Below are positions 1 to 37,412 of a stretch of DNA of 37,412 nucleotides, piece by piece (within the stretch, counting starts at the first letter, position 1; every line of letters starts with the position of its first letter). Where the stretch lies: NCBI GenBank assembly GCA_007124945.1, contig SLED01000352.1, positions 1-37,412 on the forward strand. Reading direction: 5' to 3'. The position numbers and the translations under genes were made by a program. A model generated the notes under the pieces. The model saw only the letters and a list, made by a program, of their open reading frames with translations, made no database searches and had not been told where the DNA came from. Origin of the DNA: Salinibacteraceae bacterium (GTDB lineage Bacteria > Bacteroidota > Rhodothermia > Rhodothermales > Salinibacteraceae).

Positions 1-1164
1 CCCGACATCATCATTACTGGCGATGATGGTGAGGAAGTCCTGTGCGAACTGAGCTCCGCCAACCGTGGAAAATGTATAGTTGCTGAGGTACTGATCACTG
101 GGGATCATAGCCCCCATCGCCGGGTCGCCAACTCCTCCAGTACCTGGTCGCGTGCTTCCCGTCATGAACTGGGTTACAAAGATCGGGTTACTACCAGTGA
201 AAATCTGATCATCTGGGGTTTCATTGACTTCGAAGAACTCACCACGGTTCAGGTTTGCGATTACCGAGCCGTTCGCCTGAACTTCTGTGTTGTCCTCAGA
301 GGCCAGAATGCGGTACACACTTCCCTCAGGCCGAAGCGGGAGATTGGCTACGGGAATCGTGTTGCCCCACGTCTGGATCGGGTGCCCCACTTTGAATATA
401 TGATCACAGAAGGAACTGCCTGGAGGCACGTTCGTGCAGCGGTTACCACTCGTCATGCCTATAGGCCGGCTGGCCTGAATGCGTGTACCTGTCAGGTCAC
501 CTGAGGGACCAAAGGTGTTCGCCACGCCCAAAAACGTCTCATTGCTGTTTAGCACAATGTCGAGCGTCTCACCTGCATCGGTACTGCCCATTGCGGCCGT
601 GGGTGTGATAGAAACCTGAGTGTTATTAAAGGGCGCTACAATCGCAAATTGAGCCCGGTCTGAAGTGACCAGCGTGGTGGGATAATGCGTGGTAAAGTAC
701 TCCACGTTCATCGCCTCTACAGGCAGCGCGAGTGCGGCATCCGAGGAGAAATCCCTTCTGTTAATCATATAGGCTACAAACGGATCATCGGCCGTTGCGC
801 GGACGGCGTTACTCTGGACGGTGTTTGCATCCCATCCGTTTGCCGTACCGGGCGGTAGCTCTACAATTGTTACCTCATCGGGTACGATCGAGACTGTTTC
901 CGTGAAGGTGGGCGCTCCTGCCGGATATTCAATAGAAACCGTGGTTGAAGCACCCGTTAAATGCAGCTCAATCGTGACAGAACTGTCAAAGTTTGGAATA
1001 AAGGTCATCAAGAAATCAGTGCCACGGTTACTGACTTCATCTTGTGCCAGCGAGCTTTGCACTGGAGCAAGGAATAACAGGAGTGTGCAAACCAGCAGCA
1101 AAGAAAATAAGCGGCTGGTTGTAGAACACGACGTTCGTGATTCATCGTACCATATTTGCCTCAT
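1..1164 (-). CDS. Secreted IgGFc-binding-domain protein, C-terminus beyond the window
   Basis: The minus-strand reading frame is open for 388 codons from an ATG at 1164 to the window edge, so the C-terminus is missing. A good ribosome binding site (GGAGG, seven bases before the ATG) fixes the start. Residues 1-41 form a signal peptide: a polar, arginine-containing start, a Leu-rich core, and a likely cut after SSLAQ. The mature part begins GTDFLMTFIPNF. Further on come SGNRCTNVPPGSSFCDHI and a nearby QTWGNTIPVANLP, the Cys-containing signature I associate with the bacterial IgGFc_binding family (PF17517). Such proteins are usually large surface or secreted proteins that may carry a C-terminal sorting domain. 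The name comes from a mammalian mucus protein and says little about the bacterial ligand. Family assignment is from motif memory; the function is unknown. Confidence 0.75.
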   Translation of the reverse strand, partial: MRQIWYDESRTSCSTTSRLFSLLLVCTLLLFLAPVQSSLAQDEVSNRGTDFLMTFIPNFDSSVTIELHLTGASTTVSIEYPAGAPTFTETVSIVPDEVTIVELPPGTANGWDANTVQSNAVRATADDPFVAYMINRRDFSSDAALALPVEAMNVEYFTTHYPTTLVTSDRAQFAIVAPFNNTQVSITPTAAMGSTDAGETLDIVLNSNETFLGVANTFGPSGDLTGTRIQASRPIGMTSGNRCTNVPPGSSFCDHIFKVGHPIQTWGNTIPVANLPLRPEGSVYRILASEDNTEVQANGSVIANLNRGEFFEVNETPDDQIFTGSNPIFVTQFMTGSTRPGTGGVGDPAMGAMIPSDQYLSNYTFSTVGGAQFAQDFLTIIASNDDVG

Positions 1165-1528
1165 GGCCAAACCTCCATCTCGGTTAGTTTAGGATCTGCA
1201 AAGACGACGAAGGCAGCTTGCTGCGCCGGTGGGTGGAGAAAACCCGCAAACTACATGAGGCACGAAATGGGCCGGGTCTTCTCTATTGTATGAAGCGCAA
1301 ATCGTCGGGAAAAGGGGAAAGGACTATGGTGGGAGTCATCTGTCGTTTTACTACCTGAATGGCTGCGTTACTGGCTGATCAGATCGTGATTCCGTAAGCC
1401 ATTTCTTGGCTGGGGCAAGCACCATCGGCGATGGCTCGCGCTGTAACAGTGAGATAGCCCTTCCAATCTTTCCATTTTCAGTGTTATACTATCGACTCTC
1501 TACTAACAGCCCAGATAAACCAGACAAA
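1165..1528. other. Divergent intergenic region between IgGFc-domain gene and GH13 gene
   Basis: This stretch of about 360 bases separates two divergent genes and must hold promoters for both. The GH13 frame stays open upstream to a TTG at 1406, but the added 41 residues look non-conserved and are not needed for the enzyme fold, so I treat them as untranslated. Apart from a weak promoter candidate facing the GH13 gene and the GGAGG site of the minus-strand gene, I see no RNA gene, repeat or further reading frame. Confidence 0.5.
1461..1490 (+). promoter_or_regulatory. Weak promoter candidate for the GH13 gene
   Basis: TATACT at 1485-1490 is a good -10 hexamer. An 18-base spacer separates it from TTCCAA at 1461-1466, a poor -35. 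Transcription would start near 1497, about 30 bases before the ATG at 1529. No operator-like dyad for a sugar regulator is obvious. Confidence 0.25.
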
Positions 1529-3142
1529 ATGCCCAACTGGTGGAAGCAAGGCATCGTCTATCAAATCTACCCCCGCAGTTTTCAGGATAGTAGCGGCGAT
1601 GGCATCGGTGACCTGCCCGGCATTCAGGAGCGGCTGGATTACCTGAAATGGCTCGGCGTGGATGCTATCTGGATCTCACCAATGTACCCTTCTCCGATGG
1701 CAGACTTCGGGTACGACGTGGCCGATTACACCGATGTGGACCCGCGGTTTGGGACGCTGGAGGATGCGCAGCGTTTGATCGATGCTGCCCACGATTACGG
1801 GCTGCGCGTTATTCTGGACTATGTTGTCAACCATTCCTCCAACGAGCATCCGTGGTTCCTAGAATCGCGCTCCTCACGGGATCACCCCAGGCGCGACTGG
1901 TACTTCTGGAAAGATCCTGCGCCGGACGGTGGACCGCCAACCAACTGGATTGACCGCTTTGGTGGAAACTCTGCCTGGGAGTGGGATGAGCAAACCGAGC
2001 AATATTACCTGCACTCTTATTTACCGGAGCAGCCCGACCTGAACTGGGGCAATCCCGAGGTGCAGGAGGCCATGCTAAACGTGCTGCGATTCTGGATGGA
2101 TCGCGGGGTGGATGGATTCCGGGTGGATGTGGCGTACCGTGCGAAGGTGGCTCCGCAGTGGCGCGACAACCCGCCCAATACCGACTGGCACGAGGGGATG
2201 GATCCGTACAAGCGACTGCAGGAAACCTACACGAAGAACCTTCCGGATGCACACCTCGTGGGGCGACTGCTGCGCGATGTCGTGGATGAATACGACGACC
2301 GCGTCCTCATTGGGGAGGTGACGTTGCAGCCCGAGCGCCTGGTCGCCTACTACGGAGAAAACAATGACGAGTACCACCTGCCGTTCAACTTCAACCTGAT
2401 TCATAGCGACTGGACGGCCGAGGCGGTTCGCGATCAGGTAGATCGCTACGAGCAGGTGCTCCGGTCCCCACGGCTCTCGGGCGAGGAGTGGCCGAACTAC
2501 GTGCTCGGCAATCATGACGTGCACCGGCTGGCCAGTCGGATCGGGCCGGAGCAGGCGCGGGTGGCACAGCTGCTGCTGCTTACGCTTCGCGGCACGCCTA
2601 CGCTCTACTACGCTGATGAGCTCGGCATGCCGAACGTGGATATTCCCGAAGAGATGGTGCAGGACCCGTGGGAGATCAACGCGCCGGGGCTTGGGCTGGG
2701 ACGTGATCCGGCGCGAACCCCGATGCGCTGGGATGACACCGAAAAAGTCGGCTTCTGCCCGCCCGACGTAGAACCATGGCTCCCGTCCGGTCCTGAGGAG
2801 GCGCCTACCGTCAGTCAACAAAAAGACGACGCCGGGTCGATGCTTTCACTGGTTCGTCGCCTGATTGAGTTACGCCGATCCTCGCCTGCGCTTCATTCAG
2901 GCTCGTATCAATCCCTGATGGCGCCGGAGGGTGTCTTCGCCTACGAGCGAACGGGAGGGGGCGATGCGTTCATAGTCTTCCTCAACATGACCGATAAAGA
3001 ACAGCGTTGCCCCTTGCCACCACACGTTTCGAAGGGATCGATAGCGCTGTCCACGCACCTTAACCGTAACGATGAACGTGTTGAGCTGAACGTGGATCTC
3101 GCGCCAAACGAAGGGGTCCTGATAGCTGTTGACGGCGCCTAA
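1529..3142 (+). CDS. GH13 alpha-glucosidase (oligo-1,6-glucosidase type)
   Basis: This is a 537-residue glycoside hydrolase family 13 enzyme that should hydrolyse terminal alpha-glucosidic bonds of short malto- or isomalto-oligosaccharides by the retaining mechanism. The conserved regions are in order: DYVVNH at 97-102; GFRVD ending at the nucleophile Asp200; the general acid in IGEV (Glu263); and GNHD ending at the third catalytic residue Asp330. The region V motif QPDLN at 168-172 marks the oligo-1,6-glucosidase/alpha-glucosidase branch. There is no signal peptide, so it is probably cytoplasmic. The start is set at the ATG before PNWWKQG, the usual N-terminus of the family; a TTG 123 bases upstream is less likely. 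Exact substrate (maltose, isomaltose, trehalose or sucrose) cannot be read from the motifs. No sugar transporter or regulator is nearby. Confidence 0.92.
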   Translation: MPNWWKQGIVYQIYPRSFQDSSGDGIGDLPGIQERLDYLKWLGVDAIWISPMYPSPMADFGYDVADYTDVDPRFGTLEDAQRLIDAAHDYGLRVILDYVVNHSSNEHPWFLESRSSRDHPRRDWYFWKDPAPDGGPPTNWIDRFGGNSAWEWDEQTEQYYLHSYLPEQPDLNWGNPEVQEAMLNVLRFWMDRGVDGFRVDVAYRAKVAPQWRDNPPNTDWHEGMDPYKRLQETYTKNLPDAHLVGRLLRDVVDEYDDRVLIGEVTLQPERLVAYYGENNDEYHLPFNFNLIHSDWTAEAVRDQVDRYEQVLRSPRLSGEEWPNYVLGNHDVHRLASRIGPEQARVAQLLLLTLRGTPTLYYADELGMPNVDIPEEMVQDPWEINAPGLGLGRDPARTPMRWDDTEKVGFCPPDVEPWLPSGPEEAPTVSQQKDDAGSMLSLVRRLIELRRSSPALHSGSYQSLMAPEGVFAYERTGGGDAFIVFLNMTDKEQRCPLPPHVSKGSIALSTHLNRNDERVELNVDLAPNEGVLIAVDGA

Positions 3143-4605
3143 TCCGCGTTGTGCAGCAGTTCATCCGCCCGGTTCGCTACTCGCTGACGGGAGGCAGGGT
3201 CTTCCTTCAGTGTCGCGTGGATTTCGCGCACACGCTGCGCGATCTGTTCATCATGGAAGGAGAATGCCAGATTCTGCACCTGATCTCTTCGAGCCCTTTT
3301 ATCGGACTTGCTTTTTTCGTCCTCCGATAGCACCCGTGCAGCACCCCAGTCGATGTGTGTTAGCGTGGGACTCCCGCGAGAGAGTGAGTTTTCTTCTACG
3401 ATGAAATTGGCGCTGTGCCAGTCGGGGTTGTTTACGCCGAGGATCTCGCAGGCCTGCTGAGTTGCGAGAATCCCCTCGTACAGGGATTGAGTCATCCGCT
3501 CTGGATCCTCCTGGACCCATTCCTGCACCGTTGGGCCGGGTACGTGATCTTCCACAACCAGCCCGAGCAGTGAGGAAAACCGAACGCCGTGGTCGAAGGC
3601 TTGATGCAATCGCGGGACCACGCCATCCTCAAGAATTAGTCGGACCCGCCCTTGCGGCATGACGAGGGCGCCGTCTTTTGTAAGGCTTGGCCAGTTCTCC
3701 GTAGCCCCGTCGTAGGTGACGGCGTCCATCATGATTTCGTGGAATGGCTCCGGAGCCGGCTGCTTGACAACGCAGCCAAGCTCCTCCGCAATCATAATAG
3801 TACTGCGGCGGTGTCTCCCGGCGATATATTCGCCTTTCAGAATGAGGCGCAGGCCCAGATCTTGAGCCCATGATCGTTGCATTGAGTCGATCTCTTCGAC
3901 GACGTCCTGATCTCCGCAGGCCTCTGCGTGGCGTCGTCTAAGCTCAACGGTCACGAGCCGGTCAAGCAGGGCGTCAGCAAGGAGCAGCTCTGGCACCGGA
4001 GCTCCCTCATCGTCGGCCGCGATCCGGCTTTTGCCGGCAAGCGCATCGTGAAGGGCTGTTATGTGAGTGCTAACATTGTTTGCATGCAGTTCGCGGAGCC
4101 GTTCGAGGCGAGCGGCCGAGGGGGCGACAAGCGTTTCCTTACCATCCATCTCTTCCGGAAGGCGCCGGGCCACCTGCTTCGGGTCGGCACCAAAGTGAGT
4201 GATGCGATCCCCGTACGAAGCGAGCACTTCGAGATGGCTGAGGAGCGGATCGTCGGGGGGCGGATAGGGAAGTTGGCCCACTCCGAAATAGACAGGGGAC
4301 CAGCCACCGAGATTGCGTGTCAGGAATCCTTCTTTCCGGAGGAAACGTTCTGGCACCAGTCGATCTGTGTGCGTTTCAACGAGGTATCCATGGGGATCAC
4401 CGATAGCCAGAATATCGCTCAGGGCAGGAGTCTCACTGGTGCCGAGCTGCGAAGCCCATGCCCTTCGAGCGCTTTCTGACGGCCGCTGCCCGACGATGCG
4501 TAGTGAGGCGCCACGTGGAGCAGGGCCACGTTCACTCAGAAACTCAGTCACCGACGGACGCCTCAACGGAATAGCAAAGACGGAAAACGATCCGGAAAGA
4601 GACAT
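3139..4605 (-). CDS. Unrecognised protein with C-terminal kinase-like fold
   Basis: I do not recognise the full 488-residue protein. Its C-terminal half, about residues 255-425, has the ordered landmarks of the protein-kinase/aminoglycoside-phosphotransferase superfamily: VVK with candidate ATP-contacting Lys281; a hinge-like LVVEDHVPGPTVQEWV at 349-364; a catalytic loop NPDWHSANFIV with Asp395 and Asn400 in DxxxxN spacing; and HIDWGAAR with Asp419 at the metal-binding (DFG-equivalent) place. All core residues appear present, so it may be active. The first ~250 residues match nothing I know. There is no signal peptide or membrane span, so it is probably cytoplasmic. It stands alone, 114 bases downstream of the TonB-receptor gene on the same strand, and its stop overlaps the stop of the convergent GH13 gene. 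The substrate could be a small molecule or a protein. The kinase-fold call is inference from motifs. Confidence 0.7.
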   Translation of the reverse strand: MSLSGSFSVFAIPLRRPSVTEFLSERGPAPRGASLRIVGQRPSESARRAWASQLGTSETPALSDILAIGDPHGYLVETHTDRLVPERFLRKEGFLTRNLGGWSPVYFGVGQLPYPPPDDPLLSHLEVLASYGDRITHFGADPKQVARRLPEEMDGKETLVAPSAARLERLRELHANNVSTHITALHDALAGKSRIAADDEGAPVPELLLADALLDRLVTVELRRRHAEACGDQDVVEEIDSMQRSWAQDLGLRLILKGEYIAGRHRRSTIMIAEELGCVVKQPAPEPFHEIMMDAVTYDGATENWPSLTKDGALVMPQGRVRLILEDGVVPRLHQAFDHGVRFSSLLGLVVEDHVPGPTVQEWVQEDPERMTQSLYEGILATQQACEILGVNNPDWHSANFIVEENSLSRGSPTLTHIDWGAARVLSEDEKSKSDKRARRDQVQNLAFSFHDEQIAQRVREIHATLKEDPASRQRVANRADELLHNAD

Positions 4606-4719
4606 GCCTGAGAAATGAGGGGTCCGTGTCTGTCGGTAGAGCGAAGGATTACGAGCTGCTCGGCCATGCCTGTTGAATGACGAGATAGCGGTGACTGGGC
4701 ACCTTATGGGAATTAGAGG

Positions 4720-6741
4720 CTACAGTATGACTGTAATTCCGACCTCAAATGCTCTGCCCGGAGCGGGTTCAAAGAAGTTGTTGTTTGCGTTGATCGAGAC
4801 AGATCCATTGTACTGTGTGTCAAACACGTTCCGGACGGACGCATGGGGCCGCACGTTGGCTCCAGCGATATGTAGCGTGGAGACGCCAGCGTGTACATCA
4901 ACCAGCTCGTAGGCTTCTGACACTGCGGAATTGTCATTATCCGCGTAGTAGTCACCGACGGCATCAAACGCGACGCGCAGGTAGCCGCCCAGGGCTTCTA
5001 CGCTTGCCGAGGCGGAGAAGCGCTGATCCGGGACACCGGGCACGCGGTTGCCGTCGAGGTCATCGTCTTGAAAAAGAATTCGGTTGTTCGTGTAGGCTGA
5101 CGTGATCCGCAGCCACGGTTCAGGTTGCCACTGCAGCGCAGCCTCAAATCCGCGATGTGTGTTGGAACCGACATTCTCAAAAAAGACCCGTCCACCACTA
5201 TCCGGAATTTCCTGTTGCACCAGGCGATCCTGGACGTTTAAATAGTACGCCGCCACGTCATACCCGATTTGTAGTGACGGAATAGTACCCCGTGCTCCAA
5301 TCTCGGTACCACGCGTTCGTTGAGGGTCAAGCTGTTGGTTGAAACCACCGGGGCTTCCGGGGCGATTTACGAGTTCCGTTGTCGTGGGGGTGTCAAAAGC
5401 GGTGTTATAGTTGGCGTACAGGGTGGATCGCCCGAGTTGATAGGAGAGCCCTGCGCCCGGACTGAATGCGGTGAAGGAGCGGTCGCCAGATTCGTCAACG
5501 CCATCAACCTGGAGTCTGTCATCAAGAGAGAAGGCCACGCGGTCAATTCGGCCGCCAAGCGTGAGGTGAAGATCTGAGGCGAGCGGTAGGCGGGCGTAGG
5601 TAAAGGCAGAGGTGTTCCAGACGGTTTCCAGCTGGTCCAGCGTTAGCTCGTCCAGAAATTCCCGATTGGGGATATCCGTGGCGCGGTTGATCCGATCATC
5701 GCGCTGGAAGGATGCATCGATACCGGCGTCCCACTCAATCGATGAAAGAGAACCGGAGATCGACGTGCGCGCCCCTCCGTACAGACGATCGAAAGCGACG
5801 AATGAGAACGGCAGCGGATTCTCCAGATTACGAAAGCCACCGAACAGGGTAGCATCTACGTCCACAGATCTGAGGGGAAGGAGGAGCGAGGCCCCCAGCT
5901 GCCCCTGCGTGCTTTGCTTTCCGGCGGTGAATCCGTCGAAGAGCGTGTTCGCCTGCGACGGATCTTCCGCTACCTCATCTGCGGTGAGAGAGCCCGGATT
6001 CCGCGCATCCTGATCGACGAATGCACCCACAACGCGGAGTCTACTGTCGCCGAACGCCGCCATCTCTCCCGATAGCAAAGCCCGCGTGAATCTGCCATCG
6101 CTGTTAGCGCGATGTCCGACGCGTCGCAGGTCAGACACGCCGATGCGCCAGGTAGCATCGCCCGGACGCACTACAGCCTCGGCACTTATTTGCTGCAGGC
6201 CATGCGTACCTGTCCGTGCCCTGAGCTGCCCGGCAGGCGTATCGGCGGTAGGCGTAGTATCCAGAAAAAGCGTGCCTCCACTGCCGTTCCCCCAGAATAG
6301 GGAGGAAGGTCCGCGAACGAGCTCCGTTCTCCGAATAAACAGCGGATCTACAATATCAAGAAATGCCTGGCCGTCGGGCATAGTCAGCGGCACGCCATCC
6401 AGCAGGACCTGCACGCCCCGCACGCCAAAAGGTGACCGCCAGCCCATTCCACGAACTACGAGCCGTTCGCCCAGTGCAAAATGCCCGCGATCATTCATCC
6501 ACACGCCCGGAACGTCCCGCAGAACATCCCTGACGTAGGTAGGCCCTTCCATCGTGAACTCGGTGAGAGGTCGTGGCTGCACGGTAACCGAGAACGGTGC
6601 CGAAACAGACGTTTCCGTCCCCCGAACAGCCTCTACCGACACTTCGGGAAGGTCGCCGACAATGGTATCCTGGGCAGCGTGATGAAGTGAGGGCTGTGAT
6701 GGGAGTAGAAGGGCCAGCGAAAACAGAAGTGCGGTAAGCAT
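4720..6741 (-). CDS. TonB-dependent outer-membrane receptor
   Basis: This 673-residue protein is an outer-membrane TonB-dependent receptor that would import a ligand at the expense of the proton-motive force. It has a short signal peptide (about 1-23), a TonB-box-like DLPEVSVEA, and then a plug domain (about 40-165) with typical stretches: TYVRDVLRDVPGVWM, RLVVRGMGWRSPFGVRGV, LLDGVPLTMPDG and ELVRGPSSLFWGNGSGGTLF. The remainder is aromatic-rich, beta-strand-like barrel sequence ending FEVGITVIL. The length is normal for the family. There is no N-terminal carboxypeptidase-like repeat, no partner SusD and no siderophore or cobalamin gene nearby, so the ligand cannot be named. I see no riboswitch in the 90 bases upstream. 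It lies downstream of the SpoIID-like gene on the same strand. Confidence 0.92.
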   Translation of the reverse strand: MLTALLFSLALLLPSQPSLHHAAQDTIVGDLPEVSVEAVRGTETSVSAPFSVTVQPRPLTEFTMEGPTYVRDVLRDVPGVWMNDRGHFALGERLVVRGMGWRSPFGVRGVQVLLDGVPLTMPDGQAFLDIVDPLFIRRTELVRGPSSLFWGNGSGGTLFLDTTPTADTPAGQLRARTGTHGLQQISAEAVVRPGDATWRIGVSDLRRVGHRANSDGRFTRALLSGEMAAFGDSRLRVVGAFVDQDARNPGSLTADEVAEDPSQANTLFDGFTAGKQSTQGQLGASLLLPLRSVDVDATLFGGFRNLENPLPFSFVAFDRLYGGARTSISGSLSSIEWDAGIDASFQRDDRINRATDIPNREFLDELTLDQLETVWNTSAFTYARLPLASDLHLTLGGRIDRVAFSLDDRLQVDGVDESGDRSFTAFSPGAGLSYQLGRSTLYANYNTAFDTPTTTELVNRPGSPGGFNQQLDPQRTRGTEIGARGTIPSLQIGYDVAAYYLNVQDRLVQQEIPDSGGRVFFENVGSNTHRGFEAALQWQPEPWLRITSAYTNNRILFQDDDLDGNRVPGVPDQRFSASASVEALGGYLRVAFDAVGDYYADNDNSAVSEAYELVDVHAGVSTLHIAGANVRPHASVRNVFDTQYNGSVSINANNNFFEPAPGRAFEVGITVIL

Positions 6742-6831
6742 CAGGAACAGTTACTTCTGAAAGAATGGTCAGAACCAGAAGGCGGAATCGCGTGAGAATG
6801 ATCCCGGTCAGCGTATCCCGTAACGCATGCT

Positions 6832-8148
6832 TTACCAGCCGATACGCCGACGGGTGTCTGGTTCGGGCTCGGGTTCTGGGTCTGGATCCTCGGCCTCTAC
6901 GTCGATCGATTCATCGAAGGGTGCGTCGGCCAACGTAGGTGTTTCGAGCAGATCGATCTCCATTTCAAGCGACTCAACGTGGGCCAGGGTAACGTCCGTA
7001 AAGTAGTAATCGAGAATATCCGTGTACTGGTACCCCTGTTCGGATAACCCGCGCGCTCCATACTGGCTAAGTCCTACGCCATGGCCGAAACCGCGACCCT
7101 CAAATACATAGGCATTGCCGCTTCGCCGGGCGGTAAACCAGGTGCTTTTCAGATCGCCATTCATCACATGCTCATTCGCGATCCGTCTGAACACGTCGGC
7201 ACGAATCGACTGGCGCGAATTTCCTGTGAGGAGGTCTATCGTGCGAACACGGCCTTCGCTCGTACGATCTCCCAGAACAAAGCCGCTGACAGTGGTACCT
7301 GCATGCGAACTCAGAGCGCTAAGGAGTGCGTTTCGAGAGGCACGGGCCTCCCACGACTGGTGAGGTGAGTTTTCACCGGATGGATCCGGCCGGGCTCTCA
7401 GGTACGGCAGCGGGTCGGAATCCCAGACATCTTCGTTGTTGGCTGTGTGACCGCCACTGGCAGAAAAGTATACGGCCTCAATCAGGCTGTCAGCGTACGT
7501 GACGACTTCTCCGCGGGTAGCTCGGGTCGCCTCGTATGATACCGGTGTTACGGCTGTGGCCCCATCATACACCTGCGACATGACGTGATCCACATGATCA
7601 TAGGCCTCGCCAAATTTGTTGCGAAGGGCATACGTGCGCACCAGCACCGCCATTGCTTTGGAGCCCTCAAGATCCTCGAAGCCGTACTCGCTGGCGACGA
7701 CACTCGCGACGTAATCCTCAAGCGGTACATGATTCACCACCTGAAGCGTCGAAACGGTAAGCTCCTCTGGCGAGATTTCCAGATGTCCAGTGTAAGCCCG
7801 TCCACCAGGCCGATCCGGAATGCCGTCCGCCCGGAGCGCCACCGGCTTCCGATCGGCGGCCTGAACACCGAGCGTAAGAGCAAACAGCGACTCATCGCCG
7901 AACGAAGCGTGTACTTCGTCGCCGCGCCGGGTGACCCGTATTTCAGTATCCGCGGGGATTTTAACCAGGGCGTTGCCCGGATCACCGGCGAAAATGGTAA
8001 CCGGCTGATGGGCGGTCAGCTTTAGTTCTTCCACCGAGTGCCCATCCAGGATACGCACGCGCACGTCTGAGGGCTGGGCCAGTACGTCGGGCGCAAGTAG
8101 TACACCAGTCAGCAAAGCTACCAGCAAGACGTTGTATCGAGCCATCAT
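6832..8148 (-). CDS. SpoIID/LytB-domain secreted protein
   Basis: The 438-residue product has a signal peptide (about 1-24, cut after DVLAQ) and a SpoIID/LytB domain. In sporulating Firmicutes SpoIID is a lytic transglycosylase acting on peptidoglycan; outside them the role of such proteins is less certain. The hallmark PLEDYVASVVASEYG contains Glu154 at the place of the catalytic glutamate, followed by KAMAVLVRTYAL; the second signature, RGFGHGVGLSQYGARGL, lies near the end of the domain. The last ~30 residues are acidic and carry a Pro-Glu repeat (PDPEPEPEPD) before a basic end, probably an extended tail. It probably acts in the periplasm. MMAR offers two adjacent start codons; the first is used here. 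A good Bacteroidota-type promoter lies about 70 bases upstream. Confidence 0.88.
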   Translation of the reverse strand: MMARYNVLLVALLTGVLLAPDVLAQPSDVRVRILDGHSVEELKLTAHQPVTIFAGDPGNALVKIPADTEIRVTRRGDEVHASFGDESLFALTLGVQAADRKPVALRADGIPDRPGGRAYTGHLEISPEELTVSTLQVVNHVPLEDYVASVVASEYGFEDLEGSKAMAVLVRTYALRNKFGEAYDHVDHVMSQVYDGATAVTPVSYEATRATRGEVVTYADSLIEAVYFSASGGHTANNEDVWDSDPLPYLRARPDPSGENSPHQSWEARASRNALLSALSSHAGTTVSGFVLGDRTSEGRVRTIDLLTGNSRQSIRADVFRRIANEHVMNGDLKSTWFTARRSGNAYVFEGRGFGHGVGLSQYGARGLSEQGYQYTDILDYYFTDVTLAHVESLEMEIDLLETPTLADAPFDESIDVEAEDPDPEPEPEPDTRRRIGW

Positions 8149-8217
8149 AAACGATCGAAACGGGAATTAAGAGAATGGAGCAGGAGCCGTGACCGTTGCA
8201 CGGCGATCCCCATGTCG

Positions 8218-8254
8218 CAAAGATACAGGGTTTCATACTTTATTTCATCAAAAA
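8218..8254 (-). promoter_or_regulatory. Bacteroidota-type promoter of the SpoIID-like gene
   Basis: Read on the minus strand, TATCTTTG (8225-8218) is an exact match to the Bacteroidota -7 element TAnnTTTG. A TTTTTG (8254-8249) lies 23 bases upstream and fits the -33 TTG element, at the long end of the usual spacing. Transcription would start near 8211, giving a leader of about 60 bases before the ATG at 8148. Confidence 0.5.
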
Positions 8255-8341
8255 CACGCGCCCTGTTTTCTACGTTGGCAGGTGTCGCTGGTACATACCG
8301 GCGGCATTCATCCATGTTACATCAGATCACACAACAATCGT

Positions 8342-9139
8342 ATGTTAATTGATACCCACGCCCATCTGTATCTCGATGCCTTCGACGATGACAGGGAGGA
8401 CGTGATCGACCGGGCCAGAGAGGCGGGTGTGGAAGCGATCGTGCTGCCGGCTATAGATGTGCCGTCGATCCATGCGGCTCTCGATCTGTGTGCGCGGTTC
8501 GATGGGCTTTATGCGATGGCTGCACTTCATCCCTCAGCAACGAAGGAGGCGACAGAGAAGGAGCTGTACGAGGTAGCTGATTTGTGTGAGGAGGAGGCCG
8601 TTGTCGCAGTCGGAGAGAGCGGTCTCGATTATTACTGGGATCGGTCCTTTGATGATAAACAGCAATTCTTTCTCCGCCAGCACATCCATATGGCAGCTGA
8701 GAAGGGGCTGCCACTCGTGTTGCACAACCGGGAGGCAACGGACGATCTACTGAAGATCGTAGGATCCGAACGAGAAAAGCTTGACGATCCTGAAAGTCTG
8801 ACCGGCATTTTCCACTGCTTTGTAGGGACGAAAGAGGAGGGAGAGTCGATTGTGGAGCTCGGCTTCCTGCTGGGGCTTGGTGGTATTCTCACATTCAAGA
8901 ATAGCACTGTCGACGAAGCTGTACGCGAGCTACCGCTTCAGAAGATGGTGGTGGAAACGGATGCGCCCTATCTCGCGCCCGAGCCTCGCCGGGGAAAGCG
9001 TAACGAGCCAGCGTTTGTTCGGCACGTGGCAGAGTATCTTGCAGATGTCAAGGAGATGCCGTTTGAGGATCTGGCCGAGCGTACCACCCAGACAGCCCGT
9101 CAGATTTTCGGAATTGACATCAAGGCGTCGACGCTGTAA
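8342..9139 (+). CDS. tatD: TatD-family metal-dependent deoxyribonuclease
   Basis: This is a 265-residue TatD-family hydrolase, a TIM-barrel metalloenzyme with DNase activity in characterised members and linked to DNA quality control. It starts at the ATG giving LIDTHAHLY, whose His6 and His8 are metal ligands. GESGLDYYWD supplies metal-binding Glu92. Further ligands lie in VLHNREA, GIFHCFVG and VVETDAPYLAPEP, the last being the strongest family signature. Length and motif order are normal. The frame is open upstream to 8189, but those 51 residues are not part of the family and the ATG sits exactly at the canonical N-terminus. No Shine-Dalgarno is visible. It runs toward dnaK, separated by a terminator hairpin. 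YcfH/YabD-like members are equally good matches, so the symbol denotes family rather than strict orthology. Confidence 0.92.
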   Translation: MLIDTHAHLYLDAFDDDREDVIDRAREAGVEAIVLPAIDVPSIHAALDLCARFDGLYAMAALHPSATKEATEKELYEVADLCEEEAVVAVGESGLDYYWDRSFDDKQQFFLRQHIHMAAEKGLPLVLHNREATDDLLKIVGSEREKLDDPESLTGIFHCFVGTKEEGESIVELGFLLGLGGILTFKNSTVDEAVRELPLQKMVVETDAPYLAPEPRRGKRNEPAFVRHVAEYLADVKEMPFEDLAERTTQTARQIFGIDIKASTL

Positions 9140-9145
9140 TCGGTT

Positions 9146-9188
9146 CGGAAAATAGAAAACCCCGACAGCGAGTAAATCGCTGACGGGG
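9146..9188 (-). terminator. Intrinsic terminator of dnaK
   Basis: CCCCGACAGCGA (9160-9171) and TCGCTGACGGGG (9177-9188) form a 12-bp stem with one mismatch and a five-base loop. On the minus strand the hairpin is followed directly by TTTTCTATTTT, the U-rich tail expected of a Rho-independent terminator, so it should end dnaK transcription. On the plus strand the nearest T run is more than ten bases downstream, so it would end tatD less efficiently. Confidence 0.85.
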
Positions 9189-9232
9189 TGCGAGGCGCCT
9201 TTTTACAACGCCATCTTATTTGAGGATGGAGT

Positions 9233-11308
<2,076 letters not shown>

Positions 11309-11405
11309 CTACAGACAGTCCAGTTGCTCTGCCACGTCTGCAGAACGCCGCTCTGAAACATCAGTTGAACTTGCCCTTCTTGAAGTGCTTAGTTGAATCA
11401 CGCTT

Positions 11406-12047
11406 ATGTCCCTCTCATCCTTGTCTGCTTCTCCAGATCCAGGCGGAATGGTGTACACTCGTCACGTACCGAATGCCATCACCGTGCTGAGGGTATTGCT
11501 GACCCCCCTTGTAATCGTGCTGATGTTTTCGGGTACGTTTTGGGGAATAACGGGCGCGCTTGCGCTTTTTGTGATCGCTGCCGTTTCTGACTGGATTGAC
11601 GGTAAGCTTGCTCGCTCCCTGAAGGTTAGCTCGCGCTTCGGCAAATTTCTCGATCCGCTGGCTGACAAAATACTCGTGCTGGGTACGTTTGTCGCCCTCA
11701 CCATTTTAGAGCCCGCTATCGTTCCATGGTGGGCTGTAGCGCTGATTGCTCTTCGCGACGTCGGCGTAACGGGGCTTCGCTCGTGGGTGGAGTCGCGGGG
11801 CGGATCCCTTCGGACGTTACCGATAGCTAAGGCTAAGACCACAGGCCAGTTGACATTTCTAATTCTGATGCTGGCGGTACTCGCGCTCGCCGAGCGCGCC
11901 GATGCGGCTGGAGAGGCCGCCGCATGGCTGCTGTATGACACGCCGGTGATGTTTGTGCTTTTGCTCATCGTGGTGATTATCACGCTCTACACAGGCGTCA
12001 TTTATTTCGTGAATCAAGAGCCAAGTGAACCCGACGCCGCCGCATGA
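11406..12047 (+). CDS. pgsA: CDP-diacylglycerol-glycerol-3-phosphate 3-phosphatidyltransferase
   Basis: This 213-residue inner-membrane enzyme makes phosphatidylglycerophosphate from CDP-diacylglycerol and glycerol-3-phosphate, the committed step to phosphatidylglycerol and cardiolipin. The CDP-alcohol phosphotransferase signature is complete: Asp62 and Asp65, Gly66, Ala69, Arg70, then Gly79, Asp83 and Asp87 in the DxxDGxxARx8Gx3Dx3D spacing. Hydrophobic helices precede and follow it (about 28-60, 85-115 and 140-205). Either the ATG at 11406 or the one at 11448 (MVYTRHVPN, closer to the usual family N-terminus) could be the start; neither has a good ribosome binding site. The gene ends in ATGA shared with pyrE, so the two are translationally coupled. 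A CDP-alcohol transferase with another acceptor is possible but less likely. Confidence 0.88.
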   Translation: MSLSSLSASPDPGGMVYTRHVPNAITVLRVLLTPLVIVLMFSGTFWGITGALALFVIAAVSDWIDGKLARSLKVSSRFGKFLDPLADKILVLGTFVALTILEPAIVPWWAVALIALRDVGVTGLRSWVESRGGSLRTLPIAKAKTTGQLTFLILMLAVLALAERADAAGEAAAWLLYDTPVMFVLLLIVVIITLYTGVIYFVNQEPSEPDAAA

Positions 12048-12694
12048 TTGATCGTTCGTTAGACGCTGAGCAACTTGCACGCGACTTACTGAGAATCGGT
12101 GCGGTTACCCTTTCGCCTAAAGATCCATACACCTGGTCGTCCGGCCTGAAGTCGCCCGTTTACTGCGACAATCGCCGCACACTCGGCTATCCAGAGATCC
12201 GGCAGCGTATCGCGAGCGCGTTCAAAGATGTCATTCGGCAAAAAGGCTGGGCGGTGGATGTGATTGCCGGTACGGCTACGGCGGGTATACCGCATGCGGC
12301 ATGGCTCGCCGAACAGCTGTCGCTCCCGATGGCCTACGTCAGATCGAAGGCGAAGGGCCATGGCAAGGGCAACCAGATTGAAGGTGTAGTTGAGAAGGGA
12401 GATAAGGTAGTGGTAGTGGAGGACCTGATCTCTACAGGAGGCTCTGTTCTTACGGCGGTGAAGGCGCTCCGAGAAGCGGGGGCGGTAGTCACCGGCGTCC
12501 TTGCTATCTTCACATATGCGTTTCCTGAAACGACGCAACGTTTTGCACACGCAAAGGTAGACGTTTCCGCACTCGTCGATTTCCCGATGCTGTGTAAAGT
12601 GGCGGAAGACGAAGGCAGGCTTTCTTCAGAAGTAGCCGAGACGCTTCAGACCTGGAGTGCGTCACCGAAGGCCTGGTCGGAAGCGTATACCTGA
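12044..12694 (+). CDS. pyrE: Orotate phosphoribosyltransferase
   Basis: This 216-residue cytoplasmic enzyme transfers the phosphoribosyl group of PRPP to orotate to make OMP in de novo UMP synthesis. The PRPP-binding signature VVVVEDLISTGGS lies at 122-134, and the flexible catalytic loop RSKAKGHGKGNQ at 100-111 is intact with its lysines. SSGLKSPVYCDNR near residue 32 is the orotate-site N-terminal motif. It overlaps pgsA by four bases (ATGA) and is followed after 23 bases by cinA, indicating one transcript. Other pyr genes are absent from the window. Confidence 0.95.
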   Translation: MIDRSLDAEQLARDLLRIGAVTLSPKDPYTWSSGLKSPVYCDNRRTLGYPEIRQRIASAFKDVIRQKGWAVDVIAGTATAGIPHAAWLAEQLSLPMAYVRSKAKGHGKGNQIEGVVEKGDKVVVVEDLISTGGSVLTAVKALREAGAVVTGVLAIFTYAFPETTQRFAHAKVDVSALVDFPMLCKVAEDEGRLSSEVAETLQTWSASPKAWSEAYT

Positions 12695-12717
12695 CATCTC
12701 AAACGTACTGCGGTACC

Positions 12718-14019
12718 ATGCGTGTAGACATCCTCACTGTTGGAGACGAATTGCTTATCGGTCAGGTGGTGAATACCAATGCCACATGGCTCGGTGAGCA
12801 GTTTTCTGCAATGGGAGCCCGCATCGGCCGGATCGTTTCGATGGCGGACAACCACAACTCGATTCAGGCAGAGCTGCAGCGGAGCGTGGAAGTAGCGGAT
12901 GTCGTGGTGCTCAGTGGAGGAATTGGTCCAACGCACGACGATGTTACGCGGCAGGCGCTGGCCGACTTCTTCGGTGTCGAACTCTGTTTTGACGCATCGA
13001 TCTATCAGCGAATTGAGGAGCGGTATGCTGCTCGTGGACAGACGCCGCCAGAGAGTAATCGCGCGCTGGCCGAAATTCCGGAAGACTTTGAGGTACTAAA
13101 CAACCCCATTGGTACGGCTCCGGGCCTCTGGCACACCGTTACGGATGGCGAAGAGACAACGGTGGTGATAGCGCTACCCGGCGTGCCGGGTGAGTTAAAG
13201 GCCATCGTGCAGGATTATGTCGTACCCCGGCTTAAAGATGAGGTCTCTCTTTCATCCAGTGCTCAGCGAACGCTGCTTACGGCAGGGCTCGGTGAGTCAG
13301 AGCTACAGGAGCGGCTTCAATCCTCTAAGCTCTTGGAAAACGATGAGGTGGAGCTCGCCTATCTGCCAAGTAGCAAAGGGGTGCGGTTGCGTCTAACGGC
13401 CCACGCCTCATCGGCGCAAGAGGCGCGGGAAAAACTGCAGGCGCTCGAAGAAAAAATTCGTGAACGGGTTTCCGACTACATCTACGGCATGGACAACGAT
13501 ATGCTTGAGGCGATCGTTGGGGAAATGCTGTTTGAGCGTGGATTGACGCTTGCGGTGGCAGAAAGCTGTACCGGAGGATTGCTTGCGGATCGCATCACGA
13601 ACGTACCGGGCTCTTCGCGCTACATGAAAGGGGGGGTTGTGGCCTACAGCAACACGCTGAAGGAGGAACTGCTCTCCGTTTCAGTTGACGATCTTCGGAT
13701 GCAGGGAGCTGTGAGCGAGGTTGTCGTACTGCAGATGGCCGAAGGAATACGTGAGCTTGCGCACACGGATGTAGGCATGGCCATCACGGGAATCGCTGGC
13801 CCAAAAGGAGGCACACCCGAGAAACCGGTTGGAAGCGTTTGGATAGGCCTGGCAACCGCCGAGGATGCCCGTGCCGAAACCTTTGTCTTCACCACCGATC
13901 GCCTGTTCAACAAAGATCGCTCGTGCACGGAGGCGCTAAACATGTTGCGCCGATTTTTACAGGAAGAGTCAGATGTACAAGATACCGCGGAAGTCTCGAT
14001 TGAGGCTCCAAAGCAATAG
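12718..14019 (+). CDS. cinA: CinA-family protein (NMN amidohydrolase, competence/damage-inducible)
   Basis: This 433-residue protein has the two-domain CinA layout. The N-terminal MoCF-like domain (about 3-170) begins MRVDILTVGDELLIGQVVNTN and carries VVVLSGGIGPTHDDVT; in characterised members it has ADP-ribose/CoA pyrophosphatase activity. The C-terminal CinA domain (about 265-415) carries LAVAESCTGGLLADRIT, with the serine and cysteine region of the NMN deamidase. Together these domains salvage pyridine nucleotides. cinA sits next to recA in many bacteria and is DNA-damage induced in some; the same neighbour order occurs here. It follows pyrE after 23 bases, with recA 101 bases further on. 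The length is normal for the full-length form. Confidence 0.95.
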   Translation: MRVDILTVGDELLIGQVVNTNATWLGEQFSAMGARIGRIVSMADNHNSIQAELQRSVEVADVVVLSGGIGPTHDDVTRQALADFFGVELCFDASIYQRIEERYAARGQTPPESNRALAEIPEDFEVLNNPIGTAPGLWHTVTDGEETTVVIALPGVPGELKAIVQDYVVPRLKDEVSLSSSAQRTLLTAGLGESELQERLQSSKLLENDEVELAYLPSSKGVRLRLTAHASSAQEAREKLQALEEKIRERVSDYIYGMDNDMLEAIVGEMLFERGLTLAVAESCTGGLLADRITNVPGSSRYMKGGVVAYSNTLKEELLSVSVDDLRMQGAVSEVVVLQMAEGIRELAHTDVGMAITGIAGPKGGTPEKPVGSVWIGLATAEDARAETFVFTTDRLFNKDRSCTEALNMLRRFLQEESDVQDTAEVSIEAPKQ

Positions 14020-14030
14020 TTTTTTTGAGG

Positions 14031-14052
14031 GGGTGACACACTGTTGTCACCC
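14031..14052. promoter_or_regulatory. Perfect inverted repeat between cinA and recA
   Basis: GGGTGACA (14031-14038) and TGTCACCC (14045-14052) are exact reverse complements around a six-base spacer, 68 bases before the recA ATG. There is no T run behind it on the plus strand (a run of seven T lies before it), so it is a poor intrinsic terminator. It may be a protein-binding operator for recA or an RNA hairpin in the cinA-recA transcript. Confidence 0.4.
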
Positions 14053-14078
14053 TGCGGTATTACATTGAAGAAGAGGCT

Positions 14079-14109
14079 GGTTCGAACCGCAATCATTCCA
14101 TTTGATAAT
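14079..14109 (+). promoter_or_regulatory. Candidate recA promoter with GTTCGAAC palindrome
   Basis: GGTTCGAACC (14079-14088) is a perfect 10-base palindrome 32 bases before the recA ATG. Its core TTCGAA (14081-14086) lies exactly 17 bases before GATAAT (14104-14109), a reasonable -10. A repressor bound here would block recA transcription. GTTC/GAAC half-sites are common in LexA boxes of several phyla, though in other arrangements. Both the promoter and the operator are hypotheses. Confidence 0.3.
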
Positions 14110-14120
14110 CGCCACACCTG

Positions 14121-15170
14121 ATGTCCTCGAATAACGAACCGAAGAAAAAAGCACTCGATCTCGCGCTGAAACAGATTGACAAGCAGTTCGGCAAGGGGTC
14201 CATCATGCGCATGGGCGATACGCCGCCGCTCAACGTTGATTCGATCTCGACGGGTTCCCTTACGCTGGATCATGCGCTTGGAATAGGCGGCGTGCCGCGC
14301 GGCCGTATCGTTGAGATCTACGGGCCCGAATCGTCCGGTAAAACCACTCTGGCGACGCACATAATTGCCGAGGCCCAGAAGGAGGGGGGCACGTGTGCAT
14401 TTATCGATGCCGAGCACGCTCTGGATCCGGGCTACGCCCGCAAGCTTGGTGTCGACGTCGACGAGTTGCTGGTTTCCCAACCCGATACCGGTGAACAGGC
14501 GCTCAATATCACGGAAACGCTCGTGCGGTCCGGAGCGCTGGATGTGATCGTTATTGACTCCGTGGCGGCGCTCGTGCCGCAGGCTGAGATCGAGGGTGAA
14601 ATGGGGGATAGCCACGTCGGCCTTCAGGCTCGACTGATGAGCCAGGCGCTGAGGAAATTGGCCGGTATTATCAACCGGACGAAAACGGTGCTCATCTTCA
14701 TCAACCAGATCCGGATGAAGATCGGCGTCATGTTTGGCAGTCCGGAGACGACCTCTGGTGGTCGGGCGCTGAAGTTTTACTCCTCCATTCGGATGGATAT
14801 ACGTCGCATCGGGGCCATTAAGGACGGCACCGACGTGGTGGGTAACCGCACGCGGGTGAAGGTGAAGAAAAATAAAGTTGCCCCGCCGTTTCGTGAAGCT
14901 GAGTTCGACATTATCTACGGCGAGGGCATTTCTTCGCTGGGAGAGTTGATCGATCTCGGCGTGGATGCAGGCGTGATAACGAAGAGTGGCTCCTGGTATT
15001 CGTACGGTGATGAGACACTTGCCCAGGGCAGGGAGGCCACCAAAGATTGGCTCCGCGAGCATGAGGAGGAGCGGGAGACGATCAAACACTCCATCAAGGT
15101 AGAGATGGGTATGATACCGACGGACGAAGACGAAAACGAAGAGGAAGAGCCCGAGGAACAGGAGGCGTAG
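14121..15170 (+). CDS. recA: Recombinase RecA
   Basis: This 349-residue RecA forms ATP-dependent filaments on single-stranded DNA, drives homologous pairing and strand exchange, and triggers LexA self-cleavage in the SOS response. Walker [10 protein letters not shown] is at 68-76, Walker B is in [14 protein letters not shown], and loop 1 is in [18 protein letters not shown]. The DNA-binding loop 2 follows [20 protein letters not shown], with [13 protein letters not shown] at its end. The tail is strongly acidic (Glu/Asp-rich, last ~17 residues), normal for RecA. It follows cinA and precedes the SLOG-type gene by 34 bases, so those two may be cotranscribed. Dyads upstream could serve damage-dependent control. 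Confidence 0.98.
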
Positions 15171-15204
15171 CCCCGGCACCGTCTCTTAACGTCAGTACGC
15201 TCTT

Positions 15205-15708
15205 ATGGCGCGATCGCAAGACTCCGAGCGAACCTGTCCACTGACTATCGTTTCGGGTGGGCAGACCGGTGTTGATCGTGGTGCGCTTGATGCAGCGCTT
15301 GGGTGTGGCGCTCGGATCGCCGGTTGGTGCCCGCGAGGGCGCAGAGCGGAGGATGGACGCTTGCCCGCGCGATACACGCTTCAGGAAACGCCCTCGTCCC
15401 GCTATGCTCAACGAACGCGCTGGAACGTCCGTGACAGCGACGCAACGCTGATTATCTCGCCTAAGTGTCCCGCGGGAGGTACGGCGTTTACGATAGAGTG
15501 CGCCGCCGACTATGCGAAACCGGTATGGCTTGCTTCGTTACGAACTGCATCGGCAGTTGAAATGCATCTGCCGCGCATAGAGGAGTGGATCCGTAAACTG
15601 CAGATCGTTCGACTGAATGTCGCGGGGCCGCGTGGGTCGGAGCTGCCGGCTGCATATTCGCTCAGCCACGCCTTCGTTAGCGCGCTTCTTCGAAATCATC
15701 ATGAGTAG
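15205..15708 (+). CDS. SLOG-superfamily protein (cpYpsA-like, 'putative molybdenum carrier')
   Basis: This 167-residue cytoplasmic protein begins its core with TIVSGGQTGVDRGALDAAL (14-32), a Rossmann-type nucleotide-binding turn. It continues with GWCPRGRRAEDGRLPARY (40-57), ETPSSRYAQRTRWNV (61-75) and DSDATLIISP. This pattern matches the family labelled putative molybdenum carrier (PF12694), now placed in the SLOG superfamily with YpsA, Smf/DprA and LOG. SLOG proteins are thought to bind or process nucleotide-derived signals, and some act in conflict systems. The original molybdenum role rests on a plant-derived name and should not be assumed. It lies 34 bases after recA on the same strand, and its last 32 bases overlap the 3' end of the opposing small membrane-protein gene. 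Biological role is unknown. Confidence 0.75.
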   Translation: MARSQDSERTCPLTIVSGGQTGVDRGALDAALGCGARIAGWCPRGRRAEDGRLPARYTLQETPSSRYAQRTRWNVRDSDATLIISPKCPAGGTAFTIECAADYAKPVWLASLRTASAVEMHLPRIEEWIRKLQIVRLNVAGPRGSELPAAYSLSHAFVSALLRNHHE

Positions 15709-16045
15709 CCGGCTCTTCGTGTTCATCGGAGGGCCTCCGACGATGCCGCTGCGCGAAGAGATCTTCACCGGCATCAAGGCGCTGTTTTGCCCTCCACAGG
15801 AGAAAGAATATACCGGCAAAGGAGAGCAAAACGAAAATAATGAGCGGTATCCAAAGCGGGGCCTGTTCTCCGAAACGCCTGAACTGCCGGGCCTGAATTT
15901 CAGGAAAATGGATGGCTTTATCGATCAACCAGGTGATCAGGATGATGCCTACAACACCGGTGAACGCCATCCCACCGATCAATACCCTCCGCGGCGTGAT
16001 CCACGTGTTGCGCTTCTCCTGCGTTTGCCGGTCGTTATCCTTCAT
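15677..16045 (-). CDS. Small two-span membrane protein behind hisF
   Basis: I do not recognise this 122-residue protein. It has a charged N-terminus (1-19), a first membrane span at about 20-42, a linker, a second span at about 64-85, and a charged tail rich in Arg, then His, Glu and Asp. The start is the ATG placed one base after the hisF stop (TGA-T-ATG), which argues for translational coupling and for expression with the his operon. A longer in-frame extension into hisF is possible but would overlap it by 126 bases. Its final 32 bases lie antisense to the end of the SLOG gene. There is no evidence that it takes part in histidine synthesis. Confidence 0.65.
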
Positions 16046-16046
16046 A

Positions 16047-16835
16047 TCAATCGGTGTTGGGTGTAGCTGATAGGCGCATCGGTATCCCTGATTCCGCAAG
16101 ATGCGATTTAACTTCAGCGACCGAAAACGTGCGGAAGTGGAAAATGGATGCTGCGAGCACGGCATCGGCACCGCCTTCGGTAATTCCTTCTCTAAGATGC
16201 TCCTTTGTACCAGCCCCTCCAGAGGCTATCACCGGAATCGATACGCGCTCGGAAATACGGCGTAGGAGCTCGTTGTCATATCCGTCCTTGGTGCCGTCCC
16301 TGTCCATCGACGTGACGAGCAGTTCACCGGCGCCCCGTCTGGTTGCTTCCACAGCCCACTCAATGGTATCGAGGCCAGTGGCTTTGCGGCCGCCCTGCAC
16401 GAACACCTCCCATTTGAGTCGATCGGTGCTAATTCGTTTGGCATCTATAGCCACGACGATACACTGCGAGCCAAATGCTTCCGCGCCGCGGGAGATGAGG
16501 TCCGGGTCTCGTATTGCCGCGGAGTTGATCGACACCTTGTCGGCACCGGCATGCAACATCTTCCGCATATCATCAACCGTGCGAATTCCACCGCCGACCG
16601 TCAGAGGAATGAAGACCTCATCAGCGGTTTGGCGAACGACCTGATGCATGATATCCCGGTCTTCATGCGTAGCCGTGATATCCAGAAAAACGAGTTCGTC
16701 CGCCCCAGATTGATCGTAGAAGCGGGCCTGTTCTACGGGATCGCCTGCGTCTACGAGGTCAACAAAATTAACGCCCTTCACGACGCGGCCCTGGTCTACG
16801 TCCAGGCAGGGTATGATGCGTTTAGCAAGTGCCAC
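16047..16835 (-). CDS. hisF: Imidazole glycerol phosphate synthase cyclase subunit
   Basis: This 262-residue TIM barrel pairs with HisH: it takes ammonia from the glutaminase and converts PRFAR to imidazole glycerol phosphate and AICAR. The N-terminus [19 protein letters not shown] carries the first catalytic Asp, and VVAIDAKR the second. The phosphate loops [14 protein letters not shown] and [15 protein letters not shown] are intact. It starts 15 bases after hisA, forming part of a continuous minus-strand operon, and is followed by a small membrane-protein gene after one base. Confidence 0.97.
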
Positions 16836-16850
16836 TGGAAAAGAAATGAG

Positions 16851-17657
16851 TTAGCAGTCAGGAGGTAGGTCTGCCGGTGTGCGAAGGCGGGCCGTGGAGA
16901 AGGTGTTCAGGTCAACTTTATCCACATCGTGCCAGGCCCAGAATTGCTGGCAGGGGAATCGGTTTTCATACAGCGCGCGGCCAATAATCACGCTGTCGAC
17001 GGCGTAGTCTGACAGCGATTTTATAGCCATAAGATCCTGGTAGCCCCCGATCCCGCCGGATGCGGTAATGCGTGTCAGGCTAAGTTGCGTGCCAAGCGTT
17101 TTGTATGCCTCTGTGTTGGGCCCTTCCAGGGTGCCGTCGCGGCTTATGTCTGTATAGACGATGCGCCGTACGCCACGCCGTTCCATGTCGAGGGCCAGGT
17201 CAACGGCGTCGATACCGCTACCTTCTGTCCAGCCCTGGACGCGCACCTCTCCGTCTTTCGCATCAATGCCCACTACGATTCGGCTGCAGCCAAAGCGCTC
17301 AACCGCCTCCTGCACGAGATCCGGATTGCGAACGGCAGCGGTACCAACGATGACACGGTAGACGCCGGCCTCGAGCGCAGCTGATATATCCGCCATCGTA
17401 CGGATACCACCACCGAGTTGAACGGGAATGTCCAGGACGTCAGTAATTCTTCGAATAACCTCTCGGTTGTGTGTATCGCCGCCGAGCGCTGCGTCAAGAT
17501 CCACAAGGTGCAGCAGGCAGGCATTCTGAACGCGCCACAGCTTGGCGAGCGTGACGGGGTCCTCAAAGTAAACCGTTTCCTTGTCGTATTCACCCTGATA
17601 GAGCCGCACGCAGCGTCCGTCACGCAGGTCAATCGCTGGAATGATAAGTGGTACCAT
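16851..17657 (-). CDS. hisA: ProFAR isomerase (phosphoribosylformimino-AICAR isomerase)
   Basis: This 268-residue TIM barrel isomerises ProFAR to PRFAR, the substrate of HisF-HisH. The first catalytic Asp is in IIPAIDLRDGRCVRLYQG, the second in RIVYTDISRDGTLEGPN. The phosphate-binding loops IPVQLGGGIRTMADI and ITASGGIGGYQDL are present. The last 30 or so residues (after IIGRALYENRF) extend beyond the usual family end. It lies 73 bases downstream of hisH; that gap holds a strong hairpin. A dual HisA/TrpF (PriA) activity cannot be excluded from sequence alone but is not expected in this lineage. Confidence 0.96.
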   Translation of the reverse strand: MVPLIIPAIDLRDGRCVRLYQGEYDKETVYFEDPVTLAKLWRVQNACLLHLVDLDAALGGDTHNREVIRRITDVLDIPVQLGGGIRTMADISAALEAGVYRVIVGTAAVRNPDLVQEAVERFGCSRIVVGIDAKDGEVRVQGWTEGSGIDAVDLALDMERRGVRRIVYTDISRDGTLEGPNTEAYKTLGTQLSLTRITASGGIGGYQDLMAIKSLSDYAVDSVIIGRALYENRFPCQQFWAWHDVDKVDLNTFSTARLRTPADLPPDC

Positions 17658-17688
17658 GCGGCCGGATCGGGTTGGTCGGACAAAGGAC

Positions 17689-17719
17689 GAGGCAGCCGGG
17701 ATGCGTTCCTGGCTGCCTC
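17689..17719 (-). repeat. Intercistronic hairpin between hisH and hisA
   Basis: GAGGCAGCC (17689-17697) and GGCTGCCTC (17711-17719) are perfect 9-base complements; two further G-C pairs can form after one A-C mismatch on the minus-strand RNA. It is followed there by GTCCTTTGTCC, too poor in U for a normal intrinsic terminator. It may stabilise an mRNA end, guide processing, or reduce downstream hisA-hisF expression. Confidence 0.55.
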
Positions 17720-17730
17720 AGTGCATACGG

Positions 17731-18393
17731 CTATACAGCAAAGGGGGTGACTCTGGTAGTGAAATTTTTCAATACCTGAAGTCCTGCCCTGTGGCTCTTT
17801 TCCGGGTGAAACTGGACCCCTAAAACGTTGTTTCGGTGCACAATTGCTGGAAATTCCACGCCGTAGGTTGTAGTTGCAAGTACATCAGAGAATTGCTCAG
17901 GACGAGCGTGGTAGGAGTGGACGAAATAAAAGTGCGGTGATTCGGAAAGGTCCTGAAGTAGCGGATGAGTGCGCACTGACTTGATGGTGTTCCACCCCAT
18001 GTGGGGGATTTTGAGCCGCTCCGTCGAATCGTCCGCATCCACAAGACTGGCTGCTTCGTCGGCGTTTGGGAAACGGACGACCTTACCGGGTAAAATTCCC
18101 AGTCCTTTGTGACGCCCCCGTTCTTCACTTTCTTCGAAAAGTAACTGGAGTCCCACGCACACCCCGAGGAATGGTGTGCCGGAGGCTACTGCGTCGAGAA
18201 TGGGCTGGACGAGCCCTCTCGAACGGATCTCAGCCATGCATGCCCCGAAGGCTCCGACGCCGGGTAGGACCAGTTTCTCGGCGGCACGAACCGCATCAGC
18301 ATCATCGGTTCGAACCACGTCCGCACCCACTCTCTGTAAAGCTTTCTCGATGGATCGCAGATTGCCGATTCCGTAATCAATGATAGTGATCAT
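17731..18393 (-). CDS. hisH: Imidazole glycerol phosphate synthase glutaminase subunit
   Basis: This 220-residue class I glutamine amidotransferase supplies ammonia to HisF. The nucleophile elbow FLGVCVGLQLLFE contains Cys79. The His-Glu pair of the triad lies in LGVQFHPEKS. MITIIDYGIGNLRSI and KLVLPGVGAFGACM are further HisH signatures. It starts five bases after proC and ends 73 bases before hisA, within the same operon. Confidence 0.97.
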   Translation of the reverse strand: MITIIDYGIGNLRSIEKALQRVGADVVRTDDADAVRAAEKLVLPGVGAFGACMAEIRSRGLVQPILDAVASGTPFLGVCVGLQLLFEESEERGRHKGLGILPGKVVRFPNADEAASLVDADDSTERLKIPHMGWNTIKSVRTHPLLQDLSESPHFYFVHSYHARPEQFSDVLATTTYGVEFPAIVHRNNVLGVQFHPEKSHRAGLQVLKNFTTRVTPFAV

Positions 18394-18398
18394 GTATG

Positions 18399-19226
18399 TT
18401 ACTCCTCTGGAGAACTCAGCTGTTTTGATCTTTCAGTAGCAGTTGCAACGGCCTTTATCAGCATGGTGCGCAGACCGTGGCTTTCGAGCTCCGACGTGGC
18501 GGCGATGGCGGTACCACCGGGCGTCGTAACTTCATCGCGAAGTATGGCCGGATGCTTGCCCGTGTCGCGCACCAGTTTGGAGGCTCCGTAAACCGTTTGC
18601 GTCGCGAGCCGGGCGGCGATCGATCGGGGGAGACCCTGCTTCACCCCTGCATCGGTCAACGCTTCGATAAACATAAACACATAGGCCGGTCCGCTTCCGG
18701 AAAGACCTGTGACGGCATCCATAAGATACTCTTCAATCTCTTCTACGCTTCCCACCGCCTCGAACAGCGCTGTGGCGATAGCTCCGTGCTCCGCCTTGCA
18801 GTGAGGACCCAGCGCAATCGCAGTTGCACCGGCGTCGATCATGGCCGGTGTGTTTGGCATTGCCCGCACGATAGGGAGCCGCTGGTCAAACAGTTGGGCG
18901 ATACTGTGCGTGGTGAGCCCGGCTAACACAGAAATGATCAGCGTGCCGGACTGTACGTGTTGTCGGATTTCTTCGATTACCCGCGCTGCTTGCTGGGGTT
19001 TAACGGAAAGTACGATGACGGAAGCGTCCTGGACAGCGCGTTCATTATCCGCGCTCACCTCAATTCCCGGGAAGGCTTCACGTACTTCCTCAAGCCTGTT
19101 TTCGGATTTCCTTGTCGCATGGATTTGCTCGCGCGGGACGTCTTCGCCCTTCAACATACCCGCGATAAGTGCTCTTCCGATACTGCCAGCGCCAATGATC
19201 GCAAAGCGGTGCGTGTGTAAAGCCAT
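18399..19226 (-). CDS. proC: Pyrroline-5-carboxylate reductase
   Basis: This 275-residue enzyme reduces 1-pyrroline-5-carboxylate to proline with NAD(P)H. The N-terminal Rossmann motif is FAIIGAGSIGRALIAGML. VIVLSVKPQQ and VRAMPNTPAMIDAGATAI follow, and the C-terminal helical signature VTGLSGSGPAYVFMFIEAL plus RDEVTTPGGTAIAA is complete. It lies inside the his operon, three bases after hisB and five before hisH, an unusual place for a proline gene. The tight spacing means it is almost certainly cotranscribed with them. Confidence 0.96.
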   Translation of the reverse strand: MALHTHRFAIIGAGSIGRALIAGMLKGEDVPREQIHATRKSENRLEEVREAFPGIEVSADNERAVQDASVIVLSVKPQQAARVIEEIRQHVQSGTLIISVLAGLTTHSIAQLFDQRLPIVRAMPNTPAMIDAGATAIALGPHCKAEHGAIATALFEAVGSVEEIEEYLMDAVTGLSGSGPAYVFMFIEALTDAGVKQGLPRSIAARLATQTVYGASKLVRDTGKHPAILRDEVTTPGGTAIAATSELESHGLRTMLIKAVATATERSKQLSSPEE

Positions 19227-19229
19227 ATG

Positions 19230-19853
19230 TTAGAGTTTTCCTTTCGTGGTGGGAAGCCCATCGTACGATGCATCACGGGCCACGGCCACGCGCAAGGCGC
19301 GGGCTGCGGCCTTGAACAGTGCCTCCACCTTGTGATGGGTGTTTCGGCCATGGAGTACCGAGAGGTGAAGGTTGCACTGCGCCTGCTCTGCCAGCGAGTA
19401 CCAGAAATGCTCGACCATTTCTGTTGACAGATCGCCAACTGTGGGTCTCTCAAATGTGGCGTCGAAATGGAGGTAGAAGCGCCCGGAAAGATCAAACACG
19501 GCCCGCGCCAGCACCTCATCCATCGGCACGTAGGCAGAGCCATACCGCTGAATATGCGCTTTGTCGCCGAGTGCTTCTGAGATTGCCTGCCCAAGCGCTA
19601 TCCCGACATCTTCAACCGTATGATGATCATCTACTTGTAGATCGCCTGAGCAAGAAATCTTTAGGTCGAACTGTCCATGCCGTGCAAACAGGTCCAGCAT
19701 GTGATCAAGAAAGCCGACCCCCGTGTCGTTGGAATACGTGCCCGTACCATCAAGCGATAATTCCACCGTTACGTCGGTTTCGTTGGTCGTGCGACGAAGT
19801 GATGCGGTGCGGGGAGAGAAGTCGGACGCTGGCTGGGTTGTGGTATCAGACAT
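19230..19853 (-). CDS. hisB: Imidazoleglycerol-phosphate dehydratase
   Basis: This 207-residue manganese enzyme dehydrates imidazole glycerol phosphate to imidazole acetol phosphate. Both metal-binding motifs are present: VDDHHTVEDVG in the first half and NTHHKVEALFKA in the second. FLDHMLDLFARHGQFDL is also typical. It is monofunctional; the N-terminal histidinol-phosphatase domain of the enterobacterial HisB is absent. It is the first gene of the minus-strand his/proC cluster, diverging from metG. In the 158-base gap a TTGACA reads toward hisB at 19937-19932, but no convincing -10 accompanies it, and I see no His-rich leader peptide. Confidence 0.96.
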   Translation of the reverse strand: MSDTTTQPASDFSPRTASLRRTTNETDVTVELSLDGTGTYSNDTGVGFLDHMLDLFARHGQFDLKISCSGDLQVDDHHTVEDVGIALGQAISEALGDKAHIQRYGSAYVPMDEVLARAVFDLSGRFYLHFDATFERPTVGDLSTEMVEHFWYSLAEQAQCNLHLSVLHGRNTHHKVEALFKAAARALRVAVARDASYDGLPTTKGKL

Positions 19854-20011
19854 GCGGATGGGGTGCGCGGGAAATGAATAGCGGGTGCTTCATCAGAAAC
19901 GAAAGGTAGAACAACGCTAAAAAGCTGCCGTTGTCAATACGCTTTTGTACGTTTTGTTCGCCGTACAGCAACGGCACCTGTCATCGCTCTGCCTTACAAC
20001 AATCCCGCCCT

Positions 20012-22123
20012 ATGGCCACCAAGGACCCCGCCCGCGTACTCATCACCGCAGCACTTCCCTACGCAAATGGTCCTATTCACATCGGCCACCTCGCGGGGGC
20101 CTATCTGCCGGCCGACCTGTACGCCCGGTATCAACGCCTGCAGGGACGGGATGTAGCATTCATCTGTGGGTCGGACGAAATGGGCGTGGCCATTATGATG
20201 CGTTCGTTGAAGGAGGACACCACACCGCAGGAGATCGTCGATCGCTATCATCCGATGATTAAGGAGAGCTTTGATCAGTTCGGAATGAGCTTCGACTACT
20301 ACGGGCGAACCACCTCCGAGGTACACCGCGAAACGAGTCAGGATTTTTTCCGGACGCTCGCGAAGAAGAATGCTTTCAAACTCTCTACAGACGAGCAGCT
20401 TTATGACCCGGAGGCGGAGATGTTTTTGGCAGACCGATTCGTACGCGGGACCTGTCCTGTCTGCGGTTATGAAGAGGCCTACGGTGATCAGTGTGAGAAG
20501 TGTGGATCCTCCCTGAGTCCAACGGAGCTTATCGAACCTCGCAGTGCACTTACAGACGCCACCCCCGTTCTCCGCGAGACGACGCACTGGTACCTGCCCC
20601 TGGGAGATCTTCAGCCAGAGCTGGAAGCGTGGATTGATACGCGAGAAGGATGGAAGCCCAATGTGAAAGGGCAAGTGAAAAGCTGGTTTACGGAGGGCCT
20701 GCGTGACCGCGCAATCACGCGCGACGTTGCGTGGGGAGTGCCCGTACCGGAGGATGTGGCCGACGAAGCAGGTGTCGATGGCAAGGGAAAGGTTATTTAC
20801 GTCTGGTTTGATGCGCCAATTGGCTACATTTCGGCCACCAAAGAATGGGCCGCACAAACCGGGGCGCCCGAGCGCTGGAAGGAGTACTGGCAGCAGGAGG
20901 ACACGCAACTGGTCCACTTTATCGGGAAAGACAACATCGTCTTCCATTGCCTCATGTTTCCGGCCATGCTGATGGAGCACGGCAAATACGTGTTGCCTGA
21001 GAACGTGCCGGCAAATGAGTTCCTGAACCTCGAAGGAGAGAAGCTTTCAACGAGCCGAGGATGGGCGGTCTGGCTTCACGAGTATCTCGAAGAATTTCCA
21101 GCCGACCTGCTTCGCTATGCGCTTGCTGCCACGCTCCCCGAAACCAAGGACGCGGATTTCAGCTGGACTGACTTCCAGACACGCGTCAATTCAGAGTTGG
21201 CTGATGTGCTCGGCAATTTCGTCAATCGCACCATGACGTTTGCGCATCGCTTCTTTGATGGGCAAGTGCCGCCACTGAAACAGGTAAATGAGGAAGAGCA
21301 GGCCGTACTGAATGCGCTTGAGGAGGCGCCGGCACGCATTGCACAGGCGTACGAGGCATATCGCATGCGCGAGGCAGTTTTTGAGACGATGCAGGTAGCC
21401 CGGCTCGGGAACAAGTTTTTCAACGACACGGAGCCGTGGCATACGCGCAAAACAGAGCCGCAGCGTGCTGCAAACACGATTCACATTTGCCTGCAACTGT
21501 GTGCGGCGCTGGGTGTGTTGCTCGACCCGGTAGTGCCCGATAGTGCCAGAAAACTCAGGTCCATGCTGCACCTCACGGATGTGCGGAGTGGGGAGCCGGA
21601 GACAGCGCCGTCAGAGCGCGGATGGATGGAAGCTGGTTCTGCACTGCTCCAAGAAGGACACGAGGTGGGAGAAGCTGTTATCCTCTTTTCCAAGCTCGAA
21701 GACGACCGAATTAAAAAACAGATCGATAAACTAAACAAAAGAGCCGAAGAGGCTATGGAATCAGCAGTTGATGAGAAGCAGAAGGCTTACGAACAAGCAA
21801 AGGAGCAAATTGAGTACGACGACTTTGTCAAGATGGACCTGCGCGTCGGTACCGTGACACTTGCCGAACCCGTCCCCAAGGCTGACAAGCTGTTGCGCCT
21901 GGAGGTGGATCTGGGCTATGAAGAGCGGCAGGTAGTCGCCGGCATAGCCGAGCACATGGAGCCGGAGGAGATTCAGGGCAAGAAGGTGGTGGTTGTAGCG
22001 AATCTCAAGCCTCGCAAACTGTTTGGTTTAGAGAGCCAGGGTATGGTGCTCATGTCGGAGGATCGCGACGGCGCCTTGCGGGTGATTACCACTGCGGGCG
22101 AAAACGGAGCGGTAGTGCGGTAA
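20012..22123 (+). CDS. metG: Methionyl-tRNA synthetase
   Basis: This 703-residue class I synthetase charges tRNA-Met. HIGH is at 23-26 within NGPIHIGHLAG, and the KMSKS element occurs as the variant EKLSTSRGW. A zinc knuckle of two CxxC pairs (CPVC and CEKC) lies in the connective domain. The anticodon-binding helical domain follows, then a charged coiled linker (IKKQIDKLNKRAEEAME). The C-terminal ~105 residues are an EMAPII/Trbp111-type tRNA-binding domain (DDFVKMDLRVGTV to SQGMVLMSED) that also mediates dimerisation in homologues. The start is at the ATG before ATKDPARVLITAALPYANG; the 27 upstream codons are not typical of MetRS. Confidence 0.97.
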   Translation: MATKDPARVLITAALPYANGPIHIGHLAGAYLPADLYARYQRLQGRDVAFICGSDEMGVAIMMRSLKEDTTPQEIVDRYHPMIKESFDQFGMSFDYYGRTTSEVHRETSQDFFRTLAKKNAFKLSTDEQLYDPEAEMFLADRFVRGTCPVCGYEEAYGDQCEKCGSSLSPTELIEPRSALTDATPVLRETTHWYLPLGDLQPELEAWIDTREGWKPNVKGQVKSWFTEGLRDRAITRDVAWGVPVPEDVADEAGVDGKGKVIYVWFDAPIGYISATKEWAAQTGAPERWKEYWQQEDTQLVHFIGKDNIVFHCLMFPAMLMEHGKYVLPENVPANEFLNLEGEKLSTSRGWAVWLHEYLEEFPADLLRYALAATLPETKDADFSWTDFQTRVNSELADVLGNFVNRTMTFAHRFFDGQVPPLKQVNEEEQAVLNALEEAPARIAQAYEAYRMREAVFETMQVARLGNKFFNDTEPWHTRKTEPQRAANTIHICLQLCAALGVLLDPVVPDSARKLRSMLHLTDVRSGEPETAPSERGWMEAGSALLQEGHEVGEAVILFSKLEDDRIKKQIDKLNKRAEEAMESAVDEKQKAYEQAKEQIEYDDFVKMDLRVGTVTLAEPVPKADKLLRLEVDLGYEERQVVAGIAEHMEPEEIQGKKVVVVANLKPRKLFGLESQGMVLMSEDRDGALRVITTAGENGAVVR

Positions 22124-22209
22124 GTGTATTTAGCCTTGCTCAGGGAACAGCCAGAAAAAGCAGCGTGTTTTTGTTGATTGCCTTCTAACTGTAAGCCACT
22201 GTCACACGT

Positions 22210-23304
22210 ATGAATATCGGCCCGATAGACTTTGGGGAGAAACCCATTTTCCTGGCTCCGATGGAGGATGTCAGCGATCCGCCGTTTCGCATGCTGTGCA
22301 AGCGGTTCGGCGCAGATATGATGTATACGGAGTTTATCTCGTCCGGAGGGCTGGTTCACGATGCGGATGACTGCCTGCAGAAGCTCGATATCTACGATGA
22401 AGAACGCCCTGTAGGGATACAGATTTTTGGAGGTAACATAGAGCAGGTGCGGGCTGCGACACCGATTGTGGATCGTATCGGGCCTGATCTTATCGACATC
22501 AATTTCGGGTGTCCGGTCCGTCGGGTCGTCTGTAAGGATGGGGGTGCTGGTATCCTCCGTAATCTTCCGAAGATGGAGCGTATCACGCGTGCGGTAGTGG
22601 AAGAAGCCACGCGCCCGGTAACGGTGAAGACGCGACTGGGATGGAACGATCAGTCCATCCAGATTCTGGATGTGGCCCGCATGCTGGAAGACTGCGGAAT
22701 TCAGGCGCTTGCCGTTCACGCTCGCACACGGTCCCAGATGTACAAGGGAGAAGCACGGTGGCACTGGCTGCGCCGGTTGAAAGAGGAGGGAGTGCAAAAT
22801 ATTCCGCTTATCGGAAACGGTGATGCCACCTCACCCGAACTTATCGAGAAAATGTTCGACGAAACCGGGGTGGATGCTGTTATGATCGGGCGGGGTGCGA
22901 TCGGCAACCCGTGGATCTTCCGAGATGCCAAGATCTACCGTGAAACGGGTGAGGTGCCACCGCCACCCACATGGGAAGAACGCATCAGCATCGTGGCGGA
23001 GCACTTGACGCTCAAGTGTGAATGGCTTGGCGAGCGTACGGGCGTTCTTGAGATGCGACGCATGTATAGCGGGTATTTCAAGGGCTTCAGGAATGCCAGC
23101 AAGCTGCGCCATCTGCTGATGCAGGAGGAGGAGAAGGACCGCGTGCTGGAGGTCTTGATGAACTTTGATCAGCATCAGGCCGACACGCAAGTAACCGTTC
23201 CGGCCAAACGAGCAGCGAAGAAGGCCATTCCGGCGGCGGTACAGGCCAAGCTACCCACGCCTTCGCGCAAGAAAAAGAAGCCGAAAGCTACCTCAACAGC
23301 TTAG
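22210..23304 (+). CDS. dusB: tRNA-dihydrouridine synthase (DusB-like)
   Basis: This 364-residue flavin enzyme reduces specific uridines of tRNA to dihydrouridine. The TIM barrel starts IFLAPMEDVSDPPFRML. The catalytic Cys108 lies in FGCPVRRVVCKDGGAG, and FMN-phosphate contacts are in IPLIGNGDATSPEL and DAVMIGRGAIGNPWIF. RTRSQMYKGEARW is the RNA-proximal signature. The final ~35 residues are Lys/Ala/Pro-rich (PAKRAAKKA and SRKKKKPK) and probably a disordered, RNA-binding tail not seen in standard DusB. Its stop overlaps the stop of the convergent DUF445 gene by four bases. It follows metG after 86 bases. The exact Dus subtype is inferred. Confidence 0.93.
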   Translation: MNIGPIDFGEKPIFLAPMEDVSDPPFRMLCKRFGADMMYTEFISSGGLVHDADDCLQKLDIYDEERPVGIQIFGGNIEQVRAATPIVDRIGPDLIDINFGCPVRRVVCKDGGAGILRNLPKMERITRAVVEEATRPVTVKTRLGWNDQSIQILDVARMLEDCGIQALAVHARTRSQMYKGEARWHWLRRLKEEGVQNIPLIGNGDATSPELIEKMFDETGVDAVMIGRGAIGNPWIFRDAKIYRETGEVPPPPTWEERISIVAEHLTLKCEWLGERTGVLEMRRMYSGYFKGFRNASKLRHLLMQEEEKDRVLEVLMNFDQHQADTQVTVPAKRAAKKAIPAAVQAKLPTPSRKKKKPKATSTA

Positions 23305-24512
23305 GCCGCGGTGCGCTGCGTGCGGAAGAGAAGCTCGTCGAGCCCGAGCACAATGCTGGCTACCACCGCGAAGAGTCCCAGAGCAAATACCGGCTGCCAG
23401 ATTACGAGCCCACCAAGGCAGCCCAGGACGCTCCCGAGGTACTTGATGTAGTTCAGTTGCTCGTTGGTCGTGCGCCAGAGCAGATCCTCAAGCTCCCGCT
23501 CATCGTAGGCCTGCAGCTTGCGCATGACCATATCGTAGACGTCAAGCTGCTCTACGAACCGGAGGATGGCTTTCGTCGCTACCTCCTCAATCTTGTCCGA
23601 TCGTTCCTCAAGCTCGTGCGGTAGCCGATCGAGAAGCGTATCGAGTCCTTCCAGCGCAGTATCGAGCGAATGGGGGAGCTCCTGCACCGCCTGATCGATG
23701 CGCCGCTGAAAGTCGTCCTCGTTTAGAAAGCGGTAGGTCCGCAGCGCAAACCCGCCCAGACCGGTGCCTGCGTACTGGTGCATCTTTTCCACGGTAAAGT
23801 CCGTGATGCGGTCGCGGACGTCCTTGCGCCGAAGCAGCTGGTGGGCATAGGATGTGGTGACTTGCTTCAGTTCCGCCCGAAAGTCCGGGTCGCGGGTTAC
23901 ATCAGTGACCATCTGGACGCCGAGCTCGCGGTAACGGGGAATGATGCCGCTTTCGTGAACCTTCTGCTTGATTACCTCCTCATTAAGAAGGTCGTTTGCG
24001 ACCGCCTGGGCAAGGCGAAACGCGATGCGATCGCGTTGTGCTGGTACGAGCCCCTGCCCGAGAATGGGCCGCTGCTGCCTCGGTTGAAAGAGCATTGTGA
24101 TGGCCAGCCAGTTGGTCAGGAATCCGATCAACCCGCTCACGGCCACAATACGAAGCAGGCCCTCCAGCGGATACGTCCAGCCAAAGAAGGGAAGAACGAG
24201 CCCGTTGAAGTCCCAGGCGAACGATCCAAGAAAGGCAGCGAAGAGCAAAAAAGGAACGGCTCGGAGGATGGGTAGCACCCAGCGATAGCTTCCACTGCTA
24301 CGAGGAGGCTCCGGATATCCGGCGTCCGGACGGACGGGAGGCGGTCGATGCCGTTCAAGATAGCGGGCGAACAGCTTTTGAAAAGCACGAGCCGATGGGC
24401 CTGCCCCCCCAGTAGAGTCAGAATCGCGTTGCGGATCCGCAGCAGGAGCATCATCAAAATCAGCTACGGTGTCCCAGCCGTTTACATCGCGCTTGTTGGA
24501 GGGTCGATCCAT
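23301..24512 (-). CDS. DUF445-family membrane protein
   Basis: This 403-residue protein matches the DUF445 (YheB/UPF0754) family by the signature GFLTNWLAITMLFQPRQQRP followed by GQGLVPAQRDRIAFRLAQAV. Residues 1-75 are polar, Pro/Asp-rich and probably disordered in the cytoplasm. Membrane spans are likely at about 78-100 and 118-141, with a third near 368-393. Between them lies a long charged helical region. The family's biochemical role is unknown. It is the last gene of the mlaE-mlaF-mlaD cluster, 72 bases after mlaD, with a hairpin in that gap, so a function at the envelope alongside lipid transport is plausible but unproven. Confidence 0.8.
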   Translation of the reverse strand: MDRPSNKRDVNGWDTVADFDDAPAADPQRDSDSTGGAGPSARAFQKLFARYLERHRPPPVRPDAGYPEPPRSSGSYRWVLPILRAVPFLLFAAFLGSFAWDFNGLVLPFFGWTYPLEGLLRIVAVSGLIGFLTNWLAITMLFQPRQQRPILGQGLVPAQRDRIAFRLAQAVANDLLNEEVIKQKVHESGIIPRYRELGVQMVTDVTRDPDFRAELKQVTTSYAHQLLRRKDVRDRITDFTVEKMHQYAGTGLGGFALRTYRFLNEDDFQRRIDQAVQELPHSLDTALEGLDTLLDRLPHELEERSDKIEEVATKAILRFVEQLDVYDMVMRKLQAYDERELEDLLWRTTNEQLNYIKYLGSVLGCLGGLVIWQPVFALGLFAVVASIVLGLDELLFRTQRTAA

Positions 24513-24547
24513 TAAAATAACTGAGCACCTGCCAGAGCAGCCCCAAT

Positions 24548-24579
24548 GCAGAAGGTCATCAATCGCATAGGACCTCTGC
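24548..24579 (-). repeat. Intercistronic hairpin after mlaD
   Basis: On the minus strand GCAGAGGTC (24579-24571) pairs with GACCTTCTGC (24557-24548) with one bulged base around a 13-base loop, starting five bases after the mlaD stop. No U run follows, so it is not a standard terminator; it may set the 3' end of the mla message or lower DUF445 expression. Confidence 0.4.
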
Positions 24580-24584
24580 GGATG

Positions 24585-25514
24585 CTAAAAGATATCGATT
24601 AGCTTCAGCTCTTTGAGATACCGGCGGGGGTTTTGTTGGAAGTCGTCAATAAGCTCGTGTAACCGCACCACCGTCGAGTCCATCCTGTGATATAGTTGCG
24701 GATCGTTCACGAGGAGGCCAAGCGTGCCCTCACCCGATTCAATCTGTTCCAAAATATTGTCCAGTCGGTCTGTAGAGCGTTCTACCGAGTCAAGATTGCT
24801 GTCGAGTCGCTTTATCAGGTGTTGCACATCCTGGAGGGTAGCTTCGATCTCATCTTCACTGCCTTCGGCAATACGGTTGAGCGATCCCGTAAGATGCGCT
24901 ACGCTGTCAAGCGTAGCAGCCAGGCGTTGCTGTTCCTCCCGAAGCACGCGGTTTACCTGGTCGGAGGTGCGCTCCACCGACTGAAGCGTTTTGCGGAAAT
25001 CACTATCGGGTTCTTCCAGCAAGCGCGACACGCTGCTCATGGTAGAGGTCATGCCAATCATCAGACTGTCGGCACGGTTGACCAGTGCCGGGGCCCTATC
25101 GGCTATGTCACCGAAAAAGTCTTCTTCGTGACTCGGCACCAGACCACCACGCGGTATCCGTTCATTGTCGGCCGGGCCGAGTGAGAGGTCAAGCTTTACA
25201 TCGCCGATAGCGCTGAATCCGGTAATGCTGGCTGATGAACCTTCCGTTATCCGAATTCGCTGCTCAACATAGAAATCGACACGCACCTGGCGCTCGTCTG
25301 CGTCATACCCAACGCGTCTAACTGCACCCACGGAGACTCCATTTACCCGCACGGGGCTTCCAGAGGTAATGCCGGCTGCGTTCTCAACAAGTGAATAGTA
25401 GGAGTCCGTTGTTTCGAAAAGCGGAAGGTCCTGGAAATATCGCAAACCGAGCACAAACACGAGCGCGGCAACCACCAGGGCCAGTCCAACTTTCAGTTCG
25501 TCAGAATATTTCAC
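24585..25514 (-). CDS. mlaD: MlaD-like MCE-domain lipid-transport protein
   Basis: This 309-residue protein is the periplasmic substrate-binding part of a Mla-type phospholipid transporter. One membrane anchor (about 8-25) is followed by a single MCE domain (about 38-118), with GSPVRVNGVSVGAV and ITGFSAIGDVKLDL. A long helical region (about 140-270) carries a GEGTLGLLVNDPQLY signature, and the end DDFQQNPRRYLKELKLIDIF is typical of non-proteobacterial MlaD-like proteins. It is much longer than E. coli MlaD (about 183 residues), the extra part being helical and possibly forming a tube or scaffold across the periplasm. It lies 21 bases after mlaF. No mlaC or mlaB homologue is nearby. Confidence 0.9.
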   Translation of the reverse strand: MKYSDELKVGLALVVAALVFVLGLRYFQDLPLFETTDSYYSLVENAAGITSGSPVRVNGVSVGAVRRVGYDADERQVRVDFYVEQRIRITEGSSASITGFSAIGDVKLDLSLGPADNERIPRGGLVPSHEEDFFGDIADRAPALVNRADSLMIGMTSTMSSVSRLLEEPDSDFRKTLQSVERTSDQVNRVLREEQQRLAATLDSVAHLTGSLNRIAEGSEDEIEATLQDVQHLIKRLDSNLDSVERSTDRLDNILEQIESGEGTLGLLVNDPQLYHRMDSTVVRLHELIDDFQQNPRRYLKELKLIDIF

Positions 25515-25535
25515 AAGTGACAGGCGTTAGTCAGT

Positions 25536-26297
25536 TTACTTATTAGTGGCGGCAGCAGGTTTGCCAATCTGGTACTCGCTGGCCCGGACGAAGCCGTTCA
25601 GTACGGGGTCCTCGGCTGTGTGAAGTTCGTCGATGGTACCCAACCAGCGGATGCGTTGGTCATGGATGAATGCAGCCCGGTCGGCAATGCTCAGGACCGA
25701 ATGCATGTCATGCGTGACGACGATGCTCGTGATGTTCGATTGCTCGCTGAGGGAGCGTATAAGCTCGTTAATTGTGTTGGATGTTTCCGGATCGAGACCG
25801 GAGGTGGGCTCATCGTAAATGATATACTGCGGCTTGAGCGCAACAGCGCGGGCGAGAGCAACGCGCTTTTTCATGCCGCCAGACAGTTCCGACGGTGCTT
25901 TATCCTCAACACCCTCAAGCTGTACTTCAGCAAGGTTCTCTCTTACACGGGCTCGGACTTCATCCTCGGGGAGCGGGCTAAAGGTGCGAAGGGGAAAGGC
26001 CACGTTGTCGAATACATTCATCGAGTCGAAGAGTGCGCCGCCCTGAAATAGCATCCCGAATCGCTGGCGTAGATCACGCAATTCCTGGTACGATACAGCG
26101 TTAATATCCGTGCCATCTACAATTACTTCTCCCTTGTCCGGTTTAATAAGGCCCATCAGGTGTTTCATCAGCACACTCTTCCCGGACCCGGATTTTCCGA
26201 TAATGGCCAGCGTTTCCTCGTCTTGCACCGTCAGCGAGACGTCCTCGAGTACGCTCAAGGAGCCAAAGCTTTTGTATACGTTTCGGACCTCAATCAT
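25536..26297 (-). CDS. mlaF: MlaF-like ABC transporter ATPase
   Basis: This 253-residue cytoplasmic ATPase powers the Mla-type lipid transporter with MlaE and MlaD. Walker A GKSGSGKS is at 34-41, the Q-loop region is in RFGMLFQGGALFDSM, the ABC signature is LSGGMKKRVALARA, Walker B is YIIYDEPTSGLDP, and the switch His is in IVVTHDM. GGALFDSMNVFDNVAFPL is characteristic of the MlaF/Ttg2A branch. It lies six bases after mlaE and 21 before mlaD, clearly one operon. Confidence 0.95.
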   Translation of the reverse strand: MIEVRNVYKSFGSLSVLEDVSLTVQDEETLAIIGKSGSGKSVLMKHLMGLIKPDKGEVIVDGTDINAVSYQELRDLRQRFGMLFQGGALFDSMNVFDNVAFPLRTFSPLPEDEVRARVRENLAEVQLEGVEDKAPSELSGGMKKRVALARAVALKPQYIIYDEPTSGLDPETSNTINELIRSLSEQSNITSIVVTHDMHSVLSIADRAAFIHDQRIRWLGTIDELHTAEDPVLNGFVRASEYQIGKPAAATNK

Positions 26298-26303
26298 GGC
26301 ACT

Positions 26304-27059
26304 TTAGAGGATAAGGACGGCCAGTGCAAGGTTGGCGAACAGAATATAGACGCAGCTTAATACAGCCGCTTCCGTTGTACTGCGGCCCACACCCTCCGCT
26401 CCGCCGCCCGTGTAATAGCCTTTATAGCAGGCAACAGACGTGATGATGAAGCCAAACACAAACGACTTGATCAGGCCGAAAATGGGGTCGAATGGACTGA
26501 AGAATTGCCGAGCACCTGCTACGAACTCGCCGGCAGAGAGGAAGCCACCATAATGTGCAACGCCTACCCCTCCGCCAATGCCCACACCGGTTGCGGTAAT
26601 ATAGAGTACGGGAAACATGAGTATGCCTGCCATTACGCGCGGGACGATCAGGTAGCCGATAGAATTAAGTCCCATTGCTTCAAGCGCATCAATCTGCTCA
26701 GTAACGCGCATCGTACCCAACTCCGCGGCAATACGCGCTCCGACCCGGCCTGCAAGGATAAAGCCAGTCACCACCGCGCCAAGCTCCAGCACCATGGAGG
26801 GCACGACGATGGATCCAATGATGGACTGGGGAATGAACGGGGACTCCAGCTGATAGGCCGTCTGAACGGTTAACACTGCACCGGAAAACAAGCCAGCCAG
26901 AGCGACAATCGGGATCGAGTCAATCCCTATGCGCACCATCTGCTGGAAGAGATTCTTCTGGTAGATCCCAAACTCTCCCAGCGAACGGAAGGCCTTTGAT
27001 AGCAAAAGGACGTACTGCCCCAGTGCCTCAATCGGACCCAGAATGTGACGTTCCAGCAT
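26304..27059 (-). CDS. mlaE: MlaE-like ABC transporter permease
   Basis: This 251-residue inner-membrane permease is the transmembrane part of the Mla-type system. It has an N-terminal amphipathic stretch and about five hydrophobic spans from residue 40 onward. Family signatures include VGARIAAELGTMRVTEQIDALEAMG and LIVPRVMAGILMFPVL. The ATG at 27059 gives MLERHILG; an in-frame TTG at 27107 would add 16 residues that include a hairpin-forming sequence, and I think it less likely. It is the first gene of the cluster, diverging from radA with about 190 bases between. Confidence 0.93.
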   Translation of the reverse strand: MLERHILGPIEALGQYVLLLSKAFRSLGEFGIYQKNLFQQMVRIGIDSIPIVALAGLFSGAVLTVQTAYQLESPFIPQSIIGSIVVPSMVLELGAVVTGFILAGRVGARIAAELGTMRVTEQIDALEAMGLNSIGYLIVPRVMAGILMFPVLYITATGVGIGGGVGVAHYGGFLSAGEFVAGARQFFSPFDPIFGLIKSFVFGFIITSVACYKGYYTGGGAEGVGRSTTEAAVLSCVYILFANLALAVLIL

Positions 27060-27088
27060 GAAACCGGCGAAAATGCCTGAGAGGTGGT

Positions 27089-27109
27089 TGGTGCACGATC
27101 CGTGCAACC
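27089..27109. repeat. Dyad in the mlaE leader
   Basis: TGCACG (27092-27097) and CGTGCA (27101-27106) are perfect complements around three bases. With one bulged base the stem extends by GGT (27089-27091 region) and ACC (27107-27109 region). It sits 30 to 50 bases before the mlaE ATG, in the mlaE-radA intergenic region, where it could be an operator or a leader hairpin. If the TTG at 27107 were the true start it would be coding. Confidence 0.3.
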
Positions 27110-27248
27110 ATGTGAGGGATTAATAATATCTCTGTTGGAATACCCAAACAGAAAAGGGCCAATGACAGCTACCGTCATCGGTTCCACTCCTCTGCACGTC
27201 CGAGTTCTCTTCACCCGGGTGTAGCTCAATCTTTTACCGTACAGCGCA

Positions 27249-28616
27249 ATGGCGAAAAAGAAAACACGATATGTTTGTCAGGAGTGCGGACATGAGGCGC
27301 CTCGCTGGATGGGGCAATGCACCGGATGCGGGCAGTGGAATACGCTCGTAGAGGAGGCGCAACGGAGCAAGGTGAAGGCCCGCGTAGCTCCCCGACCGAC
27401 CGCGAATGACGGACAGGACCGGCGGCCCATGGCTCTCCAGGACGTTCCGATGACAGGTGAGGTTCGCCTGCATACAGGCGTGGGAGAGTTCGACCGCGTC
27501 ATGGGAAATGGGATCATGCAGGGCTCACTCAATCTCATCGCCGGTGATCCGGGTATAGGAAAGAGTACGCTGATGACCGAGCTCGGCCGCCATCTTCCGC
27601 AGAGCTCGATACTGTATGTTACCGGGGAAGAGTCGCTAAAGCAGGTGAAACATCGGGCCCAGCGGCTCGGGGTTGACAGTGATACTTTTTTTGTGTTCGC
27701 CGAGACCAACGTGGAGGCCATCGTTTCGTCAGCACAGCGCATGAAGCCCGATCTTGTTGTTATCGATTCGATTCAAACGCTTTACCGTCCTGATATAGAA
27801 AGTGCACCGGGGTCGGTCACACAGGTTAGGGAGAGCGCGGCATCGCTGCTCTCGGTAACGAAGGACCTCAACTTTCCCACATTTCTTGTGGGGCATGTAA
27901 CCAAGAAGGGCACCATCGCAGGTCCTCGTGTGCTGGAGCACATGGTTGATACGGTGCTCTATTTTGAAGGGGATCAACACCATGCCTACCGTATTTTGCG
28001 CGCAGTCAAAAACCGTTTTGGTGCTGCCAACGAGATTGGTGTGTTTCAGATGTTGGAGTCCGGGCTAAAGGAGGTATCGAACCCGAGCGAGATATTTCTT
28101 TCGGAGCGAAGCTACGGTGCGAGCGGTTCTACTGTTGTCTGCTCGCTTGAAGGATCACGCCCGGTGCTGGTAGAGATTCAGGCACTGGTCACGTCTACGT
28201 CGTACGGCACGCCGCAGCGCACGGCCACCGGGTTTGACTACGGAAGACTTCAGATGCTGCTTGCAGTGCTGGAGAAGCGCGAAGGGTTGGGGCTTTCCAC
28301 GCATGACGTATTTGTAAATGTGGCGGGTGGCATGCGGCTGGATGAACCTGCGGTTGATCTCGGTGTGATCGTGGCGGTGGCGTCCTCATTTCGAGACATC
28401 CCGGCTGACACCGGCACGGTGCTTATAGGAGAAGTAGGCCTGAACGGGGAGGTCCGTACGATCGGTCAACTCGCACCGCGTCTTCGCGAGGCTGAAAAGC
28501 TGGGCTTCGAACGGGCAATCGTGCCACAGCGTAATCTGGACCAGGCTCCCAATCTTTCAAGTCTTGAGGTCAAGGGGGTGCGTCGCCTCGCGGATGTCTT
28601 AGATCTGACGTTATAG
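27249..28616 (+). CDS. radA: DNA repair protein RadA
   Basis: This 455-residue RecA-related helicase aids branch migration and processing of recombination intermediates. It has the complete layout: an N-terminal C4 zinc finger (Cys10, Cys13, Cys24, Cys27); a RecA-like ATPase core with Walker A GDPGIGKST (99-107) and Walker B DLVVIDSIQTL; the RadA-specific KNRFG motif near residue 255; and a Lon-protease-like C-terminal domain (about 285-450) without protease function. It diverges from mlaE. Downstream lies a bulged hairpin rather than a clear U-tailed terminator. Confidence 0.97.
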   Translation: MAKKKTRYVCQECGHEAPRWMGQCTGCGQWNTLVEEAQRSKVKARVAPRPTANDGQDRRPMALQDVPMTGEVRLHTGVGEFDRVMGNGIMQGSLNLIAGDPGIGKSTLMTELGRHLPQSSILYVTGEESLKQVKHRAQRLGVDSDTFFVFAETNVEAIVSSAQRMKPDLVVIDSIQTLYRPDIESAPGSVTQVRESAASLLSVTKDLNFPTFLVGHVTKKGTIAGPRVLEHMVDTVLYFEGDQHHAYRILRAVKNRFGAANEIGVFQMLESGLKEVSNPSEIFLSERSYGASGSTVVCSLEGSRPVLVEIQALVTSTSYGTPQRTATGFDYGRLQMLLAVLEKREGLGLSTHDVFVNVAGGMRLDEPAVDLGVIVAVASSFRDIPADTGTVLIGEVGLNGEVRTIGQLAPRLREAEKLGFERAIVPQRNLDQAPNLSSLEVKGVRRLADVLDLTL

Positions 28617-28632
28617 TCGTTTTTGACGGCCT

Positions 28633-28686
28633 CCCGAGCAAGCTCAGAGCCGGTTCAGATCAGAAATATACCGTTGAGCTCTCGGG
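28633..28686 (+). repeat. Long bulged hairpin after radA
   Basis: CCCGAG (28633-28638) plus AGCTCA (28641-28646) pair with TGAGCTCTCGGG (28675-28686), giving 12 bp interrupted only by a two-base CA bulge, around a 28-base loop. It begins 16 bases after the radA stop. No U run follows, so termination is possible but not standard. Confidence 0.35.
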
Positions 28687-28772
28687 TGACGGACGCCACC
28701 CTCAGATTCTAACGCAACAATCCGAGTTTCCAGACAATAACATGGGCTACCGACACGTTTACCCGTTACAGT

Positions 28773-28790
28773 AAGCTACGTCAGTAGCTT
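28773..28790. promoter_or_regulatory. Perfect inverted repeat upstream of the ECF sigma gene
   Basis: AAGCTAC (28773-28779) and GTAGCTT (28784-28790) are exact complements around GTCA, ending 24 bases before the sigma-factor ATG. Depending on the transcription start it could be an operator or a hairpin near the translation start. I could not identify a pair of ECF-type -35/-10 elements with confidence. Confidence 0.35.
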
Positions 28791-28814
28791 GACCTGCCGA
28801 CTCACACCCCCTTC

Positions 28815-29414
28815 ATGGTTCGCACGGACGAGGAGCTGGTTACAGCTTATATAGATGCGCATGATCAGGATGCTTTCCGAGAACTTGTGGAACGCCACAA
28901 GGACCGGATTTATGGCTACCTGCTGGGAATGGTTCATCGCCGAGATCTGGCGGATGACCTCTTCCAGGAGACCTTTTACCGGGTTGTGTCGGCTATGCAG
29001 CGCGAGCGAGGCGGGTATGAAGATCGAGGACGGTGGCTCGCCTGGGTTATGCGCATTGCCCGGAATACCACACTCGATCACATTCGCAAACGGAGCAAAT
29101 GGCAGGATGTGGACTCTGGCAATGACCGGGACGAGACCTCGTACTGGGAGCAGCTTCCTGCCCGCCAGGAATCGGCCGATTCGCTTCTACACCGCGCCGA
29201 GCAGCGGGAACTGCTCGATGAACTCATCCGGGAATTGCCTCCAGAGCAGCGTGAGGTGCTGTTGTTAAGGCAGGAAACCGACCTAACTTTCCGCGAAATT
29301 GGTAACCTTACCGATGTATCAATCAACACAGCGCTCGGACGCATGCGCTATGCCCTGGCCAACTTGCGAAAAATGTTGAGACAGCGAGAGCGAAATACGC
29401 CATCTGAAGTTTGA
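28815..29414 (+). CDS. ECF-type RNA polymerase sigma factor
   Basis: This 199-residue protein has the two-domain layout of extracytoplasmic-function sigma factors. Region 2 spans about 5-100: AFRELVERHKDRIYGYLLGM, DLADDLFQETFYRV, and WLAWVMRIARNTTLDHIRKRSK for -10 recognition. A charged linker follows. Region 4 (about 135-190) has LPPEQREVLLLRQETDLTFREIG and a helix-turn-helix reaching TALGRMRYALANLR. Region 3 is absent, as expected. It heads a three-gene unit: a putative anti-sigma gene begins 11 bases after its stop, and an exported protein gene follows. Envelope-stress control is the natural inference. Confidence 0.93.
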   Translation: MVRTDEELVTAYIDAHDQDAFRELVERHKDRIYGYLLGMVHRRDLADDLFQETFYRVVSAMQRERGGYEDRGRWLAWVMRIARNTTLDHIRKRSKWQDVDSGNDRDETSYWEQLPARQESADSLLHRAEQRELLDELIRELPPEQREVLLLRQETDLTFREIGNLTDVSINTALGRMRYALANLRKMLRQRERNTPSEV

Positions 29415-29425
29415 GGCCCAAGCTT

Positions 29426-30079
29426 ATGAATGAAAAGTTACAACTTTTGCTTCACCTTTACGGTGAGGTAGATGACCAAGAAGAGCGTGAACAGCTTCTT
29501 GCTAACGAATCACTCCAGAAAGAGTGGGACGAGCTGCAGCATGTGAAGCAGTCGCTTGACGAAAAGCGGCAAGCTTCACCATCTTCAGACGCAATCGAGA
29601 ATGTACTTGCGTTTGCCGAAAAGCAGTCGGCTACTCGAAGGAGGGAAGAAGCAGCCCATGACCGCGTAGCTGTCACTCGTCCACCGGAGCAGCGAAGAAG
29701 AAGTCGTTTGCTTACCTGGTCAGGTGCGGTCGCCACGCTAATGGTAGTGCTTGGGATTGGGTTCTGGGTACTGATGCCTTCTGAGAGTGAAATTAGAATA
29801 CCGGAGGCACCATCGACCGAACAATCACAATCTGTAGCACCGGCACCGGGCGAAGAGGCGGCTCCCGCCCTGACGGGTGCGCGTGCCGATGAGGAAGAAG
29901 TGATTCCTTCCTGGGACGAATTCGACGATCTTCGGAGTCTGCGATACCACCTTCGGGTACTGGAGACCCGCAGCCCAGAAGAGCAGTGGTTCGACCCAAC
30001 GGATCAGCAGTGGGATGTGGAGAGCGGCGCCACCCCAGGTTCTGCCATGTACCAGAAAACATCTCGGGACTTACCATGA
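29426..30079 (+). CDS. Putative single-span anti-sigma factor
   Basis: I do not recognise a specific family in this 217-residue protein. It has a charged, helical N-terminal part with an acidic start (LHLYGEVDDQEEREQL, 9-24) resembling an anti-sigma domain, one membrane span at about 95-117, and a C-terminal periplasmic part of about 100 residues that is Pro/Glu/Ala-rich. The HxxxCxxC zinc motif of ZAS anti-sigma factors is missing. Position directly after an ECF sigma gene plus this topology supports the call. The ATG at 29426 is chosen over an in-frame TTG at 29411 that overlaps the sigma stop. It shares ATGA with the next gene, indicating coupling. Confidence 0.7.
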   Translation: MNEKLQLLLHLYGEVDDQEEREQLLANESLQKEWDELQHVKQSLDEKRQASPSSDAIENVLAFAEKQSATRRREEAAHDRVAVTRPPEQRRRSRLLTWSGAVATLMVVLGIGFWVLMPSESEIRIPEAPSTEQSQSVAPAPGEEAAPALTGARADEEEVIPSWDEFDDLRSLRYHLRVLETRSPEEQWFDPTDQQWDVESGATPGSAMYQKTSRDLP

Positions 30080-30984
30080 GTACGCATATGAGTCGGCGTT
30101 CCCTCAGGCACGCCATCACGTTTATAGCAGTATTGCTCGTTGCAAGCTTATTTTCTTCAACAGCACCTGCACAATCACTGCACACCCTCATCATTGAGGA
30201 TGGTCAGGTTTATATCAATGGGCGGCTGGTTGCCGAATCAGAGTTACCACGGTCGCTGGACACATCGGGTGTCGAAGCCCGCTTCAGCTTCAGTGATGCG
30301 GTTGAGAGCGTGGTAGAGATAAACGACCGCCTCTTCAAAGTGGAGGATGGCCGGCTGGTAGACGTTGCGTCTACACAAGAGCGGCAGTCTCGGGTGGCGG
30401 TCTATTTTAGGCAGCAGGAGTCCGACCAGCGGGATACGCCGATACAGCTGCAACTCGGCGCCGACCAGAGAAGTGGTTCCGCTACCTCGCCCGCCTTCGC
30501 CGCAATGCAGCACCACACAACAGCGGTTCAGGAGCAGGTTAGGCAGCTACAACAGCTGATAGAAGGTCTTGACCGTGAGGAGATCGCGACAATTTTAGAA
30601 CAGTTGCAGGTGCACGCCACCCGTGCCTCGCGCTTCGCAGGAGATGTGGCTCTGCTCGAGATGCAGTCGTACCTCGAGGCGGTTCAGCAATCCGACGAGG
30701 AACTGCACGCTCGACTGATGCGCGAGCGAGAGCTTGAGCGGGAGTCTAAGATGCTTGCAGAACAGCTTCAGTCAGGCGAAGCGTCGCAGGAAGAAAGGGC
30801 GGAGCTGCGCGCCAAACTTTCGGAAATATTTGAGTTGAAGCAGCAGAACAGGCGCTCGGAAGTAGAGGAGCTTGAGCGCAAATTGGATAGACTTCAAAAG
30901 CGGCTGGAAAAACGCGAGCGTTTTCGAGACCGTATTATCGAGCGGCGGCTGGAACACCTACTCAACGCTGAGAAGGACCGGTAG
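30076..30984 (+). CDS. Exported coiled-coil protein of unknown function
   Basis: I do not recognise this 302-residue protein. It has a signal peptide (about 1-33, cut after APAQ). A compact, probably beta-rich part follows (about 35-125; LHTLIIEDGQVYINGRLV and VVEINDRLFKVEDGRLVDV look like strand pairs). From about 150 to the end the sequence is strongly helical and charged, rich in Glu, Arg, Gln and Leu with coiled-coil heptads. There is no membrane span after the signal, so it is likely periplasmic. Its ATG overlaps the stop of the putative anti-sigma gene (ATGA), so it belongs to the sigma operon and may be an envelope-stress sensor, chaperone or effector. An amidase gene follows after 231 bases. 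Confidence 0.75.
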   Translation: MSTHMSRRSLRHAITFIAVLLVASLFSSTAPAQSLHTLIIEDGQVYINGRLVAESELPRSLDTSGVEARFSFSDAVESVVEINDRLFKVEDGRLVDVASTQERQSRVAVYFRQQESDQRDTPIQLQLGADQRSGSATSPAFAAMQHHTTAVQEQVRQLQQLIEGLDREEIATILEQLQVHATRASRFAGDVALLEMQSYLEAVQQSDEELHARLMRERELERESKMLAEQLQSGEASQEERAELRAKLSEIFELKQQNRRSEVEELERKLDRLQKRLEKRERFRDRIIERRLEHLLNAEKDR

Positions 30985-31215
30985 AAATAATTGCCGCCGC
31001 TCCACGTGCACGGCAATCAGATCTGGTGTAGCGGTGTGGCCTTTAATCGCACGCAAAGAAAATTCCGCCAGCCAGCTCCGGGCATGGTGATTTTTCCGAG
31101 CCGGTTTTGTATCCTGTTCTGATGCTGGCGTGATGATTGCTGCAGAAATATGCAGTTAAGAGGTAGTTTGGTCGTCTACGCCACAAACGTTTGATCATCG
31201 TTCTGAGCACGCCTT

Positions 31216-32472
31216 ATGCAAACCGATACAACACGACCGGGGATGCGATTGTTGGCAGCAACGGTTCTGGGCTTTTTGCTCTGTTTCCTTTATCAGCCTG
31301 CGTCGGTGCAGGCGCAGGTGAGCGTCGACCGTATCTCGTTTGCCTCGCTGGGAGATGAGGGTGTGGTGCTACGCGTACATGCAGATGAGCCGGTAATGGC
31401 CTATCAGCAGCCGAAGGCGGATGAGGACGGGATGGTGCAGTGGACGCTGTTCAACACGCAGCTTTCACAATCTTTCGCTAAAGATGAGCTAAACGGCCCG
31501 CTTGCCTGGTATGGAATTGAGCAGTCCAATGGGCATCTACAATTCCGATTTGCTGTAGAGAACGTTGAGGATTACACCCTTGATGCCTACCGCGACCGAA
31601 CGACAAACCACGTTTTGTTGCGGGTGGCCCGCACGGGGGAAGTGAGCCGCATTGCTCAAGCTGAAGATGGCGGCGAGGAAACGGACTCCGAGCCACCGGT
31701 CAGTACGGCGAGCCTCTCGCCGAGAAGTACCATGCCCGCCTCCGGCGAAGCATCCGACCGCTGGAGGCTCGACACCGTTGTCATTGATGCGGGGCATGGT
31801 GGGCACGATCCCGGTGCGATTGGTCCAGGGGGGGTCCGCGAAAGTGATGTGGCGCTCGCTACGGCGCTCCGTCTGGGAGAGTACATCGAGGAGCGTATGG
31901 ACGGCGTTGACGTGGTGTACACGCGCACCGGGGATTATTTTGTCGAGTTGCACGAGCGCGGCCGCATCGCCAACGAGGCAGGAGGGAAGCTTTTCATCTC
32001 GCTCCATGCTAATAGCGCAAGAAACAGGCGCGCCGCGGGATCAGAGACCTGGATTCTGGGAACGCATCGAACCGAAGAAGCCCGCCGGGTGATGGAGCAG
32101 GAGAACAGCGTAATTCAGTTTGAGCGTGATCCGGATCGGTATGATGACTTTCAGGAACGCTCCAATAGCATCCGCCAGACACTCGCTCACAGCACGTACA
32201 TGCGGAGCAGCGAACAGCTGGCCAGCCTGATACAAGATCAGTTTGCTGATCGCGTGCACCGCACCAGCCGCGGCGTAAAACAAGCGCCGTTCATCGTTCT
32301 GTGGCGCGCATCAATGCCGGCGGTCCTCGTCGAACTCGGCTTCCTCTCCAATGCCGATGAAGCGCGCTTCCTCAATAGCGAACGAGGGCAAATCTATATG
32401 GCCAGTGCCGTCTTCCGGGCGGTGCGCGAGTTTAAAGATCAGTACGAGAAAGGTCTCTTCGTCCAAAATTAG
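31216..32472 (+). CDS. N-acetylmuramoyl-L-alanine amidase (Amidase_3)
   Basis: This 418-residue periplasmic enzyme cuts the amide bond between muramic acid and the stem peptide in septal or turnover peptidoglycan. A signal peptide covers about 1-34 (cut after SVQAQ). Residues 35-140 resemble an AMIN-like localisation domain, and a Ser/Pro/Glu linker follows. The Amidase_3 domain (about 185-415) has zinc ligands His194 (DAGHGG), Glu209 (VRESDVAL) and His264 (SLHANS), and catalytic Glu373 in VLVELGFLSN. An insert at about 300-350 corresponds to the regulatory-helix region of AmiB/AmiC, so an EnvC/NlpD-type activator may be needed. The zinc and catalytic residues appear complete. Confidence 0.93.
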   Translation: MQTDTTRPGMRLLAATVLGFLLCFLYQPASVQAQVSVDRISFASLGDEGVVLRVHADEPVMAYQQPKADEDGMVQWTLFNTQLSQSFAKDELNGPLAWYGIEQSNGHLQFRFAVENVEDYTLDAYRDRTTNHVLLRVARTGEVSRIAQAEDGGEETDSEPPVSTASLSPRSTMPASGEASDRWRLDTVVIDAGHGGHDPGAIGPGGVRESDVALATALRLGEYIEERMDGVDVVYTRTGDYFVELHERGRIANEAGGKLFISLHANSARNRRAAGSETWILGTHRTEEARRVMEQENSVIQFERDPDRYDDFQERSNSIRQTLAHSTYMRSSEQLASLIQDQFADRVHRTSRGVKQAPFIVLWRASMPAVLVELGFLSNADEARFLNSERGQIYMASAVFRAVREFKDQYEKGLFVQN

Positions 32473-32490
32473 CAGGTGCTTTCCCCACAA

Positions 32491-33024
32491 ATGCCCACCG
32501 TAGCTGAGCTGCGCAACGCCATCCGTACCATCCCTGACTTTCCAGAGCAAGGGATTCAGTTTAAAGACATCACCCCGATCCTGGCATCACCGGCACTGCT
32601 TAGCACCGCTATTCACGAATTAGCAGCGCCGTTTGCCGACAGCGGAATCACGAAGGTGGTGGGGATCGAGGCGCGCGGGTTCATCCTCGGACCGCTACTC
32701 GCACAGGAGCTCGGCGCAGGCTTCGTGCCGATCAGGAAGAAGGGAAAGCTACCTGCGGAAACCGTTTCAGCTACTTACGAGCTGGAATATGGCAGCGATA
32801 CGGTAGAGATGCACGCCGACGCTGTGTTAGCGTCTGACGAGGTGCTGATCCATGACGATGTCATAGCTACCGGTGGTACAGCAGCCGCCGCCGCAGACCT
32901 TGTTAGGCGGGCTGGAGGAAGCGTGCTCGGCTATTCATTTCTTCTGGAGCTCTCCTTTCTTGAGGGCCGTTCACGGCTCGATAAGGAAATACCGTACCAC
33001 GCCCTCATCCGCGTCAACGAGTAG
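32491..33024 (+). CDS. apt: Adenine phosphoribosyltransferase
   Basis: This 177-residue cytoplasmic enzyme salvages adenine to AMP using PRPP. FPEQGIQFKDITPIL is the N-terminal signature, GIEARGFILGP the substrate-site region, RKKGKLP the flexible-loop start, and VLIHDDVIATGGT (118-130) the PRPP motif. The ATG at 32491 gives the canonical length; a GTG at 32476 would add five residues. It follows the amidase gene after 18 bases, so readthrough expression is likely, and converges on ridA. Confidence 0.96.
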   Translation: MPTVAELRNAIRTIPDFPEQGIQFKDITPILASPALLSTAIHELAAPFADSGITKVVGIEARGFILGPLLAQELGAGFVPIRKKGKLPAETVSATYELEYGSDTVEMHADAVLASDEVLIHDDVIATGGTAAAAADLVRRAGGSVLGYSFLLELSFLEGRSRLDKEIPYHALIRVNE

Positions 33025-33061
33025 GTGGGACGTTAACCTGCGTCAGGATCTGCCGACGTGC

Positions 33062-33469
33062 CTACTTCACCGCAACGCAGGAGATCTCGACACGTGCCTG
33101 ACGCGGAAGGGAGCCTACCTCTATCGCAGCGCGAGCCGGTGGCTGGTCGTTGAAGTACCGGGCATATACCTCGTTCACCGTCGCGTAGTGGTTAATGTCC
33201 GATAGATACACGGTGCACTGAACAACGTGAGCATAGGACATACCAGCCGCCTTGAGCACTGCACCCAGGTTTTTCATAACCTGCTCTGCTTCCGCCTCAA
33301 CACTGGAGGTAACCATGCTCCCGGACTCCGGATCGATCGGAATTTGGCCGGAGCAGTAGAGCGTATCGTTAACCAGCACAGCCTGACTATACGGCCCGAT
33401 CGCTGCCGGGGCCTGCGGGGTTTTGATGGTCGTGCGTTCAGACGGCGGAACGGGAGTGCGTTGGCTCAT
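33062..33469 (-). CDS. ridA: RidA-family enamine/imine deaminase
   Basis: This 135-residue protein belongs to the RidA (YjgF/YER057c/UK114) family, trimeric enzymes that hydrolyse reactive 2-aminoacrylate-type enamines and imines. The signatures are AIGPYSQAVLVNDTLYCSGQIPIDP near the start and PPARAAIEVGSLPRQARVEI at the end, where Arg113 is the catalytic arginine. NLGAVLKAAGMSYAHVVQCTVYL lies between. The length is typical. It converges on apt with 37 bases between the stops. Confidence 0.94.
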   Translation of the reverse strand: MSQRTPVPPSERTTIKTPQAPAAIGPYSQAVLVNDTLYCSGQIPIDPESGSMVTSSVEAEAEQVMKNLGAVLKAAGMSYAHVVQCTVYLSDINHYATVNEVYARYFNDQPPARAAIEVGSLPRQARVEISCVAVK

Positions 33470-33664
33470 AGCGGTAGAATCTGGTTTGGAATGACAGTGT
33501 AAACTCGCGCTACTTGCCGTGCAAATACAAGCGAAAATTGGTCAAAGACAGTACCGTTAACTTGGCGACGATACCTCCCAACGACCCGGGCGGACAATTG
33601 ACTTACCGGTGAGATTCGTTTTACTTGCCCACGCTCACTTGTACTGTCCATTACCACCACTGCT

Positions 33665-34471
33665 ATGGATCTACAGCTTTCAGGCACGGTGGCTTTTGTA
33701 GCCGGTGCCAGCAAAGGACTTGGTTATGCCGCAGCACATGCCATTGCCAGGGAGAAAGGACACGTCGTCATTTGCTCGCGGTCGAAAGAGAATATTAAGG
33801 CTGCCTCTGCGAGGATTCGCGAGGACGTTGAGGGTGCCAAGGTGGAAGGCCTCGCGTGTGACGTGACCGATGCCGGCGAGGTAGCGGACGCCGTGCGGCA
33901 GACCGTCGACCGATTTGGTAAACTGAATATCTTAATTACGAATGCCGGCGGACCTCCGTCCGGTGCGGCTACGGATTTTTCAAGGGAGGACTGGCAGAAA
34001 GCGTTTGAGCTAAATCTCCTGAGCACCATCACGCTCTGCGAAGAGGCTACCCCGCACTTGCGGAAGGCTGCGGCTGAAGATGGCTTCGCCCGTATTCTGA
34101 TGATTACGTCAGCTGCCGCCAAGGAGCCCATCCCGCGACTTGCGCTCTCGAATACCGCCAGGGCGGGTGTCCTCGGATACATGAAGAGTCTTGCACATGC
34201 GCTCGGACCGGACGGCATCACCGTGAACTCGATATTGCCGGGCTACACGAAAACTGAGCGCTTGGAGCAGCTTGCGGATGCGTCGCGGAAGGAGGATGAG
34301 CGCAGCCGGGAGCAGGTGTTCGACGCGTGGGCCGAGAATAACATGCTGAAGCGGATAGGCGATCCGGCTGAATTTGGTGCGGCAGCAGCATTCCTTGTGA
34401 GCAAACCGGCTGCGTATATCACTGGTGTGGCGCTTGCGGTTGACGGTGGGCGTACCCGCCATTTACTGTAA
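33665..34471 (+). CDS. SDR-fold protein lacking the canonical Tyr/Lys pair
   Basis: This 268-residue protein has a short-chain dehydrogenase/reductase fold: a dinucleotide loop GASKGLG (14-20), CDVTD, ITNAGG (91-96), a catalytic-type Ser149 in MITSAAAKEP, the motif VNSILPGYTKT, and the C-terminal ITGVALAVDGG. The YxxxK catalytic motif expected 13 residues after the serine is instead Ser162-Asn-Thr-Ala-Arg166. I recall an atypical SDR subgroup (labelled BKR-like) in which SNxxR occupies this place, so the change is probably a subfamily trait, not a mutation. Reductase activity is therefore doubtful or uses other residues. No Shine-Dalgarno is visible; ridA diverges upstream, and the rhodanese gene converges after 11 bases. 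Confidence 0.85.
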   Translation: MDLQLSGTVAFVAGASKGLGYAAAHAIAREKGHVVICSRSKENIKAASARIREDVEGAKVEGLACDVTDAGEVADAVRQTVDRFGKLNILITNAGGPPSGAATDFSREDWQKAFELNLLSTITLCEEATPHLRKAAAEDGFARILMITSAAAKEPIPRLALSNTARAGVLGYMKSLAHALGPDGITVNSILPGYTKTERLEQLADASRKEDERSREQVFDAWAENNMLKRIGDPAEFGAAAAFLVSKPAAYITGVALAVDGGRTRHLL

Positions 34472-34482
34472 CCCCGCTCTCT

Positions 34483-35022
34483 TTACTCTTCCGAAGGTTC
34501 GGAGGCACGGAGAGGACGCTGTAGTAATTGTCCCCACCAGCGATCGTACGGGTGCACTTGTTCCACCGCCTCGCCATCACGGTAGACCGGATGCCCGTCG
34601 TTGGCCCATTTGAATATTGAGCCTTCCAGGTTGTGCACATTGATAAATCCGGCATTCTGCAACCTTTCTGCCACCGCCGCGGAGCGATGTCCGACCGAGC
34701 AATAGGTCACGATCGGCGTGGCTGCCTGGGCATGCTCCAGAAAGGCAAAGGCGGTCTCATCTGGATCTACACGCGTGGCCCCCAGCAAATGACTGACGGC
34801 GAATTCTTCCTCCTCCCGCACATCCAATAAGATGGGCGGGTCCAGGGAAGGGTCGTCAAGCCACTGCGCCAACGAATCCACCGGTATCGACTGCGCGTGG
34901 GGGTAGTCTTCCTCTATCTGTTGATGTACAAAAGACCAGGTGACCGAATTGTCACAACCGCTAAGACCGGAGAGGAGGAGAGAGGCCGCAAGAAGCGGAA
35001 GTGTTATGCGAAATGTTGACAT
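34483..35022 (-). CDS. Rhodanese-domain lipoprotein
   Basis: This 179-residue protein carries a lipoprotein signal (LSGLSGC, lipidated Cys23) and a single rhodanese domain (about 45-155). PILLDVREEEEFAVSHLLGA is the N-terminal signature. The active-site loop CSVGHR follows in VTYCSVGHRSAAVAERL with Cys108, and the domain ends FINVHNLEGSIFKW. Such domains carry persulfide sulfur or bind phosphate-like groups. Here it would sit on the periplasmic face of a membrane, so substrate and partner are unknown. It diverges from the tRNA thiolase gene mnmA, a sulfur enzyme, but lies in another compartment. Confidence 0.9.
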   Translation of the reverse strand: MSTFRITLPLLAASLLLSGLSGCDNSVTWSFVHQQIEEDYPHAQSIPVDSLAQWLDDPSLDPPILLDVREEEEFAVSHLLGATRVDPDETAFAFLEHAQAATPIVTYCSVGHRSAAVAERLQNAGFINVHNLEGSIFKWANDGHPVYRDGEAVEQVHPYDRWWGQLLQRPLRASEPSEE

Positions 35023-35139
35023 AGTAGGAGATGAAACGCACGCGACGGCGCCGGGAAGAGAGGGTGAGCGGTAGGAACGCTACAAAGTGCGCGTCGTTCG
35101 CTTAAGCTGAGTTATTGAAAAATGCGGTGCTTAGATATC

Positions 35140-36291
35140 ATGAGTAGTAAGGGGAAGGTGCTTGTAGCAATGAGCGGAGGAGTGGATTCCTCCGTAACGG
35201 CAGTGCTTCTGAAGGAGCAGGGGTACGAGGTAGTCGGCATCACTATGAAGACGTGGGATTATTCCACGAGTGCCCCTTCCCAGTCGGGAAAGGAGGTAGG
35301 CTGCTGTTCGCTTGAGTCCATGAATGATGCCCGGGCTGTGGCGATGAAGTACGATTTCCCTCATTTCATCGTCGATATTCGCGAGGAGTTTGGCGACTGG
35401 GTGATCGAGCGTTTTACTGAAGAATACCTCGCGGGCCGTACCCCTAACCCATGCGTACTGTGCAACACACATATCAAGTGGTCTGCCCTCCTGAGGCGCG
35501 CTGATGATCTCGACTGCGACTACATCGCAACAGGTCATTACGCCCAGGTTCGGTACGAGGAGGCCTGTGATCGGTATGTGCTTTCCCGAGGCACGGACCA
35601 GAGAAAAGATCAAAGCTATGCGCTCTGGGGACTTCCGCAGGACCACCTCAAGCGGTCCATTTTCCCTCTGGGTCAGTATGAGAAGACCACAATCCGGGCG
35701 ATGGCTTCCGATTTCGGGATGGACCGCGTAGCAGACAAGCCTGACTCGTACGAAATCTGCTTCATCCCAGACAATAACTACCACCGCTTCTTAAAGGAGC
35801 GGGTCGATGGCCTTGAAGAAGAGGTGGATGGTGGCCCGATCGTCACCTCCGATGGTGAGAAAGTGGGGACTCACAAGGGATATCCTTTCTACACGATTGG
35901 TCAGCGCCGCGGACTTGATCTTGCGATGGGGTACCCGGTCTACGTCACTGCTATCGATCCTGATACCAATACCATCACCGTCGGGCCTCGGGAGGACTTG
36001 CTGCAGCAAACGCTGGTGGCGCGTCAGCTTAATCTGGTCAAGTACGAATCACTTGCCGAGGAGCGCCCTGTTACGGCGGCTATCCGCTATAACGATGCCG
36101 GAGCACCCGGGCTCGCCTGGCAGACGGGTGAGGATGCTCTCAGCGTGGCCTTCGCAGAGCCCCGACGGGCGATTACACCCGGGCAGGCGGTCGTGCTCTA
36201 CGAGGGTGATGATCTGCTCGCCGGCGGTTGGATCCATTCGGTTGGCGATAGAGAAAAAGCAGTGTCTGAGCCTGCCGCTGCTACCGCGTAA
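35140..36291 (+). CDS. mnmA: tRNA-specific 2-thiouridylase MnmA
   Basis: This 383-residue cytoplasmic enzyme adds sulfur at position 2 of the wobble uridine of tRNA-Lys, -Glu and -Gln. The PP-loop SGGVDSS begins at residue 12, after KVLVAM. The first catalytic Cys lies in TPNPCVLCN, the second in DSYEICFIPDNNY. DFGMDRVADKPDS and HKGYPFYTIGQRRGL are further family signatures. Start choice: the ATG at 35140 (SSKGKVLV) is close to the family N-terminus; an in-frame ATG at 35122 would add six residues. It converges on the ZapE-like gene with three bases between the stops. Confidence 0.96.
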   Translation: MSSKGKVLVAMSGGVDSSVTAVLLKEQGYEVVGITMKTWDYSTSAPSQSGKEVGCCSLESMNDARAVAMKYDFPHFIVDIREEFGDWVIERFTEEYLAGRTPNPCVLCNTHIKWSALLRRADDLDCDYIATGHYAQVRYEEACDRYVLSRGTDQRKDQSYALWGLPQDHLKRSIFPLGQYEKTTIRAMASDFGMDRVADKPDSYEICFIPDNNYHRFLKERVDGLEEEVDGGPIVTSDGEKVGTHKGYPFYTIGQRRGLDLAMGYPVYVTAIDPDTNTITVGPREDLLQQTLVARQLNLVKYESLAEERPVTAAIRYNDAGAPGLAWQTGEDALSVAFAEPRRAITPGQAVVLYEGDDLLAGGWIHSVGDREKAVSEPAAATA

Positions 36292-36294
36292 GCG

Positions 36295-37335
36295 TCAGGC
36301 CGTGGAGGCCTTCTCAGTCGCAGCCGGTACATGAACCATTTCGCAGAGCGCGTACAGGCGCGAGATCGTGCGAGTGAACTTTTCAGCTATACCCTTCTCC
36401 ATTTTACCGTGCTGGTCTTCAGGTAAAAACCAGGATGTTGGGCTGATATCGGATGTGAAATACAACACGGGAGCGTCCTCGTCGGTGTAGAGCGCATCGA
36501 CAATGCGCAGGAGGCGGAGCGCTTCATCGGCCGAATCCAGTGAGATATCAGCGATAAAGAGGGCTTTCACCTTTGTAAGGCGCGCTATCAACTCTGCATG
36601 AGGCGTATTCCGGGCTCTCCGTTTCAGGTTGTGGTATGATATCCTGAGCTTTTGATCAGATGCGTTCTTGTATGCGCGGTTGAGGTGTACTCGGGTGTGG
36701 TCAGGCAACCCAATCCAGCCGATTCCGGGGGAGGTTTGTTGCTTCCGGAAATCGTCTCCCTCGACGACGATCACGTCGTAGCGCTGACGGAATTGTTCTT
36801 TGAGAAACGTTTCGAAGCGATCGTTTCCCAGTATGTTGGAAAGGAAGTGCTCTGGCTCAACGTTGCTCGTAGCGATCAGCTTTACGCCCTCGTCCGTCAG
36901 CGTTTGCAGAAAGCGCACGAGCCGCACCTCATTAGCGGGATCGTCAAGCTCTACTTCGTCCAGGCAGCAAACCTGATGACGTTCCGCAATGGAGCGGGCA
37001 GCTACCTCCGGACGAATCGTACTCGCAAAGAGCTCACTACTGTGGAGATAGACGGGCGAAAGTTCGGGCTGGACAGCCCGGTAGGCTGCTGTCAGCAAAT
37101 GCGTCTTCCCCACCCCGACGGGCCCAACCAGGTACAGCCCACTGCTTGCCTCGTCCGGCCGTCGTTTCCTGCGAAGAAGACGCGTGATCCAGCCGGAGGC
37201 CTTTTCGTTTTTTAGATGCTCAACGTATTGCTGAGCTTGGAGTACCGCTGCCGCCTGCGATGGCGTTCGTGGCTTGAAAGAATTGAACGTGGCGTGCTTG
37301 AGTCGCTCGGGAGGTACCAGCGATTCTGTAACCAT
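36295..37335 (-). CDS. zapE: ZapE/AFG1-like ATPase
   Basis: This 346-residue P-loop ATPase matches the AFG1/ZapE family. Walker A GPVGVGKT is at 71-78, Walker B CCLDEVEL has Asp126 and Glu127, and sensor LIATSN is at 153-158. FLSNILGNDRFETFLKEQF and the C-terminal LFIADISLDSADEALRLLRIVDALYTD are characteristic. E. coli ZapE is a cell-division protein at the Z ring; mitochondrial AFG1 aids quality control of respiratory complexes. The length is slightly below that of E. coli ZapE. The ATG at 37335 is preferred over an in-frame TTG at 37368. The symbol marks family membership; a division role is inferred. Confidence 0.85.
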   Translation of the reverse strand: MVTESLVPPERLKHATFNSFKPRTPSQAAAVLQAQQYVEHLKNEKASGWITRLLRRKRRPDEASSGLYLVGPVGVGKTHLLTAAYRAVQPELSPVYLHSSELFASTIRPEVAARSIAERHQVCCLDEVELDDPANEVRLVRFLQTLTDEGVKLIATSNVEPEHFLSNILGNDRFETFLKEQFRQRYDVIVVEGDDFRKQQTSPGIGWIGLPDHTRVHLNRAYKNASDQKLRISYHNLKRRARNTPHAELIARLTKVKALFIADISLDSADEALRLLRIVDALYTDEDAPVLYFTSDISPTSWFLPEDQHGKMEKGIAEKFTRTISRLYALCEMVHVPAATEKASTA

Positions 37336-37384
37336 CAAAGGAGTGCGGCTGACGAAAAATCGAACCAAACAATATGAACCATCA

Positions 37385-37392
37385 CAAAAATA
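37385..37392 (-). promoter_or_regulatory. Bacteroidota-type -7 element before the ZapE-like gene
   Basis: On the minus strand TATTTTTG (37392-37385) is an exact match to TAnnTTTG, placing transcription start near 37378 and a leader of about 40 bases. The matching -33 TTG would fall at or just beyond the window edge and cannot be checked. Confidence 0.35.
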
Positions 37393-37412
37393 AGTTCCGA
37401 TTTTCTGAAGAA

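Follow-up and report, generated by a model that had tools for sequence, protein, structure and literature searches.

A conserved palindromic operator upstream of recA in Salinibacteraceae, shared with many DNA-repair genes, and its putative WYL-domain activator

The window, by which we mean the whole 37,412-nucleotide stretch of Salinibacteraceae DNA that was analyzed, contains recA preceded by cinA on the same strand. The closest named relative of its RecA, at 77% identity, comes from a Rubricoccaceae MAG (L022), which makes membership of the window in the Rhodothermia probable. Upstream of recA lie two dyads, GGGTGACA-CACTGT-TGTCACCC (dyad 1) and GGTTCGAACC (dyad 2), which an earlier sequence-only reading had proposed as possible SOS operators; both are present where it had placed them (Table 1).

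Table 1. Genes and sequence elements of the cinA–recA region, with positions in the window
Feature	Position	Strand	Assignment
cinA, gene upstream of recA	12718..14019	+	Pfam CinA, E 1.7e-54
Dyad 1	14031-14052 (full); core TGACA-CACTGT-TGTCA, 14034..14049	+ (towards recA)	Putative operator core
TACATTG	14061..14067	+	Probable -10, exactly 11 bases past the operator core
Dyad 2	14079..14088	no strand	Probably functionless here
GATAAT	14104..14109	+	-10 of the sequence-only reading; not supported
recA	14121..15170	+	Pfam RecA, E 5.6e-144, and RecA_C, E 5e-22; gene probably regulated

When GGTGACA-N6-TGTCACC was searched with up to two mismatches, dyad 1 was the sole match in the window, where shuffles gave an expectation of 0.19. 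It is also the genome's single copy of the exact 20-base form, and with two mismatches allowed, the whole genome holds 10 places versus 5 for a control pattern. Dyad 1 starts 12 positions past the cinA stop codon and can pair, as would befit an RNA hairpin terminating the cinA transcript, an outcome that the sequence-only reading had named as fatal to an operator. However, a scan for intrinsic terminators came up empty on both strands, the T-run (14020–14026) precedes the stem and thus lies on its wrong side, and the dyad recurs at many promoters with a constant gap to the -10 (see below). RNA folding of positions 14010–14120 was unremarkable (z -0.96). Dyad 1 was rejected as an intrinsic terminator on the basis of the scan and the T-run, and we give the hairpin practically no credence.

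Dyad 2 has a different standing. The word GGTTCGAACC occurs twice in the window versus 0.02 copies expected, and at 8 places in the genome versus none for the control, so that it is also above chance as a word, which would favor an operator in its own right. Against this, it has no match in the other 28 of the 29 recA upstream regions compared, and all seven other genomic copies lie inside reading frames. No tRNA was found near GGTTCGAACC in the seven loci scanned, by which a part of a tRNA gene was ruled out. An operator function of its own is highly improbable, the presence of dyad 2 at recA looks like chance on these sequence comparisons, and the earlier suggestion that it might be a LexA site did not hold up, the comparisons having given the outcome which the sequence-only reading had itself set as refuting it.

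Phylogenetic footprinting, which the sequence-only reading had proposed as a check, bore out dyad 1. Among 31 genomes, no recA was found in two (G003 and G023), leaving 29 loci with the window's own included. The core TGACA-N6-TGTCA is kept with at most one mismatch in 20 of these 29 upstream regions, versus 0.5% of shuffled copies; the nine recA loci that lack it belong to G004, G005, G008, G010, G011, G014, G016, G017, and G018. Dyad 1 was found at none of 80 named recA loci, most of which come from other phyla.

The conserved core stands in a fixed relation to a downstream element. In 14 of the 20 dyad-bearing recA promoters, TAnnTT lies at offset 11 from the core, and in one it lies at offset 12. 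The same offset stands out in an unselected set of 72 strand-sites, derived from 36 of the 40 exact cores of 8 genomes after removal of copies and unfetched cores: TAnnTT is found at offset 11 in 12 of them, and at any other offset in at most 2. Over 81 promoters, comprising the named target clusters, the unnamed family and the one WYL gene described below, with TnpB, other small groups, and other singletons excluded, the consensus is gTGACAcannGnTGTCACc-N8-gTAnnTT. In this set TAnnTT is selected by construction, whereas two further features are not. First, a -35 element is absent: none of the 81 promoters has TTG where a 17-base spacer would put the -35, and four of the six TTGACA positions are matched, at any spacer of 14–20, in at most 3. 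Second, the spacer of the dyad is asymmetric, with a G at 89% on one side only.

At the window's recA, TACATTG occupies this place. It resembles the TAnnTTTG box of Bacteroidota and, judged from the promoters of relatives, is the probable -10, with transcription of recA inferred to start near 14073. The sequence-only reading had instead drawn a promoter with a 17-base spacer overlapping dyad 2. Its elements, TTCGAA-N17-GATAAT, are indeed present, but their promoter status found no backing, as a sigma-70 scan of 13950–14140 returned no promoter and the -10 common to relatives is TACATTG rather than GATAAT. Many recA leaders of the window's family carry, by eye, GTGTCT about 11 bases after the -10 (L105, L108–L111, L114, and L115); the window's leader is without it.

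The TGTCR-to-TA distance of 11 is the same as that in the mycobacterial RecA-NDp motif, tTGTCRgtg-N8-TAnnnT. A peak at a single offset together with an absent -35 (TTG in 0 of 81) is also what is expected of activators of the DriD and PafBC kind, and the combination of fixed spacing and missing -35 suggests that an activator, as in those two systems, acts here. A directed operator that covers the -35 region and stands at a set distance from the -10 has the geometry that an activator contacting RNA polymerase would require.

Dyad 1 is not confined to recA. A count of the exact core in 8 genomes gave 40 occurrences, versus 5 for the pattern read backwards. The core, the 11-base gap, and TAnnTT together, with one mismatch allowed, returned 141 sites in 22 of the 31 genomes, versus 4 for the backwards control; a palindrome that fits in both orientations makes up two of the 141. 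The genomes without such sites are the same nine whose recA lacks dyad 1. Each site was assigned the downstream frame ranked best by script, rather than by annotation, and the proteins were then clustered and labeled from library scans of representatives; the labels Sak4-like (PHROGs, with Pfam AAA_24 below cut-off), PolX-like, and SbcD-like (both NCBIfam, below cut-off) are the weaker ones.

Recombination, repair, or topology genes follow 68 of the 141 sites, as expected of WYL DNA-damage activators of the DriD and PafBC kind. The large clusters are recA (14), ssb (11), Rad52/Erf-like proteins (7), Sak4-like ATPases (7), and recR (5), followed by ruvB (4), ruvA (3), and parC (3); radA, uvrB, PolX-like HHH, and AlkD-like proteins are represented twice each, and recO, SbcD-like, a family-B polymerase, a PolB-like exonuclease, an AlkZ-like glycosylase, and recT once each. 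Of the non-repair sites, 12 precede one family without a Pfam match, 4 precede TnpB genes, and 1 precedes a WYL gene, while the remaining 56 of the 141 stand before singletons or pairs of other kinds or before frames of doubtful reality. Two of the four exact cores in the window's genome lie before recA and ssb (L175); the other two, on inspection by eye, stand before a transposase-like frame (L167) and a gene of the unnamed family (L178). Among the papers listed from a largely open-access literature on LexA, SOS, WYL, or recA in Rhodothermaeota, Rhodothermus, Salinibacter, Balneolaeota, and Bacteroidetes, none describes such a regulon. On the strength of these sequence comparisons, dyad 1 is a conserved control site, an operator of the DNA-damage type that is common to many DNA-repair genes.

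The SOS-like nature of the regulated genes is what one would see if dyad 1 were the local LexA box, with LexA repressing recA until its RecA-driven cleavage relieves the repression, and the window's genome does contain a canonical LexA gene. It is one of three genes there with a LexA DNA-binding domain, the other two being of a DDGM type in which the catalytic serine is replaced. However, dyad 1 was found upstream of none of 30 LexA-search genes (300 bp, at most one mismatch), although the sequence-only reading had looked to lexA for a recurrence. Of 36 LexA matches in all, these 30 comprise all 3 of the window's genome and 27 of the 33 of a wider search; L159–L161, below the family cut-off, and three matches without a locus were dropped, while L156, retained among the 30, scores under the cut-off and resembles HrcA. 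Nor does the site distribution track cleavable LexA. Operator sites are missing from G010 and G018 despite their canonical LexA. Conversely, G020 (100% complete) holds 11 exact cores, of which four are copies of a single sequence, yet its sole LexA-domain match, in a search that does not cover CI-like LexA, is a DDGM-type protein without the catalytic serine.

The shape of the LexA box also differs. In Balneolaeota it is a direct repeat, TTACACATATTTTWTACATA, tested by EMSA in the part of the study available (PMC7739468), and nine canonical lexA promoters of the present set carry a resembling repeat with an 11-base period, ACTGTG-N6-ATGTG or close to it. In the window's recA promoter, a LexA-type repeat does not rise above shuffles (p 0.39). 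To see whether LexA takes over recA where the WYL gene described below was lost, a 24-base LexA matrix was built from the nine canonical lexA promoters, eight of them distinct; L142 of G022, whose alignment differs, was excluded. The matrix scores high in 3 of the 9 recA regions without the dyad (G005, G017, and G018; shuffle p ≤0.02) and in 2 of the 20 with it (G022 and G026), a difference between the groups that is not significant (p 0.11). Speaking against a non-LexA reading, the same Balneolaeota study counts recA in the LexA regulon in its available part (PMC7739468). Given the empty lexA promoters, the mismatch in distribution, and the differing published box, we rejected LexA as the owner of dyad 1; from sequence, the operator is probably not LexA's, and repression through it by LexA is quite unlikely. 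What survives of the proposed SOS operators is thus dyad 1, as a conserved operator common to other repair promoters, but without its attribution to LexA.

The DDGM-type proteins, encoded by 12 of the 30 genes (L001, L002, and L132–L141), constitute a second LexA-like family, which is widespread in the order and, from its sequence, looks non-cleavable. The promoters of 2 of these 12 genes (in G025 and G020) contain GTGAAA-N4-TTTCAC, possibly an operator of their own.

Two regulators were compared with the site distribution, LexA and a WYL gene. The search for WYL domains yielded an orthologous group, which a protein search found in 17 of the 31 genomes at an identity of at least 58%; the match in G022 has one stop inside. 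All 17 WYL-bearing genomes have sites, and the nine site-less genomes are without the WYL gene. Sites without a WYL gene found occur in G000, G012, G013, G015, and G023, which are 56–86% complete. On the RecA tree, loss of the WYL gene takes 3 changes; independent pairs number one if the tree is limited to well-supported branches and three if all branches are used, and all go in the same direction. The 31-genome set thus rests on few events, and Fisher values overstate the co-distribution.

A wider draw of 146 genomes included 73 from the order, 21 of which were already in the 31-genome set. The 43 order-level genomes with the WYL gene hold 226 sites (control 13), a mean of 5.3, versus 28 sites (control 5), a mean of 0.93, in the 30 without it (p 5e-10, with kinship ignored or partly allowed for). 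For genomes at least 93% complete, the means are 5.6 in 38 with the gene and 0.46 in 24 without, and genus means differ at p 6e-4 (23 versus 5 genera, with kinship partly allowed for at most). In the 52 genomes outside the first set, the mean is 4.0 for 30 with the gene versus 1.2 for 22 without (p 1.4e-6, again with kinship ignored or partly allowed for). As exceptions, G052 has the WYL gene and no site, and six genomes have at least 2 sites and no WYL gene found: G000 (2), G075 (3), G110 (2), G135 (2), G138 (9), and G149 (3). Four of these six are 86–92% complete, G075 and G110 falling outside that range. In the window's own assembly, which is 86% complete, neither a copy of the WYL gene nor its neighbor rsmG was found; that both are missing suggests, but does not prove, an assembly gap.

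The WYL proteins of G002 and G030 display HTH_11, HTH_PafC, WYL, and WCX above cut-off, the HTH-WYL-WCX architecture of known WYL damage activators. Among solved structures, PafBC is the one matched best by sequence and DriD is matched more weakly; the stretch VSRRTIFRD in the HTH is invariant in the 16 aligned orthologues of the 17. Downstream of rsmG, G002 has just one WYL reading frame, and G001, as judged by upstream sequence, has the same arrangement. The exact site lies upstream of three of the 17 WYL genes (G007, G027, and G030), versus 0.007 expected, and upstream of none of the other 14, that of G022 included.

We consider it likely, from the sequence comparisons, that dyad 1 is the operator of a DNA-damage regulon governed by a single homodimeric WYL-domain activator of HTH-WYL-WCX architecture; we infer that the WYL protein binds the site, does so as a homodimer, and activates. 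A different regulator, repressor or activator, that was co-inherited with the WYL gene might bind dyad 1 in its place, since the co-distribution stems from few independent losses and the exact site precedes no more than 3 of 17 WYL genes. Yet no other recurrent transcription factor turned up among the 141 downstream frames, inspected by eye and through the clusters, the sites before the WYL gene are far above chance, and the GAC/GTC half-sites resemble those of DriD, so that another regulator seems a rather unlikely owner.

The layout around the putative WYL operator can be set beside known systems. DriD, a WYL activator of Caulobacter that is stimulated by single-stranded DNA, recognizes ATACGAC-N7-GTCGTAT, a site that covers a weak -35 and keeps a constant distance to the -10 (preprint, PMC12340889, available part). 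The candidate described here shares with it the HTH, WYL, and WCX domains, a pseudo-palindrome with GAC/GTC half-sites, a site that overlaps poor -35 elements at a constant distance from the -10, and an apparent link to the DNA-damage response. Unlike the DriD site, the sequence here is TGACA-N6-TGTCA, that is, GAC-N8-GTC, and whereas DriD targets include didA, bapE, recJ, and dnaG, those here are recA, ssb, ruv, and rec genes (PMC12340889, available part).

Mycobacterial PafBC is activated by single-stranded DNA and acts through sigma adaptation at a -26 motif, recA being among its targets (PMC11804915, available part). Like the candidate, it is a WYL activator of recA and repair genes, and it acts at the -26 motif between sigma domain 4 and the DNA (available parts of PMC6789036, PMC11804915, and PMC8223512). 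Its motif is non-palindromic (PMC6789036, available part). Being a heterodimer, it differs from the system here, with one WYL gene beside rsmG (G001 and G002) and a palindromic operator. PafBC proper, with paired or fused pafB and pafC, was rejected because of the single WYL frame after rsmG and the palindromic operator. Mycobacterial SiwR, as is proposed for the candidate, is a homodimeric WYL activator, which responds to genotoxic stress from an imperfect palindrome between the -35 and the -10; its palindrome, however, spans 19 bases of another sequence, and it controls neighboring DinB-superfamily genes (PMC10693628, available part).

Two LexA regulons come from related lineages. That of Balneolaeota shares the DNA-damage control of recA presumed here, but its LexA is a repressor with a direct-repeat box, and TGACA-N6-TGTCA is not reported in the part of that study available (PMC7739468). 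The non-canonical LexA of Bacteroidetes, a related phylum, has a regulon that includes recA and topoisomerase IV genes, as here, but consists of phage-repressor-like S24 proteins (PMC8565304, available part). By anatomy, the dyad 1 operator would work like the sites of DriD, PafBC, and SiwR; its membership in this class is putative and hinges on binding.

By the proposed mechanism, single-stranded DNA made by damage would bind the WYL domains, and the activated dimer would bind TGACA-N6-TGTCA over the -35 region and recruit RNA polymerase to a promoter that has a -10 (TACATTG) and no -35. Damage would in this way switch on recA along with ssb, ruv, rec, and rad genes at other loci. That single-stranded DNA is the signal is presumed from the parallel with DriD and PafBC.

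The WYL damage activators in the papers cited come from mycobacteria and Caulobacter. If the present reading is true, an order-wide and possibly class-wide WYL regulon would mean that activation sensing single-stranded DNA can accompany or replace LexA derepression at recA, and the operator, promoter geometry, candidate protein, and target list are named here. In family f18, from the rest of the class (60 genomes), 277 sites were found versus 89 controls, a higher background, and 52 of the 60 genomes hold a 36–42% relative of the WYL gene; sites and relatives together indicate that the system probably reaches beyond the order. More tentatively, and with somewhat less than even confidence, we propose that a WYL activator gated by single-stranded DNA is the ancestral master switch of recombinational repair in the class (recA, ssb, ruv, rec, rad, and parC). 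It would work alongside a LexA that has a direct-repeat box of its own, and take LexA's place at recA in lineages like that of the window. The same regulon would also drive the uncharacterized family, Sak4-like and Rad52/Erf-like annealing proteins, and one CBASS cyclase. In lineages that lost the activator, the operators would have disappeared too, leaving recA perhaps to LexA alone.

Some of the genes behind the operator deserve separate description. Of all clusters behind the 141 sites, only that of recA is larger than the unnamed family (clustered members L168, L189, L197, L252, L297, L305, L319, L340, L352, L357, L359, and L361, with L178 added by eye). Its members show '..LFYDPPYE..' and an IDFVVE..FEIG stretch, which by eye recalls PD-(D/E)XK nucleases; Pfam, NCBIfam, PADLOC, and PHROGs, tried with one or two members each, gave no name. 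In G021, a CBASS-type oligonucleotide cyclase (L363, 1328–2368, minus strand; PADLOC E 6e-111) has an operator and -10 with zero mismatches upstream, which suggests a damage-inducible defense system. TnpB/IS605-type genes follow the operator in L172, L238, L345, and L349, so some mobile elements may respond to damage. In G029, two operator-bearing genes are interrupted (L170 and L298): ruvB is split by an intein-like insert bearing a LAGLIDADG motif, and uvrB by an intein.
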